Shown here: positions 1 to 64,000 of the stretch, piece after piece
Numbering within the stretch: the first letter of the stretch is position 1
Layout of the letters: each line of letters begins with the position of its first letter
From: Archangium violaceum
Lineage (GTDB): Bacteria; Myxococcota; Myxococcia; Myxococcales; Myxococcaceae
Direction: 5' to 3'
NCBI RefSeq assembly: GCF_016859125.1
Contig: NZ_CP069338.1
Location: forward strand, 5,333,501 to 5,397,500
Length of the DNA stretch: 64,000 nucleotides
Translations under genes and position numbers: made by a program
Notes under the pieces: model-generated
Databases searched by the model: none
Seen by the model: only the letters and a program-made list of their open reading frames with translations
What the model was told of the DNA's origin: nothing

Positions 1-2
1 CG

Positions 3-71
3 CCCTCCGGCCTCACTTTTCTCCAACCTGTCCGACAATCGGACAAGTTGCGGAAGACAGCGCCCGGAGGG
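3..71. repeat. Nested inverted repeats at the window edge
   Basis: Two nested inverted repeats are visible. The outer arms CCCTCCGG (3-10) and CCGGAGGG (64-71) enclose an inner TGTCCGA-CAA-TCGGACA (29-45). They lie just downstream of the minus-strand acetyltransferase, so they may act as a terminator or belong to an operator of a gene beyond the window. No T-run follows the stem on either strand, so the function is not settled. Confidence 0.4.
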
Positions 72-95
72 TCTCCTGCTTCGACGGGCCCCTCT

Positions 96-905
96 TCAGT
101 GGCCCTTCGCCGCGGCCATGTAGAAGTGGATGCGCGTCACGGCCCGGTAGCCCATGCGCAGGTAGACGGGGTAGCCGGCCGGGGTGGCGTGCAGCGTCGT
201 GCGCTGCAGCCCCTGGGTGCGGTGCGTCTCGGCGAGCGCCTTGCGGATGACGGCCTCGGCGCAACCGAGCTTGCGGTGCTCACTCATGGTCGCCACCAGC
301 GCGACGTAGGCGATGCCGTCCACCGGGAGGACGGTCGCGCAGCTCGCGGGCTTCCCATCGCGGTAGCTCACGTAGCCCACGCCCTGGTTGTCGCCCGAGA
401 AGTAGGCCGGCACGTCGAGGGGTTCGCGCACCAGGTCGCGTGGGGTGTCGTAGGAGTGCGCGTTGATGTCCGCCACGTCATTGCGGCCTTGTGAATCCAC
501 CGCCTGTCGGAACTCGAGGGCGGGCAGGGGCCGCACGGGCTCCACGAGGCGGTCGGTGACCATGCCGGTGGTGTCCAGGCCCGGATTGAGTCCGTAGGGG
601 GCGAGCAGCTCGGCGGCCCGAGAACGGAACCCCGGCGCCAGCCAGTCCTCGCACACGGCGAACATCCACGCGCACCCCCGGGATTCGAAGTAGCGGGCGG
701 CGGCGGCGGCGCTGCGCTGCAGTTCCTCCGCCGTCTCGTGGGGGCCTCGGGGCATGGCGATGTTCAGCATCTGCCAGACGCCATTGGCCGAGGCGATGTG
801 CACTTCGGGCAGATCGAGCACCTCGCCGTTGGGGCTGTGCCGGGCGAAGAAGCGCCAGGCGCCGAGGAGCTGCGTATTGGATTCGAGGATTTCGTCGATG
901 GGCAT
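96..905 (-). CDS. GNAT-family N-acetyltransferase
   Basis: 269-residue protein. The C-terminal part has the look of a GNAT fold: a beta strand and acetyl-CoA pyrophosphate loop around residues 201-222, with RKLGCAEA standing for the family Q/R-x-x-G-x-G/A motif, then the closing helix and a late 'YLRMGYR' strand (about 247-255) typical of GNATs. The N-terminal 130 residues form a second, more diverged domain, so this resembles two-domain GNATs. It would transfer an acyl group from acetyl-CoA to an amine; nothing here indicates the substrate. It is transcribed divergently from the Lhr helicase across 108 bp and has no operon partner in the window. Confidence 0.8.
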   Translation of the reverse strand: MPIDEILESNTQLLGAWRFFARHSPNGEVLDLPEVHIASANGVWQMLNIAMPRGPHETAEELQRSAAAAARYFESRGCAWMFAVCEDWLAPGFRSRAAELLAPYGLNPGLDTTGMVTDRLVEPVRPLPALEFRQAVDSQGRNDVADINAHSYDTPRDLVREPLDVPAYFSGDNQGVGYVSYRDGKPASCATVLPVDGIAYVALVATMSEHRKLGCAEAVIRKALAETHRTQGLQRTTLHATPAGYPVYLRMGYRAVTRIHFYMAAAKGH

Positions 906-1013
906 GTGTTCTCCAGTTTACAGATGTCCCATCCCACGGCAGCCCACCCTCCGTCCAGGCGGGTGCGTTGACGCCTCCCCTAAACCGGTGTTCAGTCAGA
1001 GGGAGAGAGCGCC

Positions 1014-5405
<4,392 letters not shown>

Positions 5406-5445
5406 GCCCAAGATGGCGCTGTCGTCTTTGCCAGAAGGAAGAACA

Positions 5446-5836
5446 CATGAAGGGCCTTGCCCTTTGTTTGGGCTTGCTGCTCGCGTTCTCCGCTTCAGCC
5501 AACTCTCTGCAGCTGTGTCGCTCGTTCTCGCGAGCCCTCGCGGCGCTGCCGGCGACGATGACGGATGATGCCAAGGCCCTGCTCACCCCAGCGAACCTGG
5601 CCTTCATGGGAACCCCGACGGCTGCATGGATTGGGTCTCGAGGTATCCCCATCGTCGGCGAAGCGGTGGATGTCGCGCTGCTCGCGCTCGGTGTGACACT
5701 CCAGGCCGGGTCGTGGTCAAGCTCCAGTAAGAAAGTGCCTGATGAGCTACATCATCATCAAGACGGATTGGGTTCTCGATGCCCGGGAATTTTCGGAGCA
5801 GTTGCTGGCACGTTGGCCAGAGGCCCAGATATTTGA
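5446..5836 (+). pseudogene. Truncated exported protein remnant (toxin-like 5' fragment)
   Basis: A 130-codon frame starting ATG-AAG-GGC with a clear signal peptide (about residues 1-18, cleavage after SASA). It continues sensibly to about residue 92 (a hydrophobic stretch with GEAVDVALLALGVTL). After that the composition becomes low-complexity (SWSSSSKK, HHHQ) and the frame ends by running into a second small frame that starts at 5742. The hydrophobic segment resembles, by eye, the membrane segment of myxobacterial polymorphic toxin lipoproteins. The most economical reading is a 5' gene fragment joined to foreign sequence. It could also be a genuine small secreted protein. Confidence 0.4.
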
Positions 5837-5867
5837 ATCAATCCTACTTCTCAGCGGGAGGGAGTAG
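5742..5867 (+). pseudogene. N-terminal fragment of an immunity-like protein
   Basis: A 41-codon frame beginning MSYIIIKTDWVLDAREFSEQ. The start is protein-like (alternating hydrophobic strand, then an amphipathic helix) but it stops at TAG 5865 and overlaps the 3' end of the opposite-strand gene at 5844. Placed directly after a toxin-like 5' fragment, it looks like the surviving beginning of an immunity gene after deletion of the middle of a toxin/immunity pair. This is inference; no intact homologue is in the window. Confidence 0.3.
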
Positions 5868-6395
5868 TCCCTCTGTCTCCGCGTAATCCCTCGTGATCTG
5901 AATCTCGATGTGGAGGCTGGTGAAGTCAGGAAACATCCGCTCCGCCAGTTCGCCGAGCTGAAGAGCTTTTTTCAAGGACTCTTTTGTCCGCTCATCATTC
6001 CAGTACCGGATCTTCCCGAGCCATGCATCTCGAAGCGTGTCCAACGCCTTCTGTTCCCCCTCCTCGTAGAGCCGCATGGCCTCGTGGGGGGATGCTCGGA
6101 AGGCGTCCAGGAAGTGGCCCAACTCCACCACGGTCTGGGCGCTGCGGTACGAGCCAAAAACAGCCGCTTCCAACAGGCGCTGGATCTCGGAGGACACTTC
6201 CTCGGCACTTCTGTCGGGCTGGTCGATGGATTGCTGCAACCAGGCGAGATAGAGGAGATTGTGTGTGAAGGCGGGGCAGGTTTCAGCGAGTTCGCGATGC
6301 AACCTCAACTGCTCCGGATTGCCACGCACGTCCTTACCGGCTGCCTTGGCGGCTTCGAATTTCGCAACCAACTCCTCGAGACTGGGATGTTTCAT
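5844..6395 (-). CDS. Hypothetical helical protein
   Basis: 183 residues, no signal peptide, almost entirely predicted alpha-helical and rich in Glu, Lys, Leu and Ala. The layout (paired amphipathic helices about 34 residues apart, e.g. around 40-75 and 85-150) is reminiscent of TPR-like helical hairpins, but no canonical TPR consensus is seen. It lies 9 bp downstream of the lipoprotein gene at 6405-6893 and is probably co-transcribed with it. Its end overlaps the opposite-strand immunity-like fragment at 5742-5867. The family is not recognised. Confidence 0.65.
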   Translation of the reverse strand: MKHPSLEELVAKFEAAKAAGKDVRGNPEQLRLHRELAETCPAFTHNLLYLAWLQQSIDQPDRSAEEVSSEIQRLLEAAVFGSYRSAQTVVELGHFLDAFRASPHEAMRLYEEGEQKALDTLRDAWLGKIRYWNDERTKESLKKALQLGELAERMFPDFTSLHIEIQITRDYAETEGLLPPAEK

Positions 6396-6404
6396 GGCTC
6401 TATC

Positions 6405-6893
6405 TCACAACTTCCCCATGAGGCGCTCTGGCTGTTCGAGCAGTTTCTTGACCATCTTCAACTGGAGTTTCGTCGCCAGACTGAAGTCGTTTTGCTTCTG
6501 CATCTTGATGATCTCGAACAGGGTGTAATCTTTGAGTTGAGTAGGGAAGTCGGGGGCTCGCTGAAGGGTCGCGGGAATCTGCCCCAACTTCATGTTGAGC
6601 AGGGTGATCCTGTCCATCATTCGCGTGGCCATCGGAGCGGCGATGAGTCCCGATGCCTTCGCCTCGGCAATCAATGCCTCGGCCTCTGCGAACTGGCCAT
6701 TGTTGATGAGCACCCAGATCCGAGCGGAGACCGAGTTGCCACCCTTGAGGCGTACGCCTTCGCCGGGCACATCTGCGTCAGCCGTGTCAGCAACCCAGCC
6801 GGTGTCTGGCTCCTGGCGGACCGCATTGTTTTGATGGCTGCAGCCGCCGGAAAGAAGAATGGCTCCTACGAGGAGGAACAGATAGGCCTTCAC
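6405..6893 (-). CDS. Small myxobacterial lipoprotein
   Basis: I start this at the GTG at 6893, which gives VKAYLFLLVGAILLSGGC: a short charged n-region, a hydrophobic core and a lipobox-like cysteine at residue 18. Longer in-frame starts would bury the signal. The mature part (about 145 residues) is charged and helical, ending in a Lys/Leu-rich segment. It resembles myxobacteria-specific lipoprotein families found near toxin/immunity loci, but I cannot name one with certainty. It is probably the first gene of a two-gene unit with 5844-6395. Expected location: lipid-anchored in the envelope. Confidence 0.65.
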   Translation of the reverse strand: MKAYLFLLVGAILLSGGCSHQNNAVRQEPDTGWVADTADADVPGEGVRLKGGNSVSARIWVLINNGQFAEAEALIAEAKASGLIAAPMATRMMDRITLLNMKLGQIPATLQRAPDFPTQLKDYTLFEIIKMQKQNDFSLATKLQLKMVKKLLEQPERLMGKL

Positions 6894-6983
6894 GCTTGGA
6901 CCCTCGTGGTCGAGCTTCTTTGTCGCGGATGTGGATGGAGATGGGGAGCGCGGCGGGAGTGCGCTCCCCATCTCGGCAAGGCG

Positions 6984-8765
<1,782 letters not shown>

Positions 8766-8769
8766 AGGG

Positions 8770-9048
8770 CTACCCCCAGCGTGCGATGACAAGCATGAAC
8801 AACAACGACAGACCTACGGCGAACCAGACAGATGCGTCCGTCAGTCCCACCCACGAGAGGTGGATGAACGCGCTGCCCATCAGCCCGACGAAGAGGCGGT
8901 CTCCGCGGGTGGTGGTCATGGGCAGCAGGCCCCGGCGGGGGAGGGAAGGGGAGCGAATCCCCCAGACGGTGTAGACCGCGAGCAGCATCACGATGACCAC
9001 GAAGAAGCTGGCCGTCGGTGCCGTCCAGGCCATCCATTCCATGTCCAT
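8770..9048 (-). CDS. DUF2160 small membrane protein of the glycerol transporter
   Basis: 92 residues with membrane segments at about 10-32, 50-68 and 72-90, and conserved features WMAWT near the N-terminus, 'TTRGDRLFVGLMGSAFIHLSW' in the middle and a C-terminal RWG. This is the DUF2160 family, found almost only between the permease and binding-protein genes of glycerol-type ABC importers. It probably supports the transporter in the inner membrane; its exact role is unknown. It lies 6 bp after glpQ and 4 bp before glpV. Confidence 0.85.
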   Translation of the reverse strand: MDMEWMAWTAPTASFFVVIVMLLAVYTVWGIRSPSLPRRGLLPMTTTRGDRLFVGLMGSAFIHLSWVGLTDASVWFAVGLSLLFMLVIARWG

Positions 9049-9054
9049 GGGAGC

Positions 9055-10705
<1,651 letters not shown>

Positions 10706-10709
<4 letters not shown>

Positions 10710-11794
10710 GAGATGGCACGGCCTCCGGCGTACAGCGTCGTCCAACGGGGCGGCAGCTCCAGCCAGCACACCTCGCCAGGGGCGAGCCGCTCCTCCTCGG
10801 GCAGCCGCACCTTCAATGTCTGCGCTCCCAGGCGCGTGGTGGCCAGCTTGTGCCGCCCCAGGTCCTCCACCTGTGTCACCTCCACGCGCACCGAGGAGGG
10901 AGTGCCCTCGCGCACGCGCCGCGGGAACTCGGGGCGGATGCCGAGCAGCAGCTCGCCTCCGGCCGACTTCGCCCTCGCGCACACGCCCGCGTCCAGGGGC
11001 AGCCGCTGTCCCTCCACCACCACCGCGCCATCCTCCACGGTGCACGGCAGGAGGTTCATCCCCGGGCTGCCGATGAAGTAGCCGACGAAGGTGTCCTCCG
11101 GGCGCTCGAAGAGCTCCTGCGGCGTTCCCACCTGCACCACCCGGCCATGGTTCATCACCACTACCCGGTCCGCGAGCGTCAGCGCCTCCACCTGATCGTG
11201 CGTCACGTACACGAGCGTCATCTTCAGCTGCTCGTGCACCTTCTTCAGGTTGCGGCGCAGCAACCACTTCACGTGCGGATCGATGACCGTCAGGGGCTCG
11301 TCCAGGAGGATGGCCGCCACGTCCCGGCGCACCAGCCCTCGTCCCAGCGAAATCCGCTGCCTCATGTCCGCGGAGAGCCCGCTCGCTCTCTTGCGCAGGT
11401 CCGGGGTGAGCTCCAGCAGCTCCGCGACCTCTTCCACCCGCTTCCGCGACTCGTCCCGCCCCGCGCCCCGGTTGCGCAGCGGGAAGGCCAGGTTCTCGAA
11501 GACGGTCATCGTGTCGTAGATGACGGGGAACTGGAACACCTGGGCGATGTTGCGGTGCTGCGGCGGGGCCTCGGTGACGTCCACGCCGTTGAAGAGCACC
11601 TGCCCGCGCGTGGGCCGCAGCAGGCCGGAGATGATGTTGAGCAGCGTCGTCTTCCCGCACCCCGAGGGCCCCAGCAGCGCGTAGGCGCCGCCGTCCTCCC
11701 AGACGAGCTCCAGGGGCCGCAGGGCGTAGTCCTTCTCGGACGCCGGTGCGGGGACATAGGCGTGGGCGATGCCGCGGAGCTCAATCCTGGCCAT
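10706..11794 (-). CDS. glpT: Glycerol ABC transporter ATP-binding protein GlpT
   Basis: 362-residue ABC ATPase. Walker A GPSGCGKT is at 42-49, the D-loop/Walker B ILLDEP near 165, and an H-loop histidine in YVTHDQ. The signature motif is unusual: LSADMRQ in place of LSGGQ, a deviation known for this sugar/glycerol ATPase subfamily. A C-terminal TOBE-like domain (about 240-355) follows, as in MalK/UgpC. Start ATG 11794 overlaps the end of glpS by 14 bp. It forms an asymmetric heterodimer with GlpS to drive glycerol import. Confidence 0.87.
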
Positions 11795-12899
11795 TCGCGG
11801 GCTCCTCGGGGGTGAAGGGGGGCGCGGCCACCAGCCGGCCCTCGGGTCCGAACACGAACATCTTCGATGGAGGGACGAACAGCTCCACCGGCGCGCCGTA
11901 CGGGTGCCGGTGCACGCCCTCCACCTGCGCGCCGATCGCGAGCCCCGCGTGCGCCGCGTGGACGAGCGTCTCGGAGCCGCTGATCTCCTCCACCTCCACG
12001 TGCGCGAGGATGCGGACATCCTCGGGGGAGACCCGGGTGAGCCGCACGTGGTGGGCGCGGACTCCCAGGCGGTAGCGGCCGGGCGCCAGGCCTCGCAGGT
12101 GCCCGGACAGCGGGAAGCTCACCTCGGGCGAGAGGCGCGCTCCCGCGTCCGCGGTGATTTCGACGTCCCACAGGTTCATCTGCGGATCGCTGAAGACCTG
12201 GCCCACGCGCTCGGTGGCGGGGGCCTGGTACACCTCGAGCGTCGGGCCCTGTTGCAGCAGCCGCCCCTCGTCGAGCACCACGGTCTTCCCGCCGAGCAGC
12301 AGCGCCTCGGTGGGCTCGGTGGTGGCGTACACCACGACGGCGGGGCGGTCGCGGAAGAGCTGCCGCATCTCCGCGCGGAGCTCCTCGCGCAGCTTGTAGT
12401 CGAGGTTCGCCAGGGGCTCGTCGAGCAGCAGCAGCGAGGCGTCCTTCGCCAGCGCGCGCGCCATGGCCGTGCGCTGTTGCTGACCACCGCTCAGCTCCGC
12501 GGGAAGCCGTTGCAGGAAGGGCTCCAGGCGGAGCGCGGCGGCCGTCTCGCGCACGCGCCGATCGATGTCCTGCTTGCCGAGCTTCCCGGCCAGCCGCAGG
12601 GGCGAGGCGATGTTCTCGTAGACGGTGAGCGAGGGGTAGTTGACGAACTGCTGGTACACCATGGCCACGTCGCGGCGGCGCACGTCCACGTGCGTCACGT
12701 CGGCCCCGTCCGCGAGCAGCCGCCCCGAGGTGGGTTTGTCGAGCCCCGCCATGAGCCGCAGCAACGACGTCTTCCCGGCACGCGTGCGACCCAGCAGGAC
12801 GATGAAGGCTCCGGGTTCGAGCTTCAGGTTGATGTCCGCGAGGTGTAACTCGCCGTCCACGACGCGAGTGACCCTGTCCAACTCGATGCCATGCTTCAC
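11781..12899 (-). CDS. glpS: Glycerol ABC transporter ATP-binding protein GlpS
   Basis: 372-residue ABC ATPase from a GTG at 12899, preceded by GAGGGG at good distance; an ATG at 12950 would add a 17-residue tail without a good ribosome site. The Walker A is atypical, GRTRAGKT (37-44), lacking the central glycine. The signature LSGGQQQR and Walker B LLLDEP are canonical, so GlpS and GlpT complement each other's degenerate motifs. A TOBE-like C-terminus follows. It is the first gene of the operon and is transcribed divergently from heme oxygenase. No glycerol kinase or dehydrogenase lies in the window. Confidence 0.87.
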   Translation of the reverse strand: MKHGIELDRVTRVVDGELHLADINLKLEPGAFIVLLGRTRAGKTSLLRLMAGLDKPTSGRLLADGADVTHVDVRRRDVAMVYQQFVNYPSLTVYENIASPLRLAGKLGKQDIDRRVRETAAALRLEPFLQRLPAELSGGQQQRTAMARALAKDASLLLLDEPLANLDYKLREELRAEMRQLFRDRPAVVVYATTEPTEALLLGGKTVVLDEGRLLQQGPTLEVYQAPATERVGQVFSDPQMNLWDVEITADAGARLSPEVSFPLSGHLRGLAPGRYRLGVRAHHVRLTRVSPEDVRILAHVEVEEISGSETLVHAAHAGLAIGAQVEGVHRHPYGAPVELFVPPSKMFVFGPEGRLVAAPPFTPEEPANGQD

Positions 12900-13107
12900 C
12901 CGGTGTATCCCCTCGATGTGTGTTACGCCGTGAGTGACCGCGGCGCGCATCGTAGGGAGAGGGTTCGTGTCCGGTCCAGCACGGTTGTACCCATTCCCAT
13001 GACCGCGCGCGTCGTGCCTCCCTCCCCTCCGGGCTGGCGGAAGGTTGACACTTGGACTCAAGAGAGTGTTCCCCGGCGCGGGGCTCGTGCACAAGCTGGA
13101 TGGAGCC
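12900..13107. promoter_or_regulatory. Divergent control region glpS / heme oxygenase
   Basis: 208 bp that must hold the promoters of both the glycerol operon (minus) and the phytochrome operon (plus). A TTGACA occurs at 13045-13050 but no credible -10 hexamer follows at 16-18 bp. No clear operator was found. Confidence 0.4.
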
Positions 13108-13725
13108 TTGTTCTCCCTAGAACCCCGCACCCTGTTGCAGACACTGAAGGCGGAAACCCGCCCACACCACGAGCGTGCCGAGCGCGTGGTGCGCCTCATG
13201 TCCCCGGACCTCACCCTTTCCGGATACAGGCGCCATCTGGAGGCGCTCCACGGTCTCCATGCCCCGCTGGAGGCGGTCCTCGCCGAGCGGCTGGAGGGAC
13301 TCGCCTCCGAGCTGCGCCTCGCCGAGCGATGGAAGCTGCCCTGGCTGGAGGAGGACCTCCGGGCGCTCGGTCACGACGAGGCTTCGCTGGCCCGCCTGCC
13401 CCGGCTCGCGCATCCGCCGTCCCTGCCAGGGGTGCCCGAGGCGCTCGGCGCCCTCTATGTGCTGGAGGGCTCCACCCTCGGCGGCCAGCTCATCCTGCGT
13501 CACCTCACGCGCCACTTCGAGGGCGTGTCCGCGGGCCGGTTCGTGTACTTCCGGGCCTATGGCGAGGCCGTGGGTCCCATGTGGAAGGCCTTTGGCGAGG
13601 CCCTGCTCCGCCTGTGCCCGGATCCGGCGCTCGCGCCCCGGGTGGTGCGGGGAGCCCAGGACACCTTCGATGCCTTCGAGGCATGGCTGCGCGAGGTTCA
13701 TGTCGATGTCCCCTCCCCTCTCTGA
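13108..13725 (+). CDS. bphO: Biliverdin-producing heme oxygenase
   Basis: 205 residues from the TTG at 13108, which has GGATGGAG just upstream; in-frame starts at 13087 (GTG) and 13045 (TTG) are possible but would add tails unusual for the family. The heme-ligand region ETRPHHERAE (16-25) and the distal-helix motif YVLEGSTLGG are present. It opens heme to biliverdin IX-alpha with release of iron and CO. Its 3' end overlaps the bacteriophytochrome start by 26 bp, so the chromophore maker is translationally coupled to the photoreceptor that needs it. Confidence 0.88.
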   Translation: MFSLEPRTLLQTLKAETRPHHERAERVVRLMSPDLTLSGYRRHLEALHGLHAPLEAVLAERLEGLASELRLAERWKLPWLEEDLRALGHDEASLARLPRLAHPPSLPGVPEALGALYVLEGSTLGGQLILRHLTRHFEGVSAGRFVYFRAYGEAVGPMWKAFGEALLRLCPDPALAPRVVRGAQDTFDAFEAWLREVHVDVPSPL

Positions 13726-15940
13726 CGTGGACCTTTCGCAGTGCGAGCGCGAGCCCATCCACCTGTTGGGGGGCATCCAGCCCCACGGGGTGCTGCTGGC
13801 CTTCTCGGAGCCTGACCTTTCCTTGAAGGTGGTGAGCGCCAACACCGGGGAGCTGTTGGGGCGTGCGCCAGAGACGCTCCTGGGCCGGTCACTGGAGGAG
13901 GTGCTGCACCCCTCGTCGCTCGTCATCCTCAACCGGGCCCTGTCCTCGTCCGCCCTGGGGAACCTGCGCATCGAGGCCGCGGGCCGCTTCTTCGTCGGCC
14001 TCCTGCACCGCCGTGACGGACTGGGGGTGCTGGAGCTGGAGCCCGCCTCGGAGTCCACCAGTGAGGAGGAGGCGCTGGCCAGGGTGGACCAGCTCCTCTC
14101 GCCGCTTGCGGGTGCCCAGGGCGCGAAGGGGCTGCTCCAGGCGGCTGCCGAGGCGGTGCGCGCGCTCACCCGCTTCGACCGGGTGATGGTGTACCGCTTC
14201 GACGCGGACTGGCACGGCGAGGTGGTGGCGGAGAGTCGAGAGCCGGAGATGGACGGCTTCTTGGGCCTGCACTTCCCCGCCAGTGACATCCCCGCGCAGG
14301 CCCGCGCCCTCTACACGCGCAGTACCCTGCGCCTCATCGCCGACGCGCGTGCCCGACCCGTGCCCCTGGTCCCCGCCGTGCTCCCGTCCCTGGGGCGCCC
14401 GTTGGACCTGTCGGACGCGGCCCTGCGCAGCGTGTCCCCGGTGCACCTGGAGTACCTCGCCAACATGCGGGTGGGGGCCTCCATGTCCATCTCGCTGCTG
14501 CGGGACGGGCGGCTGTGGGGCCTCATCGCGTGTCACCACCGCGCGCCCCTGCTGGTGCCGGCCTCCACGCGCCGCGCCTGTGACGTGTTGGCCCGGCTGG
14601 TGTCGCTGCAGCTCGCGTCCGAGGAGCGCGCCAGCATGGCCTCCGAGGTCGCTCGCCGCGCCCACCTCCAATTCCAGATGGTGGAGCGGCTCTCCTCGGA
14701 GTCGGGCTCCTTGTCCTCGGCCCTCTCGAAGCAGGGGGACCTGTTGCTCGGCCTCACCGGCGCGGGTGGTGCGGCGCTGCTGCTCGGCGATGCTCCCATC
14801 CTCGTGGGCGCCACGCCCCCCGTCGAGGAGGTGACGGCGCTGGCCGATTGGCTCGCCGGGCGGCGATTCGACGGCACCTTCCACACGGAGCGCCTCGGCG
14901 CGCTCCACCCGCCAGCCGCCGAGTACACGGACCTCGCCAGTGGCCTGCTCGCGGTCCGGTTGGATGAGCACGCCCCGCGTTTCATCCTCTGGTTCCGCCC
15001 CGAGGTGGCCCGGACCGTCACCTGGGCGGGCAATCCCCAGAAGCCGGTGGTGCCCGGGCCCGGTGCCAACCGTCTCCATCCGCGTGCGTCCTTCGAAGCC
15101 TGGCAGGAGACGGTGCGCGGGGCGAGCAGCCCCTGGACTCCGGAAGACCTGGCCACCGCCGTGAGCTTCCGCGGCGCGCTGGTGAGCGTGCTGTTGCGCC
15201 ACGCCGCCGCCCTCGCTCGTTCCAACGCGGAGCTGGATGCCTTCGGTGGCACTGTGGCGCACGACCTCAAGGAGCCGCTGCGCGGCATCCAGCAGTACGT
15301 GGGCTTCCTCCTGGAGGACCATGGCAACGAGCTGGGGGCCGACGGGCGCCAGCAGCTCGAGGAGGTGCGGTGGCTCGCCGGGCGCACCCAGGGCCAGATG
15401 GATGCCCTCTTCGAGTACAGCCGGGTGGGGCGCGTGGAGCTGGCCTGGGGACAGGTGGACATGCAGTCCCTGGTGGACGAGGTGCTGCTCTCCGTGTCCG
15501 CTCGCTTGCAGGAGAACCGGGTGGAGGTCGGCATCCCCCGGCGTCTGCCCCAGGTGGAGTGTGACGGGGTTCGCATCCAGCAGGTCTGGGCCAACCTCTT
15601 CACCAATGCCGCCAAGTATCACCAGCCAGGTGAGCCGCGTTGGATGGAGGTGGGTTTCCACGCTCCGGGAGAGCCCCGCCCCACCCCAGCGCGACGGCGG
15701 CCGGATGAATACGTCTTCTACGTGCGAGACAACGGCATCGGCATCCCCGCGCGGTTCCATGAGGACATCTTCGAGATGTTCCGCCGGCTGCACCCCGCTC
15801 ATTCCTATGGCGGAGGGAGTGGGGCCGGGTTGGCGATCGCCCGGCGGCTCGTCCAGCTGCATGGCGGCGAGCTGTGGGTGGAGTCGGCGCCCGGCCAGGG
15901 CTCCACCTTCTTCTTCACCCTGGGCGAGAGGCGGCGGTGA
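13700..15940 (+). CDS. bphP: Bacteriophytochrome histidine kinase
   Basis: 746 residues in PAS-GAF-PHY-HisKA-HATPase order. Cys15, in the segment C-x-x-EPIHLLGGIQPHG, is the bacteriophytochrome-type biliverdin attachment cysteine. The GAF domain carries HFPASDIP (191-198) with the conserved Asp of the PASDIP motif. The kinase part has the phosphoacceptor His521 in VAHDLKEP and N-box and G-boxes (NGIGIP, GGGSGAGL). It senses red/far-red light in the cytoplasm and autophosphorylates. An alternative start two codons on (13706) gives the same domains. It is followed after 4 bp by a single-domain response regulator, the expected partner. Confidence 0.93.
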   Translation: MSMSPPLSDVDLSQCEREPIHLLGGIQPHGVLLAFSEPDLSLKVVSANTGELLGRAPETLLGRSLEEVLHPSSLVILNRALSSSALGNLRIEAAGRFFVGLLHRRDGLGVLELEPASESTSEEEALARVDQLLSPLAGAQGAKGLLQAAAEAVRALTRFDRVMVYRFDADWHGEVVAESREPEMDGFLGLHFPASDIPAQARALYTRSTLRLIADARARPVPLVPAVLPSLGRPLDLSDAALRSVSPVHLEYLANMRVGASMSISLLRDGRLWGLIACHHRAPLLVPASTRRACDVLARLVSLQLASEERASMASEVARRAHLQFQMVERLSSESGSLSSALSKQGDLLLGLTGAGGAALLLGDAPILVGATPPVEEVTALADWLAGRRFDGTFHTERLGALHPPAAEYTDLASGLLAVRLDEHAPRFILWFRPEVARTVTWAGNPQKPVVPGPGANRLHPRASFEAWQETVRGASSPWTPEDLATAVSFRGALVSVLLRHAAALARSNAELDAFGGTVAHDLKEPLRGIQQYVGFLLEDHGNELGADGRQQLEEVRWLAGRTQGQMDALFEYSRVGRVELAWGQVDMQSLVDEVLLSVSARLQENRVEVGIPRRLPQVECDGVRIQQVWANLFTNAAKYHQPGEPRWMEVGFHAPGEPRPTPARRRPDEYVFYVRDNGIGIPARFHEDIFEMFRRLHPAHSYGGGSGAGLAIARRLVQLHGGELWVESAPGQGSTFFFTLGERRR

Positions 15941-15944
15941 TGAG

Positions 15945-16391
15945 ATGACGTCGGAGCGCCCCCTGCTGCTCGTGGAGGACAGTGACCCGGACGCGGAGGC
16001 GCTGCTGCGGGTGGCTCGCAAGCTGCCGCTCTCCGCGCCCGTGGTGCGGGTGCGGGACGGAGAGTCCGCGCTCGACTACCTCTTCCTGCGGGGCGAGTAC
16101 GTGGGGGCACCCCGGCCCGTGCTCGTGCTGTTGGATCTGCACCTGCCCGGCATCGGAGGCCAGGAGGTCCTCTCCCAGCTCCGGGCCGACCCGGCCTTGC
16201 GCTCCCTGCCCGTCATCATCTTCTCCAACTCCTCGCACAAGTCGGACGTGAGCGCGGCGTACGCCGGTGGCGCCAACAGCTATCTCTTCAAGCCGGACGG
16301 TCCCGCCGAGCTCCAGGAGGCCGCGCACGCGCTCGAGCGCTTCTGGTTCAGCGCCGCGCTGCTGCCCGGTCCGGAGGACGCGTCGGGATGA
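15945..16391 (+). CDS. Single-domain response regulator (Rcp1-like)
   Basis: 148 residues consisting only of a receiver domain. Acidic pocket VEDSDPD near residue 10, phosphoacceptor Asp64 in LLDLHLPG, the switch Ser in IIFSNSS and Lys in YLFKPDG. This is the CheY/Rcp1 type commonly encoded beside phytochrome kinases. It most likely receives phosphate from BphP; its output target is not visible, although the next gene could relay it. Start ATG follows the bphP stop by 4 bp; its end overlaps the next gene as ATGA. Confidence 0.88.
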   Translation: MTSERPLLLVEDSDPDAEALLRVARKLPLSAPVVRVRDGESALDYLFLRGEYVGAPRPVLVLLDLHLPGIGGQEVLSQLRADPALRSLPVIIFSNSSHKSDVSAAYAGGANSYLFKPDGPAELQEAAHALERFWFSAALLPGPEDASG

Positions 16392-17563
16392 GCCTGCGCG
16401 TGCTCCTCGTCGACGACAGCCTCGCGGATCTGCGGGCGCTGCGACGGGCGCTCGAGAAGGACCCGGAGGCTCGGTGGGAGGTGGAGCAGGTCAGCTCCGC
16501 CGAGGAGGCCCTGGAGCGTCTGCGGAACCCTCCGCTGCCGGACGCGCTCGTGCTCGACTTCCACCTGCCGGGCATGGATGGGGTGACGCTGCTGCGCACG
16601 CTGCGTGAGCAGTGCGGTGAGCGGATGCCGGCGGTGGTGGTGTTCACCGGCAGCGGCAGCGAGCGCGTGGCGGTGGAGGCGATGAAGTCCGGCGCCCACG
16701 ACTACCTCCTCAAGGATTCCTTCTCGCCGGAGCGCCTGCGTCACAGCCTGCGCAACGCGGTGGATGCGGTGCGCATGGCGCGCGAGCTGGAGGAGGGCCG
16801 CCGCCAGACGGAGCGCGCCGAGCGGGCGGCGCGCGAGGCGCTCGCGGTGCGTGACGAATTCTTCGCCATCGCCACCCACGACCTGAAGGGGCCGCTGCAG
16901 AGCATGCTCCTGAGTACCCGGCTGCTGCGCCGTCATCTGCCCGCGGAAGCGCGCACGCCCGAGGTGGAGTCCCGATTGGAGCAGATCCTTCGCGGGGCGC
17001 GGCGCATGGGCGAGCTCATCGACCACTTCCTGGAGGTGACGCGCGGAGGGGAGCGCCCCTTGCGGCGCGAGCCGATGGATCTATTCGCGCTGGTGAGGGC
17101 GAAGGTGCGCGAGCTGGGGCCGCTGGGGTCCACGCACCCGGTGCACATGCACATCGACGGCGCGAACTTCCTGGGCCGCTGGGACGTGGCGAGCCTGGAG
17201 CGGGTGCTGGACAACCTGCTGGGCAACGCCGTGAAGTACAGCCCCCGGGGCGGCTCCATCGATGTGTGGCTGAGCGAGGAGTCCCCAGGACCCGAGGGGT
17301 GGATCCGCCTGTGCGTGCAGGACCAGGGCATGGGCATTCCGGCCGCGGACCTGCCCCACATCTTCGAGCGCTTCCGCCGGGGCCGGAATGTGGCGCCGGT
17401 CATCTCCGGCAGCGGCGTGGGGCTCGCCAGCGCGCACCGGTTGGTGGCGCTCAACGGCGGAACCCTCACCGTGGAGAGTGAGGAGGGCAGGGGCTCGACC
17501 TTCATCGTGCGCCTGCCCCGAGGGGTGGGCGTGCGCGAGGCCTCCTCGGAGCAGTCCGCCTGA
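16388..17563 (+). CDS. Receiver domain-histidine kinase hybrid
   Basis: 391 residues: an N-terminal receiver (1-125; phosphoacceptor Asp57 in VLDFHLPG, Lys in YLLKDSF), a short coiled coil rich in Arg/Glu/Ala (135-155), HisKA with His164 in ATHDLKGP, and a complete HATPase (N-box NLLGNAVKY, G boxes QGMGIP and GSGVGLAS). It lacks a sensor or membrane segment, so the input is presumably phosphate on the receiver. The ATGA overlap with the response regulator places it in the phytochrome operon, suggesting a phosphorelay step. Confidence 0.88.
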   Translation: MSLRVLLVDDSLADLRALRRALEKDPEARWEVEQVSSAEEALERLRNPPLPDALVLDFHLPGMDGVTLLRTLREQCGERMPAVVVFTGSGSERVAVEAMKSGAHDYLLKDSFSPERLRHSLRNAVDAVRMARELEEGRRQTERAERAAREALAVRDEFFAIATHDLKGPLQSMLLSTRLLRRHLPAEARTPEVESRLEQILRGARRMGELIDHFLEVTRGGERPLRREPMDLFALVRAKVRELGPLGSTHPVHMHIDGANFLGRWDVASLERVLDNLLGNAVKYSPRGGSIDVWLSEESPGPEGWIRLCVQDQGMGIPAADLPHIFERFRRGRNVAPVISGSGVGLASAHRLVALNGGTLTVESEEGRGSTFIVRLPRGVGVREASSEQSA

Positions 17564-17587
17564 CGCGCTCCCCGCCCGGGCCGCCGC

Positions 17588-18154
17588 TCAGGGCGACGAG
17601 GGCAGGCTGCCGCGCAGCATGAAGAAGATGACCACGCCCGTCACCGACACGTAGAGCCAGATGGGCGCCAGCCATCGCGTCACCTTCCGGTGCCGCTCGA
17701 AGGCGTTGCGCCACGCGAAGTAGAAGGACAGCAGCGCGCCCGGCACCACGAACATCGACAGCAACACGTGGCTGGCGAGGATGGTGAGGTACACCGCCTT
17801 CAACACCCCGCCCCCGGCGTAGCGCGTGTCGCCGTGCACGAAGTGGTAGGCGAGATAGCACACCAGGAAGAGAGCCGAGGACGCGAACGCCGACACCATC
17901 AGGTACTGGTGCACGCGCCGCGCCTTGCGCCGGATGGCCACCCAGCCCGCGGCGAGGAACACCGCCGCCAGCGCGTTGAGGCTCGCGTTCACCGCCGGCA
18001 GGAAGCGCAAATCCAACCCTCCCACCGGCCCTCCTCGGCGTATGAGAAGGATATACCCAAGAAATGAGAGAGCGGCGGCGGACACCACCGCCGTGAAAAT
18101 GTAGAAACTCCGGTCACTTACCCGGGGGAGGGGAGCGTGTGCGGCGTCGGACAT
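17588..18154 (-). CDS. DUF420 integral membrane protein
   Basis: 188 residues with five predicted membrane helices (about 18-38, 50-70, 80-102, 118-140, 155-178). Conserved His residues sit at helix ends (YHFVHGDTRY, ILASHVLLSM, a late ERHRKVTRW), the pattern of the DUF420/YozB family, which is often found near cytochrome oxidase and heme genes. Role unproven. It converges on the phytochrome operon and diverges from the exported-protein operon that follows. Confidence 0.85.
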   Translation of the reverse strand: MSDAAHAPLPRVSDRSFYIFTAVVSAAALSFLGYILLIRRGGPVGGLDLRFLPAVNASLNALAAVFLAAGWVAIRRKARRVHQYLMVSAFASSALFLVCYLAYHFVHGDTRYAGGGVLKAVYLTILASHVLLSMFVVPGALLSFYFAWRNAFERHRKVTRWLAPIWLYVSVTGVVIFFMLRGSLPSSP

Positions 18155-18301
18155 GGCGCCCCTTTCTGTCCTGACCCGGGCCCGCACGCAACCCGTCAAC
18201 TCCCGCTGCACAATTGCAGGAGCAAGCGTATAGCCATTAACAGGAATTCCTGGCATAAGGAGACGTGTAGTGTCCCCCCCGCTGCATTTCCGGAGGTTCA
18301 C

Positions 18302-20296
18302 GTGCGCCTCGCACGACGCTTCCTCGCTCCCCTGGCCACCGTCGCCGCCCTCGCGGCGTCCCCCGTCCTCGCGGATGGGCCGGTGTGTGCCCCGGTGACG
18401 AAGGTTCCCCTCGAGCGCCACCTGCGCCAGCTCTCGCTGGATCTGCTCGGCCGCCCGCCCACCTATGAAGAGTACGAGGCCGTTCGCGCCAAGGGCGAGG
18501 TGACGGTCGAGGACGTCCGGGCGCTGATGGAGCAGGAGGAGTTCTACACGCGCATCCGCGCCTACCACCGCGCGCTCCTCTGGAGCAACATCAACTCCAG
18601 CATCAACAACAACAACAACTCACGCCTGTACGGCAATGGCTCGGCCACGGAAGCGCTGTCGCTGCGCAGCAACAGCAGCGTCCCGCTGCGGGGCGGCAAC
18701 GGCCAGGGCTGTGACAGTTACCTCGCCCAGGACGTGTGCGACGCCCGGCAGGATCCGCATGCGGACCCCGCGCTTCCCACGACCGCGGACGCCTGCGCCA
18801 AGGAGCGCTACGACGAGCGCGGCGTGCCCAAGCCGGTGAGCTGGGACTACAGCACCAACTACTACACCTGTACTCCGCTGAACGCGACCGGGTGCTCCGC
18901 GACGGCCCTGGGCAGTGACGCGAAGTACCTCTACTTCTGCGACATGCGGCGGGCGACCAGTGGCGCGGACGCGGGCAAGCTGAAGCCGTACGTGTGCAAG
19001 CCCACGTCGGCCAACTTCTCCTCCGAGGTGCTGGATGGGGCGGGCAGGGTGGTGGCCTTCGAGTACCCCAATGCTCCGTCCAATGTGTCGGTCAAGCGGC
19101 TCGACCGGTGCACCCTGAACCTCTCCTTCAAGAACGGCATCAAGGGCTCCTACACGCCGCAGGTCGGCTGCATCCAGCGCGAGGGCTACGTGACGCGGCC
19201 CGCGCCCTTCTGGAACGCCGGAGGCCCGGACGTGAGGGTGTGCGCCATCGAGGCGCAGACGCGTACGGCCAACCCGTGGACGATGGAGCCCTGCACCACC
19301 TCGCGCTTCAACGGGGACCGCTCGTGCGGCTGCGGCGAGGGCATGGCCCGCTGCGAGTCTTCCGACAACAATGGCTCCACCCACAAGGCCCGCGTGGCGG
19401 CCATCAACACCGAGCCCGAGCTCATCGCCGAGTCGGTGGTGCGCCGCGACGAGCCCTACTTCAACCTCCTCACCACGCGCCGCTCCTTCGTCAACGGTCC
19501 GCTGGCCGCGCTCTATCGGGATCCGCAGCAGGGCCTGGGTGTCTTCAACGTGGCGCGCCCGAAGGACCCGAGCGTGGTGCCGGAAGTCCCCTACGCGGAG
19601 ACGGACTCCTGGAAGGAGTACGTGCGCGGGCCCGAGCACTCGGGCGTGCTCACCACGCCCTCCTTCCTCTACCGCTTCCCCACCCAGCGCGCGCGCGTCA
19701 ACCACTTCTACGCGGCCTTCCTCTGCAAGAGCTTCGCTCCGCCGGACAACGCCCGCCAGCCGGCCGCAGAGGACGCGTGCAACCGGGAGAACAACCTGGC
19801 CAAGCGCTGCGGCTGCAGTTACTGCCACGCCACCATCGAGCCCACCGGCGCCCACTGGGGCCGCTTCGCCGAGCGCTCCGCGCAGTTCCTCGATCCGGAG
19901 CACTTCCCCCGCTACGATCCCAAGTGCCGCGACTGCGCGCTCTCCGGCAACACCTCGTGCAACAACGAGTGTGGCCAGTACGTGATGCAGGCCTATGACG
20001 GCGATGGGGCCCAATCGCTGGGCATGCTCAAGACGTACCTCTACCGCACCGCGGACGAGGAGGAGAACATCGACGGCGGCCCCGAGCTGCTGGTGGAGCG
20101 CATGCTGCAGACGGGAGACCTGGAGCGCTGCACGGTGCGGCGCGTCTGGCAGGAGTTCCTCGGCCGGCCCATGTCGGCGGAGGAGCAGCGCATGTACCTC
20201 GAGCCGTTCGCCCAGGAGTTCGCGCGCGACGGCCACCGCTTCAAGGCGCTCATCGAGCGCGTGGTGATGTCCGACGCCTACCGGAGGATCGACTGA
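18302..20296 (+). CDS. Exported CxxCH protein of the DUF1588-like class
   Basis: 664 residues from a GTG at 18302 with GGAGG six bases upstream; this start gives a signal peptide (MRLARRFLAPL... cleavage after VLA, about residue 25), while upstream in-frame codons do not. It is cysteine-rich and carries C505-S-Y-C-H509 followed by ATIEPTGAHW, matching the C-x-x-C-H...P-x-G pattern of DUF1588-type proteins known from Planctomycetes and myxobacteria, which often bind c-type heme. There is a striking Asn run (SSINNNNNS) near residue 100. It is first in a five-gene operon with stop/start overlap to the next gene. A periplasmic or surface redox role is inference. Confidence 0.75.
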   Translation: MRLARRFLAPLATVAALAASPVLADGPVCAPVTKVPLERHLRQLSLDLLGRPPTYEEYEAVRAKGEVTVEDVRALMEQEEFYTRIRAYHRALLWSNINSSINNNNNSRLYGNGSATEALSLRSNSSVPLRGGNGQGCDSYLAQDVCDARQDPHADPALPTTADACAKERYDERGVPKPVSWDYSTNYYTCTPLNATGCSATALGSDAKYLYFCDMRRATSGADAGKLKPYVCKPTSANFSSEVLDGAGRVVAFEYPNAPSNVSVKRLDRCTLNLSFKNGIKGSYTPQVGCIQREGYVTRPAPFWNAGGPDVRVCAIEAQTRTANPWTMEPCTTSRFNGDRSCGCGEGMARCESSDNNGSTHKARVAAINTEPELIAESVVRRDEPYFNLLTTRRSFVNGPLAALYRDPQQGLGVFNVARPKDPSVVPEVPYAETDSWKEYVRGPEHSGVLTTPSFLYRFPTQRARVNHFYAAFLCKSFAPPDNARQPAAEDACNRENNLAKRCGCSYCHATIEPTGAHWGRFAERSAQFLDPEHFPRYDPKCRDCALSGNTSCNNECGQYVMQAYDGDGAQSLGMLKTYLYRTADEEENIDGGPELLVERMLQTGDLERCTVRRVWQEFLGRPMSAEEQRMYLEPFAQEFARDGHRFKALIERVVMSDAYRRID

Positions 20297-20955
20297 TGCG
20301 ACGCCTGCTCTTGTTCGCGCTCCTCGCGCTCGGCGCCGCCGGCTGCGAGAACACCCAACCCACTCCGCCCCCGGTGGATGGCCAGCTCGAGCCCGTGGGC
20401 AACCCGCACGGGGACATGGCCACTCCGCTGCCGGACCCGGAGCTGCAGGACGGCCGGGTGGGACGCGCTCCGCGCCGCCTCACCGTCAATCAGCTCGCCC
20501 GCTCCATCGAGGTCGCGGTGGGCAGGTCCTGGACGGATATCGACAGCGTGGCGGCCACGCTGGGGCGCGCGGACTACGCGCTCGTCAACTCGGAGAGCAC
20601 CGAGCCCAACCTCGTCTTCGCCAAGTTCCTCGACGACGGGGCTCGCAAGGTGTGCCTGGCCCAGGCGAGCGCCGAAGTGAAGTCGACGGATCCCCGGACG
20701 CGCGTGCTCAGCCGGACCCTTCCCTCCGGCGCGGTGGGGGATTTGAGCAAGCTCACCGATGCCCAGGTGGGTGAGCTGCTCGTGTACCTGTCCACCCGCT
20801 TCTGGGGCGTGCCGCTGGAGGGCGAGGAGCTGACGCGCTGGGTGGGCTTCTTCAAGAAGGCGGCGGCACGCGGGGAGGTCATCAAGAAGCGGGACCAGGC
20901 CCTGGCCGCCGTGTGCATCAGCCTGATGACGGACTCGCGCTTCCTCACCTACTGA
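20296..20955 (+). CDS. Lipoprotein of the CxxCH/DUF1501 operon
   Basis: 219 residues. MRRLLLFALLALGAAGC is a textbook lipoprotein signal (lipobox GAAGC, Cys17). The mature part starts with a Pro-rich linker, then a helical domain beginning RRLTVNQLARSIEVAVGRSW, the kind of segment found at the start of DUF1587/1592-type proteins. So this may be the split-off N-terminal partner of the preceding CxxCH protein. Its start overlaps the previous stop by one base (TGATG), so translation is coupled. Confidence 0.75.
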   Translation: MRRLLLFALLALGAAGCENTQPTPPPVDGQLEPVGNPHGDMATPLPDPELQDGRVGRAPRRLTVNQLARSIEVAVGRSWTDIDSVAATLGRADYALVNSESTEPNLVFAKFLDDGARKVCLAQASAEVKSTDPRTRVLSRTLPSGAVGDLSKLTDAQVGELLVYLSTRFWGVPLEGEELTRWVGFFKKAAARGEVIKKRDQALAAVCISLMTDSRFLTY

Positions 20956-20975
20956 CGGCTCCGGGAGATGCAGCC

Positions 20976-22385
20976 ATGAAAAAGAACCACGAGACCTCCA
21001 TCGGGCGCCGCACCTTCCTGAAGGCCGCCGCGGGCTTCATGGGCTCCACCCTGTTCGGGGGCCTGCCCTTTCGCGCCTTCGCGCAGACGGCCGCGCTCAA
21101 GCCCGCGGACCGCTGCTTCGTCTTCGTCTACTTCAGCGGAGGGTGGGACCAACTGCTCGCCCTCGATCCGAGGGACCCCGACATCTTCACCCCCGAGCGG
21201 GTGGCGGAGACGCGCATCCTCCCGGGTTACGATCTCATCAACAGCCCCTCGCTCTTCCCCGACGAGCGGCCCTTCGTGCCGGCGACGCGCCCGGGGGCGG
21301 CCCGCTCCAACATCACCTTCGGTCCGGCGATGAGCAAGCGGCTGGCGGCCCACTATGATCTCATGACGGTGGTGCGTGGCATCAACATGACCACGCTCGC
21401 GCATGAGGAGGGCATGCGCTACTTCATCACGGGCAAGCGTCCCATCGGCGCCGCGGCCCGTGGCTCGTCCACGGCGACGGAGATCGTGGGGCAGATGGTG
21501 CCCACCCAGCCCATCCCGTCCATCGCGTACAACGTGGAGTCGTACAACGAGGGCTACCCGGGGAGCGCCAACGCGCTGAAGGTGAGCAAGCTGAACGACC
21601 TGTTGCTCACGCTGTCGGCGAGCACCACCGTGCTCGACAGCGAGCTGGAGAAGCAGCTCGTGGACTTCCGCGGTCAGCCCATCACCTGCGAGCAGGCGGC
21701 GTACGGCGCGGGCGGCGTGGGTACCACGTACGCGACGAGCCGTGGGCAGATGCAGCAGGTGCTGTCGGGCAAGCTGAACGAGAAGTTCACGTTCGAGAAG
21801 AACCGGGCGGTCATCGACCACTACGGACTGTCCGCCACGGGCACGACGAGGAGCGGGTCCTACGACAACCCGTCGGGACGGGCGGCGCTGGTGGCCACGG
21901 CGCTGAAGGAGGGCATCAGCCAGTGCGTGTCCATCAACCTGGTGGGAGGCCTGGACACGCACTTCGGCTCGCAGTTGACGCACGCGAACAACCTGTTCGC
22001 GGGCTTCGACGCGCTGGGCAAGCTGGTGGATGACCTGCGCGCCAGCCCGCATCCGTCCGGGGGCAACTTCATGGATCACACCACCATCCTGGTGTACTCC
22101 GAGTTCGCCCGCACGCCGCTCATCAACTCCACGAACGGGCGGGACCACCACCTGGCGAACAGCTGCCTGCTGATGGGGGCGGGGCTGAAGCACAACAAGG
22201 TGTTCGGCTACACGGGCGACATCGCCATGGCGCCGGCGGTGGTGGACCTGAAGACGGGTGCGGCGGATCCGAACAACGGGACCAACATCCTCCCCGAGCA
22301 CATCATCGCGACGGTGCTGGCGTCGGCCGGACTGGACTACAGCATCACGCGAGTCGAACCCCTCAAGGCCCTCCTGGCGACGTGA
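20976..22385 (+). CDS. Tat-exported DUF1501 protein
   Basis: 469 residues. The N-terminus has a twin-arginine signal, SIGRRTFLKAAAG (9-21), followed by a hydrophobic stretch and FAQT cleavage site, so it is exported folded. The body contains the DUF1501 hallmarks FVYFSGGWDQ, a long sulfatase-like fold, GGLDTHF and a late STNGRDHH. DUF1501 proteins are sulfatase-related and are usually encoded next to cytochrome-like DUF1588/1592 partners, as here. Start ATG 20976 has CGGGAG upstream. The stop overlaps the next start (TGATG). Confidence 0.88.
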   Translation: MKKNHETSIGRRTFLKAAAGFMGSTLFGGLPFRAFAQTAALKPADRCFVFVYFSGGWDQLLALDPRDPDIFTPERVAETRILPGYDLINSPSLFPDERPFVPATRPGAARSNITFGPAMSKRLAAHYDLMTVVRGINMTTLAHEEGMRYFITGKRPIGAAARGSSTATEIVGQMVPTQPIPSIAYNVESYNEGYPGSANALKVSKLNDLLLTLSASTTVLDSELEKQLVDFRGQPITCEQAAYGAGGVGTTYATSRGQMQQVLSGKLNEKFTFEKNRAVIDHYGLSATGTTRSGSYDNPSGRAALVATALKEGISQCVSINLVGGLDTHFGSQLTHANNLFAGFDALGKLVDDLRASPHPSGGNFMDHTTILVYSEFARTPLINSTNGRDHHLANSCLLMGAGLKHNKVFGYTGDIAMAPAVVDLKTGAADPNNGTNILPEHIIATVLASAGLDYSITRVEPLKALLAT

Positions 22386-23935
22386 TGAAGACTCGAGCCG
22401 TGTTCCGTGTACGCCCCCTCTCCCTCCGGGAGAGGGTTGGGGTGAGGGTATGTTCTCTCCTGCTGGGGGGCCTGTTGTCCGCCTGCGGCTCGCCATCACT
22501 CCCTTCGGACCACCCGAGTCCCGAGCCCTTCAAGCCGGTGCAGACGAAGACGGATGCTTCGCTGGCGGCGGCGTCGGGGTTCGCGGACCAGACGGGCGGA
22601 GGCATCTTCGCGACGGCGACGGGCGAGGCCCTGCGGCTGCGGTTGGACGGGACGCGGGGCGCGTTGGAGAACCACCCGGGGAACACCGTGGCGCCGGGGC
22701 GCGTCCACGCCGTCTTCCGGATGGGGGCGGGCTCGGCGCTGGTGGAGGCCGACAACGGTCTCTTCCTGGCGCAGTCGGGCTGGCTCATCGCGCCACCCTG
22801 GCGCGAGGTGTTGGGGACGGGGCTGAGGGCCACGGCGGCGACGGCGGATGGCGCGGTGTGGCTCGGACATGACTCGGGCCTCTACCGGCTGCAGGACGGC
22901 GCGATGTCCTCGCTGCGGGTGGACGGAAAGCCGCTGGATGGCATCACCAGCCTGGCGGCGGCGAGCGAGAATGGGACCGAGGCCCTGTGGTTCCTCCGTC
23001 AGGAGACGCTGTGGACCGCGGTGCGGACGGCTCCGGGGACCTGGCAGGTGAAGCAGGCCGAGGCCCCGCTCGTGGAGAAGGAGCGCCCGCTGGTGGTGGT
23101 GGGGCTGGGGGCCTCGGAGAAGGGCAAGGCGGAGGCGTGGGTGCTGACGTCGGAGCGGCTGCTGCGGCGAGCGGCGGACGGGTGGCGGCAGGTGGCGCTG
23201 GCGCAGACGCCCACGCAGGTGCTGGCGGCGGGGCGCTTCGTCTGGGTGAGGGCGGGCGACAAGCTCCTCTCCTATGACGCGGACGCGGACAGGTGGGGCG
23301 AGGCCACGGGCGTGGACACGCGCGAGTTCCGCTTCCTGGCGGCCGACGAGAGTGGCTGTGCGTGGGTGCAGCTGGGCGCGGAGACGGTGGCGCTCAGCCG
23401 GGGGCCGGTGCCGCGGGTGCTCGGCCTGCTCGAGGGCATGCAGGTGGTGGAGGACACGCTGGTGGTGCGCGCGCGCGTGGCGCCGGGCGTGGCGCCGCTG
23501 AGCCTCACCTTCGAGGTGGCGGGCGTGCAGGTGCCGGTGCGCGGGCCCGAGTACAGCCTCGGGGGCGCGGAGGCGGATGGGACGCCCAGGCCCTATTCCT
23601 TCGTGGGGCTGGAGCCAGGGCCGCACACGCTGAGCGCCGTGGCGCTCTACGCGGACGGCACGGAAGCCCGGCGCTCGGTGGTGTTCGACTACCAGCCCCT
23701 CTCCACGGTGGCGCTCGGCTGGGACAAGGACATCCGCCCCATCCACGAGTCGCGCTGTGCGAACTGCCATGTTTCTGGGCCGGGCCGGCCGCTGGCCACG
23801 TATGAGCTGTGGAAGGAGAACGCCTCGCTCATCATCGCCGCGGTACGCGAGCAGCGCATGCCGGCGGATGGCCCGTTGGACCCGCAGCTCATCTCCCTCA
23901 TCCAGCGCTGGGCTGCCACCGGCGCGAATCCCTGA
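22385..23935 (+). CDS. Lipoprotein with C-terminal CxxCH (cytochrome c-like) motif
   Basis: 516 residues. The signal peptide is odd: its n-region, RPLSLRERVGVRV, is encoded by a REP-like palindrome (22416-22450), followed by a hydrophobic core and lipobox LSAC (cysteine near residue 36). The middle looks like a beta-propeller-type repeat region with an immunoglobulin-like stretch. The C-terminus has C458-A-N-C-H462 and MPADGPLD, a mini cytochrome-c domain of the type appended to secreted proteins. It is co-translated with the DUF1501 gene. Probably a surface or periplasmic electron carrier with an attached propeller; substrate unknown. Confidence 0.78.
   Translation: MKTRAVFRVRPLSLRERVGVRVCSLLLGGLLSACGSPSLPSDHPSPEPFKPVQTKTDASLAAASGFADQTGGGIFATATGEALRLRLDGTRGALENHPGNTVAPGRVHAVFRMGAGSALVEADNGLFLAQSGWLIAPPWREVLGTGLRATAATADGAVWLGHDSGLYRLQDGAMSSLRVDGKPLDGITSLAAASENGTEALWFLRQETLWTAVRTAPGTWQVKQAEAPLVEKERPLVVVGLGASEKGKAEAWVLTSERLLRRAADGWRQVALAQTPTQVLAAGRFVWVRAGDKLLSYDADADRWGEATGVDTREFRFLAADESGCAWVQLGAETVALSRGPVPRVLGLLEGMQVVEDTLVVRARVAPGVAPLSLTFEVAGVQVPVRGPEYSLGGAEADGTPRPYSFVGLEPGPHTLSAVALYADGTEARRSVVFDYQPLSTVALGWDKDIRPIHESRCANCHVSGPGRPLATYELWKENASLIIAAVREQRMPADGPLDPQLISLIQRWAATGANP
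22416..22450 (+). repeat. REP-like element within a signal-peptide coding region
   Basis: 35 bp, nearly identical to the copy inside lhr (4126-4160) and read in the same phase (LSLRERVGVRV versus LSLWERDGVRV). It supplies the positively charged n-region of the following lipoprotein's signal peptide. Confidence 0.85.
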
Positions 23936-23946
23936 GGCGTCTCACC

Positions 23947-26900
23947 ATGACCCGAGTCTTCCGCGCGTCGCTCGCGCTCGCGCTCCTGTCCGCGGCCTGC
24001 AACCCAGAGGAGCCGGAGATTCCCGCGGTGGACGCTTGCGCGGGCCTGCCGCCCCTCTCCCTCACCACGAGTCACGCGAAGGTGCGCGTGAAGGACCCCG
24101 TGTCGCTCACGGCCTCGGGAGGCAGTGGCTACTACAGCTACCGCGTCGAGCCCGGAGGCTCCTCGGGGGAGATGCGGGGCTCGCGCTTCATCGCGGGACT
24201 CACGCCGGCCACGGACACGCTGGTGGTGGAGGACCTGCGCTGCCCCGGGGATGCGCGGGCGCAGGTCACCGTGGTGGCGGCCTTCGACGTGGCCCCCGGG
24301 CGGGCCTTGCTGAAGCCGGGCACGTCCTTCCAGATCGAGGTGGCGGGGCTCCTGGGCGAGCCCGTCTTCACGCTGGAGCGCAGCGCCTCGGGCGGCACGC
24401 TGACGGCCTCGGGCCTGTACACGGCGGGCAAGGCGCAGGGCGAGGACCTGGTGCGGGTGCGCGACAGCCGCACGGGCGACGAGGTCCTCCTCCAGTACGA
24501 GGTGCGCGCGGACGCGGTGCTGCGCGGGGACCCGGAGCGGCTGGCGCTGCCGGCGGGCTCGTCGGTGGCGCTGGCGACGGTGGGGGGGAGTGATCGCATC
24601 ACCTGGACGGTGGAGTCCGGTCCGGGCACGGTGGAGGGAGGGCGCTTCTCGATCGCGCCGGACGCGACGGGCGCGACGGTGCTGAAGGCGTCGGACCCCT
24701 TCACGAACCAGACGGCGACGGTGTCCGTGCGCGTGCTGACGGAGCTGAAGCGCGAGACGATCGCGCACGGGCAGATCACGGACACGGCCGGGATGGTGAC
24801 GGCGGACTTCGACGGGGACGGGGTGCCGGACGTGGCGGTGGGTCGGCCCGAGAGCGATCTCACCCGGCCCCAGGGCGGCGTGGTGTTCATCTTCAAGGGA
24901 AGCACGGCGGGGCTGCCCTCGGAGCCCACGTGGATGCTCACCGGCGCGACGGACACGGCCCGTTTCGGCGACAGCCTGGCGGCGGGCGACCTGGATGGGG
25001 ATGGGAGGCCGGAGCTGGTGGTCTCCGCACCGGGTGCGGACGTCACGATCGACGGCTCGGGCGCGGTGTACCTGTACCGCTTCGGGGCGAACGGGCCGGA
25101 GCCCCTGCGCTCGCCGCTCTCCGCGTTGGGACGGGGCGCCTTCGGCTCGGGCCTGCACCTCAAAGACGTGGACGGCGACGGGGACCTGGACCTGCTCGTG
25201 GGCTCGCCGAACGGTGACCTGGCCGCCACCCGTGAGCTCTTCAACCGGGGCATCGTGGACATCTTCCAGCTCGACCGCGGGAAGGCCGTGCCGGATCTGC
25301 CGTCCGTCCGTCTGGGCGGGAGCGATCTGGGGCTGAGCGGCGCCATCGAGCCCCGCGCCAGGACGGGGTTGGGGCTGGGGGTGGTGGTGGAGGACTTCAA
25401 TGGCGATGGGCTGCCGGACCTGGCGGCACTGGGCAGGGCCTCTCGCTTCAGGGACAATGGCACCTCCCTGGGCGTGGTGCAGCCCTCGGTGTCCGTGTTC
25501 TTCGCGCGCGCCGAGGCGCCACGCTTCCGTGCCACGCCGGATGTCTTCGTGCTGCCCATGAACACCTCGGACGCCAACGGCAACGAGGGGAGCTGGCGGC
25601 TGGGCAGCGTGCCGGCCGAGGGGTCTCGGCTGCCGCTGCTGATGGTGCTGCTGGACCGGGCGGACTCGCCGGATCTGCGCGCCAGCGGCGGGCAGGACAA
25701 GATGACGGACGCGGGCGGGGCGCTGCTCTTCGACCTGAGCGCGTACAAGCCCACGGGTGAGCCCGCGGACAAGCCGGCACAACTGAAGCTCGCGGATGCT
25801 TTCGCCCGGTTCTACGGGGACGCGAAGGACATCTACGCGGGGCGGAGCTGGGCCGTGGCCGACGTGGACGGGACGCCGGGCCCGGAGCTGCTCCTGGGCG
25901 CTCCCTATGCGAGCATCCCCTCGGGGACCACGTCGCTGCGCTACGGCGGCAAGGTGCTGGTGTACCCGCTCAAGGACCTGAAGAAGGGCATCTCCATCAA
26001 CAAGGCGTTGGCCTTCCTGCCGGGGCTGGCGAAGTCGGACGCCTTTGGCGCGGGGATCGCGCCGTGGCCGCTGCCGGGGAGCTCGGGCCTGGTGGTCTTC
26101 GCGGGGCGGGCCTCGACGCAGGGGCGCGCCTTCACCGGGCGGGTGGACGCCTTCGTGAAGGCGGGTGACTCGCTCGCGCAGTGGTCGCGCACCAGCTACC
26201 TGTTGCCGGCGAAGCCGAGCGTGGAGCGCTTCGGCGAGTCGGTGGCGCTGGGCAAGGACGCGAAGGGGAACCCGTTGGTGTTGGTGGGCTCGCCGGGCTG
26301 GTCCGGTCCAGGGCCGAACGACGACGGCAACGCCCTGTCGGCGGGCCGGGCCTGGACGTATGGCGCGCAGGGCGGCACGGGCACGCTCGTGGCCGAGGGG
26401 GCCCCCTCGCCGCTGCACAGCGGGCGCAGCGTGGGCTCGGACGTGGCCTTCACGGACTTCAACGGAGACGGGAAGGCGGACCTGGTGCTGGGCGCGCCGA
26501 CCCTCCTCGTTCCGAAGTCCACCGCGTCCGCCTCGGAGCTCGGGGACGCCTATCAAGAGGTCCGGCGCGAGTGCCTCCCCAGCGCGGAGCTGAACGCGGG
26601 CGGAGTGCTGGTGTCGCTGGCCCAGGCGGACGGGAGCTACAAGCCCGCCTACCGGTTGTGGGCGCTGGGCAACATCACGGAGAACTGCATCACCTCGAAT
26701 GGTGTCTGTTCGCGCGCGGGCATCGGGCGCGGGGTGGTGGGCGGCTTCGACTTCAACGGGGATGGCAAGCAGGACATCGGGGCGCTGCGCAACAGCGGCT
26801 TCGAGCTGTTCCTGGGGCGGGCTCCGGACGATGCCTCGCTGGCGAAGCGGACCATGGTGTGCGACCCCGTCTACTCGTCGCCCTACTTCGCGACGTCTTC

Positions 26901-27681
26901 CAATACCCCGCAGACGACCTCGGCTCCCACCGCGTTGGGAGACCTGAACGGGGATGGGTGTGCCGAGGTGGCGTGGCGCTACTCGGACAACAACGCCCGG
27001 TCCGGCATCGTGGTGCTGTTCGGATACGACACGAGCGGGGCGAAGTGTAAGGGGCGCAAGGTGCCGACGACGATACGGCTGGCGGCGGACCCGGAGGTGG
27101 GCATCAACTTCATGGGCCTGGGCGTGTCGATGGCGCGAGTGGGCCAGGTGCTGGGCAAGACGGGCGCGGACTATCTGGCGGTGAGTGCGTCGAGCGTGCC
27201 CTACGATGGCGTGACGCAGCCCGCGGTGCTGCTCTTCAACACGGCGGAGCTGGTGAAGCGTCTGCCCGCCTCCGGCGAGGCGTTGGTGGGCGCGCTGGAG
27301 ATCTCCTTGCAGCCCCGGGTGCTGGTGCATCGCTCGCGGGCGGTGGGCTTCGGCACGGCGCTGGCGGGCGGGGTGGACCTGACGGGTGACAGCGTGCCGG
27401 AGCTGGTGGTGAGCGCGCCGGGCGCGTCGGTGGCCTCGGATGGAGGGGGCGCGGTGTTCGTGTACAAGGGCGGAGCGGGGATGACCGGAGCGCTCTCGCC
27501 GATGCTCACGCTGACGGGAGACGTGGCGGAGCGCTCGGGCTTCGGCAACGACCTGGCGCTGATGGCGGGAGGGACGGCGGCGGGGACGAGCTACCCGCCG
27601 ACCCTCGTCATCGGCGCGCCGCTGAGCTACCGCACGGGCACGCAGAACGGCACGGCCTTCGTGGTGCCGCTCGGCTTCTGA
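23947..27681 (+). CDS. Large FG-GAP/integrin-alpha-like propeller lipoprotein
   Basis: 1244 residues. A lipoprotein signal (MTRVFRASLALALLSAAC, Cys18) is followed by two Ig-like domains (about 35-270) and then repeated FG-GAP/VCBS blades through to the end. Each blade carries a calcium-type loop such as DFDGDGVPDVAVG, DLDGDGRPELVV, DVDGDGDLDLLVG and DFNGDGLPDLAAL, and integrin-style phrases 'FGDSLAAGDLDGD' and 'GAPxA'. Such propellers mediate calcium-dependent adhesion or ligand binding at the cell surface. It is the last gene of the exported five-gene operon, 11 bp after the previous stop. The target is not indicated by the sequence. Confidence 0.87.
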   Translation: MTRVFRASLALALLSAACNPEEPEIPAVDACAGLPPLSLTTSHAKVRVKDPVSLTASGGSGYYSYRVEPGGSSGEMRGSRFIAGLTPATDTLVVEDLRCPGDARAQVTVVAAFDVAPGRALLKPGTSFQIEVAGLLGEPVFTLERSASGGTLTASGLYTAGKAQGEDLVRVRDSRTGDEVLLQYEVRADAVLRGDPERLALPAGSSVALATVGGSDRITWTVESGPGTVEGGRFSIAPDATGATVLKASDPFTNQTATVSVRVLTELKRETIAHGQITDTAGMVTADFDGDGVPDVAVGRPESDLTRPQGGVVFIFKGSTAGLPSEPTWMLTGATDTARFGDSLAAGDLDGDGRPELVVSAPGADVTIDGSGAVYLYRFGANGPEPLRSPLSALGRGAFGSGLHLKDVDGDGDLDLLVGSPNGDLAATRELFNRGIVDIFQLDRGKAVPDLPSVRLGGSDLGLSGAIEPRARTGLGLGVVVEDFNGDGLPDLAALGRASRFRDNGTSLGVVQPSVSVFFARAEAPRFRATPDVFVLPMNTSDANGNEGSWRLGSVPAEGSRLPLLMVLLDRADSPDLRASGGQDKMTDAGGALLFDLSAYKPTGEPADKPAQLKLADAFARFYGDAKDIYAGRSWAVADVDGTPGPELLLGAPYASIPSGTTSLRYGGKVLVYPLKDLKKGISINKALAFLPGLAKSDAFGAGIAPWPLPGSSGLVVFAGRASTQGRAFTGRVDAFVKAGDSLAQWSRTSYLLPAKPSVERFGESVALGKDAKGNPLVLVGSPGWSGPGPNDDGNALSAGRAWTYGAQGGTGTLVAEGAPSPLHSGRSVGSDVAFTDFNGDGKADLVLGAPTLLVPKSTASASELGDAYQEVRRECLPSAELNAGGVLVSLAQADGSYKPAYRLWALGNITENCITSNGVCSRAGIGRGVVGGFDFNGDGKQDIGALRNSGFELFLGRAPDDASLAKRTMVCDPVYSSPYFATSSNTPQTTSAPTALGDLNGDGCAEVAWRYSDNNARSGIVVLFGYDTSGAKCKGRKVPTTIRLAADPEVGINFMGLGVSMARVGQVLGKTGADYLAVSASSVPYDGVTQPAVLLFNTAELVKRLPASGEALVGALEISLQPRVLVHRSRAVGFGTALAGGVDLTGDSVPELVVSAPGASVASDGGGAVFVYKGGAGMTGALSPMLTLTGDVAERSGFGNDLALMAGGTAAGTSYPPTLVIGAPLSYRTGTQNGTAFVVPLGF

Positions 27682-27687
27682 GCGCGC

Positions 27688-28122
27688 CTAGTGCGCCAGG
27701 GACGTGGACGGCTCGGAGATGCCTTCGAGCACGCGTCCGGCGAGCCGCTGATCCTCCATCTCCATGGCCAGGTCCCCCAGGGAGACGATGCCGATGAGCC
27801 GCTCCTGCTCGTCCACGACGAGCAGACGGCGCACCTGCAGGTCGCGCATCTGGTGAGCGACGTCCTCGACGTCATCGTCCACGGAGCACGTCTGCACGTT
27901 GCGGGTCATCACATCGGCGACGGAGACGGTGCGTGGGTTGAAGCCCATGGCCAGGCCGCGCACGACGATGTCCCGGTCGGTGAGGATGCCCACGACGCGC
28001 TCGCCCTCCACGACCGGTAGGGAGCCCACGTTGAGCAGGCGCATCATCTCGGCGGCGGCCATCAGCGTCGTCTCGGGGTGGGCGGCGACGGCGTCCGGAG
28101 TCATCACGTCACGAACCTTCAT
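27688..28122 (-). CDS. Two-CBS-domain protein
   Basis: 144 residues consisting of two CBS domains (about 6-60 and 70-125), with the family turns VGSLPVVEGERVVGILTDRD and VRRLLVVDEQERLIGIVSLGD. It is cytosolic with no fused effector domain. Pairs of CBS motifs bind adenosyl ligands (AMP/ATP/SAM) and act as energy or stress sensors. It converges on the propeller lipoprotein with only 6 bp between them. Start ATG 28122 is preceded by an AGGTCGTCC stretch, a weak ribosome site. Confidence 0.88.
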   Translation of the reverse strand: MKVRDVMTPDAVAAHPETTLMAAAEMMRLLNVGSLPVVEGERVVGILTDRDIVVRGLAMGFNPRTVSVADVMTRNVQTCSVDDDVEDVAHQMRDLQVRRLLVVDEQERLIGIVSLGDLAMEMEDQRLAGRVLEGISEPSTSLAH

Positions 28123-28316
28123 GGGACGACCTCGTGGCTTGCGAGTGGTTGCTACGGAGGAAGGGTGTGTCCGCCTCGGCGCCGCTGCCGTGAAATTCCG
28201 TGCCGGGATTCGTGCTCGGGTGCCTACCCTCCTGCCTGCCTCACCTCCGGAAACACGAAGGCCCCCATGACTCCCGAGGGAGACACGGAGGCCCGGGGTC
28301 CGCCGCTCCGTTGGGA

Positions 28317-28631
28317 TCAGCTCACGGTCTGCGGAGACATCTGGCGGGAGAGCTCCTCCGGGGACTTCAGCAGGGAGGCGTTGCCGCCGTGCTGGACGCG
28401 CTGCTCCTCGTTGATGGGCGGGGAGAACGTCTTGGCGATCTTGTTGTAGGTGCCGAGGATGAGGATGGTCGGTGCCCACTGGCCGACGAAGTTCGCCCAC
28501 GTCTTGCGGCCGGTGATCATCAGCACGGCGCTGACGGCCATGCACCCCACGGCGACTCCGAGGAAGCTGATGGAGGGAATGCGCCGCGTCTGCAGCTCGA
28601 CATTGGTGGTGACCGTGTCTTCGTTCTTCAT
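28317..28631 (-). CDS. Small two-helix membrane protein
   Basis: 104 residues from ATG 28631. There are two membrane segments (about 19-40 and 49-68) and a polar C-terminal tail containing PPINEEQRVQHGGN. No recognised domain. A longer frame to 28679 would add a tail without a ribosome site. It shares a 185-bp divergent region with the ferritin-like gene. The 194 bp between it and the CBS gene hold no gene and no clear terminator. Confidence 0.6.
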   Translation of the reverse strand: MKNEDTVTTNVELQTRRIPSISFLGVAVGCMAVSAVLMITGRKTWANFVGQWAPTILILGTYNKIAKTFSPPINEEQRVQHGGNASLLKSPEELSRQMSPQTVS

Positions 28632-28816
28632 GTGTTCCGATGCCTCCGTTGGTGAGAGGTGTGAATGGAAGGTGCGCACGGAGGGGCGGGGCGCGGGGTC
28701 GCGCTTCCCTGCCCGCTATCCGGGCGGGCTCGGTGGCGGTGGGGTTGGCCGTGCGGGCAGGCCCCCTCAGATTGCCTGGGTCTTTTTTGCCGGAAGGGCG
28801 GGGGGAGGAACTTCTG

Positions 28817-29284
28817 ATGTCACGTAAGTCCGAGGTGGAGAAGCTGCGGAGCCTGGCCCAGCTGGATGTGGACGCCGTGGGGGCCTACGACGCGGCCATT
28901 GCCCGGGTGAAGGAGCCGCTGGTGCGCGAGCGGCTGAACGACTTCCGGGTGGACCACGTGCGGCACGTTCAGGATCTCAACGCGTTCATCCTCCGGTTCG
29001 GAGGGGAGCCGGTGGAGCTGCGGCCGGATCTGAAGGGCGCGGCGATGAAGGGCCTGACGGCGATGACGAGCATGATGGGGACGGAGGCCGCGCTGGTGGC
29101 GATGCTCGGCAACGAGGAGTTCTCGAACCGGGCCTACGAGCTGGCGCTGAGCTTCGAGTGGAGCCCCGAGGTGCGCTCGCTCATCGAGAAGAACCGCCGG
29201 GACGAGGAGCGGCACATCACGTGGATCAAGGAAGCGGTGCGCCAGCGTCCGTGGGTGGCCGAGGAAGCCGAGGCGCGGGCGTAA
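28817..29284 (+). CDS. Ferritin-like four-helix protein
   Basis: 155 residues, four amphipathic helices. Metal-type ligands appear in the ferritin-like spacing: D-x-x-A-x-x-x-Y-D in helix 1, H-x-x-H (VDHVRHV) in helix 2, NEEFSNRAYE in helix 3 and DEERHITWI in helix 4. This is the DUF892/PA2169-like ferritin-like superfamily, associated with stress responses; catalytic activity is unknown. Start ATG 28817 is chosen because GGAGGAA lies just upstream. The REP half-element follows its stop by 1 bp. Confidence 0.78.
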   Translation: MSRKSEVEKLRSLAQLDVDAVGAYDAAIARVKEPLVRERLNDFRVDHVRHVQDLNAFILRFGGEPVELRPDLKGAAMKGLTAMTSMMGTEAALVAMLGNEEFSNRAYELALSFEWSPEVRSLIEKNRRDEERHITWIKEAVRQRPWVAEEAEARA

Positions 29285-29285
29285 G

Positions 29286-29311
29286 CCCTGGGAGAGGGCG
29301 GGGGTGAGGGT
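29286..29311 (+). repeat. Half REP-like element after the ferritin-like gene
   Basis: Shares the right arm and tail (GGGAGAGGG...GGGGTGAGGGT) with the elements at 4126 and 22416 but lacks the left CCCTCTCCCTC arm. It lies in the short gap before argE and could be a decayed copy. Confidence 0.7.
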
Positions 29312-29374
29312 CTACATTCGGTGGGGACACATCCCGCGCGAAGCGCGGTAGCCCGAGCCCTGGAGGCCCATCCC

Positions 29375-30538
29375 GTGAGTGACACCCTGCCCGCGCTGCG
29401 GGCCACGCTGTCGGAGCTGGTCGCCCTGGACACGACGTCTTCCCGTCCCAACGCGCCGCTGGTGGAGCTGGCGAGGGGATGGTTGGAGGCGGCGGGCTTC
29501 CAGGTGGAGCGGGTGCCGTACCGTGACGCGGCCGGGGTTGAGAAGGTCAACCTCATCGCGGTGAAGGGCGGCGGTGCCGGCGAGCGCGCGGGGCTGGTGC
29601 TGGTGGGGCACACGGACTGCGTGCCGTACGACGCGGCGTGGACGGACGCGCTGCGGCTGACGGAGCGGGACGGGAATTTGTATGGCCGGGGCGCGTGCGA
29701 CACGAAGGGCTTCATCGCCTGCGCGTTGCACGCGGCGACGCACTACGCGGGGCCCCTGCGCTCGCCGTTGATGGTGCTGCTGACGGCGGACGAGGAGCTG
29801 GGCTGCGAGGGCGCCAAGCACCTGGTGGCGCAGGGCAAGGGGCGGGCGAGGCACGCCATCGTGGGCGAGCCCACGCGGTTGGTGCCGGTGCGCGCGCACA
29901 AGGGCTACTGCCTGGCGGAGGTGGAGGTGCTGGGCCGGGAGGGGCACAGCGCGTACCCGGACGAGGGCGCCTCGGCCATCTTCCGCGCGGGGCGCTTCCT
30001 GCAGAAGCTGGAGACGCTGGCGCGCACGCGGCTGCGCGAGGAGCGGGACGAGTCCTTCGAGCCGCCCTTCACCACGGTGAACGTGGGCCTCATTGGTGGG
30101 GGCAAGGCGCCCAACGTCATCTCCGGAGCGTGCCGCTTCACGGTGGAGTGGCGCCCCATTCCCCGGCAGCCCCAGGAGCGGGTGATGGAGCTGTTGGAGT
30201 CCATCCGGCGGGAGTTGGTGCGGGACGAGCCCGGCTACGAGGCGCGCATCCGGCTGCTGCGGGCCGAGCCGGCGGTGGACACGTGGGCGGACGCGGAGGT
30301 GGTTCGGGTGCTGGCGGAGCTGTCCGGCAACGCGCCCATCACGGTGCCCTTCGGCACGGAGGCCCCGCAGCTCACGGAGCTGGGCGCGGAGGCGGTGGTG
30401 TTCGGCCCGGGGGACATCCGCGTGGCGCACCAGACGGGTGAGTTCGTACCCATGGAGGACCTGGTGCGATGCGAGGCGTACCTCTCACGCGCCATCGCGC
30501 ACTTTTGTGGAGCGGCGGTACCCGACTCCGGACGTTGA
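29375..30538 (+). CDS. argE: Acetylornithine deacetylase
   Basis: 387-residue M20-family zinc hydrolase. The ligands and catalytic residues are in place: His79-x-Asp81 in VGHTDCVP, bridging Asp109 in GRGACDTKG, and Asp139-Glu140-Glu141 in the DEELGCEG segment, with a dimerisation lid between. It removes acetate from N-acetylornithine in arginine synthesis; some relatives act on other N-acyl amino acids. GTG 29375 is preferred over 29321 because TGGAGG precedes it. No other arg gene is in the window. Confidence 0.85.
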   Translation: MSDTLPALRATLSELVALDTTSSRPNAPLVELARGWLEAAGFQVERVPYRDAAGVEKVNLIAVKGGGAGERAGLVLVGHTDCVPYDAAWTDALRLTERDGNLYGRGACDTKGFIACALHAATHYAGPLRSPLMVLLTADEELGCEGAKHLVAQGKGRARHAIVGEPTRLVPVRAHKGYCLAEVEVLGREGHSAYPDEGASAIFRAGRFLQKLETLARTRLREERDESFEPPFTTVNVGLIGGGKAPNVISGACRFTVEWRPIPRQPQERVMELLESIRRELVRDEPGYEARIRLLRAEPAVDTWADAEVVRVLAELSGNAPITVPFGTEAPQLTELGAEAVVFGPGDIRVAHQTGEFVPMEDLVRCEAYLSRAIAHFCGAAVPDSGR

Positions 30539-30651
30539 GCGGGAGCGCGTCAATCCTGTCGGCGCATTTGACCTGAGGGGTACAGTCATTCTAGGCAGGG
30601 CCGTGCAGCGGCCCGAGTGGGTCGCCAGGGCCAGGGGGAGGTGGCCGCGGC

Positions 30652-30959
30652 ATGCAATTCGTCCCCTTCGAAGAGGGCATCGAGGTCAACACCTGAACCA
30701 CCGCAAGAACGGCCGGGTCATGTGGGATTCGCGGACCCGGCGGATGGAAGAGGGCATCGGTCACTACGGCTACGAGCCGGTGCCCGGACAGCGGAAGATC
30801 TTCAGTCTGTGTAATACCCCCTACCCCTGCGCGTTCGACCAGGGGCTGCTCACGGCCATGGCCCAGCGCTACGCGTCCAACGCGCGCGTGACGCATGACA
30901 GCGCCAGCTCGTGTCGCAAGGTGCGGGGCGACCGCTGCGGCTACCTCATCAGCTGGTGA
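30652..30959 (+). pseudogene. Internally deleted V4R/heme-sensor-like gene
   Basis: The beginning (ATG 30652, MQFVPFEEGIEVNT then TGA) and the end (frame reading HRKNGRVMW ... NTPYPCAFDQG ... CRKVRGDRCGYLISW) both look like one myxobacterial family of cytosolic sensor proteins of the V4R/heme-NO-binding class. That class has about 190 residues and a C-terminal Cys-x-x-x-x...Cys-x-Y-x-I-x-W. They are in different frames and only about 40 bp apart, so roughly 85 codons of the middle have been lost. I call it a pseudogene; the family name is by recollection of motif style. Confidence 0.6.
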
Positions 30960-31104
30960 GCACCCGCGCCCTCCCGCGAGCGCTCCACGGACTCTCGGTA
31001 TGGCTCGCGCTCCGGGTGTCCTGGAGGGAGCAGATAGTTCGTCCCCCCTCTCGCCTTTCCGCCCCTTCCTCCTGATAGCCTGAAGCCCGAGGTCAGATCG
31101 GACC

Positions 31105-32793
31105 ATGGCAGCGCTCAATTCCATCGGCACCACCGGCCGCGTCCTCCTCGTGGACGACAGCCCCATTGCTCTCGAGGCCATCGGCTCCCGGCTGCAGGAG
31201 AGCGGACTGGACGTGGTGATGACGACGTCGCCACGGGAGGCGCTCGGCCTGGCCACCGACGGGTCCCAGCCGTTCGACCTGCTCATCCTCGACGTGATGA
31301 TGCCGGAGATGAATGGCCACGAGCTGACGCGCCGCCTGCGTGGCAACTCGCGGACCAGCAACACGCCCATCCTCCTGCTCACCTCGCTCGACTCCACGGA
31401 CGACCGGGTGAACGGCCTGGTGTCGGGCGCCGACGACTTCTTCACGAAGACAGCGCCCGACGCGGAGATGCTGGCGCGCGTGCGCTCGTTCATCTCGCTC
31501 GGGAAGATGCGCGCCCAGCTGCAGGCGCAGCACGAGGCCATGGCCCGCGTCATGCGCGAGCCGGAGGCTCCCACTCCGCCCCTGGCCCGGGTGGAGATCA
31601 TCCACCACATGCCGGTGGTGAGCGAGCGGCTCGCACGGGCCCTGCGTGGCTCGCCCGTGGGCGGCGAGTTCCAGCTCACCCAGCGCTCCCCCGAGCAGCG
31701 CATGCTCACCTCGGACGCCGACCTGCTCGTCGTCAGCTACCCGATCGCGCTCGAGGGGGATCAGCCGCTGCTCAAGCGTTTCGGCTTCGACGAGGAGGCG
31801 CCCGCCGTTCTCGTGGTGGACGAGACCGAGTCCACCTCGCGGCGAGTCATCGCATTCGATGCCGGCGCCGACGACTACCTCACGCTGCAGACGCCCATGG
31901 CCGAGCTGGCCGCCCGCCTGGGCAGCGCCCTGCGCCGCCAGCGCCGCCAGCGTCAGCTGCGCACCTCTCGCGACCGCGCCATGCTGGTGGCGGTGACGGA
32001 CCCGCTCACCGGGCTCTACAACCGCGCCTACTTCCACGAGGCGCTCGGCGTCGAGTTCCGCCGGGCCCAGCGCTACAAGCACCCGATGAGCCTGGTGCTG
32101 TTGGATCTGGACCACTTCAAGCAGGTGAACGACACCCTGGGCCACACCGCGGGAGACGAGGCCCTGCGCGAGGTGTCCAAGCGGCTGCGCCAGACGGCGC
32201 GCTCGACGGACGTGGTCGCCCGCCACGGAGGCGAGGAGTTCGCGATGATCCTCCCCGAGACGGACCTGGAGCACGGGCTGATCGCCGCCGAGCGCTTCCG
32301 GGCCGCGGTGGACGGAGCCCTGGTGAGGGGCGCCAGGGGAGGCAGTCGCACGCTGACCATCAGCGCCGGAGTGGGGTGCTTCCCCGTGCACTCCACCTCC
32401 ATCACGGAGCTCGTCGAGCTCACCGACGCGGCGCTCTACAACGCTAAGCGCACGGGCCGAAACCGGGTGTGTCCCGTCTCGCTCAGCCAGGAGGCCCCGG
32501 CGCCCGCGAGCCCGGCCGCCGCCACCGTTCCCAACATGGGGACCTCGGGGGTGCTGGAGCGGCTGCGCCGGCTCGTGGCGGAGGACCTGGAAGGTCCGCT
32601 CACCGCCACGCGCACGGCCGCGCGCATGCTGCACCAGGCCTCGCAGCCGGGCGACACGCTGCACATGCTCACCTCGCAGCTCCACCAATCCTCCGAGGAG
32701 GTCCGGCAGGAGCTGCTGCGGGTGATGGATGACCTCTCCCGGGCCATCCTCGAGGCGGGCCGGACGGGAGCGGTCCGTAACGAGCACAAGTGA
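31105..32793 (+). CDS. PleD/ActA-like diguanylate cyclase response regulator
   Basis: 562 residues: receiver 1 (about 13-128, phosphoacceptor Asp63 in LILDVMMPEM, Lys in FFTKTAP), a second degenerate receiver (160-285, ends in the AGADDYLT hallmark without a clear acceptor site), GGDEF domain (290-455) and a Pro/Ala-rich C-terminal tail with a helical end. The active-site loop is GGEEF (375-379), a functional variant, and the inhibitory I-site RSTD (366-369) sits exactly five residues before it. It should make c-di-GMP from GTP with product inhibition. The REC-REC-GGDEF order is that of PleD and of Myxococcus ActA. Its stop overlaps the next start. Confidence 0.92.
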   Translation: MAALNSIGTTGRVLLVDDSPIALEAIGSRLQESGLDVVMTTSPREALGLATDGSQPFDLLILDVMMPEMNGHELTRRLRGNSRTSNTPILLLTSLDSTDDRVNGLVSGADDFFTKTAPDAEMLARVRSFISLGKMRAQLQAQHEAMARVMREPEAPTPPLARVEIIHHMPVVSERLARALRGSPVGGEFQLTQRSPEQRMLTSDADLLVVSYPIALEGDQPLLKRFGFDEEAPAVLVVDETESTSRRVIAFDAGADDYLTLQTPMAELAARLGSALRRQRRQRQLRTSRDRAMLVAVTDPLTGLYNRAYFHEALGVEFRRAQRYKHPMSLVLLDLDHFKQVNDTLGHTAGDEALREVSKRLRQTARSTDVVARHGGEEFAMILPETDLEHGLIAAERFRAAVDGALVRGARGGSRTLTISAGVGCFPVHSTSITELVELTDAALYNAKRTGRNRVCPVSLSQEAPAPASPAAATVPNMGTSGVLERLRRLVAEDLEGPLTATRTAARMLHQASQPGDTLHMLTSQLHQSSEEVRQELLRVMDDLSRAILEAGRTGAVRNEHK

Positions 32794-33902
32794 GACCGTC
32801 CCTGGAAGTGGCCGCTCCGCTCGAGGAAGAGGCCCCCGCGTCACGCGCGTTCCTGCTCTGGAGCACCGCGGTGGTATTCGCCGCCCACCTGACGCTCTGG
32901 CTGTGGGTGTCGTGGAGCAGGGGACTGGCGTTCACGGACCTGCTCAACCGCTGGGACTCGAACCACTACAGCACCATCATCCGTGACGGATACAGCGGCA
33001 TGCTGTGGGCGTTCTTCCCGCTCTACCCGATGACGGTGCGGGCGCTGGCGAGCGTGCTCGGCGTGGAGCGGGTGCAGGTGCTGGGGATGGTGTTCTCGAG
33101 TGCCGCCTTCCTCTGCTTCGCCGTGCTCGTCGCACAGGCCCGGGAGAGGGAGGACCTGCCGGAGGGGTTGGTGCCCCGGACGCGGCTCGGGTGGCTCTTC
33201 TTCCTCCTCGCCCCGGCGAGCTACGTCTTCCACTCGCACCACACGGAGTCACTCTTCCTGCTGCTGTCCGCGCTCGCGCTGTTCTCCGGTGCGAGCCGGC
33301 GGCCCGGGTGGGGAGGCCTGTTCGCGGGGCTGTGCGTGCTGACGCGCAACCAGGGGGCCTTCGTGGTGGTGGCCACGGCCCTGCTGGCCGCCTCGCGGGA
33401 AGAGGGCGGGACGCGGCGGCTGCGCGCCTTGCTCGTCGTGGGAGCGCTCGGGGCGCTCGGGGCGCTGAGCTTCCTCGCGTTCGAGTACCTGGCCTCGGGC
33501 TCGCCGCTGGCGTTCCTCCACGCGCAGAGCGGGTGGCACCGCGCGGACTCGGTGGCGGCCGTCTTCAAGACGTTCGTGTTCGGCAATCCCTGGCAGAGCA
33601 CGCGCAGCCCCTACCTGCTGCGCTACGCCGTGTTCTGGCTCTTGCTGATAGGAACGTTCCTGCTGGCGCGCCGGCAGCCCGTGCTGGGGCTCTATTCAGG
33701 GCTCTCGCTGGGCGTGATGCTGCTCCAGGGCGAGGTGGCCAACGTGTTCCGCTTCGGCACCGTCGTCTTCCCGCTGTTCTTCTTCCTGGGAGACCGGTGT
33801 GCCAGACGTCCGGTCTGGCTCCAGGGTCTCGTGCTCGTGGCCCTGCTCGCGCTGAACCTCGCGACGGCGAGGGGCTACGCCGTGGGACGGTGGGCGTACT
33901 AG
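32790..33902 (+). CDS. PIG-V-like membrane glycosyltransferase
   Basis: 370 residues with about eight to nine membrane helices. The motif RWDSNHYSTIIRDGY, then FFPLYP, matches bacterial PIG-V/GT-C mannosyltransferase-like proteins, where the Asp in the first loop is the presumed catalytic residue facing the periplasm. Donor would be a lipid-linked sugar. The GTG start (32790) overlaps the diguanylate cyclase stop (GTGA), so the two are co-translated, suggesting a surface-polysaccharide step under c-di-GMP control. That functional link is inference. Confidence 0.82.
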   Translation: MRPSLEVAAPLEEEAPASRAFLLWSTAVVFAAHLTLWLWVSWSRGLAFTDLLNRWDSNHYSTIIRDGYSGMLWAFFPLYPMTVRALASVLGVERVQVLGMVFSSAAFLCFAVLVAQAREREDLPEGLVPRTRLGWLFFLLAPASYVFHSHHTESLFLLLSALALFSGASRRPGWGGLFAGLCVLTRNQGAFVVVATALLAASREEGGTRRLRALLVVGALGALGALSFLAFEYLASGSPLAFLHAQSGWHRADSVAAVFKTFVFGNPWQSTRSPYLLRYAVFWLLLIGTFLLARRQPVLGLYSGLSLGVMLLQGEVANVFRFGTVVFPLFFFLGDRCARRPVWLQGLVLVALLALNLATARGYAVGRWAY

Positions 33903-34174
33903 CCACGGAGCTTTTGGACATCATGTACGTGAGGTACGGCGGCAGGATGAGGGGGTGCTGGCCTGGCGCGCGCAAGCTTGGGCGGTGAGTTGCATCCTTG
34001 AGGGCCTGAATAAATCCAGGCAGCAGTTGCCCTCAGGTCACGCGCACTGCAGCGGGGTTTCAAGGCCACGGCTCCGAGTCGAGGTGGACGGGTCACCCAA
34101 GAACACCCTGCCGATCGAGACGGACTGAACTATGGTACCAGCACATCAGTCCGAGGAGCGCGGGGGGGACTCGC

Positions 34175-35224
34175 TTGAGCATCGAAACGACCGATGTTGA
34201 TAACATTACTCCCTTCACGGCGGAAACGCTGCACTCGGTGACTCGAGAGGACCGGGAGGTTCTTCTTGTGGTCGTCGCGGGGACCTTCACCTTGCCTCGT
34301 CCCTGTGGAGCATCCCGAGCCCCCGTCTTGCGCGATGAGCAGCTTCCCCCGAAGCTCGAAGACTCCTATTGGGGGGCTCCAGCCTGCTCCAGCCTGCGTT
34401 ACGAGGGCCAGAACGCATACTTCCGCCCAGGCACGGATATCTACCTGAATGGGCATGCCCGTGCGCAGCGTGGCCATCCTGTCAAGGCCATGGACGTCAG
34501 CCTGGCGGTAGGACATTGCCACAAGACCGTCCGGGTTTTTGGGGAGCGGCTCTGGATGTCTGGAATGGTAGGGCTCAGTCCGTCTTCTCCACTACCCTTC
34601 GAGTCCATGCCGCTCGTCTATGAGCGCGCCTTTGGAGGAACGGCCCGGGATGAGGAGGGGGGTGAGACGTTCGAGGCGAGGAATCCGGTAGGGCGCGGTT
34701 TCTATGTTTCGCGCAAGCAGGCGCGGGAGCAGCTCCTGCCGAACATTGAGGATCCTCAGGCGCTGGTGACTTCGTGGTCGGATCGGCCTCCACCCGCGGG
34801 CTTCGGCCCGGTTTCTCGTGGATGGCAGCCGCGGCTTGGGTATGCGGGCACCTACGATGCGGCCTGGGTCGAGAATCGCGCTCCCCTCTGGCCGAAGGAT
34901 CTCGATCCGCGCTTCTTCCAGGCGGCAACTCCTGGTCTCAACACGGGCTCCTACCTCCAGGGTGGAGAGCGGGTCCTGTTGGAGGGGATGCATCACGACG
35001 GTCCCCTCGCCTTCGCGCTTCCTCAATACCGCCTGTTGGTGAGGAGCATCTTCTCGGATCGTCAGGAGCAACGGGTGATGCGCCTGGATGCGCTCCTGCT
35101 CGAACCTGACGCGGGAACGTTCACGATGATGTGGCGCGCGGCGATTCCCCTGAATGGGAACCCTTTTGATCATCCCTACACACAGGTACGCCTCATGGAG
35201 TCATGGGAGGAACTCCCGAAATGA
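34175..35224 (+). CDS. DUF2169 T6SS effector adaptor
   Basis: 349 residues from TTG 34175, chosen for the run of seven Gs 6-12 bases upstream. DUF2169 features are visible: the N-terminal VVVAGTFTLP strand, PLVYERAFGG, the ARNPVGRGF motif (about 168-176), and the C-terminal RLLVRSIFSDRQEQRVM. DUF2169 proteins are cytosolic adaptors that load PAAR-like effectors onto the type VI secretion spike. It is first in a four-gene cassette and its stop overlaps the next start (ATGA). No VgrG, Hcp or sheath gene lies in the window, so the apparatus must be elsewhere. The 272 bp before it contain no gene. Confidence 0.87.
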   Translation: MSIETTDVDNITPFTAETLHSVTREDREVLLVVVAGTFTLPRPCGASRAPVLRDEQLPPKLEDSYWGAPACSSLRYEGQNAYFRPGTDIYLNGHARAQRGHPVKAMDVSLAVGHCHKTVRVFGERLWMSGMVGLSPSSPLPFESMPLVYERAFGGTARDEEGGETFEARNPVGRGFYVSRKQAREQLLPNIEDPQALVTSWSDRPPPAGFGPVSRGWQPRLGYAGTYDAAWVENRAPLWPKDLDPRFFQAATPGLNTGSYLQGGERVLLEGMHHDGPLAFALPQYRLLVRSIFSDRQEQRVMRLDALLLEPDAGTFTMMWRAAIPLNGNPFDHPYTQVRLMESWEELPK

Positions 35225-37389
35225 CACCGCGATACGCATCGACGGAAATCGCCGTCGTTGGGTTGGGCCTGTGTACACCTCTCGGGCTGGCGGCCCGGAA
35301 CACCGTGGCCGAGTGTGAGGCTGGCACGGTCCGTTTCTTTCGGACCCCGGTGATGGATCAGGAAGGTGAGTCCATTCGGGCCTCGATGCTCACCTTGTTG
35401 GATCCAGTGGGCTCGCGAACGGAGCGGATGCTGCCGATGGCCGTGACGGCCCTGCTCGAATGCCTCGGAGGTATGGCTGCGGCCCCGTTGCATCGCGTGA
35501 GAATGGTCCTGGCGCTTCCAGAAGTGGACAGTAAGGCTCCCGTTGATGTGGATGTGCTCGAGAAGGCTCTTCGCGAGTTCGCGGCTCCCGCCGTCCAATG
35601 GGATTCCGTGCCGACACTCCGTCTTGAGGAAGGACGAGCGGGCTTCTTCCTGGCGTTGAAGTCCGCCGTTTCCTTGCTGAAATCGGGACAGGCCTCCTTG
35701 GCACTGGTGGGCGCGGTGGATTCGATGTGCGATGTGGAGTCCCTGCGGCGACTCGCGGAGGAGGACAAGGTGTTGGGACCCTCCAACCCGGATGGCGTCA
35801 TTCCGGGTGAGGGGGCCGGCTTTGTCCTCCTGGCTCAGGTGGAGACCGCTCGCCGGTTGGGTCTCAGCGTTCGAGCCATCATTCCCGTTGTGGCTCTAGC
35901 GAAGGAGCCCCACCCGTTCCGCGGTGATTCTCCGCGATCGGCGGTGGGCCTCGCCGAGGCTTTCAAGAGCCTGCGCCAGCATCCGGGGATGAACGAGCGG
36001 CGGACGGACATCGTCCTCTCATGTCAACCCAATGGATATTTCTGGGCGTGGGAGTTCTCCATGGCCTACCTGCGCAACGCGAGTCTCATGCCGGAGCCTC
36101 TTCATGTGAGTCTCGTCTCCGACAGTCTGGGAGACGTTGGGGCGGGCGCTGGTGTGGTCCAACTCGGGCTGGCGTTGGCGCACCTGAAGCGATGTACTCG
36201 GGCAGGCCGGAGTGCACCGCGTGCGCTGCTCTATGGCTGTTCGGATACCGGGCAGGTGGGAGCCTGCATCATCGAGGGGGGGAGTATGAGCAAAGTCTAT
36301 GTCAATGGACGGTCGGTGGTCCACAAGGGGGACGGCCGGACGAATCTGTGTGCGACACCGGATGTCTGCAAGACACCGTCACCCGGTGGGCCTGTCCCGG
36401 TTCCATACGTCAATTCCGCGCGTGATGGAGACCTGTCCAAAGGCACCACGAAGGTTTCCATCGAGGGAAATCCGGTGGCGGTCCAGAGTTCGTGTCTGAG
36501 TACCAGCTCGGGTGACGAGCCAGGCACCGCCGGAGGGGGTCTCATTTCTTCGAAGACCAAGGGAAAGCTGACCTGGGGAAGCTACAGCCCGGATGTGAAG
36601 TTCGAGGGGAAGGGGGTCGTCCGATTCTTGGATGTCACCCAACACAACGGCAATACCTTCAATTCCGTATTCATCCAAGCGGGCGGAACGGGGTGGGCCT
36701 ACGGAGATGATGCGTCTCCCCTCCAGGAGTGTCCCCGCTGTGAGAAGCCCAAGCGGACCCATCGCATCATCGAGACTCCTGAGACCAAGGCCACTGCTCA
36801 GGGACTCGCTGCGGAGTTGATGAGCCTCTACGACCCGGTCGAGGACAAGAACGAAGTGCTCAAACCACCAGCTCGCAGGGGAAGGCCTCGACGGCCGTAC
36901 ATGATTGGGGTGCTCCTCTGCAAATGTGGCAAGAAGAAGTACGCCGCCATGTCTGGGGAAGGAGGAATGACGAGGGGCTTCGAGAAGGCGGCGAAGAAGC
37001 TCGGGTTCAGCACTTGTGGCCCCGTGGATTTCAGTGCCGTGCTTGATAGCAGTGGGCGGACGGAAAGCCGGTTGTTGTCGAACCCGGCTACGGGAATTCC
37101 GGTGGATATGCCGGGCTACAACAAACCCGGCGTCTGTGCCGCGCAGAAACTCATCCAACAAGCCCAGAGAGAAGGGCACCGGCCTGCCTTCATGACTGAG
37201 GAGTATTTCGACCCTCAAGGCTCGGGACGGGTCAAGATTACATATCGAAGATTGAATTCGAAACGGATTCGGAAAGACGCCATCGTGACCCATGTGTTCC
37301 GGAATGGAGACACCGTTCCTTCGTGCGATACGTGCAAGAAGCTCGTGACTCCCATGCTGTGCGGTAACAAGAAGCATCCTTGCAGCTGA
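35221..37389 (+). CDS. Thiolase-fold / DUF4150 PAAR-like / toxin fusion (T6SS effector)
   Basis: 722 residues in three parts. Residues 1-350 have the thiolase fold of beta-ketoacyl synthases (VVGLGLCTPLG, VIPGEGAGFVLL) but no catalytic cysteine at the expected site, so it is probably structural, as in other T6SS effector loci. Residues 356-490 are DUF4150, a PAAR-like spike tip (MSKVYVNGRSV..., ending VFIQAGG). Residues 491-722 are a Cys-rich toxin candidate with CPRC, LLCKCGKK, GVC639AAQKLI and C702-D-T-C705. An internal ATG (36286, codon 356) exactly at the DUF4150 start has its own ribosome site, so a shorter PAAR-toxin product is likely. ATGA overlap with the adaptor; followed by a SMI1/KNR4 immunity gene. 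Confidence 0.82.
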   Translation: MTPRYASTEIAVVGLGLCTPLGLAARNTVAECEAGTVRFFRTPVMDQEGESIRASMLTLLDPVGSRTERMLPMAVTALLECLGGMAAAPLHRVRMVLALPEVDSKAPVDVDVLEKALREFAAPAVQWDSVPTLRLEEGRAGFFLALKSAVSLLKSGQASLALVGAVDSMCDVESLRRLAEEDKVLGPSNPDGVIPGEGAGFVLLAQVETARRLGLSVRAIIPVVALAKEPHPFRGDSPRSAVGLAEAFKSLRQHPGMNERRTDIVLSCQPNGYFWAWEFSMAYLRNASLMPEPLHVSLVSDSLGDVGAGAGVVQLGLALAHLKRCTRAGRSAPRALLYGCSDTGQVGACIIEGGSMSKVYVNGRSVVHKGDGRTNLCATPDVCKTPSPGGPVPVPYVNSARDGDLSKGTTKVSIEGNPVAVQSSCLSTSSGDEPGTAGGGLISSKTKGKLTWGSYSPDVKFEGKGVVRFLDVTQHNGNTFNSVFIQAGGTGWAYGDDASPLQECPRCEKPKRTHRIIETPETKATAQGLAAELMSLYDPVEDKNEVLKPPARRGRPRRPYMIGVLLCKCGKKKYAAMSGEGGMTRGFEKAAKKLGFSTCGPVDFSAVLDSSGRTESRLLSNPATGIPVDMPGYNKPGVCAAQKLIQQAQREGHRPAFMTEEYFDPQGSGRVKITYRRLNSKRIRKDAIVTHVFRNGDTVPSCDTCKKLVTPMLCGNKKHPCS
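36271..36288 (+). promoter_or_regulatory. Internal ribosome binding site and start within the effector gene
   Basis: GAGGGGGGGAG lies immediately before the in-frame ATG at 36286, the natural first codon of the DUF4150 domain. It suggests that two formerly separate genes were fused by loss of the stop between them. Confidence 0.55.
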
Positions 37390-37434
37390 GGCTGAAGAAC
37401 AGTTGCCGTCCATGCGATGCGCGGAGAAGCCGTC

Positions 37435-38169
37435 ATGATGAAGGAACTCATTGAATTGATAGAGACATACGATCCTGGTTATGCCAAGAAGCTCCATGGA
37501 GCTACTGAGGAGGAGATCGCTCGTCTCCAGAATCTGGTGGGTCGTGAACTCCCCGCTCCATACAAAGAGTTCCTTCGGTACATGGGAAGGAGCATGGGGG
37601 ACTTCCAGATCGCCGACGCCAACTTCAGCATTGACGTAGTCACCGCCATCTATGGCGCCAACGATTGGGTCCCTCCTGAGCGCTATCTCTTCATCGCGGA
37701 GCACGAGCAGGATCCATACCTGGATTACTACCTGGACCTCGATGAGTTGGTGGATGGGGACTATAAAGTGCTTCGATTTTCGAACGACGGGGGGTTCGTC
37801 GAGGACCCGTGGAGCACGATTGCGTTGATGAAGGGATTCTTTTTCGCCAATGCGTTCCGTGTGAAAAGAATGGAGAATTTTCCCCATGAAACGCTCATCA
37901 GTCCCTCTCTGTCGAGATTGTCCGTCCGGCCGGCCGCTTCGACTGATATGATGGCCGTAGTTGAGGAGAGGGCGTTGAAATTGGGCTTCAAGAAGCTACC
38001 GTTCTCGCTGCCCCTGCGCCCCATGTATGAGCGGAAGGATGCGGCCATCTTGGGGACGAGGGCGCCGGTCCGTGGAGGAATCTGCTTCGAGTTGGCGGCC
38101 GAGAGCGAGCGCGAGCTGAAGCATCTGGTCTCCGTTCTCTGCTCGAACACGCCCCTCATCGAGGGGTGA
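37435..38169 (+). CDS. SMI1/KNR4 (SUKH) family immunity protein
   Basis: 244 residues from ATG 37435 with GGAG eight bases upstream. The SUKH core is recognisable: EEEIARLQNLVGRELPAPYKEFLRYMGRSMGD, then FIAEHEQD and LRFSNDGGFVED in the positions of the family's beta strands. SUKH proteins neutralise contact-dependent and T6SS toxins, often nucleases and deaminases. Here it follows the effector after 45 bp and is the obvious cognate antitoxin. A C-terminal extension (about 165-244) is not part of the core. Cytosolic. Confidence 0.83.
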   Translation: MMKELIELIETYDPGYAKKLHGATEEEIARLQNLVGRELPAPYKEFLRYMGRSMGDFQIADANFSIDVVTAIYGANDWVPPERYLFIAEHEQDPYLDYYLDLDELVDGDYKVLRFSNDGGFVEDPWSTIALMKGFFFANAFRVKRMENFPHETLISPSLSRLSVRPAASTDMMAVVEERALKLGFKKLPFSLPLRPMYERKDAAILGTRAPVRGGICFELAAESERELKHLVSVLCSNTPLIEG

Positions 38170-38180
38170 GGTTTTCTCCC

Positions 38181-39479
38181 ATGATTCGCAACCTGCTGGA
38201 GCACCCTTCGGCTTCGGAGTTCCTCCGTGGGTTTCAGGAGGAGCACTTGTCGGAACTGGCCTTCCTTCTCGCGCGGCGTCAGCAATACCTGCACGACCCC
38301 GAGGTGGAGTGGCCCGAGGTGGAGCCGCTGGAGGTGCGTATCCTCGCCCATGTCGGGGCGATGCGGGAGGGTGGGGACATGGCGCTCTCGTGTGCACGGG
38401 AGATGCTCTCCAGCGAGGCGCCGGATGAGCTTGCCGCGGCAGCCCATGCCCTCGTGTTCGCGGCCCCCGGCGGTGAGGGGATCGCTGAAGTACTAGCCCG
38501 CATGGCAGAAGCCGACGCGGTGCTGCTGCCTTGCCTCGGCGAGGCGCTCATGCTGGCGCATCATTCCCAACTTTCCGAGAGGCTCGGAACACTGCTCGAT
38601 TCCAAGCGCCCAGAGGTTCGGGTTGTTGCCGCGCGCGTACTCGGGCACCGCTGTGATGGCGCGGCGGAGCCACTCCTTCCTTTGCTCGAGGATGCAGTGC
38701 CAGAGGTTCGCGCCGCGGCGGCGATGGCAGTAGCGGAGATGGGCTACCGGCCCGCGCTCCCGTTGCTGGAGCGCGGTCTGCTCCACACGGCAGCGGACGA
38801 ATGGAGTGCGTGGGTACTCGCGGCGCTGCGGCTCGGCTCTCCCCGGGCGCTGCAGGCCTGTCGTCAGGCCTGCCGTACCCTGGGGCCGGTTCCTCCACGT
38901 CTTCCATGGCTTCTGGGGTTGGCTGGAGACGCCCAGGACTTCGCCCCGTTGAGCCGGCTCCACGGGTGGCTGGAGCTGACGGCAGTGGTGCTCGAGGCGT
39001 TGGGCCTGCTTGGGATTCCCGCGGCCATACCGCTTCTGCTGGAGCATTTGGGCCATGGCGCTCCGGAGGTAAAGGCGGCTGCGGCTTCCGCACTGGCCCT
39101 CATGACGGGGGCGGAACTCATGGAAGAGGCCCAGGTTCTTGATGAGGACTCCTCGGACGATGACTCCTCGGAGGTGTCCGGGCGGAAGGTAGTGCGGCCC
39201 AGCGTCGATGCGGCCGTGTGGCGCGCATGGTTGCGAGAGCATCGCTCTCATTTGGAGGGCAAGACACGGATACGGCTCGGCCAGCCCCATGGCCTGGGCT
39301 TGTGCATCGAGGAACTGATGCATTCGCGCGCCTCGTTCGATACGCGCGCCCGTGCGTCCCTGGAACTGTGCATCCATTCTGGCCGACAAGTGCCCTTTCA
39401 ACCGGGCTGGCTCGTCAGCCGCCAGCGTCAAGCCATGGCGCAGTGGCGACAATGGTGGGAAGCAACGCAGCGGTCATGA
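38181..39479 (+). CDS. HEAT-repeat protein, TIGR02270-like
   Basis: 432 residues from ATG 38181; a GTG at 38166 overlapping the previous stop is an alternative. Two to three HEAT-like repeats are clear (RPEVRVVAARVLGHRCDGAAEPLLPLL, VPEVRAAAAMAVAEMG, and APEVKAAAASALALMTG), with an acidic Asp/Ser stretch (about 319-330). The family (TIGR02270) recurs in T6SS gene clusters of Proteobacteria, role unknown, perhaps a scaffold or chaperone. It is the last gene of the T6SS cassette. Confidence 0.75.
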   Translation: MIRNLLEHPSASEFLRGFQEEHLSELAFLLARRQQYLHDPEVEWPEVEPLEVRILAHVGAMREGGDMALSCAREMLSSEAPDELAAAAHALVFAAPGGEGIAEVLARMAEADAVLLPCLGEALMLAHHSQLSERLGTLLDSKRPEVRVVAARVLGHRCDGAAEPLLPLLEDAVPEVRAAAAMAVAEMGYRPALPLLERGLLHTAADEWSAWVLAALRLGSPRALQACRQACRTLGPVPPRLPWLLGLAGDAQDFAPLSRLHGWLELTAVVLEALGLLGIPAAIPLLLEHLGHGAPEVKAAAASALALMTGAELMEEAQVLDEDSSDDDSSEVSGRKVVRPSVDAAVWRAWLREHRSHLEGKTRIRLGQPHGLGLCIEELMHSRASFDTRARASLELCIHSGRQVPFQPGWLVSRQRQAMAQWRQWWEATQRS

Positions 39480-39598
39480 GGATACGCCGCCACTTTCGCG
39501 TTACCAGCACCCCCTGTCCTGCTTCACAGATGCATGGTGCCAGCCGGACCCGTCGGCGTCCCTCCTCGGTCCCTCGGCTCCCACCCGCTGCCTTGACG

Positions 39599-39652
39599 GG
39601 TTTGGGCTGGCCTACGCCCAAACCGACCGAAGGAGTCAAACGATTCGTTTGA
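39599..39652. terminator. Hairpin and palindrome between convergent genes
   Basis: GGTTTGGGC (39599-39607) and GCCCAAACC (39616-39624) form a 9-bp stem with an 8-base loop. They are followed by the palindrome TCAAACGATTCGTTTGA (39636-39652). They lie between convergent genes, so a two-way terminator is plausible, but no T-run is present. An altered copy of the palindrome lies at 46712-46728 below the second kinase-like gene. Confidence 0.4.
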
Positions 39653-39688
39653 AATGGACTTGGTTGTCGGCGAGGGGGTCCGGGCCAC

Positions 39689-40489
39689 TCACTGCCCGAG
39701 CGACTGGGGCGGTGGCTTCGCGCTGAAGGCGGGCACGTAGCACTTGCCCTGGTATTCGTAGAGCACGTCCGGACATGGGGCTTTCAACTCGTGAGGCGTC
39801 CAGCAAGCACCGATGAGCTCCACCTCGGCGTAGCGGGTGCAGGGAGGGCGCTTCTGGCCTTTGAATGGCTCGCGCGGCAGTGGACGGGCGATCACGGATG
39901 ATTCTCCAGCGTCCGAGGTGTCCACGAGCGTCCCGATGTCGAAGGGGTCTGGAGTCCCGGCTACCGTGGACACCTCGTCGCTGGTAGGGGCGGGCGAGGT
40001 GCTCGCCAGGGGCTCCGGGCCGCTCGGGGGTTGGGACACGGGGGCCAGACGCACCAACGCGAACAGCAGGGCACACACCGCGGCGGCGCTCAACAGGCTC
40101 AGCCCCAAGCGCAAGAGAGGGCGGGGCTCGTAGGGAGAGGGAAGGGCTCGGGCCATGCGGCGAACGCCCTCGAGCATCCCCTCGAAGGTGAACACCAGTG
40201 ACTCCACCGATTGCTTCTCGGGGGACACGGCCCAGGGAGTCTGCTCCACTTGCATGGCGACATAGCGTGCCGAGTCCGAAGAACTGAAGAGCACCCGCCA
40301 GTCCTTCAGGGGGACTTTGTCCTCCTCGGAGGGCTTGAGCACCAGGGCCGTGGCTCCGCTCGTCTCGTGCGAGGCCAGGTAGAGTTCTCCCTGACCGTCA
40401 TCGGACTGCGGCACTTGCTCCTCGAGCCGGTACGGCCCCAGCTGCTCCAATTCCTCCTCGCTGCTCGCCTCGGTCTTCTTCTTGTCCAC
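39689..40489 (-). CDS. Kinase-like membrane protein, copy A
   Basis: 266 residues from a GTG with GAGGAG upstream. The N-terminus (LGPYRLEEQVPQSDDGQGELYLA) resembles the first strands of a Ser/Thr kinase N-lobe, but the glycine loop, VAxK lysine, HRD and DFG are absent. A membrane helix follows (about 126-147), then a Pro/Ser-rich linker and a C-terminal domain with CTRYAEVELIGACW and GKCYVPAF, the same tail style as myxobacterial receptor kinases. It is therefore a kinase remnant or a dedicated pseudokinase, anchored in the inner membrane. Roughly nine in ten residues match copy B (46765-47565). Confidence 0.7.
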   Translation of the reverse strand: MDKKKTEASSEEELEQLGPYRLEEQVPQSDDGQGELYLASHETSGATALVLKPSEEDKVPLKDWRVLFSSSDSARYVAMQVEQTPWAVSPEKQSVESLVFTFEGMLEGVRRMARALPSPYEPRPLLRLGLSLLSAAAVCALLFALVRLAPVSQPPSGPEPLASTSPAPTSDEVSTVAGTPDPFDIGTLVDTSDAGESSVIARPLPREPFKGQKRPPCTRYAEVELIGACWTPHELKAPCPDVLYEYQGKCYVPAFSAKPPPQSLGQ

Positions 40490-40717
40490 GCGTGCTCCTC
40501 TCTGGCCTCCCCGGCTGCCAGAAGCCCGAGGCGCTTGTTCGCATGGAGCCGAGCCCTTCTTCCAGGAGGTGCTCGGTGCCTTCGGGGTGTCCTACCCGCC
40601 AGGTGCACGTTCGACCTCCGGACGAAGTGTCCCGTACGAAATGTCCTGGGCAGGGGGACGGACGCTTCGTCATGGGGCGCGGTGTCGAAGAACTCCTTCG
40701 ACACCTACTACCCGGCT
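40484..40717. repeat. Repeat R1 (kinase-like gene upstream region, copy 1 of 3)
   Basis: About 230 bp upstream of copy A. It matches R2 and R3 through most of its length and contains an imperfect version (9-bp stem at 40682-40704) of the conserved hairpin GTGTCGAAGGA-C-TCCTTCGACAC. It probably carries the kinase-like gene's promoter. Confidence 0.75.
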
Positions 40718-40915
40718 GCGCGGAACCGCTCCGCACTACCCGCTCCACCCGACAGCTGGGAATCGAGTACGACTCTTTCATCTCCCCGAGGCCCCGGCGG
40801 CCGTGAGGATGGCGCCGAGCACCAGCGAGGAGGAGAGCGGCATCCTCCCCTAGGTGGTTGGCCATCCCGCCTCCTATTCTTCAGGGCTGTTGCGCCAGGG
40901 GGAAAGGCCCGCGTC
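40718..40915. other. Gap before the SitA-like gene
   Basis: 198 bp between repeat R1 and the toxin gene. No gene, terminator or clear promoter motif is seen; GGGGGAAAGG at 40899 serves as the toxin's ribosome site. Confidence 0.4.
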
Positions 40916-42565
40916 ATGGCGAATGAGTACCGGAGTCCACGGGTGGGGGAGGGCGGCGGTACGCAGCAAGAGGCTCGGAGAGGAACCACGAGGGGCCCGC
41001 CGCGGTGGGCACCCGCAGGGGCTTTCGGGCTCATCGTTCTCTTCCTCCATGCGGCATGCGCCACGCAGGCGCCCATGGGGGAGCAGCTCGCCGGGGTGAA
41101 TCGCTGGCGGCCGTCTCCAGCGAAGGATGTCCGCACGGCTCCGCGCCAGCTCGAGCCCGTCGTTGTCGTCTTCGCGGACAGTCCCCAGGCGCACCGCAAT
41201 ACCCGCGTGGTAGCCCTCACGGCGGCAGAGTACCAGCGCGCAGTGCGGCAGCTCGGCCACCGCTTCCAGGTGAAGGGGTCGCCCCAGGAGACGGCCCAGA
41301 TGCTGCTCCAGGCCATGCCGGAGGAGGAGCTACTCGCCGAGGTGTACCGCGACAGGGTGCTCACGCTGGTGCCCCTCAACGACAAGGGCCCGATCGTGCC
41401 GGAGGCCGAGGCGGCGTTGAAAGAGAAATACCTGCGCTGGTGCGAGCGGCGCGGCGGCGGTGACTGCCTGGACCTCTTCTCGGATGGGCCCTACCTGCGT
41501 ACGGACGACAGGCGCACCCTGGCGCTTGCTCTGGCCTTCGGCACGGTGCTCGACGAGACGCAGGCCGCCCTGGGGCGGGAGTTGAGCCCGAAGGCGATTC
41601 TCTCGTCACTCGTGTGGGCCGTGGGCCTGTACCTGTCGCTCTGGTTGCTTCCCGAGCCGTTATCGAAGGGTCTTGCGGCCTCGCTCTCGGTTGTGCTGCT
41701 TGCATGGCTTGGCGTGGATGCCATGTGGGGTCTCTTGGATGGGTGGGCCAGCATGGCGCACCGGGCCCACGAAGCCACCACGTTCGACGAGCTGCGAGAG
41801 GCAGGCGAGGCCTTCGGCAGGGGAATAGGGGTGGACGCGGCCCGGGCCCTCATTCTCGCGGTGGCCTCCCTCAGCGGGCGGATGCTCGGCGAGGTGGCAG
41901 TGCACGTGCGCTCGCTACCGAGGTTCAACCAGGTGCAGGCGCAGTGGGCGGCCCAGGGCATGGAGGGCTCGGTGGCGGTGGCAATGGAGGAGGTGGCCGC
42001 GGTGGAGGTGGTGATGGAGGAGAGCCGCGCGTTCGTCGTCCTCACCTCCCCGCAGGCGCCGGTGGCCATCAGCGTCCTGGCCAAGAGCGGCAGCGGGGGA
42101 ACTGCTGGAGGTCCCTCGGGCACCGTGGCCATCCAGCACCGTGGCGGGAACAAGCAGGTCGTCCTCGGCAATGGGGAGCGATGGCACCTCCCACGGGGCA
42201 AGAGCTACAAGGACATTCCGGCCGAGGACCGGCTGGGGGATGAACTGCAGGCAGCGGCGAAGGAGGAGGCAGCTAGGTGGTCAGTAAGAGATCTCTCTCA
42301 GGCGGAGTTCAAGGCTATCGACGAGATGCGGCGCCTGGGCAAGGAGCACCGGGCGAATCTGCTGGAGCGGCAGGCTCGAGGCCGATGGGTCGAGGCCCGG
42401 TTGAAGGAGCGGTTCCCGGGTCTGTCCTGGAATGACCGAGGGGTCGACATCACGGGCCCGGCAGGTCAGAGCTATCACTACGAGATCATGTCTGGTACGG
42501 AGTCCAACTTCGCCCTGCACGGGCGCCGGATGGCGAGCACCTTCTTTCGCATGATCTTCTTCTGA
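40916..42565 (+). CDS. SitA-like polymorphic toxin lipoprotein
   Basis: 549 residues from ATG 40916 (GGGGGAAAGG upstream). Lipoprotein signal with lipobox LHAAC (cysteine near residue 45). A conserved carrier region follows: LFSDGPYLRTDDRRTLALALAFG, then a hydrophobic hairpin (about 228-277) with LLPEPLSKG and AHRAHEATTFDELREAGE. This matches my knowledge of the SitA family, lipoproteins that myxobacteria pass to siblings by TraA/TraB outer-membrane exchange to kill non-immune kin. The last 90 residues are the variable toxin part (RWVEARLKERFPGL, GVDITGP, YHYEIMSG), possibly restriction-endonuclease-like, but the usual catalytic Lys is not obvious. The next gene is the expected immunity gene. 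Confidence 0.78.
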   Translation: MANEYRSPRVGEGGGTQQEARRGTTRGPPRWAPAGAFGLIVLFLHAACATQAPMGEQLAGVNRWRPSPAKDVRTAPRQLEPVVVVFADSPQAHRNTRVVALTAAEYQRAVRQLGHRFQVKGSPQETAQMLLQAMPEEELLAEVYRDRVLTLVPLNDKGPIVPEAEAALKEKYLRWCERRGGGDCLDLFSDGPYLRTDDRRTLALALAFGTVLDETQAALGRELSPKAILSSLVWAVGLYLSLWLLPEPLSKGLAASLSVVLLAWLGVDAMWGLLDGWASMAHRAHEATTFDELREAGEAFGRGIGVDAARALILAVASLSGRMLGEVAVHVRSLPRFNQVQAQWAAQGMEGSVAVAMEEVAAVEVVMEESRAFVVLTSPQAPVAISVLAKSGSGGTAGGPSGTVAIQHRGGNKQVVLGNGERWHLPRGKSYKDIPAEDRLGDELQAAAKEEAARWSVRDLSQAEFKAIDEMRRLGKEHRANLLERQARGRWVEARLKERFPGLSWNDRGVDITGPAGQSYHYEIMSGTESNFALHGRRMASTFFRMIFF

Positions 42566-42572
42566 GGGCCGC

Positions 42573-43187
42573 GTGACTCCGAACATTCATTACAAGGATC
42601 GAGAGATCGTAGGCGAGCGATTGGAACTGCCAAAGGGCGCGCTTTACTGGCTCGGGCCCAACCTCACGCTGCGCAACTGTACCCTTGTCATCAGCGTGGC
42701 CTCGCGCTGGCTCACCTTGATGTCGGGGCAGTTCATCGACTGCACCATCGAGGCGAAGGGCGAGTTGAAGAACAAGCGCTGGGCTCGGATGAATTTCAGG
42801 GGGTGCCGCTTCAAGGGCCGGTTTACCGGCAATGACTTCGGTTTTCGCGAGGACGATCTCGATAAGTGGCGGATCGGTGGGATTGCTGACTGCGACTTCT
42901 CGGAGGCGCGGCTCGACGCCTGCCGGTTCTACAACTGCGACATGAGCACGATTCGACTGCCGCGCTGGCCGTGCTTCACCATCCTGGACCCAGTCCGCCG
43001 TGCAGAGGAACTGGCTCGCGTGGAGTGGCCCGGCACGTACGGGCGGGTGGTGATCGAGGGTCTGAAAAGACAGGACCAGAGCATTGTGGCTCTAACAGAC
43101 CATGCTCCCTCGGAGGCGGCGCAGTTCGACACGACGCCCGAGGAGCTGCGCGCGGTCCTGGAGAGGGTGCCGTGGGTCGTCATGTAG
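42573..43187 (+). CDS. SitI-like immunity protein with pentapeptide-like strands
   Basis: 204 residues from GTG 42573, 7 bp after the toxin stop. Short beta-helix-like repeats (LRNCTLVIS, FIDCTIEAKGEL, MNFRGCRFKGRF, IADCDFSEARLDACRFYNCDMS) resemble degenerate pentapeptide repeats. A helical C-terminal segment follows. Cytosolic, no signal. Position and spacing make it the cognate antidote for the SitA-like toxin. Proof would need a toxicity assay; family membership by sequence alone is moderate. Confidence 0.7.
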   Translation: MTPNIHYKDREIVGERLELPKGALYWLGPNLTLRNCTLVISVASRWLTLMSGQFIDCTIEAKGELKNKRWARMNFRGCRFKGRFTGNDFGFREDDLDKWRIGGIADCDFSEARLDACRFYNCDMSTIRLPRWPCFTILDPVRRAEELARVEWPGTYGRVVIEGLKRQDQSIVALTDHAPSEAAQFDTTPEELRAVLERVPWVVM

Positions 43188-43191
43188 ATGC

Positions 43192-43440
43192 GTATTCGGC
43201 CACTGCTTCGCAGAGGGCGGCTTCATCCCCTGGGAAGCGAGCGGATGCTCACCCGCGCAGTCGTCGGACGAGTCGCTGGTGGGCCGGTTGCGCTACGTGC
43301 TTGCCCATGGAGTAAAGGCAGGCCTGTTGGTGAGGTGCGCCGAGTGGCCGGGTCTCACGTGTCCGCCGCAGTTGCTGGGACCAGCACGGTGGTTGGTTGT
43401 TCCGGTGGTTCAACTGGACGAAGCGCTGGTGCAAACGGGG
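43192..43440 (+). pseudogene. Transposase fragment (Y1/REP-associated type)
   Basis: One frame reads ...FAEGGFIPWEAS...SDESLVGRLRYVLAHGVKAGLLVRCAEWPGLTC...LLGP, the style of the C-terminal half of IS200/REP-associated tyrosine transposases (YVLxNPVKAGLV...WPG). No start, no N-terminal half with HUH and no catalytic Tyr are seen. It begins right after the immunity gene stop and ends at repeat R2. REP-like elements in this genome fit a past REP-associated transposase. Confidence 0.5.
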
Positions 43441-43452
43441 AACCTACGAGTC

Positions 43453-43892
43453 GTCCACGCGTGCTCCTCTCTGGCCTCTCTGCCTGCTTGAAGCCCGAGG
43501 CGCTTGTTCGCATGGAGCCGAGCCCTTCTTCCAGGAGCTACTCGGTGCCTTCGGGGCGTCCTGCCCGCCAGGTGCTCGCTCGATCTCCGGACGAAGTGTC
43601 CCGTACGAAATGTCTTGGGCCGGGGTGCTGACGATTCGTTTGATTGGGCAGGGGCGGTGTCGAAGGACTCCTTCGACACCTACCCGGCTTCGGCACCGTC
43701 GTCTTCCCGCGGAGAGCTCCTGCGCCGAGTCCACATCGTCATGGGGCATCGCGAGGTGGTGGCGTCGGCGCATGTTGCGCGCCGCGTTGCGCACCAACAC
43801 CGAAAGCAATGCCCGCGTGTCCTCGCGCTTGTCCGACAAAGAGCGTGCGTGGGGCAGCAGGAGGAAGGTGTGGAAGGCCTCCTGCTGCCCTT
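43453..43892. repeat. Repeat R2, with 5' end of a lost kinase-like gene
   Basis: Matches R3 (47560-47994) over about 440 bp and R1 over its first 230 bp. On the minus strand the kinase-like start GTG-GAC survives but stops after four codons (VDDS then TAG), so the gene itself has been deleted here. It contains the perfect hairpin GTGTCGAAGGACTCCTTCGACAC at 43657-43679. Confidence 0.75.
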
Positions 43893-43893
43893 C
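43736..43893 (-). pseudogene. ECF sigma-factor-like fragment, copy 1
   Basis: Minus-strand frame reading AFHTFLLLPHARSLSDKREDTRALLSVLVRNAARNMRRRHHL, in the style of sigma-70 region 2 (TRALLxxLxRNxARNxxRR). It lacks a start and region 4. Almost identical to copy 2 at 47746-48039. Confidence 0.45.
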
Positions 43894-43897
43894 CCTG

Positions 43898-44098
43898 GCC
43901 CTGGCGCGCCGCGTGGTGCGCACCGGCGGGCACGGCGCGGGGGGCGAGCTCGTCCGCGCGCGCGAGGCGGGCCTCTCGGATGCCGAGGTGGTGGACGTCA
44001 TCGCCGCGGTCACCCTCAGGAGCTTCACCAATGCCGTGGCCGTCGTCGCCCAGACCGAGCTCGACTGGCCCAAGGCCCCGGCCCTGCCGGGCACTTGA
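43898..44098 (+). pseudogene. Carboxymuconolactone decarboxylase family fragment
   Basis: The last 66 codons read ALARRVVRTGGHGAGGELVRA, then GLSDAEVVDVIAAVTLRSFTNAVAVVAQTELDWP. This is the C-terminal half of an AhpD/CMD-like protein, with the GLSDxExxDVxAxVxLxxxTN motif. The N-terminal half with the Cys-x-x-Cys is missing; the fragment is joined directly to the sigma-like remnant. Confidence 0.65.
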
Positions 44099-44295
44099 GT
44101 CGCGTTGCTCCGGTCCCACACGCCCCACTTCCGGAGCTTCACCATGGCACGGAGGTGCCATCGCGTGCTGCGGAGGGGATTACAAGGCCGGGCTCGCACG
44201 GGGGGCGTCGCGCTGGCGTCAGTAATGTCCGTGCACCTCGACACCTTCCAGGTGCCTGGCGAAGAGCCCCTGAGCCCGCGTTCAACCTCGCCCTG
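44099..44295. terminator. Gap with a stem-loop between convergent genes
   Basis: 197 bp with no gene. ATGGCAC-GGAG-GTGCCAT (44144-44161) is a perfect 7-bp stem with a 4-base loop and could terminate transcription of the plus-strand fragment or the minus-strand gene. Confidence 0.35.
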
Positions 44296-45186
44296 CTACT
44301 CGGACCTCGTGCTCGGTAGACACACCCACGGCTGGTCAGGTTGGTTGCGCCCACACGCGAAGCCCGGCTCACAGACCGGAGGTCCCTCTGGCGAGCACGC
44401 CTTGCGGCACTGGAACAGGGAGCAGACCGAGTCTTCGGGGCAGGGAGGCGTACTCCGGCCACATCGGCGCAGACACTGCATCCAGATGCGTCCCGGGGTT
44501 GCCGGAGAGGTATTCCGGGTGCAGTGCAGCCCCTGGGGACAAGGATTCAGCTCGCAGTCCTGGCCGTAGACCGTCATGCAGACGGAGCCATGCCCTCCCA
44601 TCAAGGAGACGCAACGCTGGCCCACGGGGCAGGAGCGGCCCTCGCAGGTGGGCACGCAGGAGGGGGCGTGGTCCCCCTCCTTGCAGACGTACCCTTCGGG
44701 ACAACTGGAGGGCTCATCCAGACGACAGGGCCGGCCACAGAAGCCCGAGCAGATGAGGCCCTTCTCACAACCGTCCACGAGAAGGGCGGGAAGCTCCTCG
44801 CAGAGCTCGCCCTCCTTGCGACTGCCTTGCAGCGAACAGGCGCGGATGAAGTCCTCATGGTTGTTGGCTCTCAGGGTTCGGCAGGCGAAGTCCTCCGGAC
44901 AGTCCTCGTCTGTCCCGCACGTACTGTCCGTGCAGTATTGGCGTCCCGTCCGCTTGTTGTAGAAGCAGCGGAGCTGCGACTCGCAATCCGCATCCGTGCG
45001 GCAGTCCTGCTCGTAGGTACGAAGGCCCTGGCGCACCTGCGGCGCGAGCATGGGCACGAGGTGGTGTCCCGCGGGTGGGGAGGGCCGTGCGCCGTGGCGG
45101 GACATGGCGAGGTAGACAAGCCCCAGTAAGGGCAGCAGCAGCAGCAGGATGCCGAGCAGGCCCGGGAGAACCGTGCGCCATTTCAT
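44296..45186 (-). CDS. Membrane-anchored cysteine-rich protein
   Basis: 296 residues from ATG 45186. A hydrophobic N-terminal helix (5-28) anchors or exports it, followed by more than 30 cysteines in EGF- or Dickkopf-like spacing (DCRTDADCESQLRC, STCGTDEDCPEDFAC, SSCPEGYVCKEGD, CEGRSCPVGQRC). Such eukaryote-style Cys-rich modules are common in secreted myxobacterial proteins and imply disulfides outside the cytoplasm. Function is unknown. It is third in a minus-strand run after the membrane protein (45428) and the frameshifted lipoprotein (45197). Confidence 0.72.
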   Translation of the reverse strand: MKWRTVLPGLLGILLLLLPLLGLVYLAMSRHGARPSPPAGHHLVPMLAPQVRQGLRTYEQDCRTDADCESQLRCFYNKRTGRQYCTDSTCGTDEDCPEDFACRTLRANNHEDFIRACSLQGSRKEGELCEELPALLVDGCEKGLICSGFCGRPCRLDEPSSCPEGYVCKEGDHAPSCVPTCEGRSCPVGQRCVSLMGGHGSVCMTVYGQDCELNPCPQGLHCTRNTSPATPGRIWMQCLRRCGRSTPPCPEDSVCSLFQCRKACSPEGPPVCEPGFACGRNQPDQPWVCLPSTRSE

Positions 45187-45196
45187 CCGCTCGCCC

Positions 45197-45447
45197 TCAT
45201 TGCTTCGGCCTGGGGGGGTGGCACTCCAGCGGACATTCGTTCTGCTCGATGCGCGGTCTGCTCCAGAAATCCTCGCCGCATTGAGCCCACCACTCCTCAT
45301 CCTCGAGCGTGCAGCTCCGATTCGACAGGTACTCCCGCATGTCCTTGGCCAGGGCCTCGTCGAGGGTTCCCCCCTCGCCCCCAGGCATGAGGGCAACCCG
45401 TCTCCAGCACGAGCAGCGCAACCAGCATCAGCAGCCTTCGTGGCATC
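45197..45447 (-). pseudogene. Frameshifted small lipoprotein
   Basis: ATG 45447 opens MPRRLLMLVALLVLETGC, a clear lipoprotein signal, but the frame is then lost at a GGGGGG run (about 45370-45375). The neighbouring frame continues TLDEALAKDMREYLSNRSCTLEDEEWWAQCG... to the stop at 45197. A single G gained or lost restores an 84-residue lipoprotein. It is either a real mutation, a phase-variable tract, or a sequencing error. Confidence 0.6.
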
Positions 45448-46633
45448 GTCCCCTCACCGGTGACCGCCGCACCTGTGCCTGCCGTGATTCATCTCCTTGC
45501 TCTCGACGACGGGTCTCGAGTACCTCGGCCAATCGCTGGCGCAACCGTCCCGCCAACTCCGTCAGCGCCTCGCGAGGCAGCTCCGCTCCAAGCGCGAGCA
45601 GCTCTCCACCCTCCCGCTCGATGACGAGCATGGGCAGGGCGCGCTGCTCGCCTTGCGGCCGGTGCACGCGTACGTCGATGTCCCGGATGAGGTGCGCGGC
45701 GATCCGGATCGGCTCCCGAGCCCTGCCCCCGGCCCATGCCACCTCCAATCCCTGCCGCGACACGGTGAGCCGGCAGGTGGTGCGCATCGCATCCAGGGTC
45801 TTCCGCAGCGACATGAAACCCATGCCCAGGATGAACGCCGCGCCCCCCAGCAGGGAGAGCACAACGCCCGGGGCGAGCGACCTGAAGGAGTCGATCACCA
45901 GGTAGCACGGGACCAGACCCAGCCCCAGCACGCCTATTTCGGTGCCCAGCCGCCACCCACACCCGCGCCACCCGGGAGCAGACAGCGTCGCCACGAGCCG
46001 GCCCTCCTGCTCGGCGACCTGGATGCGCGCACTCGCCGGAGCCTCGGGCTCGGAGCTCGTGGAGCGCTCCTCCTTCCACGAGCGGAACCGGGAGCCCTCG
46101 CGAGCGGTCGTCTCCTCGAAGGAACGCACGCGCCCACCGTCCACCTGCAGTCCCAGGCCTGCGTGGCGGGCCACGGCTTCGGCCAGGGCGAGCGCCTCGT
46201 CGTCGTCACGGGTGCTGGACAGAGGCAGGGCCGCCCCTCCGGGCCCGTGGAGCAAAACCTTGCCAGGAGGAGTTCGCTGCGACTGGCTTTCCGAGGTGAG
46301 GAGCCGCACATGCGTGAACGCCGCGAGTGGCCGCTCGCTCCGGTAGAAGGGAATGCCGAGACCCCTGCCCCAGGTGATCCGGCCATGTTCCCCACGCTCC
46401 AGGACGATCCGCCGGACACCCAGCAGCTGCTCGAGGCCGCTGGTGAGCGAGAGCACCAGGACGAGCAGCGGCGAGAGGAACTCGCCGGGCCGGGCCACCA
46501 GCCACGCGCCCGACGCCGCGGCGGTGAACAGGAGAAAGCCGCCGCGGATGAGCCTCGACCGCTTGCGCTCGCACTGGATGAGCAGCCGGGAGCCGTCTAC
46601 CCACCACAGATCGTCGCCACACCGCTTCATCAC
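45428..46633 (-). CDS. Four-helix membrane protein, function unknown
   Basis: 401 residues. Two membrane helices near the N-terminus (about 30-46 and 52-72) and two in the middle (about 232-250 and 256-276) flank a soluble stretch rich in Arg, Glu and Ser. The C-terminal third is a charged domain with REGGELLALGAELPREALTELAGRLRQRL, resembling PH-like membrane-associated modules in layout only. The 3' end overlaps the frameshifted lipoprotein start by 20 bp, so they are coupled. No family recognised. Confidence 0.65.
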   Translation of the reverse strand: MMKRCGDDLWWVDGSRLLIQCERKRSRLIRGGFLLFTAAASGAWLVARPGEFLSPLLVLVLSLTSGLEQLLGVRRIVLERGEHGRITWGRGLGIPFYRSERPLAAFTHVRLLTSESQSQRTPPGKVLLHGPGGAALPLSSTRDDDEALALAEAVARHAGLGLQVDGGRVRSFEETTAREGSRFRSWKEERSTSSEPEAPASARIQVAEQEGRLVATLSAPGWRGCGWRLGTEIGVLGLGLVPCYLVIDSFRSLAPGVVLSLLGGAAFILGMGFMSLRKTLDAMRTTCRLTVSRQGLEVAWAGGRAREPIRIAAHLIRDIDVRVHRPQGEQRALPMLVIEREGGELLALGAELPREALTELAGRLRQRLAEVLETRRREQGDESRQAQVRRSPVRGRCHEGC

Positions 46634-46764
46634 CCGGACACCCTACCCGAGCCGGGCCGCACATGGAGGAACGAAAACGAGACGTGTCCGCGGGAATGCC
46701 GACCGAAGGTGTCAAACGATTCGTTTTAGACGGACCTGGTCGTCGGCGAGGGGCTCCGCGCCAA

Positions 46765-47565
46765 TCACAGTCCGAGCGACTGAGGCGGCGGCTTCGCGCT
46801 GAAGGCGGGCACGTAGCACTCTCCTTGGTACTCGTAGAGGACGTCCGGGCACGGGGCCTTGAGCTTGTGCGGCGTCCAGCAAGCACCGATGAGCTCCACC
46901 TCGGCGTAGCGGGTGCAGGGAGGGCGCTTCTGGCCTTTGAAGGGCTCGCGCGGCAGCGGACGGGCGAGCACGGATGATTCTCCAGCGTCCGAGGTGTCCA
47001 CGAGCGTCCCGATATCGAAGGGGTCCGGAGTCCCGGCTACCGTGGACACCTCGTCGCTCATGGGGGCGGGCGAGGTGCTTGCAAGGGGCTCCGGGCCGCT
47101 CGGCGGTTGAGGCACGGAGGCCAGATGCACCAGCGCGAACACCAGGGCACACACCGCGGCGGCGCTCGCCAGGCTCAGCCCCAAGCGCAAGAGAGGGCGG
47201 GGCTCGTAGGGAGAGGGAATGGCGCGGGCCATGCGGCGAACGCCCTCGAGCATCCCCTCGAAGGTGAACACCAGTGACTCCACCGATTGCTTCTCGGGGG
47301 ACACGGCCCAGGGAGTCTGCTCCACCTGCATGGCGACATAGCGCGCCGAGTCCGAAGAACTGATGAGCACCCGCCAGTCCTTCAGGGGGACTTTGTCCTC
47401 CTCGGAGGGCTTGAGCACCAGGGCCGTGGCTCCGCTCGCCTCGTGCGAGGCCAGGTAGAGCTCTCCCTGACTGTCTGCGGACTGCGGCACCTGCTCCTCG
47501 AGCCGGTACGGCCCCAGTTGCTCCAGTTCCTCCTCGCTGCTCGCCTCGGCCTTCTTCTCGTCCAC
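46765..47565 (-). CDS. Kinase-like membrane protein, copy B
   Basis: 266 residues, the same length and layout as copy A (39689-40489): degenerate kinase N-lobe, membrane helix at about 126-147, Cys-containing C-terminal domain ending SAKPPPQSLGL. Differences from copy A are scattered substitutions (KKTEA/KKAEA, HETSG/HEASG, VRLAPV/VHLASV), consistent with a duplication under protein-level constraint. GTG start at 47565. A sigma-factor-like fragment lies upstream on the same strand. ECF sigma genes next to receptor kinases are a known myxobacterial arrangement. Confidence 0.7.
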   Translation of the reverse strand: MDEKKAEASSEEELEQLGPYRLEEQVPQSADSQGELYLASHEASGATALVLKPSEEDKVPLKDWRVLISSSDSARYVAMQVEQTPWAVSPEKQSVESLVFTFEGMLEGVRRMARAIPSPYEPRPLLRLGLSLASAAAVCALVFALVHLASVPQPPSGPEPLASTSPAPMSDEVSTVAGTPDPFDIGTLVDTSDAGESSVLARPLPREPFKGQKRPPCTRYAEVELIGACWTPHKLKAPCPDVLYEYQGECYVPAFSAKPPPQSLGL

Positions 47566-47994
47566 GCGTGCCCCTTTCTGGCCTCCCCGGCTGCTTGAAG
47601 CCCGAGGCGCTTGTTCGCATGGAGCCGAGCCCTTCTTCCAGGAGCTACTCGGTGCCTTCGGGGCGTCCTACCCGCCAGGTGCTCGCTCGATCTCCGGACG
47701 AAGTGTCCCGTACGAAATGTCTTGGGCCGGGGTGCTGACGATTCGTCATGGGGCGCGGTGTCGAAGGACTCCTTCGACACCTACCCGGCTTCGGCACCGT
47801 CGTCTTCCCGCGGAGAGCTCCTGCGCCGAGTCCACATCGTCATGGGGCATCGCGAGGTGGTGGCGTCGGCGCATGTTGCGCGCCGCGTTGCGCATCAACA
47901 CCGAAAGCAATGCCCGCGTGTCCTCGCGCTCGTCCGACAAAGAGCGTGCGTGGGGCAGCAGGAGGAAGGCGTGGAAGGCCTCCTGCAGCCCTTC
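47560..47994. repeat. Repeat R3 (copy 3 of 3)
   Basis: Upstream of kinase-like copy B. It matches R2 over its full length and R1 over the first 230 bp, with the hairpin GTGTCGAAGGACTCCTTCGACAC at 47758-47780. The only sizeable difference from R2 is a short replacement beside the hairpin, where R2 has TTTGATTGGGCAGG and R3 has CATGGGG. Confidence 0.75.
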
Positions 47995-48039
47995 GTGGCG
48001 AGCGATGCGCGACAGGGCGTGCACCTGCGGAGAGCCCAT
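47746..48039 (-). pseudogene. ECF sigma-factor-like fragment, copy 2
   Basis: Frame from ATG 48039: MGSPQVHALSRIARHEG, LQEAFHAFLLLPHARSLSDE, REDTRALLSVLMRNAARNMRRR, then HDDVDSAQEL and unrelated residues. The middle has the amphipathic pattern of sigma-70 region 2; region 4 is missing, replaced by repeat R3 sequence. Truncated gene, in the right position to have been the partner of kinase-like copy B. Confidence 0.45.
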
Positions 48040-48295
48040 CGAAGGACACTTCCTGGCTTCTCCACGGCCACGGGGTTTGCCTGGAGAGGGGAGGGCCGGT
48101 GGATGGGAGGCTGCCTGGACAGGGGCATGATGAACATGACGGGCCCCCTGCGTCCGTCGTGCCAGCCCTGGCGCCCTCGTGGTTCCATGCAGTTGCGCCA
48201 CCCGAGCGCGCTGCCCCAGTGGCCCCTGTCACCCCCTGGTGTCCGGGGTCATCAGCGGAGCCACTGGCGCTCGAGGGGGAGGGGACCTCTCAGCG
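48040..48295. other. Gap, no gene seen
   Basis: About 250 bp between the sigma-like fragment and the dehydrogenase remnant. Open frames here are short and compositionally random; it is probably scar sequence from rearrangement. Confidence 0.4.
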
Positions 48296-48346
48296 CTACG
48301 CCATGCCACCGTCGACGAAGAGCTCGGTGCCGTTGACGAAGCTTGC
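48296..48346 (-). pseudogene. C-terminal tip of a short-chain dehydrogenase
   Basis: Seventeen codons: AASFVNGTELFVDGGMA then TAG. This is the near-invariant end of classical SDR proteins (ASFVxGxxLxVDGGxA). Nothing upstream continues the family, so only the gene's tail survives. Confidence 0.6.
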
Positions 48347-48445
48347 TGCTCGTCTACGGGGTCGCAGCACGTGGTGCGGCTGCCACCCACGCACGGCAAG
48401 CCACGCGGCCACGAGGGAGATGTCTGATTTGCCCAGGACGAAGGA

Positions 48446-48463
48446 GCGGGATAGAAATCCCGC
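48446..48463 (+). promoter_or_regulatory. Hairpin between ribosome site and start codon
   Basis: GCGGGAT-AGAA-ATCCCGC, a 7-bp stem with a tetraloop, sits between AAGGAG (48441-48446) and the ATG at 48467. Folding would bring the distant ribosome site close to the start codon. Confidence 0.4.
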
Positions 48464-48466
48464 CCC

Positions 48467-49474
48467 ATGCCATCCTCCGCCCGCGTCCTCGTTGCCTTGA
48501 TGAGCAGTGCTTGCCTGTGGGGTTGTGAGCAGGCGAAGACGGAGCCCTCGTTCGACTACGGACCCAAGCGCGGGCTCGTCACGCAGCTACGGAATGCGCT
48601 CGAGAAGGAGCCCTGCGACCGGACCAAGGCGGTGCAGTACACCCAGACCGTGTTCTCCGCCGGGGACTGGCGGGGGAGCATCCAGTTCGCCGACGACTTC
48701 ATCGCGCGGTGCGGGAAGTTTCCCCAGCTCCGGTCCATCACCTACTCGGCACACATGCAGCTGAGCGAGTTCGACCTCGCCATCCGGGATGCCACGGAGC
48801 TCATCGACAGCGCGCCGGGCAATGCCGGGTATTGGGTCTGGCGCGCCATGGCCCATCAGTCCCGGGAGCAGTCCGAGCAGGCCCTGGGCGATTTCCAGCA
48901 GGCCTTCCGCCTCCAGCCGGAGCAGTTCCAGGTGGCCAACCAGCTGGCCACCGCCTACGAGCGGCTGGACCGGCCGTGTGACGCCCAGTTCGTGATGCTG
49001 GAGCATCAGCAGTCCAACCGCGAGTCCCTCGGACGGCCCGAGGTGACGAAGCGGATCGCACAGCTGGCGGCCATGGGGTGCGACCTCGGGAAGGGCAAGG
49101 CGGTGGTCCCCGTCAGCAAGACGGGCCCCATGTGGGTGGAGCCGCTGGTCAATGGCAAGCGTGGCCGGTTCATCCTGGACACGGGAGCGAACACGGTGGC
49201 TGTCTCTCAGGCGTTCGCGGACCAACTCGGGTTGAAGCTCGAGGGCGCCCGGACGCTGTCGTTCCACACGGCCAATGGCCTCATCAAGGCCCCGGTGGTT
49301 CGCGTCCCGAGCATCGCGCTCCAGGGGGCCCGGGCCGAGAACGTCGAGGTGGCCGTCATGTCCACCCTGCCTCCAGACGTGGATGGGCTGCTGGGGCTCG
49401 GCTTCCTGGCGCGCTTCGAGATGAAGCTCGAGGCCCGGGCAGGGCGGTTGGAGCTCTCGGAGCGCAAGCGCTAG
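48467..49474 (+). CDS. TPR lipoprotein with retropepsin-like aspartic protease domain
   Basis: 335 residues. A lipoprotein signal (lipobox LWGC, Cys20) is followed by TPR-like helices (about 30-195; YWVWRAMAHQSREQSEQALGDFQQAFRLQPEQF) and a clan-AA retropepsin fold from about 225. The active-site triplet is D238-T-G in FILDTGANTVAVS, and the hydrophobic-hydrophobic-Gly element is VDGLLGLGFLARF. One such domain per chain implies a homodimer. Expected in the envelope. Targets unknown. Confidence 0.82.
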   Translation: MPSSARVLVALMSSACLWGCEQAKTEPSFDYGPKRGLVTQLRNALEKEPCDRTKAVQYTQTVFSAGDWRGSIQFADDFIARCGKFPQLRSITYSAHMQLSEFDLAIRDATELIDSAPGNAGYWVWRAMAHQSREQSEQALGDFQQAFRLQPEQFQVANQLATAYERLDRPCDAQFVMLEHQQSNRESLGRPEVTKRIAQLAAMGCDLGKGKAVVPVSKTGPMWVEPLVNGKRGRFILDTGANTVAVSQAFADQLGLKLEGARTLSFHTANGLIKAPVVRVPSIALQGARAENVEVAVMSTLPPDVDGLLGLGFLARFEMKLEARAGRLELSERKR

Positions 49475-49588
49475 GTTGAGCCATTCCAGGTCCTCTCCGG
49501 AGATCTGCCTTGTGGGCATGGAGACGAGGACCTGCTGGCGCGACATGGGCGCTATCGCCGCGCCCATGCGTCGCCGGGTGGAAGTGAG

Positions 49589-50257
49589 TCAGAGGGAGGC
49601 CGCCGAAGACTGCACGGTGAAGACCAGGTCATCGTGGTCGTCGTAGTTGCCGGTGCTGCAGAAGGAGGCGGGGCTGTTGGTGTTGGAGGAGTCGACGAAG
49701 CGGAAGTTGGCGCGAACGGCCTGAACGCTGCCGGCGGGAAGGGTGTAGGAGACGGAGACGGTGTTGAGGCCGCTGCGGCTCGGGGCATAGGTGCCGAGAT
49801 ACGTCCACGAAGGGCTGTCGACGCTGGCCGAGTAGTAGAGGTCGAGTTTGTCCTGGACGAGGGAGTAGGCATACACGGTGGCCTCGAGCGTCACCGTCTT
49901 GCCAGCGGCGAGGGTGGAGCCATCCGAGGTGCTCACGGAGAGGTGCTCGATGGCGCGCTTGGAGAAGTAGCCACCCCAGGTGCCGTCGGCGCAGGAGGAG
50001 AAGAGCGTATTGGGACCGTTCACCTCGGGAGCCGAGTCGGAGCGGCCGTTGAGCAGGGAGCCGGAGTCACAGGCGGAGCCCGGGTCGGAGCAGAAGGGCG
50101 TCTGGTACGTGGCGTCGAAGCTGGCGGCGGTGTCGAGCAGCGCGGCGGACTCGGAGATGACCTCGCCGGAGAGGTTCGGGGTGGAGAGGTCCGTGATGTC
50201 CTCACCACAGGCGGAGAGGGAAAGCGAGAGCAGGGCAGCGAAAAGGGTGGTGCGCAT
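49589..50257 (-). CDS. Secreted lipoprotein, myxobacterial hypothetical
   Basis: 222 residues. Signal MRTTLFAALLSLSLSAC with lipobox LSAC (Cys17). The mature part is Ser/Thr/Asp-rich and beta-rich (VTLEATVYAYSLVQDKLDLYYSASVDSPSWTYLGTY), the style of a small jelly-roll or Ig-like domain in secreted myxobacterial proteins. GGAGG lies nine bases before ATG 50257. Family not named. Confidence 0.7.
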   Translation of the reverse strand: MRTTLFAALLSLSLSACGEDITDLSTPNLSGEVISESAALLDTAASFDATYQTPFCSDPGSACDSGSLLNGRSDSAPEVNGPNTLFSSCADGTWGGYFSKRAIEHLSVSTSDGSTLAAGKTVTLEATVYAYSLVQDKLDLYYSASVDSPSWTYLGTYAPSRSGLNTVSVSYTLPAGSVQAVRANFRFVDSSNTNSPASFCSTGNYDDHDDLVFTVQSSAASL

Positions 50258-50384
50258 TGGGAACTACCTCCATGAGAAAGGTGTGACAGGGAAAAGACTC
50301 GTCAGCCCGTCGCCCGGAACCTCGCGTCGGGTTGATGAGGAAGATGTACAGCGACAGTCGTTACGACGAAACGGGCAAAAGATG

Positions 50385-50410
50385 GTTCGAATCGTTCGAG
50401 AAAATCGAAC
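50385..50410. promoter_or_regulatory. Candidate operator upstream of the sulfotransferase
   Basis: Direct repeat GTTCGA-ATC-GTTCGA followed by the inverted half TCGAAC, a cluster that would suit a dimeric repressor. It lies 66 bp before the sulfotransferase start. Confidence 0.3.
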
Positions 50411-50475
50411 GGCTTCCCGGGAATCCCCTGGCCACTTTCGAGTTCCACGGTTCCACTCCGAGGAGGGTGACGACC

Positions 50476-51717
50476 ATGGACGGCAAGAACACCGTGACGG
50501 CGATACAACTCCCCCTGTTCATCCGGCTGCTCAATCAGCTCGGTAGTGGCGTGGGCCGTAGGGTCCTCGCGCTGAACGCGGACCGGTTCATGGCGGAGGC
50601 GCGCAAGCAGACGGGCCTGCACGACTTCGGTGACGAGAGCTTCATCGAGCCCCTGCGCAGGTTGACCCGCGCCTACGAGGAAGAGGCGGACCTGTCACTC
50701 GTGGGGCGGATCGCCATCCACCGGGATGTGATGAGGCATCTGGTTCAGCGGCTGCACATCGCCGAGGACTTCAGGCGCCACCCGGAGATCCGCGAGGTGC
50801 CCATCCAGCGGCCCCTGTTCATCCTTGGCTTCATGCGGACGGGCACGACGTTGCTCTACAACCTGCTCGCGAGGATGCCCGGAGCCTGGGCGCCGAAGCT
50901 GTGGGAGCTCCTGTGGCCCTCGCCGCCGCCGGACCCCGCGACGGAGGGCTCGGACCCGCGCATCGAGAGGACCCGCCGCTTCACCGAACAGGCGCAGAAG
51001 GCGATGCCCGCGCTGAAAACCATCCACCCGCTGGTGGCCACCGCGCCCGAGGAGTGCATCTTCGCGCTCGCGCAGAGCTTCACCGACTTCACCGCCGAGA
51101 GCCGTGCGCACGTGCCGGGCTACATGAACTGGCTCATGAGCGCGGACGTGATGGTGCCGGCCTACCGCCATTACCGCGAGGTTCTCCAGCTCCTCACCTG
51201 GAAGGCGCGCGCACGGCATCTGGTGCTCAAGAGCCCCCTGCACCTCTACAGCCTGGACGCGCTGCTGACCGTCTTTCCGGATGCGCGCATCATCCAGACC
51301 CACCGGGATCCGCGCGCGGTGGTGGCCTCTGGATGTAGTTTGTACGAGACCGCACGCGTCGCGGCGGCACGCGACCACGAGCCGGTGGAGCTGGGACGGC
51401 AGTGGCTCGACACCTGGGGCCAGGCCATGGATCGGGCGATGGCGGTGCGCGCCAGGGCATCTCCCGAGCAGTTCCTCGACGTGCACTACGAGGAGCTGAT
51501 GGCGGACCCCGCGGGGCAGGTGCAGCGCATCCACCGCTGGGCCGGACTGGGCGGCGAGGAGGCCGCCTCCGGGGTGGTCCAGTCGTGGCTCGCGGAGAAC
51601 CCGCGCAACAAGCACGGTGTTCACCAGTACTCGCTGGAATATTACGGGCTCGATGCCCAGCGGGTCGCCGAGCGCTTCCGCGCCTACACCGAGCGCTTCG
51701 GTGTCCGCATGGCGTAG
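50476..51717 (+). CDS. Sulfotransferase family protein
   Basis: 413 residues from ATG 50476, preferred because AGGAGGG precedes it; the frame is open upstream to 50332. The 5'-phosphosulfate loop GFMRTGTT is at 118-125 and a 3'-phosphate segment is seen as IIQTHRDPRAVVASGCSLYE, the pair that defines PAPS-dependent sulfotransferases. It would transfer sulfate from PAPS to an alcohol or amine; substrate unknown. No signal peptide. Monocistronic. Confidence 0.87.
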   Translation: MDGKNTVTAIQLPLFIRLLNQLGSGVGRRVLALNADRFMAEARKQTGLHDFGDESFIEPLRRLTRAYEEEADLSLVGRIAIHRDVMRHLVQRLHIAEDFRRHPEIREVPIQRPLFILGFMRTGTTLLYNLLARMPGAWAPKLWELLWPSPPPDPATEGSDPRIERTRRFTEQAQKAMPALKTIHPLVATAPEECIFALAQSFTDFTAESRAHVPGYMNWLMSADVMVPAYRHYREVLQLLTWKARARHLVLKSPLHLYSLDALLTVFPDARIIQTHRDPRAVVASGCSLYETARVAAARDHEPVELGRQWLDTWGQAMDRAMAVRARASPEQFLDVHYEELMADPAGQVQRIHRWAGLGGEEAASGVVQSWLAENPRNKHGVHQYSLEYYGLDAQRVAERFRAYTERFGVRMA

Positions 51718-51766
51718 GGAGACGGGGACCCGGGCCACGTTTCCCTCGGGGTGACGGCCATGCCAG

Positions 51767-51836
51767 CGTGCTCTGGTACAACCCGGGCACCGGGCAGGTG
51801 CGCATCTGGCACCTCGGCCACTCCCAAGCGGAGTGA
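51767..51836 (+). pseudogene. Possible FG-GAP/VCBS repeat tail fragment
   Basis: A short frame ends VLWYNPGTGQVRIWHLGHSQAE then TGA, in the style of VCBS-type blades (LWxNxxTGxxxIWxL). There is no upstream gene to carry it, so it is at most a remnant. Confidence 0.25.
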
Positions 51837-51901
51837 GCCAACCACTCCCTTTCGTTGGCAACTCCGTCGTGCCGCCCCTGTTTCGGGCGTCTCGAGGTCC
51901 C

Positions 51902-52924
51902 TCAGAGGATCTTCATGGAGTGGGCCGCGAAGTTCTCGGTCCCCGATTGGGAGAGGTAGTCCTTGAGCGCCTTGCGCGCCTCCGCCTCGCTCGTATACGC
52001 CGAGTCGGGGCCGAGCGTCTTGTCCGGCCGGACGGCCTGGAAATCCTGCAGCTTGTCCCCCACGAGCGGATGGAAGACCACGGGGCGATTGGGCGAGAAC
52101 TGCTCGATGGTCTGGAGCTCCTGGCGATAGAGCACGCTCTTCGGATCATGGGTCCGCATGAAGGCGTGCGCCGGCCCCTGCGGGTTCTGCCTCACGAACT
52201 CCTCGGAGAGGTGGTTCCACATCGGCGTGACGGCCTTGGGGTCCTTGTAGATCTCCAACCCCGAGAGCGCCCGGCCGGCCGGTGTGCTCTCCAGCGTGGT
52301 GTACCCCTTCAGCTGGGCGTGCTTGCTCACGTCGTAGCCGCCCGACCAGAGCGCCAGCGGTCCCTGGCCCTGCTCGATGCGCAGGTAGGGTCCCATCTCC
52401 TGGGCGACCTTCTCGTAGTGCGGGTTGGAGGTGTCCGGCCTGGGCTTGTCCGGGGTGAAGGGCGTGGTCCGGCTCTCCTTCACGTCGGCCCGGATCTGCT
52501 CCTGGCGCTTCACGCCGTGGAGGATGTCGCCCCAGACCTCCGCGCTCTTCGCATCGCTCATGCCGAGCGCGGAGAAGGCCTTCTGGAACGCCGGTGCGTC
52601 GGGGTGCGAGAGGGGTGAATTCAGGTCGAGCACCTGGGCCGCGGTGGTGCTGTGCTTGCCCGACGACAGGGCCGGACCCATGGCCTGCTCCACCGGGATG
52701 CGCGGCTCCGCCAGGGTTCCCGCCAGCTCCGGGCGTGGGTTGGGTGCCAGGGGCCGCGGCGGGCGTTCGAAGCTGTCGGCGCTCTTCGGAATGCCGTGGG
52801 TCTGGGGCCCGCTCGGGCTCCGGAGGGGGTTGGGGCTCGCCGGAGTCCTGTCCGGAGTGGAGCTGGGCCGGATGCTCGGCGTCTGGGTGAGGTTCACTCG
52901 GGGCGGCCGGAAGCGGATGGTCAT
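51902..52924 (-). CDS. CD38-like ADP-ribosyl cyclase / NAD glycohydrolase toxin candidate
   Basis: 340 residues, no signal peptide. The first 85 residues are Pro/Ser/Thr-rich, followed by a helical middle. From residue 191 the four landmarks of the ADP-ribosyl-cyclase fold appear in order and spacing: Trp193 (ALWSGG), Glu212 (TTLESTPAGR), Trp236 (PMWNHLSEEF) and catalytic-type Glu269 (SVLYRQEL). Enzymes of this fold destroy or cyclise NAD+ and are used as polymorphic toxins. ATG 52924; longer starts read into the shared promoter module. It has a sigma-54 promoter (52960-52975). No immunity gene is adjacent; only an ACT-domain gene lies beyond the module. Confidence 0.65.
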   Translation of the reverse strand: MTIRFRPPRVNLTQTPSIRPSSTPDRTPASPNPLRSPSGPQTHGIPKSADSFERPPRPLAPNPRPELAGTLAEPRIPVEQAMGPALSSGKHSTTAAQVLDLNSPLSHPDAPAFQKAFSALGMSDAKSAEVWGDILHGVKRQEQIRADVKESRTTPFTPDKPRPDTSNPHYEKVAQEMGPYLRIEQGQGPLALWSGGYDVSKHAQLKGYTTLESTPAGRALSGLEIYKDPKAVTPMWNHLSEEFVRQNPQGPAHAFMRTHDPKSVLYRQELQTIEQFSPNRPVVFHPLVGDKLQDFQAVRPDKTLGPDSAYTSEAEARKALKDYLSQSGTENFAAHSMKIL

Positions 52925-52959
52925 GGGGGCACCGTTGTTCGGAGATGTGAAGGCAGCAG

Positions 52960-52975
52960 TGCAGCGCCCGTGCCA
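52960..52975 (-). promoter_or_regulatory. Sigma-54 promoter of the cyclase-toxin gene
   Basis: Minus-strand TGGCACGGGCGCTGCA against the consensus TGGCACG-N4-TTGCA: one mismatch, with the essential GG and GC 10 bp apart. Expected transcript start about 25 bases before the ATG. Confidence 0.75.
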
Positions 52976-53047
52976 GGGCGGGTGGGCCCGGAGATGAACG
53001 GGATTGCGCGGGTTTACATGCAGGCGGACCCGCGAGAGGGCCCGTGT

Positions 53048-53108
53048 GGTGACCGCCGTCACCGGAGTCCCCTGGTGAGCGGGGTCACCGGTGATGTCCG
53101 CTGTCACC
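53048..53108 (-). promoter_or_regulatory. Activator-site array upstream of the cyclase-toxin gene
   Basis: Palindrome GGTGACCGCCGTCACC (53048-53063), then GGTGAG-N4-GTCACC (53074-53089) and a further GTCACC at 53103. The GTCACC steps are 26 and 19 bp, repeated in the two sister modules. The first site is centred about 82 bp upstream of the -24 element, the place for a sigma-54 enhancer-binding protein. Confidence 0.65.
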
Positions 53109-53133
53109 AGGCGGGCGCCGGGCCCACGCCGGG

Positions 53134-53547
53134 TCAGCCCGGGGACGCGTCGCCGCGCGCGAGCTCGAGGAGCAGCGCCAGGGACTCCTCGGCCCGAGCG
53201 GAGGGCACGAAGAGGTGATCGTGGAAGTACGCCGAGACGGGGTTCACGCTGATGCCCCGGGCGGCCAGCCGATTCGTGATGGCGGCGAGGAATCCCACGG
53301 CCTCGAGGCTGGAGTGGACGGAGAGGGTCACCATCCGGAAGACGGCGGTGTAGGGGAGTCCGGCGGCCTCGGCCTTCTCACGGGAGAGGATGAGGGTGAG
53401 CCCTTCCTCCTCGTGGAAGAGCCCGAGGGGCTCGAGGGGGGCGACCTCGAGCAGGGAGCGCCGGGTGGTGAGGAAGACGAACTCGCCCTCTCTCAGCACC
53501 GGCCTCATCGACCTCAGCAGTACGCCCAGGTTCGTCTCGCCGGGCAT
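53134..53547 (-). CDS. ACT-domain protein (DUF2241-like)
   Basis: 137 residues from ATG 53547. The N-terminal half (LGVLLRSMRPVLREGEFVFLTT) and C-terminal half (FRMVTLSVHSSLEAVGFLAAITNRLAARGISVNPVSAYFHDHLFVP) match the two-ACT layout of DUF2241, a family of small cytosolic proteins that bind amino acids. It is not obviously part of the toxin modules but lies between two of them. Function unassigned. Confidence 0.83.
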   Translation of the reverse strand: MPGETNLGVLLRSMRPVLREGEFVFLTTRRSLLEVAPLEPLGLFHEEEGLTLILSREKAEAAGLPYTAVFRMVTLSVHSSLEAVGFLAAITNRLAARGISVNPVSAYFHDHLFVPSARAEESLALLLELARGDASPG

Positions 53548-53664
53548 GGTGTTGCATCCTCCCTACCCACGAAAGCGTGAGCGGCCGATCCCATACCTGG
53601 AGATCGACCGCTCGAGATAGGGGGCCGGGTGTGGCCCCCTTGTTCGGTGCTTCGGCCCTGGGAC

Positions 53665-54840
53665 TCAGACCTCCGTGGCCCTGGTCATGGACTCCTGAAC
53701 GGCGCCCGCGAGTCCGACCCGAGCCTTCTCCAGAAGGGGCTCGGCCTCAGCGGTCTTGAGGCTCTTCTCCATCAGGGACACGGGCTCCGAGGGCCTGCTG
53801 AGCATCTTCGGCGCAACGTGCCCGGCGTCCACCGGGTTCAGGATCTTGCTCGCCGTGGCGGTGCCCTCGTTCACGAGCCCCTTCACGGTCTCGAGGGCCT
53901 GGGTCGCGGTGTTGATGGCGTTGGCCACCGAGTTGAGGATGTTGCCAAGGCCCGACTGCAGGGAGGCGTCCGGCGACGTCAGGGAGCCGAGGTCAGGGGG
54001 CAGGCCACCGGCGGCGTACGGGTCCATCACCGGCCCACCGGCGAGAGCCGGGGGCAGGCCAGCAGCCGCGTACGGGTCCATCATCGGGGCGCCGGCCATG
54101 GCGTACGGGTCCATCATCGGGGCGCCGGCCATGGCGTACGGGTCCATCATCGGGGCGCCGGCCATGGCGTACGGGTCCATGCCAGCAGCCGCGTACGGGT
54201 CCATGCCAGCAGCGGCGTACGGGTCCATCGCCGGGCCACCGGTCATGGCGTACGGGTCCATGCCGGCAGCGGCGTACGGGTCCATGGGCGGGGCGCCGGC
54301 CATGGCGTACGGGTCCATCATGCCCAGGGCGCCAGGCAGCATGGTGGCCGCCTCGAGGCCCGCGCCAAGGACTCCGGCCGCGCCGCTCGCCACGCCGCCG
54401 ACAACGTCACCCACGGCCCCGAGGCCATTGCCGATACCGTTGCCGATGCCGCCAAAGCCGTTGCCGAAGCCGCCGAAGCCGTTGGGCTTCTTGAGGTTGT
54501 CCAGCGGGTTGCCCGGCTTGAAGCCGTCGAGGTTGAAGTCGGGCTTCTTGCCCGGGAAGTTGCCGTTGATGTCCGGGCGGGGCGAGGGCTTGGGCCCGCT
54601 GTCGGGCTTGATGTCGGGCTTCTTGCCCGGGATGTTGCCGTTGATGTCCGGGCGGGGAGAGGGCTTGGGTCCGCTGTCGGGCTTGATGTCGGGCTTCTTG
54701 CCCGGGATGTTGCCGTTGATGTCCGGGCGGGGCGAGGGCGTGGGCCCGTTGCCGGGCTTGATGTCGGGCTTCTTGGGACCCTTGATGTCGGGGAGGTCGA
54801 GCTTGGGGAACTTGAAGCCTTTGCCGATACGCATGGACAT
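53665..54840 (-). CDS. Pro/Gly-rich repeat protein, copy 1
   Basis: 391 residues (ATG 54840; the ATG at 54834 has better ribosome-site spacing). The N-terminus carries three 25-residue repeats of the form GPKPSPRPDINGNIPGKKPD, a Gly-rich hydrophobic segment follows (NGFGGFGNGFGGIGNGIG then VVGGVASGAAGVLGAG), then about ten copies of a decapeptide MDPYAMAGAP/AAAG, and a helical C-terminus (SLQSGLGNILNSVANAINTATQ). No signal peptide and no known domain. The shape (basic Pro-rich start, hydrophobic middle, tandem repeats) is that of an extracellular or translocated protein. Own sigma-54 promoter at 54909. Near-identical to 55966-57018 except for the C-terminus. Confidence 0.75.
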   Translation of the reverse strand: MSMRIGKGFKFPKLDLPDIKGPKKPDIKPGNGPTPSPRPDINGNIPGKKPDIKPDSGPKPSPRPDINGNIPGKKPDIKPDSGPKPSPRPDINGNFPGKKPDFNLDGFKPGNPLDNLKKPNGFGGFGNGFGGIGNGIGNGLGAVGDVVGGVASGAAGVLGAGLEAATMLPGALGMMDPYAMAGAPPMDPYAAAGMDPYAMTGGPAMDPYAAAGMDPYAAAGMDPYAMAGAPMMDPYAMAGAPMMDPYAMAGAPMMDPYAAAGLPPALAGGPVMDPYAAGGLPPDLGSLTSPDASLQSGLGNILNSVANAINTATQALETVKGLVNEGTATASKILNPVDAGHVAPKMLSRPSEPVSLMEKSLKTAEAEPLLEKARVGLAGAVQESMTRATEV

Positions 54841-54908
54841 ATCTCCTGAGAAGACGGGGGGCTTGGTGCCGAGAGAGTGCGGGGAACGCCTTGACGGGAA
54901 GGCGTTAT

Positions 54909-54924
54909 TGCAGCGCCCGTGCCA
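54909..54924 (-). promoter_or_regulatory. Sigma-54 promoter of repeat protein copy 1
   Basis: TGGCACGGGCGCTGCA on the minus strand, identical to the one at 52960-52975 and 57085-57100. Confidence 0.78.
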
Positions 54925-54996
54925 GGGTTGGCGAACTCGGAGACGAACGTGATTCCGAGGGCTTACGTGGAGGAGGACCCGCGTGAAGGCCCGGGT

Positions 54997-55064
54997 GGTG
55001 ACCGCCGACATCGGAGCTCCCTGGAGAGCGCAGTCACCAGTGATGTCTGTTGTCACCAGTCACC
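54997..55064 (-). promoter_or_regulatory. Activator-site array of repeat protein copy 1
   Basis: GGTGACCGCCGACATC (54997-55012, second half decayed) with further GTCACC at 55033, 55052 and 55059. The first two full steps keep the 26 and 19 bp spacing of the sister modules. Confidence 0.6.
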
Positions 55065-55223
55065 GCGGGACACCGGGTCGTTTGCCGCCCTCTCGGAACC
55101 CGAGGTTTTTGACACCCGCTCACCGGCCACCCTCTCGGACTCCTGCCGGGTTCATGTCACCGCGCCGTGTATCCTTCCCGCCCCTGTTGGGCTCAGGGTC
55201 TCACCTCCATCGAGGTCTCATTC

Positions 55224-55859
55224 ATGCGCATCCTCGGAACGATTGCTGTTTGAGTGGTCGCGTTGCTCGGTCCAGCGGCTCATGCGGATCTGCCCGTCGT
55301 CAAGACGGCGCAGGCGTCCTGGCAGGGCTGCGATTACACGATCAAGGTGTTGCAGGACGTTGATGAGCCCATGCCGCGGCCCCTCTACAGGGTCTCCGTT
55401 CAGAGTGCGGTCGTTTCGCCCGATACGTGCTCGTTGGTGCCCACGACCGTCGAACTGGGGACCTCGATACTCGAGCCGACGATCGCGATCGCGGCCACTG
55501 CCCAGGGACTCGTGGCCGCCTATTCCGGAGGCGAATACGTCAAGTTCGGGATCGGAAGATGGGCCGTCACCCATGTTCATCGCCTGAGCCCGAGCACGCT
55601 GCGGACCCTGCGGCTGGCGGAGCTGGCGGCGGGTTGGACGTCGGCCCCTGGAACCGCCGGAGGGCCGGGGACCGCGGAGGTGGATCAGATCACCATCTAC
55701 CCTTCCCACGTTGAAGTGACGGGCACGCGGAACGGGAACCTGTTCGGCGTGTATCCCAGCTACTCACCCTATCGGTTCGGTGAGGGCACTCACTTCGCCG
55801 CCTTCTACCCTGGCTTCTTCGGGCCGAACCAGCAGCAGCCCGTTCTGTTCATCTATTGA
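55224..55859 (+). pseudogene. Exported protein with a stop codon in its signal peptide
   Basis: ATG 55224 opens MRILGTIAV, then TGA (55251-55253), then the same frame continues VVALLGPAAHADLPVVKTAQASWQ and runs 200 codons to a stop at 55859. Joined, the signal peptide MRILGTIAVxVVALLGPAAHA would be normal with cleavage after AHA. So one base change has probably inactivated an exported beta-rich protein (PTTVELGTSILEPTIAIAATAQ). A restart at GTG 55254 would give a signal without positive charge. It sits between the two duplicated repeat-protein genes, on the opposite strand. Confidence 0.6.
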
Positions 55860-55965
55860 GCCTGTTTGTCTGGAAATGGCGCAGCCCCGCCCGAGATCGT
55901 TCATCGGGCGGGGTGCGCTTGGGTCCTGCGAGGGCACCTTCTCCAGGGCCCTCTTCGCCTGGGGC

Positions 55966-57018
55966 TCAGGCCTGCTCGGTGTTGGAGGCGCCCGCGAGTC
56001 CGCTCCGGGCCTGCGACAGCACGGTCTCGGCGGGCTTGAGGGCCTTCATCAGCTGGGGCTCGGCCTCGGCGGCAACCTTCTTCAGGGTGTCGGTCGCCGT
56101 GGCGGTGCCCCCGTCCACGAGCCCCTTCACGGTCTCGAGGGCCTGGGTCGCGGTGTTGATGGCGTTGGCCACCGAGTTGAGGATGTTGCCAAGGCCCGAC
56201 TGCAGGGAGGCGTCCGGCGACGTCAGGGAGCCCAGGTCAGGGGGCAGGCCACCGGCGGCGTACGGGTCCATCACCGGCCCACCGGCGAGAGCCGGGGGCA
56301 GGCCAGCAGCGGCGTACGGGTCCATCATCGGGGCGCCGGCCATGGCGTACGGGTCCATCATCGGGGCGCCGGCCATGGCGTACGGGTCCATGCCAGCAGC
56401 GGCGTACGGGTCCATGCCAGCAGCGGCGTACGGGTCCATGCCGGCAGCGGCGTACGGGTCCATGGGCGGGGCGCCGGCCATGGCGTACGGGTCCATCATG
56501 CCCAGGGCGCCAGGCAGCATGGTGGCCGCCTCGAGGCCCGCGCCAAGGACTCCGGCCGCGCCGCTCGCCACGCCGCCGACAACGTCACCCACGGCCCCGA
56601 GGCCATTGCCGATACCGTTGCCGATGCCGCCAAAGCCGTTGCCGAAGCCGCCGAAGCCGTTGGGCTTCTTGAGGTTGTCCAGCGGGTTGCCCGGCTTGAA
56701 GCCGTCGAGGTTGAAGTCGGGCTTCTTGCCCGGGAAGTTGCCGTTGATGTCCGGGCGGGGCGAGGGCTTGGGCCCGCTGTCGAGCCTGGTGTCGGGCTTC
56801 TTGCCCGGGATGTTGCCGTTGATGTCCGGGCGGGGCGAGGGCTTGGGCCCGCTGTCGAGCTTGGTGTCGGGCTTCTTGCCCGGGATGTTGCCGTTGATGT
56901 CCGGGCGGGGCGAGGGCGTGGGCCCGTTGCCGGGCTTGATGTCGGGCTTCTTGGGACCCTTGATGTCGGGGAGGTCGAGCTTGGGGAACTTGAAGCCTTT
57001 GCCGATACGCATGGACAT
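55966..57018 (-). CDS. Pro/Gly-rich repeat protein, copy 2
   Basis: 350 residues, same layout as copy 1 (53665-54840): 25-residue Pro-rich repeats (here with TKLDS/TRLDS variants), Gly-rich hydrophobic segment, about eight MDPYA... decapeptides, helical end. Identity to copy 1 is near complete up to the C-terminal 60 residues, which differ (KKVAAEAEPQLMKALKPAE). The DNA, including the upstream module, is also nearly identical, so the duplication is recent or maintained by gene conversion. ATG 57018; ATG 57012 has better ribosome spacing. Confidence 0.75.
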   Translation of the reverse strand: MSMRIGKGFKFPKLDLPDIKGPKKPDIKPGNGPTPSPRPDINGNIPGKKPDTKLDSGPKPSPRPDINGNIPGKKPDTRLDSGPKPSPRPDINGNFPGKKPDFNLDGFKPGNPLDNLKKPNGFGGFGNGFGGIGNGIGNGLGAVGDVVGGVASGAAGVLGAGLEAATMLPGALGMMDPYAMAGAPPMDPYAAAGMDPYAAAGMDPYAAAGMDPYAMAGAPMMDPYAMAGAPMMDPYAAAGLPPALAGGPVMDPYAAGGLPPDLGSLTSPDASLQSGLGNILNSVANAINTATQALETVKGLVDGGTATATDTLKKVAAEAEPQLMKALKPAETVLSQARSGLAGASNTEQA

Positions 57019-57084
57019 ATCTCCTGAGAAGACGGGGCTTGGTGCCGAGAGAGTGCGGGGAACGCCTTGACGGGAAGGCGTTAT

Positions 57085-57100
57085 TGCAGCGCCCGTGCCA
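57085..57100 (-). promoter_or_regulatory. Sigma-54 promoter of repeat protein copy 2
   Basis: TGGCACGGGCGCTGCA on the minus strand. The distance from the GC of the -12 element to the ATG at 57018 is about 68 bases, so the predicted 5' leader is about 55 bases. Confidence 0.78.
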
Positions 57101-57172
57101 GGGTTGGCGAACTCGGAGATGAACGTGATTCCGGGGGGTTCCGCGGAGGCAGGGCCGCGCGAGGGCCCGGGT

Positions 57173-57233
57173 GGTGACCGCCGTCACCGGAGCCCCCTGG
57201 GGTGCGCAGTCACCAGTGATATCTGCTGTCACC
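57173..57233 (-). promoter_or_regulatory. Activator-site array of repeat protein copy 2
   Basis: Palindrome GGTGACCGCCGTCACC (57173-57188) with GTCACC at 57209 and 57228, steps of 26 and 19 bp as in the sister modules. The array ends beside the stop codon (57236) of the flavoprotein gene. Confidence 0.65.
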
Positions 57234-57235
57234 AG

Positions 57236-58750
57236 TCACGGCAGGTAGCGCCCGGGGGCGAGGATGCCGTGGGGATCCAACGCGGCCTTGAGCGTCCTCA
57301 GCACCCTCGGCGAGTCATCCTCCGGAGCGATGGGGAGCACGGGCGACTGGATGCCCAACCGCGCCGGGTAGTAGCCCGCTTCACCCAGGGCCTGCTGCAG
57401 CGCATGGTGGCACGCCATCGCGCGAGCGTCCTCTCCCTCCACCTCCCGGTCATAGATGATCGCCACCACCAGGTAGGCACACCGCGCCGAGACGCCCAGC
57501 ACACACAGGTTGGGCTCGAAGCCGAACCGGAGCGGCAGGGGCTCGGCGAGCGCCAGCGCCGTCTCCACGTGGGAGCCCGTCATCGGCACGGCGCACGACA
57601 GCCAGATGAAGCCGCATCCGTCGCGCTCCGGCTCCGGTACCTCGGGTGGGGGCGAGCGCTTGCGCCAGTACATCATCCGAAGGTTGCGCGCCGAGGGCAC
57701 CTGCCGGAGCGTCCCCGGCCCCACCTCCTCTTCTCGCATACAAGAGAGGGTGGGCATGGCCTCCCCCAGGACGTGCTCCACCCGCTCCTGCGCCGCCTGG
57801 GCCTGGGCCTCGCTCGGGGCCTCGAGCACGAAGCTCAGGTGCCAGGGCGAGACGTTCAACCTGGCGCGCAGCTTCGCGCGGTGCGACTCCGGCAGCGGCG
57901 TGAGCCCCCGGGTCTCCTCCCACGGGTACTGGCCGAGCACGGACATCACCTTGTAGTCGTTCCACAGCGAGAAGGCCTCGCGCAGGGTGCCCTCCATCCG
58001 AAGCAGCCGCAGCCGCTCCACCACCGGGCCCAGCTGGGCGGGGTCCTCCAGCACGCCCGACACCAGCCGGAGGCAGGCCGCTCGCGGCGCCAGCCAGAAG
58101 GTCATCCGCGTCACGACCCCCAGGTTCGACTGGCTGAAGAGCCCATCCAGGCCGGGGCCCGCGCCCCAGCGCAGCACGGACGCCGCCTGGGCATGGGGGT
58201 AGCGCCCGGGCCCGGTGCGAAGGCACTCGCCCGTGGGCAGCACCACCTCCAGGCCACACACGTACTGGAAGATGTCCCCGTGAGGCCCCGTCCCGTCTCC
58301 CCGCTCGAGCGCGTTGCCGATGAGGCTCGACTGGGGTGGCCCGCCGATGGTGGCCAGCTGCAGCCGCGAGCCCCTCTCCTCCAGGAAGGCATGCGCCTGT
58401 TCGAACGTGACGCCCGGCTCCACGGTGAGGTACCCCAGCTCCTCGTCGAACTCGAGCACGCGATTCATCCGGCCCAGTTCCAGCAGCACGCCGCTGCGCG
58501 CCGGCACCCGCGAGCCATAGCCCTGGTTGCGCCCGGCGCTCACCGGGGTGACGGGGATGCGCATCTCCTGGGCGATGCGCAGGCAGGCGCGCACCTCCTC
58601 GGTGCTTCCGGGACGCAGCACCGCACCCACATCCTGGGTGGTGGCGAAGGTCGCCGTGCGCGCCCGGACGAGCGTCGACTCGTCGGTGAGCACGTGGTCC
58701 TCGCCCAGCTCCCGTCGCCACGCCTCGAGCGCCTCCCGCAGCCGCTCCAT
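57236..58750 (-). CDS. FAD-linked oxidase of the VAO / 4-cresol dehydrogenase class
   Basis: 504 residues. An N-terminal PCMH-type FAD-binding domain (about 45-230; VLRPGSTEEVRACLRIAQ, TPVSAGRNQGYGSR, TIGGPPQSSLIGNALERG) is followed by a cap domain and a C-terminal segment ending DPHGILAPGRYLP, the classic end of VAO/cresol-dehydrogenase flavoproteins. It would oxidise a phenol or alcohol with transfer of electrons to oxygen or a cytochrome. No signal peptide. Start ATG 58750 with GGAGGAG upstream. It is transcribed divergently from the 58975 operon. Confidence 0.85.
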   Translation of the reverse strand: MERLREALEAWRRELGEDHVLTDESTLVRARTATFATTQDVGAVLRPGSTEEVRACLRIAQEMRIPVTPVSAGRNQGYGSRVPARSGVLLELGRMNRVLEFDEELGYLTVEPGVTFEQAHAFLEERGSRLQLATIGGPPQSSLIGNALERGDGTGPHGDIFQYVCGLEVVLPTGECLRTGPGRYPHAQAASVLRWGAGPGLDGLFSQSNLGVVTRMTFWLAPRAACLRLVSGVLEDPAQLGPVVERLRLLRMEGTLREAFSLWNDYKVMSVLGQYPWEETRGLTPLPESHRAKLRARLNVSPWHLSFVLEAPSEAQAQAAQERVEHVLGEAMPTLSCMREEEVGPGTLRQVPSARNLRMMYWRKRSPPPEVPEPERDGCGFIWLSCAVPMTGSHVETALALAEPLPLRFGFEPNLCVLGVSARCAYLVVAIIYDREVEGEDARAMACHHALQQALGEAGYYPARLGIQSPVLPIAPEDDSPRVLRTLKAALDPHGILAPGRYLP

Positions 58751-58809
58751 GTCTCCTCCTTGCTTTCGCGGCGCTGGATCGCGACCGCCTCGCCCCGCCG
58801 AGTCTACTG

Positions 58810-58846
58810 GTGGTGACAGCTGTCACCACCTCGAACGGCAGTCACC
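58810..58846. promoter_or_regulatory. 20-bp perfect palindrome and activator site
   Basis: GTGGTGACAGCTGTCACCAC (58810-58829) is a perfect 20-bp palindrome containing GGTGAC-N4-GTCACC. A further GTCACC lies 19 bp on, at 58841, the same step as in the three minus-strand modules. It is centred about 106 bp upstream of the -24 element of the promoter at 58924. Confidence 0.7.
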
Positions 58847-58923
58847 AGGGGCAGCGGGGCCGGCCGGGGCTTTCGCCGGGAGGCTCCAGAGGGAAGCCGT
58901 GGCTCTTCCCTCTCGGGAAGGGT

Positions 58924-58939
58924 TGGCACGAGACCTGCT
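58924..58939 (+). promoter_or_regulatory. Sigma-54 promoter of the 58975 operon
   Basis: TGGCACGAGACCTGCT fits TGGCACG-N4-TTGCW with one mismatch. Expected transcript start near 58951, about 24 bases before the ATG at 58975. Confidence 0.72.
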
Positions 58940-58974
58940 GTGGGTCGTGTCCGTTCCTTCTCTTCGAGGCCCCC

Positions 58975-60297
58975 ATGACCGCCCCTATCTCCGGTAACCG
59001 TCCCATCATGCTCCCCCAGAGCCAGACGACGTCTGACGTTGTCGCCCAGAAGGCCGTCCTGCCCCTGGCTCTCGAGCAGCAGTCCGCGCCTGTCGAGGCG
59101 AAGAAGCGGCTGGCGATGCCGCAGGACATCACGGCGTTCGAGCAGATGTCCGGCGGGTCCGCGCGCGGCGCCATGCCCGCCCTGCTCGGAAGCGTTGCGG
59201 ACAACCCCCTCCAGAAGAGCCTGGGGAAGCAGACCCTCATCAACACCCACCTCGAGGTGGCCGCCAAAGCCCTGGCCACCGCCCAGGCGGGCTTCGAGCT
59301 CGCGGCGGGCATCGCCTCGCAGCAGTTCGCCGGCCTGCGGAACGAGGCCGCGGGCGCCCTCTCGGGATTGTCGGCCCGGATGCCCCTGGACATCGCCAAC
59401 AGCGTCGCTGGCGCCATCAACAGCGGTACGGATCTGCGCCAGCTCGATGTCCTCCAGGGCATCGCTCATACCCAGGGTCCCCTGGCCGCGGGCAACCTCG
59501 AGGCGGGCCAGTACAGCGCCGACCAGTTGGGGCAGTACGGCGACCAGGGCAGCTACGGTGACTACGGCGGCTACGGTGAGACCGTCGACCCGATGAGCCA
59601 GTTCGGCGGCGTGGCCGACCTGGCCGGCGGCGTGGCCGACCTGGCCAGCGGCGTGGCCGACCTGGGTGATGCGTTCAGGAAGCCGAGCTCCAAGCCCTCC
59701 GCGCCGGAGTCCAAGCCCTCCGCGAAGCCCTCCGCCCCGGACGCCAAGCCCTCCGCGCCGGAGTCCAAGCCCTCCGCGAAGCCCTCCGCGCCGGAGTCCA
59801 AGCCCTCCGCCGAGAAGCCCTCCGCCCCGGACGCCAAGCCCTCCTCCGCGGCGGGCAAGGCCGATGACCTCGCCAAGAGCCTGCTCAAGACGGGTGGCAA
59901 GGCCGCCAGCAGGTTCGTCCCGGGCCTCAATGTCGCCATGGCGGGCCTCGACATCGCCAACGCCGTCAAGACCATCAAGGACCCCAATGCGAGCCTCGGC
60001 GACAAGATCACCTCGGGCATCGTCGCCGGAGGCTCGGCGCTCGCCGCGACCAACATCCCCATCGTCTCCCAGATTGGTGGAGCCATCTCGACGGGCGCCT
60101 CCGTCGCGGGCGAGGTGGTGAAGAACTTCGGAGGCGCCATCAAGGATGGCGCCAAGAAGGTCGGCGAGGGCATCAAGCATGCCGCCGAGAAGGTCGGCGA
60201 GGGCATCAAGGACACCGCCGAGAAGGTCGGCAAGGGCATCAAGGACACCGCCGAGAAGGTCGGCAAGGGCATCAAGGACTTCTTCAAGGGCTGGTAG
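58975..60297 (+). CDS. Repeat protein with C-terminal amphipathic 11-mer array
   Basis: 440 residues, no signal peptide. An N-terminal helical domain (about 30-175) is followed by a Gln/Gly/Tyr-rich stretch (QYSADQLGQYGDQGSYGDYG), a repeated GGVADLA segment, eight KPSAPES/KPSAPDA linkers, a hydrophobic helical domain (SRFVPGLNVAMAGLDIANAVKTIK..., GGSALAATNIP) and four 11-residue repeats AEKVGKGIKDT ending FFKGW. The last array is encoded by 33-bp DNA repeats (60151-60285) and forms a cationic amphipathic helix, as in membrane-active peptides. It shares the operator/sigma-54 layout with the minus-strand genes; 30 bp downstream lies a trigger-factor-like chaperone. Confidence 0.72.
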   Translation: MTAPISGNRPIMLPQSQTTSDVVAQKAVLPLALEQQSAPVEAKKRLAMPQDITAFEQMSGGSARGAMPALLGSVADNPLQKSLGKQTLINTHLEVAAKALATAQAGFELAAGIASQQFAGLRNEAAGALSGLSARMPLDIANSVAGAINSGTDLRQLDVLQGIAHTQGPLAAGNLEAGQYSADQLGQYGDQGSYGDYGGYGETVDPMSQFGGVADLAGGVADLASGVADLGDAFRKPSSKPSAPESKPSAKPSAPDAKPSAPESKPSAKPSAPESKPSAEKPSAPDAKPSSAAGKADDLAKSLLKTGGKAASRFVPGLNVAMAGLDIANAVKTIKDPNASLGDKITSGIVAGGSALAATNIPIVSQIGGAISTGASVAGEVVKNFGGAIKDGAKKVGEGIKHAAEKVGEGIKDTAEKVGKGIKDTAEKVGKGIKDFFKGW

Positions 60298-60327
60298 TTC
60301 CACCTCCGCGTTCCCGAGGGTCACTCC

Positions 60328-61371
60328 ATGAGCTCCATCGTGATTCCGCAGCTGGCCGCGTCGTACGAGCAGGACGATTCGTCGGTGTTGATGTCCCTTC
60401 CCCAGGTGGAGGCGCCCTCGCTCGAGGGGCTCTCCGTCACGATCTCCCCCCCGGAGGCGTTCACCCCGGAGCAGGTCCAGGAGCGCTTCCTGGAGCTGGC
60501 GCGTCCCCTGGCCACCGAGCGCTACCGCTATCCCAGCGAGAAGCTGGCGTGGAGGGATGAGATCCTGTTCGACATCGTGGGCTACAGCCACGGCAAGCTC
60601 ATCCCCTTCAGCCTGCGCACCGACGTGTGGATGACCCTGGCGCCCGAGCCCCTGCTGCCCGGGCTCTACGAGTCGCTCGTGGGCCGCTCGCCCCGGGAGA
60701 ACATCACCGTGGAGCTCACCCTGCCCGCCGACTACCCCGTGGAGTCCCTGCGGGGGGCGCCCGCGCGCTTCACCATCCAGCTCAAGGGGGCGCGTGAGGT
60801 GACCTACCCCGAGCTGAGCAGCCCCGCCTTCCTCCGGGCCTTCGGCTACGGCGACACGCTCGCGGAGGCCACGCGTGCCGTCCTCCGTCAGATGGAGGCG
60901 GAGGCCAAACAGCTGTTGCTGTGCCAGGTCCAGCGGCAGGTGCTGGCCACGGTGGCCTCGCGCACCCGGGTGAAGGTCCCCGCCGCGCTCATCGATGAGG
61001 AGATCCGCCGCCGTTGGAGCGCCAGCGAGGGCCGCACGATGAGCGAGCTGGGCTTCGACGAGGCTCTCCGGGAGGAGTCGCTCCGCGCGTGGCTGCGGGA
61101 CGCGTCGACGCGGGCCGAGGTGGAGCTGCGGCTGCGCATCGCCCTGGCCCTGGGCGCCATCAGCAAGCGGGATGGGCTGACCCCGAGCCGCGAGAAGGTG
61201 GAGAAGATCATCCTGGACGAGGCCAGGGCCTCCGGACTGCCGGTGGAAGAGGTGGTCGCCGCCCTGAGCGCCGAGCCCCAGAACCTGGCTCGCATCGATC
61301 AGGTGGCCTGGCACCTCACGGCCGTGGACCACGTCATGAGCCGGGCCAAGGTCCACATGGCGGCGGCCTGA
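60328..61371 (+). CDS. Trigger-factor-like FKBP chaperone
   Basis: 347 residues. After a short N-terminal tail comes an FKBP-like domain (about 60-170; EILFDIVGYSHGKLIPFSLRTDVWMTLAPEPLLPGLYESLVG, PADYPVESLRGAPARFTIQL) and a long helical C-terminal trigger-factor-type domain (about 180-335; VPAALIDEEIRRRWSASEGRT...). The ribosome-docking signature of true trigger factor is not seen, so it is a specialised paralogue. In the same sigma-54 operon as the 11-mer repeat protein, 30 bp apart, so it probably keeps that protein soluble until export. Confidence 0.72.
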   Translation: MSSIVIPQLAASYEQDDSSVLMSLPQVEAPSLEGLSVTISPPEAFTPEQVQERFLELARPLATERYRYPSEKLAWRDEILFDIVGYSHGKLIPFSLRTDVWMTLAPEPLLPGLYESLVGRSPRENITVELTLPADYPVESLRGAPARFTIQLKGAREVTYPELSSPAFLRAFGYGDTLAEATRAVLRQMEAEAKQLLLCQVQRQVLATVASRTRVKVPAALIDEEIRRRWSASEGRTMSELGFDEALREESLRAWLRDASTRAEVELRLRIALALGAISKRDGLTPSREKVEKIILDEARASGLPVEEVVAALSAEPQNLARIDQVAWHLTAVDHVMSRAKVHMAAA

Positions 61372-61443
61372 CGGACGTCGGACCTACGACCCAGGCGGCG
61401 TGTGGCGCGTGCCCTCCGCCGCCTGGGCCGGCGTGTCCTGGTC

Positions 61444-63663
61444 TCAGAGTGACTCGAGGAACGCGAGCACCGCGGTCCGATCGTTCTTGCTCAGCGCCTC
61501 GAACTGGTTGCGGCTGTGGGTCGCCTCGCCGCCGTGCCAGGCGATGGCCTCCATCAGCGTGCGCGCACGCCCATCATGCAGGTAGCGCACGTTCTGCGCA
61601 CCCCCCTGGACGTACTCGAGCGAACCGATGCCCCAGAGCGGCGGGGTGCGCCACATGCTCGGTCCGGCCTGTCCCTCGGTCAACGTATCGGCCAGCCCTG
61701 GCCCCATGTCGTGGAGCAGCAGGTCGGTGTACGGATGAATGGTCTGGTTGCGCAGCTCGGCGAACGGATGGTTCGCGCCGGTCTTCATCTGGGCGGTGTG
61801 GCAGGCCACACACTGAACCTGGGCGAACAACGTGCTGCCGCGGCTGATCAGCGTGGGGTCCACGTCATGCTCGGGCGAGACACGCATGCCGTCGGGGTAG
61901 CCGCTGCGCAGGCTGCGCTGGGCCGGGACTCCGAGCAGCGAGATGTAGGCGGCGAGCCGCTCGAGCTCCGTCTCGGAGATGGCTGTCTCGGCCGTCGACG
62001 CATTGCAATTGGCCACGCCCCGCTGGCAATCGAGCGTTTTATAGACAGGCGAGGTGACGCCCAGGTCCTTGAGGAGCGCGCTACCCGACTGCTGGCGCAG
62101 GGTCGCCTTGCCCGCCTTCCAGCCAAAACGGCCGAGGTGCCGGCTTCCGGTCTCCGGGTTGATGGCCCAGTTCGGCACACCCCGCACGCCGTCACCGTTC
62201 GCATCATCCGGGTCGGCCAGCTTCAGGATCGTCGACTCGTCCACGGCCTCGAGCAGTCCCAGTCCGATGACCTGTGGCGCCTGCCGCACGGAGTATTGCG
62301 CGGGCACGGGCCCCTTGAAGGCATAGACGGGGGTCTGCAATTCGACCGTCTCGCCATCGGGCAGGGTGTGCACGGTCTTCGTATACGATTGCACGGAGAC
62401 CGAGTAGTCCGGCGCGCCCACGGCCAGGGCCTGTTGCTGCACATTCAAGCCGTAGGTGGGATCTGGCGTCACACCCGAGGTGGAGCTCGCCGCGGCGGTT
62501 TCGATGGTCATCGTGTCCAGCCGGCTGCCCAGGGCCGGAACGGCGCTGCGGCCATTGAGCGCGTGGCACGCGATGCACCGGATGTTGTTGAAGCGCGGCC
62601 CCAGTTGATGGGCGTGCTGGGTGAAGGCGGGGTTGATGTCCGGGCTCTCGGAGTGCTTCCCGTCGACGAACGAGGTGTGGAACAGCCGTCGGCCCTCGAC
62701 GAATCGCCTGGTGTTCTCGATACCGATGTTGTTGGCCATCTGCTGGAACACCCGGTGCGGCTCCTCGGAGTAGTTGTAGGAGACGCTGGCCTCGCCACCC
62801 AGCAGCGTGCTGTCGGGCAGGGGGACGGAGTCGAGGATGGGGGCAACGCCGTACCACGGACGCATGCCCACGCCCACCTGGTACAGCTGCTCGAAGGAGT
62901 AGTAACGGCTGCCACCGCCATCGATCAGGGCCTTGTTGTCGGGCGTATGCGGGAGGAACGGCGCGGGGGCCAGTTCGATCACGTCGCCCACCTTGAACGG
63001 GGTGCCGGGCTGCGGGGCGCGCCAGTTGTCGGTGATCACGACCATGCAGTCCTCGCGGGCCGAGGTCGCGTGACAGATGTTCTTGCCTCCCTCCTTGGGA
63101 TTCTGGAAGCCGACGTTCATCTTCCAGCCGTAATCCCGGATGTCGGCATCATCACGCCGGAACGCGCTGAGGCCCGTGTTGATGAAGGTCCCGTCGTTCA
63201 CGCGCAGGGAGATCTCGATGCGCGAACGCCCGGCGGGGACCTGGTCACGAATCAAGAGGCCGAAGGTCCGGTTCTGGAAGTACCACGTCGGAAAGGTGAA
63301 GTAGTTGCCCGGGCCGATATCGGGCTCGAACCAGGGCTCGCCTCGCTCGCGGGCATGCCGGTTGGTCGGACGGAAGCCAGCGAGGGTGACCAGTGTTCCG
63401 TCAGCCTCCTTGTACTGAATCTGCTCGAACACCTGCGTGCCGGCCGCATGGAGGGGTACATAGTCCGTCGCTCCCAGCCCGGGTGTCTCCAGTGGCACTG
63501 GCGCGGGCTCCGAGATGGGCGCGGCGCCGGTGGGTGTAGCGGGCGCGGGATCGGCCTGCGACGGGGTATCGCTGGTTTTCGAGTCGGCGCCGCCGCTGCA
63601 TGCGGTGAGCGACAGAAGGGCGGCGAACAACGCGGGCAGGGCGGTGACCGGGCGTGGCCGCAT
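61444..63663 (-). CDS. Di-haem oxidoreductase lipoprotein (DUF1111/thiol oxidoreductase-like)
   Basis: 739 residues from ATG 63663; the longer frame to 63744 has no signal. Lipoprotein signal with lipobox LTAC (cysteine near residue 19), a Pro/Ala linker, then a large domain with two c-type haem sites C363-I-A-C-H367 and C618-V-A-C-H622. The second site is followed by HDMGPGLAD and RTPPLWGIG, hallmark of the DUF1111/di-haem oxidoreductase family related to cytochrome c peroxidases. Located in the periplasm or on the surface; electron acceptor unknown. Transcription runs toward the trigger-factor-like gene. Confidence 0.85.
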   Translation of the reverse strand: MRPRPVTALPALFAALLSLTACSGGADSKTSDTPSQADPAPATPTGAAPISEPAPVPLETPGLGATDYVPLHAAGTQVFEQIQYKEADGTLVTLAGFRPTNRHARERGEPWFEPDIGPGNYFTFPTWYFQNRTFGLLIRDQVPAGRSRIEISLRVNDGTFINTGLSAFRRDDADIRDYGWKMNVGFQNPKEGGKNICHATSAREDCMVVITDNWRAPQPGTPFKVGDVIELAPAPFLPHTPDNKALIDGGGSRYYSFEQLYQVGVGMRPWYGVAPILDSVPLPDSTLLGGEASVSYNYSEEPHRVFQQMANNIGIENTRRFVEGRRLFHTSFVDGKHSESPDINPAFTQHAHQLGPRFNNIRCIACHALNGRSAVPALGSRLDTMTIETAAASSTSGVTPDPTYGLNVQQQALAVGAPDYSVSVQSYTKTVHTLPDGETVELQTPVYAFKGPVPAQYSVRQAPQVIGLGLLEAVDESTILKLADPDDANGDGVRGVPNWAINPETGSRHLGRFGWKAGKATLRQQSGSALLKDLGVTSPVYKTLDCQRGVANCNASTAETAISETELERLAAYISLLGVPAQRSLRSGYPDGMRVSPEHDVDPTLISRGSTLFAQVQCVACHTAQMKTGANHPFAELRNQTIHPYTDLLLHDMGPGLADTLTEGQAGPSMWRTPPLWGIGSLEYVQGGAQNVRYLHDGRARTLMEAIAWHGGEATHSRNQFEALSKNDRTAVLAFLESL

Positions 63664-64000
63664 GAGCGCACGCTCTCTCCCGGTGGATGGGGGGCGGATC
63701 TTCAATGTCTTTTCTCCTTGATGAAATGCGTGGGGGGGACGCATGTCTATTTACCGACCGACGCTCGAGAGAAACAAGGATTTCGAGAGTCTTCTACAAC
63801 TCTCAAACGATGGGAGGACATCGCGGAGCAGTCTCGCGCTCTATCCTCTCGCCTTCCAGGAAAAGTGATTTTCATGGAAAAAGCGGCGTGTCGAGTCAAT
63901 GGGTCGATTTCGAGTCAACCCGGGTGGGGTGAGCGAATGGGCAACACCCACTCCAGGCGAGGCCCCCGTATGTGAAACGACATGTAGCCACCCGCCTGTT
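63664..64000. other. Gap at the window end
   Basis: 337 bp upstream of the di-haem gene, AT-richer than the surroundings. ATGCGT-GGGGGGG-ACGCAT (63726-63744) is a 6-bp inverted repeat around a G-run. No gene or promoter consensus was recognised. Confidence 0.35.

What the first reader, a model, noticed from the sequence alone, without database searches (positions are those of the whole stretch)
51902..61371. A co-regulated effector set under sigma-54 promoters with shared enhancer sites
Three minus-strand genes and one plus-strand operon each carry a near-consensus sigma-54 promoter (52960, 54909, 57085, 58924; same single C-for-T mismatch). Upstream of each lies an array of GGTGAC/GTCACC sites at the same 26/19-bp steps, in the position of a sigma-54 activator site. 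The products (NAD-consuming toxin candidate, two repeat proteins, an amphipathic-repeat protein with its own chaperone) have no signal peptides yet look exported. Seen: the promoters, sites and spacing. Inferred: one activator switches on one effector system.
Basis: partly seen in the sequence, partly recalled or inferred. Interest (0 to 1): 0.85.

Follow-up and report, generated by a model that had tools for sequence, protein, structure and literature searches.

The report
Shared switch for predator's effector genes
In this predatory soil bacterium, genes for weapon-like proteins scattered round the chromosome share one DNA control signature and a probable common switch protein, which gives a list of candidate killing proteins to test.

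Summary
The window is from an Archangium-type genome (12.68 Mb). The observation largely holds: all four sigma-54 promoters are there. But the three minus-strand ones are copies of one another, and the 26/19-bp site steps are theirs alone.

The set belongs to a chromosome-wide regulon also seen in related species. GGTGAC-N4-GTCACC arrays lie before effector-like genes. A sigma-54 promoter lies 35-200 bp from 54 of 66 intergenic arrays, 0 of 26 coding palindromes and 23 of 624 random intergenic points. Distances are phased at 11 bp.

An FHA-type sigma-54 activator gene has such sites at its 3' end in the five Archangium genomes examined; it is the likely switch. Targets are mostly leaderless, with Ser/Pro-rich N-termini. 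D[GST]F[DEQSA] occurs in 14 of 30 target families against 6 of 604 others. Domains include SLT, M4, M91, exotoxin-A-like and transglutaminase-like.

The window's chaperone is a trigger-factor relative without ribosome-binding domain, directly behind a partner gene in 20 of 20 loci examined. The window toxin is weakly ADP-ribosyl-cyclase-like.

The delivery machine is not identified. Needleless T3SS*/Kil, whose effectors a 2023 review calls unknown, is my leading guess; T6SS is not excluded.

The parts
51902..52924 (-). Leaderless effector candidate, 340 aa: Pro/Ser-rich N-terminus and C-terminal domain with invariant LALWSGG, TLEST and RTHD blocks, possibly ADP-ribosyl-cyclase-like
   Evidence: C-terminal homologues in 13 of 147 genomes of the class, this one included
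52766..52777 (-). D[GST]F motif (DSFE, residues 50-53) of that protein; DGFD or DGFE at the same place in four orthologues (L168-L171)
   Evidence: not kept as such in the more distant L172-L174
52960..52975 (-). sigma-54 promoter TGGCACGGGCGCTGCA
53048..53108 (.). array of three GGTGACN4GTCACC sites (0, 1, 2 mismatches), nearest centre 94 bp from the -12 element
53665..54840 (-). Leaderless repeat protein, 391 aa (KPDI.../MDPYA repeats), N-terminus MSMRIGKGFKFPKLDLP
   Evidence: no Pfam match; family with L055 of G004
54909..54924 (-). sigma-54 promoter TGGCACGGGCGCTGCA
54997..55057 (.). array of degenerate sites (2 mismatches each), copy of the array at 53048
55966..57018 (-). Paralogue of the 53665-54840 repeat protein, 350 aa
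   Evidence: weak sub-cut-off Pfam matches only
57085..57100 (-). sigma-54 promoter TGGCACGGGCGCTGCA
57173..57233 (.). one perfect palindrome plus two weak sites (3 mismatches), copy of the other two minus-strand arrays
58812..58846 (.). perfect palindrome GGTGACAGCTGTCACC and an intact GTCACC half-site 19 bp on
58924..58939 (+). sigma-54 promoter TGGCACGAGACCTGCT
58975..60297 (+). Leaderless 440-aa protein, N-terminus MTAPISGNRP, hydrophobic stretch and amphipathic KKVGEGIK repeats; candidate client of the chaperone behind it
   Evidence: residues about 304-397 similar in two other TF-partner genes of this genome
60328..61371 (+). Trigger-factor homologue without the N-terminal ribosome-binding domain; putative dedicated chaperone
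   Evidence: PF05698 6e-17; TIGR00115 102-401/410, 124.7 bits, cut-off 180.2; directly behind a same-strand gene in 20 of 20 loci, this one included

Best explanation
The four transcription units belong to a chromosome-wide sigma-54 regulon. SHOWN BY SEQUENCE: arrays of a GGTGAC-N4-GTCACC palindrome stand upstream of -24/-12 promoters (47 of 54 nearest-site distances are 85-133 bp), on one face of the DNA helix, before genes in this genome and in other Archangium and related species; the downstream proteins mostly lack Sec signals, have Ser/Pro-rich N-termini and often a D[GST]F motif. INFERRED: the FHA-domain sigma-54 activator at G000:C1 about 11331561-11332829, whose gene has such an array at its 3' end, binds the arrays when its FHA domain senses a phosphorylated partner, and loops to sigma-54 polymerase. 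This switches on an arsenal of proteins (NAD-consuming, peptidoglycan-cutting, protease and other toxins, plus membrane-active protein/chaperone pairs) that leave the cell by a Sec-independent contact-dependent machine to kill or digest prey. INFERRED, weaker: the N-terminal region with the D[GST]F motif is the export or docking signal. The trigger-factor-like protein, having no ribosome-binding domain, keeps the hydrophobic partner protein soluble until export.
For: Joint array-promoter matches exceed reversed controls: 13 v 2 and 8 v 1. A promoter with at most 2 mismatches lies 35-200 bp from 54 of 66 intergenic arrays, 0 of 26 coding palindromes and 23 of 624 random intergenic points. Distances phased at 11 bp, R=0.64, n=50; 0 of 2000 jittered sets as high. 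EBP has FHA, AAA+ and HTH_8 domains and sites at its 3' end in G000, G002, G003, G004 (a single palindrome there) and G005. Palindrome density is 1.58/Mb in 14 genomes with best EBP match E<1e-230 and 0.57/Mb in 32 with E>1e-140; Spearman 0.55 over 92 genomes. D[GST]F[DEQSA] in 14 of 30 target families v 6 of 604, p 3e-16; orders DF[GST], F[GST]D and [GST]DF not significantly enriched. Sec-like N-terminus in 3 of 59 targets v 210 of 713. Domains: Exotox-A_cataly, SLT, M4, thaumatin, M91, transglutaminase-like, alpha-lytic protease prodomain. Chaperone behind a partner gene in 20 of 20 loci.
Against: No transcript, binding or secretion data. EBP relatives (71-79% identity) in other genera mostly lack GGTGAC arrays beside them: only L070 of the 32 loci L063-L094 has one, so the pairing is shown mainly in Archangium. 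In G036 the nearest array in the fetched stretch is about 3 kb from the EBP and in G032 two genes lie between. No arrays in the T3SS and T6SS neighbourhoods fetched. 16 of 30 target families lack the motif, and L172-L174 of the window toxin's own family lack it in that form. A few targets have Sec signals (L047, L049, L165 by rule, L161 by eye) and one family of five is an MshEN-type protein. In this genome 4 of 15 intergenic arrays lack a promoter with at most 2 mismatches. My two by-eye classes of N-terminus did not hold up as rules: crude regexes matched only 9 and 5 of 30 families (57 and 21 of 713 background). Phylogeny is not corrected for in the density correlation.
Confidence: 0.75

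Rival explanations
1. The regulon is real, but the products are T6SS cargo or contact toxins used against competitors or kin, not predation effectors of T3SS*/Kil.
For: T6SS_VasE (TssK) is found in 57 of 88 family genomes, among them the large-genome genera that also carry a close EBP; this genome has four match rows, three places listed. The target L014 has a 113-aa second gene that could be immunity, also seen in L185.
Against: No PAAR, VgrG, Hcp or Rhs domain in the 29 of 59 targets scanned with Pfam. No arrays in the T6SS neighbourhoods fetched. Four genomes with T6SS_VasE (G013, G014, G045, G080) have no close EBP. The genes beside the window toxin are an ACT-domain protein and a sulfotransferase, not an evident immunity gene.
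Confidence: 0.25
2. The products act inside the predator (development, sporulation, envelope remodelling), regulated by an FHA activator as in fruiting-body development; the Ser/Pro-rich N-termini are just disordered tails.
For: FHA activators of Myxococcus were described in fruiting-body development (Jelsbak 2005; I saw only its entry in the reference list of PMC6971385; the paper is not held). The repeat proteins have no Pfam match over cut-off.
Against: The targets are rich in toxin and lytic domains and in a shared N-terminal motif, which internal enzymes would not need.
Confidence: 0.15
3. The array-promoter pattern in the window is a local duplication artefact, not a regulon.
For: Three of the four upstream regions are copies of one sequence.
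Against: The same pairing occurs at other loci here and in other species.
Confidence: 0.02
4. Another sigma-54 activator, not the FHA protein beside the M4 gene, binds the palindromes; the adjacency only reflects the M4 gene's own array.
For: The genome has many EBP genes: 11 matches at E<=1e-80 among 19 scored of 146 candidates. The array lies 3' of the EBP gene and serves the next gene.
Against: Sites beside the EBP are kept in the five Archangium genomes examined and in one Corallococcus (L070) where the next gene is a different effector-like gene. Relatives beside altered sites differ in the recognition helix (three cases, sites read by eye).
Confidence: 0.2

Closest known systems
FHA-domain enhancer-binding proteins and the sigma-54 regulon of Myxococcus xanthus (Jelsbak et al. 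2005; only a reference-list entry seen)
   Same: Same kind of protein: FHA + Sigma54_activat + HTH_8 here
   Different: Described for development. I found no report of a GGTGAC effector regulon, DNA site or N-terminal motif in the listings of searches (open-licence full texts only)
Kil Tad-pilus and needleless T3SS* contact-killing system of M. xanthus (PMC12075869 and PMC10433427, passages read)
   Same: Effectors are expected and 'unknown at this point' (PMC10433427). Two FHIPEP (SctV) genes in this genome
   Different: No array in the stretches round this genome's two FHIPEP genes; no direct link to the regulon shown. Kil genes were not searched for
Trigger factor (TIGR00115 / PF05698)
   Same: Matching C-terminal chaperone domain
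   Different: No N-terminal ribosome-binding part, below the tig cut-off; follows a candidate client gene
sigma-54 and HrpR/S control of type III effectors in Pseudomonas syringae (recalled; of PMC5263251 only the listing and start of abstract seen)
   Same: sigma-54 activator ahead of an effector regulon
   Different: There it acts through an intermediate sigma factor HrpL (recalled); here most effector genes have their own sigma-54 promoter and enhancer array
ADP-ribosyl cyclase / CD38 family and a solved 'ADP-ribosylcyclase toxin' (9ro8)
   Same: Weak profile matches aligning the W and TLE(S/N)T region
   Different: E 0.12-0.95 only, one of the four matches is labelled ribonuclease; no cyclase family in Pfam; fold model too poor to decide

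Membership tests
sigma-54 (RpoN) promoter | GG at -24 and GC at -12 with fixed spacing, TGGCACG-N4-TTGC | tested here: met
   All four in the window at 1 mismatch; the scan fixes GG and GC, so only the other positions are informative: over 54 array-linked promoters T 53, C 51, A 53, C 47 at positions 1, 4, 5, 6
sigma-54 (RpoN) promoter | Dependence on rpoN and mapped start | not testable with these tools
   Needs RNA data and a mutant
Enhancer site of a sigma-54 activator | Inverted repeat upstream, repeated, at looping distance and phased | tested here: met
FHA-type sigma-54 activator (candidate regulator) | FHA + AAA+ sigma-54 interaction + HTH domains | tested here: met
   PF00498 2.1e-15, PF00158 6e-65, PF02954 1.3e-5
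FHA-type sigma-54 activator (candidate regulator) | Binds the GGTGAC palindrome | not testable with these tools
   Indirect only: adjacency and density
Type III secretion substrate | N-terminus without Sec signal, Ser/Thr/Pro-rich (recalled definition) | tested here: met
   Ser 14.1 v 7.0 %, Pro 13.3 v 6.4 %, Thr 8.0 v 5.7 %, Leu 7.7 v 12.3 %; Sec-like 3/59 v 210/713
Type III secretion substrate | Genes linked to or co-regulated with the T3SS apparatus | tested here: not met
   No array in L200-L205 around the two FHIPEP genes
Type III secretion substrate | Apparatus-dependent secretion | not testable with these tools
   Needs mutants and secretomes
T6SS effector | Fusion to PAAR, VgrG, Hcp or Rhs | tested here: not met
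   None among Pfam matches of 29 of 59 targets; the other 30 not scanned, separate partners not searched for
Trigger factor (tig) | C-terminal chaperone domain | tested here: met
   PF05698, 62.5 bits v cut-off 22.7
Trigger factor (tig) | N-terminal ribosome-binding domain and equivalog cut-off | tested here: not met
   TIGR00115 match begins at position 102 of 410; 124.7 bits v 180.2
ADP-ribosyl cyclase / NADase | Family profile match or fold | tested here: inconclusive
   Profile v PDB: 4 matches, E 0.12-0.95: 5bnf 'uncharacterized', 9ouf 'ribonuclease', 9ro8 'ADP-ribosylcyclase toxin', 3gh3 CD38; single-sequence model mean pLDDT 49.3

The most novel reading that the evidence does not exclude
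These genes are the missing cargo of the myxobacterial contact-killing machine (needleless T3SS*/Kil): a large, fast-diversifying effector repertoire scattered over the chromosome, held together by one FHA/sigma-54 switch and by a short N-terminal D[GST]F signal read by a common receptor, with trigger-factor-derived chaperones replacing classical T3SS chaperones for membrane-active partners. Paralogous FHA activators with altered palindromes would run parallel sub-arsenals.
Probability: 0.35. Interest if true: 0.92.

Novelty: new variant of a known kind. Interest (0 to 1): 0.77.

Why it matters
[quoted passage not shown] A DNA signature that finds effector-like genes wherever they lie turns that into a list to test: 59 array-linked genes in 30 families from the regions fetched, with a candidate master activator and a candidate signal motif. 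It also suggests that myxobacteria reused trigger factor as a dedicated chaperone by losing the ribosome-binding domain, and that a duplicated FHA activator family diversified its DNA sites along with effector sets.

Tried and rejected
The 3-mismatch pattern search gave 239 against 40 for the control, but its listing was cut after about 100 rows, so only the 0-2-mismatch rows are complete. Co-occurrence with secretion systems decided nothing: FHIPEP in 86 of 88 genomes, T6SS_VasE in 57 of 88. T3SS and T6SS neighbourhoods fetched had no arrays. Structure predictions of the toxin domain and the TF-like protein were too poor (mean pLDDT 49.3 and 38.0); Foldseek on the first gave nothing below E 0.59 and is not used. 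Literature searches showed no report of this regulon in their listings (open-licence full texts only).

Rejected: the idea that all four window promoters are independent (three are copies); the idea that the 26/19 steps are a regulon rule (spacing varies: 19-20, 22-23, 25-26, 34 bp and more); my two by-eye N-terminus classes as rules.

Selection to tell: the 20 regions of G002-G004 were chosen by me out of 50 perfect palindromes, favouring paired ones and GC-centred spacers, so their 19 of 21 with promoters is biased. The G032 and G036 regions hold 25 of 26 and 23 of 23 perfect palindromes of those genomes (G032 C68:22401 left out). L061 was dropped as the same locus as L048, and L022 as not an array locus, before the counts. 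Targets allow 3 mismatches in the promoter; allow 2. Genes were called by my own simple script, not by a standard gene finder, and starts were moved to the first ATG after the promoter where possible. The 11-bp test removes repeats of the same family and distance only.


Full report
SETTING. The window is G000:C1:5333501-5397500 of a 12,677,854-base single-contig genome.

THE OBSERVATION. Upstream lie GGTGAC/GTCACC arrays. Two corrections. The three minus-strand upstream regions align along their whole length and are copies of one another, so the pattern was seen twice, not four times. The 26/19 steps are theirs; the plus operon has one full palindrome and a half-site 19 bp on.

GENOME-WIDE TEST. 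GGTGACN4GTCACC: 22 in the genome against 0 for the reversed pattern. TGGCACGN4YTGC alone is hardly enriched (32 against 25). GTCACC 20-80 bp upstream of TGGCAYN5YTGC: 13 against 2; 81-141 bp: 8 against 1. Of the 13 rows, nine (eight promoters) lie at arrays described here and four do not. In 692,739 bases fetched from this genome, mostly round such sites, 13 clusters scored 18 or more, 12 of them intergenic, against none in 2 Mb of simulated sequence. Regulon loci outside the window: 748642 (L001, DGFD protein; no promoter found), 2428575 (L002, SLT transglycosylase), 5015968 (L021), 5069873 (L004, MshEN c-di-GMP-domain protein), 5611567 (L005, exotoxin-A catalytic-domain relative), 10044659 (L013), 10639705 (L014; its promoter has 3 mismatches), 11022738 (L015, thaumatin-like), 11332910 (L016, M4 metalloprotease) and 11977292 (L024, second site at 11977417). 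An array at 11737259 (L023) has no clear promoter or gene. Eight of the 22 perfect palindromes lie inside called genes, and one intergenic one (L006) has no promoter.

RELATED GENOMES. Regions round palindromes were fetched from G002-G004 (20 chosen by me) and, nearly completely, from G032 and G036 of two other genera. Over all regions, 54 of 66 intergenic arrays have a promoter (at most 2 mismatches) 35-200 bp away pointing outwards. This holds for 0 of 26 coding palindromes and 23 of 624 random intergenic points. By genome: G000 11 of 15, G002-G004 19 of 21, G032 12 of 16, G036 11 of 12; L062 and L070 make up the rest. The distance from the nearest site's centre to the -12 element clusters at about 85-88, 94-100, 106-109, 117-121 and 126-133 bp (47 of 54 in all). 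The 11-bp periodicity has R=0.64 over 50 family-distance pairs, and none of 2000 jittered sets reaches it. This is what helix-face-dependent looping would give.

THE LIKELY ACTIVATOR. The gene just before the M4 gene and its array encodes an FHA + sigma-54 AAA+ + HTH_8 protein. Sites lie at its 3' end in G000, G002, G003, G004 and G005; in G004 one palindrome overlaps the gene's end and the main array follows one gene later. G006 was not examined. In G032 two genes lie between EBP and array, and in G036 the nearest array in the fetched stretch is about 3 kb away. Palindrome density follows the best match to this protein: 1.58/Mb in 14 genomes with E<1e-230, 0.93 in 43 with about 72-81% identity, 1.23 in 3 at 57-60%, 0.57 in 32 below; Spearman 0.55, 92 genomes. 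Phylogeny is not corrected for. Against: of the 32 myxobacterial loci L063-L094 outside Archangium, only L070 (Corallococcus) has a GGTGAC array beside the gene. Some others are followed by effector-like genes with different palindromes, read by eye: GGCGAC-N4-GTCGCC in L066, similar but imperfect in L065, and GGTAAC-like in L081. In these the recognition helix reads DRFYLRK or ARLYVRK instead of DRVYLRK. That suggests relatives with shifted specificity, in three cases only; other loci with a changed helix (L074, L083, L085, L088, L092) showed me no palindrome.

THE TARGETS. 59 array-linked genes fall into 30 families. Three of 59 have a Sec-like N-terminus by a simple hydrophobicity rule, against 210 of 713 other genes; L161 also looks Sec-like by eye. 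N-termini are Ser/Pro-rich and Leu-poor. D[GST]F[DEQSA] occurs in the first 110 residues in 14 of 30 families (20 of 59 proteins) against 6 of 604 families (7 of 713 proteins), Fisher p 3e-16; the orders DF[GST], F[GST]D and [GST]DF give p 0.69, 0.08 and 0.59. The motif was noticed in these same proteins before the test, so the p-value is optimistic. In the window toxin and four close orthologues the motif stays (DSFE, DGFD, DGFD, DGFE, DGFD) while the rest of the N-terminus drifts; the three more distant ones (L172-L174) do not have it in that form. Domains: SLT in L002, L053, L142, L151; M4; exotoxin-A-like; thaumatin; M91 'effector protein' (65.3 bits v 25) in L057; transglutaminase-like in L134; ricin-B lectin with alpha-lytic protease prodomain in L049. 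29 of the 59 were scanned with Pfam, and many of these had no match. One family of five is MshEN-type (only L004 was scanned), and L163 is probably a chance call.

THE WINDOW PROTEINS. 51902-52924: homologues of its C-terminal domain occur in 13 of 147 genomes of the class, five of them partial at E about 1e-9 to 1e-10, with invariant LALWSGG, TLEST and RTHD in ten aligned. A profile of these ten gives four PDB matches up to E 10, at 0.12-0.95: one named CD38, one ADP-ribosylcyclase toxin, one ribonuclease, and one 'uncharacterized protein' that I recall as a CD38. This is a lead, not proof. 53665-54840 and 55966-57018 are paralogous repeat proteins with no Pfam match over cut-off. 58975-60297 and 60328-61371 form an operon. 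The second protein is a trigger-factor relative whose match begins at position 102 of 410 of the tig model, hence without the ribosome-binding domain. Such genes occur in 62 of 88 family genomes at E<=1e-25. In the 20 loci returned, this one included, out of more than 120 listed matches, the gene directly before it on the same strand encodes a protein that looks hydrophobic, glycine-rich or amphipathic from its first 90 residues (by eye). In this genome two more such pairs exist, with no intergenic array in front, and their partners share the stretch around residues 304-397 of the window protein. So the chaperone's client is probably that stretch, and pairs are not always under this switch.

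HOW IT PROBABLY WORKS. Shown: the arrangement. Inferred: the FHA activator, on a phosphorylation signal, binds the arrays and fires the sigma-54 promoters together, perhaps on prey contact or starvation. Inferred: the products are exported without Sec. Which machine is open. This genome has two FHIPEP genes and four T6SS_VasE match rows at three listed places, but none of the stretches fetched round them carries an array. I lean to T3SS*/Kil because of the N-termini, the lack of spike domains in the targets scanned, the M91 effector family and no evident immunity gene beside the window toxin, at about 0.35.

LITERATURE. Passages of PMC10433427 and PMC12075869 say that Kil/T3SS* effectors are unknown or proposed. 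PMC6971385 (passages) cites the 2005 FHA-activator work in its reference list; the paper itself is not held. I saw no report of this regulon, site or motif in the listings of nine searches of open-licence full texts.

Noticed in passing
L005:8801-9646 (G000:C1:5611800-5612645): Array-controlled protein with an exotoxin-A-type catalytic domain (PF09009 2e-24) behind a Ser/Pro-rich N-terminus, suggesting that some targets may be eukaryotic.
   Followed up: no
L065, L066, L081 just after the activator relative: FHA activator relatives are followed by different palindromes (GGCGAC or GGTAAC type, read by eye) and effector-like genes; the recognition helix changes with the site.
   Followed up: partly
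L015:6561-7715, L051:4127-4972, L056:5090-6271, and neighbours of the activator in L067-L069 and L093: A protein with an LSESS-type conserved region recurs, by eye, beside the activator or array-controlled genes; the L015 copy has no NCBIfam match.
   Followed up: partly
L004:6686-7729, L045, L060, L145, L155: A family with an MshEN c-di-GMP-binding-type domain (L004 scanned) is under the same arrays in five genomes, a possible link to second-messenger control.
   Followed up: partly
L064, L087, L092: Contigs labelled Comamonas sp. KCTC 72670 carry activator genes 72-79% identical to the myxobacterial query; the record label looks wrong.
   Followed up: no
window 39689-40489 and 46765-47565: Two 266-aa paralogues, nearly identical over the first 60 residues seen, lie about 6 kb apart on the minus strand.
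   Followed up: no
G000:C1:7129571-7134818 (L200, L201): Beside one FHIPEP gene stand four nearly identical 76-aa genes (MSVNNQANAALASALAPSANGF...) and a protein with KSGKDSFESGAA.
   Followed up: no

What the first reader, a model, noticed from the sequence alone, without database searches (positions are those of the whole stretch)
58975..61371. Amphipathic 11-mer protein paired with a dedicated trigger-factor-like chaperone
A protein ending in four cationic amphipathic 11-residue repeats is co-transcribed with a trigger-factor paralogue. Housekeeping trigger factor is not normally encoded beside a substrate; a private chaperone suggests an aggregation-prone or membrane-active cargo held for export.
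Basis: inference. Interest (0 to 1): 0.62.

Follow-up and report, generated by a model that had tools for sequence, protein, structure and literature searches.

The report
Hydrophobic protein with private trigger-factor-like chaperone
Two neighbouring genes in a predatory soil bacterium (a myxobacterium) make a water-shunning helical protein and a folding helper that appears reserved for it; the pair recurs, nearly always side by side, across the myxobacterial family, so a general housekeeping chaperone seems to have been turned into a dedicated one.

Summary
Window 58975-60297 encodes a 440-aa protein ending in about 4.5 amphipathic 11-mers. 30 bp downstream, 60328-61371 encodes a 347-aa trigger-factor-like protein with the PPIase and chaperone domains but no ribosome-binding domain.

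The genome also has an ordinary tig-clpP-clpX locus. In 147 Myxococcia genomes, 135 of 145 ribosome-domain-less copies lie directly downstream of a partner. The own genome has three pairs. Pairs keep together while other neighbours change, and the two gene trees match (Mantel 0/5000).

The interpretation needs one correction. The 11-mer tail occurs mainly in the window's clade. What tracks the chaperone is a ~90-aa hydrophobic helical C-terminal domain with an invariant ATNIPxxSQ motif (32/32 copies with chaperone, 3/13 without).

Best reading: a private, ribosome-independent holdase/PPIase for a hydrophobic, probably membrane-acting client. Membrane activity and export are inferred. Ribosome-domain-less trigger-factor homologues of Myxococcus are published (PMC11559001); a search of that paper's main text found no mention of a partner gene. 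In the window's clade the pair shares a sigma-54 promoter signature with about a dozen effector-like genes.

The parts
58812..58827 (.). perfect palindrome GGTGACAGCTGTCACC, candidate activator site; a further half-site GTCACC lies at 58841-58846
   Evidence: 23 genome sites at <=2 mismatches vs 3 for the reversed-pattern control; conserved upstream of orthologues L060, L061, L062
58924..58939 (+). sigma-54-type -24/-12 promoter TGGCACGAGACCTGCT
   Evidence: conserved in L060, L061, L062; combined box plus promoter pattern has 0 matches to the reversed control
58975..60297 (+). cargo/partner gene, 440 aa, no recognised Pfam domain
   Evidence: paralogues at C1:11513186 and C1:6798958
59839..60126 (+). 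conserved ~90-aa hydrophobic helical C-terminal domain (RFVPGLNVAxAxxD...AATNIPxVSQ)
   Evidence: alignment A3 of 25 members; found in 150 listed places in 72 of 147 Myxococcia genomes
60046..60072 (+). ATNIPIVSQ motif, invariant in all copies paired with the chaperone; candidate docking site
   Evidence: 32/32 with chaperone, 3/13 without
60127..60294 (+). cationic amphipathic 11-mer tail, ~4.5 repeats, ending GW; clade-specific extension
   Evidence: related tails of 1-3 repeats in L060-L063
60328..61371 (+). trigger-factor-like chaperone, 347 aa, FKBP-type PPIase domain plus C-terminal chaperone domain, no ribosome-binding domain
   Evidence: AlphaFold2 pLDDT 87.8; Foldseek best hits are trigger factors
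51902..52924 (-). co-regulated effector-like protein (Pro-rich N-terminus, DSFE motif); promoter at 52975-52960, boxes at ~53048-53107
53665..54840 (-). co-regulated protein with DPYA repeats; promoter at 54924-54909
55966..57018 (-). co-regulated near-duplicate protein with DPYA repeats; promoter at 57100-57085

Best explanation
The two genes form a chaperone-client module. The client (58975-60297) is a mostly helical, Ala/Gly-rich protein with a disordered N-terminus and a moderately hydrophobic C-terminal helical domain. The downstream protein is a trigger factor freed from the ribosome by loss of its ribosome-binding domain. It binds the newly made client, most likely at its C-terminal hydrophobic domain around the invariant ATN-I-P-xxSQ segment (a prolyl site that a PPIase could read), and keeps it soluble until the client reaches a membrane or an export route. 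In the window's clade the client has gained an amphipathic 11-mer tail that probably binds lipid surfaces, and the pair is switched on by a sigma-54 activator together with other effector-like proteins. Shown: domain make-up, pairing, co-inheritance, motif-chaperone association, promoter signature. Inferred: direct binding, docking at ATNIPxxSQ, membrane activity, export.
For: Adjacency in 135 of 145 copies in 147 genomes, same strand. In the all-bacteria scan, 27 of 28 evaluable ribosome-domain-less loci have the partner (L070 and L075 are truncated contigs, L090 is an ordinary tig). Three pairs in the own genome. No other neighbour family is shared by all the pairs. Mirror trees r=0.76, Mantel 0/5000. 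Several unpaired copies lie beside decayed partners or chaperone remnants. ATNIPxxSQ present in 32/32 domain copies with the chaperone nearby and 3/13 without. Confident PPIase plus chaperone-domain model. Published Myxococcus homologues do not bind ribosomes but assist refolding (PMC11559001).
Against: No binding data. The domain is only borderline hydrophobic (best 19-residue mean 1.35 Kyte-Doolittle), so it is not a classical transmembrane helix. The client model is low confidence (pLDDT 62.7, no PDB fold match). No secretion genes are linked. Published M. xanthus deletions of ribosome-domain-less homologues affect stress growth and sporulation, not predation, and pull-downs gave many substrates (PMC11559001). 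Orphan chaperones (L081) and a few partners without one exist.
Confidence: 0.62

Rival explanations
1. The trigger-factor-like protein is a general post-translational chaperone retained by subfunctionalisation after duplication, with many substrates; its neighbour is just one client, perhaps a stress or spore-associated membrane protein.
For: PMC11559001 reports many, mostly distinct pull-down partners and stress or sporulation phenotypes for the M. xanthus homologues.
Against: Adjacency in 93% of copies, co-duplication as a unit and matching trees are not expected of a general chaperone.
Confidence: 0.2
2. A toxin-antidote-like pair: the upstream protein is toxic to the producer's own membrane and the chaperone neutralises it.
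For: Two-gene cassette, variable genomic context, amphipathic and hydrophobic client; orphan chaperones persist where the partner has lost its domain.
Against: Partners persist with the chaperone decayed or absent (L121, L129), and published deletions of the homologues are viable with normal growth at 30 C. No PADLOC match.
Confidence: 0.08
3. The client is cargo of a Sec-independent injection or secretion route used against prey, and the trigger-factor-like protein is the export chaperone, analogous to Eag or type III chaperones.
For: Window clade shares a promoter signature with effector-like genes (exotoxin-A-catalytic-like domain, M4 protease, thaumatin-like). Shared N-terminal DxF[DE] motif. 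Effectors of the myxobacterial Kil/T3SS* machinery are unknown (PMC10433427).
Against: No machinery linked to the pair; most paired copies lack the sigma-54 signature; no predation defect in published deletions.
Confidence: 0.2
4. Adjacency is only inherited synteny of one ancestral locus without functional meaning.
For: Closely related species share local synteny, e.g. the Corallococcus loci.
Against: Up to six pairs per genome at different loci, changing neighbours across clades, mirrored trees.
Confidence: 0.04

Closest known systems
N-terminal-deficient trigger factor homologues of Cystobacterineae (M. xanthus MXAN_6153, MXAN_1178, MXAN_1713; Wan et al. 2024, PMC11559001)
   Same: Lack the GFRxGK ribosome-binding domain, keep PPIase and C-terminal domains, several copies per genome beside one full trigger factor
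   Different: That paper describes subfunctionalised general chaperones. A term search of its main text found no mention of a neighbouring gene or operon; the conserved client gene, its domain and the ATNIPxxSQ motif are additions here. I did not map the MXAN numbers to my loci.
Housekeeping trigger factor (tig, TIGR00115)
   Same: Homologous PPIase and C-terminal chaperone domains
   Different: No ribosome-binding domain, not in tig-clpP-clpX, below the TIGR00115 cut-off (124.7 vs 180.2 bits)
Eag (DUF1795) chaperones of T6SS transmembrane-domain effectors (PMC7773334, abstract seen)
   Same: Works alike in outline: a chaperone encoded with a client shields hydrophobic client helices
   Different: Unrelated fold, no prePAAR motif or PAAR domain in the client, no T6SS gene beside the pair
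Amphipathic 11-mer repeat proteins (alpha-synuclein, LEA, apolipoprotein type; from general knowledge)
   Same: Period-11 amphipathic cationic helix
   Different: No sequence family match; only a clade-specific tail of an otherwise different protein

Membership tests
Trigger factor (tig) proper | N-terminal ribosome-binding domain with GFRxGK | tested here: not met
   Matches begin at E. coli residue 112 and TIGR00115 position 102; no GFR motif in the sequence
Trigger factor (tig) proper | Trigger_C chaperone domain | tested here: met
   Pfam PF05698 6e-17; model and Foldseek
Trigger factor (tig) proper | FKBP-type PPIase domain | tested here: met
   Fold matches 1l1p, SlyD, FKBP; catalytic competence not tested (Pfam FKBP_C only 0.11)
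N-terminal-deficient trigger factor homologues (Wan 2024) | Ribosome-binding motif absent, PPIase and C-domain kept, multiple copies beside one full copy | tested here: met
N-terminal-deficient trigger factor homologues (Wan 2024) | No ribosome binding in vitro | not testable with these tools
   Reported for M. xanthus homologues (PMC11559001)
Eag / DUF1795 T6SS chaperones | DUF1795 domain; client with PAAR/prePAAR | tested here: not met
   No such Pfam match in either protein
Type III secretion class II chaperones | TPR fold | tested here: not met
   Trigger-factor fold instead
Known pore-forming or translocation domains (e.g. Diphtheria_T) | Family match of the client domain | tested here: inconclusive
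   2 of 25 members, best E 0.003 only; no PDB sequence or fold match

The most novel reading that the evidence does not exclude
Myxobacteria turned trigger factor into a family of ribosome-free export chaperones that read an ATNIPxxSQ docking motif. In Archangium-type genomes the pair feeds a sigma-54-controlled, Sec-independent effector pathway whose cargoes share a Pro-rich N-terminus with a DxF[DE] signature, possibly the missing cargo of the predation machinery.
Probability: 0.15. Interest if true: 0.85.

Novelty: new variant of a known kind. Interest (0 to 1): 0.6.

Why it matters
Trigger factor is regarded as the general ribosome-bound chaperone. A lineage in which copies shed the ribosome and became tied to one client each would show how a general chaperone becomes a dedicated one. 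It also gives a ready co-purification test and a motif to mutate, and it reinterprets the published M. xanthus homologues. If the client is membrane-acting or exported, it may lead to unknown myxobacterial effectors.

Tried and rejected
The hypothesis that the chaperone follows the 11-mer tail: rejected, since most paired copies lack it. L090 as a distant pair: rejected, it is an ordinary tig-clpP-clpX. The own-genome hit at C1:3961430 as a fourth client: rejected as a helical look-alike in an unrelated protein. Client structure: the AlphaFold2 model is too weak and Foldseek gave no match. PDB, Pfam, NCBIfam and PADLOC give no family for the client. A conserved third gene or secretion machinery beside the pair: none found. 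Papers naming the presumed M. xanthus neighbours: none found.

Full report
Observation. The last 56 residues of the first protein are 11-mers. Identity at lag 11 is 0.69, and no shuffle of 5000 reached the helical moment. The second protein aligns with E. coli trigger factor residues 112-417. It has Trigger_C and a confident model of PPIase plus chaperone domains (pLDDT 87.8) whose best PDB matches are trigger factors. It lacks the ribosome-binding domain.

The genome (12.68 Mb, one contig; its nearest relatives are Archangium, which I infer from loci L061/L062 and genome G044) has a full trigger factor in a tig-clpP-clpX locus and three ribosome-domain-less copies. Each of the three lies just downstream of a paralogue of the 440-aa protein. 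A scan of all bacterial and archaeal species gave 31 loci; one is an ordinary tig (L090) and two are truncated contigs. Of the 28 left, 27 carry the partner immediately upstream. In 147 Myxococcia genomes there are 145 such copies in 71 genomes, 135 of them paired. Some unpaired ones are at contig ends, and several others inspected sit next to decayed partners (L126, L127), while L121 is a partner with a chaperone remnant. L081 looks like a true orphan.

Is the linkage functional? Apart from the pair, no neighbour family is common to all the loci; other neighbours are lineage-specific. The trees of the client domain and the chaperone agree in their main clades (r=0.76; 0 of 5000 permutations), so the two genes were duplicated and inherited as one unit.

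What the chaperone follows. The 11-mer tail is found essentially only in the window's clade (1 to about 5 repeats in the window and L060-L063), with a short similar end in own-genome copy 3. In most other members the protein ends at a ~90-aa domain with invariant R, F, P, G, N, A, D in its first half and ATNIPxxSQxG in its second. Homologous domains without a chaperone keep the first half but lack ATNIPxxSQ (L122-L125, L130-L135). The counts are 32/32 with motif among domains with a chaperone nearby and 3/13 without. These copies are related by descent, so the Fisher value of 9e-8 overstates the independence. The domain is helical in the model but poorly resolved, moderately hydrophobic, and matches no known family with confidence.

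Regulation in this clade. Upstream of the window pair lie GGTGACAGCTGTCACC and a sigma-54-type promoter. The same arrangement is present in L060, L061 and L062 but not in other pairs. In the own genome the box occurs 23 times at up to two mismatches (control 3), often in tandem about 20 bp apart. The box plus promoter pattern gave 14 matches with none for the reversed control. Downstream genes mostly encode proteins with a Pro/Ser-rich N-terminus and varied C-termini: an exotoxin-A-catalytic-like domain, an M4 protease, a thaumatin-like domain and unknown domains. Six of 13 carry D[GSRAT][FW][DE] in the first 130 residues (0.09 expected by shuffling), as do 7 of 19 clients; about 3 of some 220 unrelated ORFs do. 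This motif was chosen after the fact.

Mechanism. Most likely the ribosome-free trigger factor is the client's own holdase/PPIase, binding at the ATNIPxxSQ-bearing hydrophobic domain, until the client reaches a membrane or an export route. Pairing, co-inheritance and motif association are shown. Binding, docking site, membrane action and export are inferred.

Known work. Wan et al. 2024 (PMC11559001) reported that multiple trigger factors occur in Cystobacterineae and that only one copy keeps the ribosome-binding motif. The M. xanthus extra copies do not bind ribosomes and assist refolding. Two affect sporulation and one forms inclusion bodies in E. coli; predation is normal. A search of its main text found no mention of operons or adjacent genes; supplements could not be read. 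The chaperone is therefore a member of a known group, and the conserved client gene is the addition. Eag chaperones (PMC7773334) are the nearest functional analogue but unrelated in fold.

Noticed in passing
own genome, loci L048-L051, L054-L057, L102; window 51902-58939: A sigma-54 regulon marked by tandem GGTGACNNNNGTCACC boxes upstream of TGGCAYR-N5-TGC promoters, controlling about a dozen scattered effector-like genes; the activator is unidentified.
   Followed up: partly
N-termini of proteins in L048, L049, L050, L054, L055, window 51902-52924, and clients in L066, L067, L074, L080, L084, L085, L087: Pro/Ser-rich N-terminus followed by a D[GSR][FW][DE] motif around residues 20-80, enriched far above shuffles; a possible sorting signal (motif chosen post hoc).
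   Followed up: partly
L054:4301-5146 (+): Regulon protein with an exotoxin-A-catalytic-like ADP-ribosyltransferase domain (Pfam PF09009, 4e-24), suggesting a eukaryotic target.
   Followed up: no
L122, L123, L124, L135 and L125, L130-L134: Two further protein groups carry the first half of the client domain without ATNIPxxSQ and without a chaperone gene; one group has an unknown middle domain, the other is under 200 aa.
   Followed up: partly
window 53665-54840 (-) and 55966-57018 (-): Near-duplicate genes with DPYA repeats and near-identical promoters; the L060 client also carries DPYA repeats.
   Followed up: no
window 34175-37389 (+): DUF2169 gene followed by a protein with ketoacyl-synthase-like and Tox-PAAR-like domains: a likely type VI secretion cargo cluster.
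   Followed up: no
window 39689-40489 and 46765-47565 (-): Two nearly identical ORFs about 7 kb apart (MD[KE]KK[TA]EASSEEELEQLGPYRLEEQVPQS...), a duplicated segment.
   Followed up: no
L085 (BNCN01000002.1, labelled Comamonas sp. KCTC 72670): Carries a pair nearly like that of Myxococcus loci L087/L088 with the same neighbours; probably a mislabelled or contaminated record.
   Followed up: no
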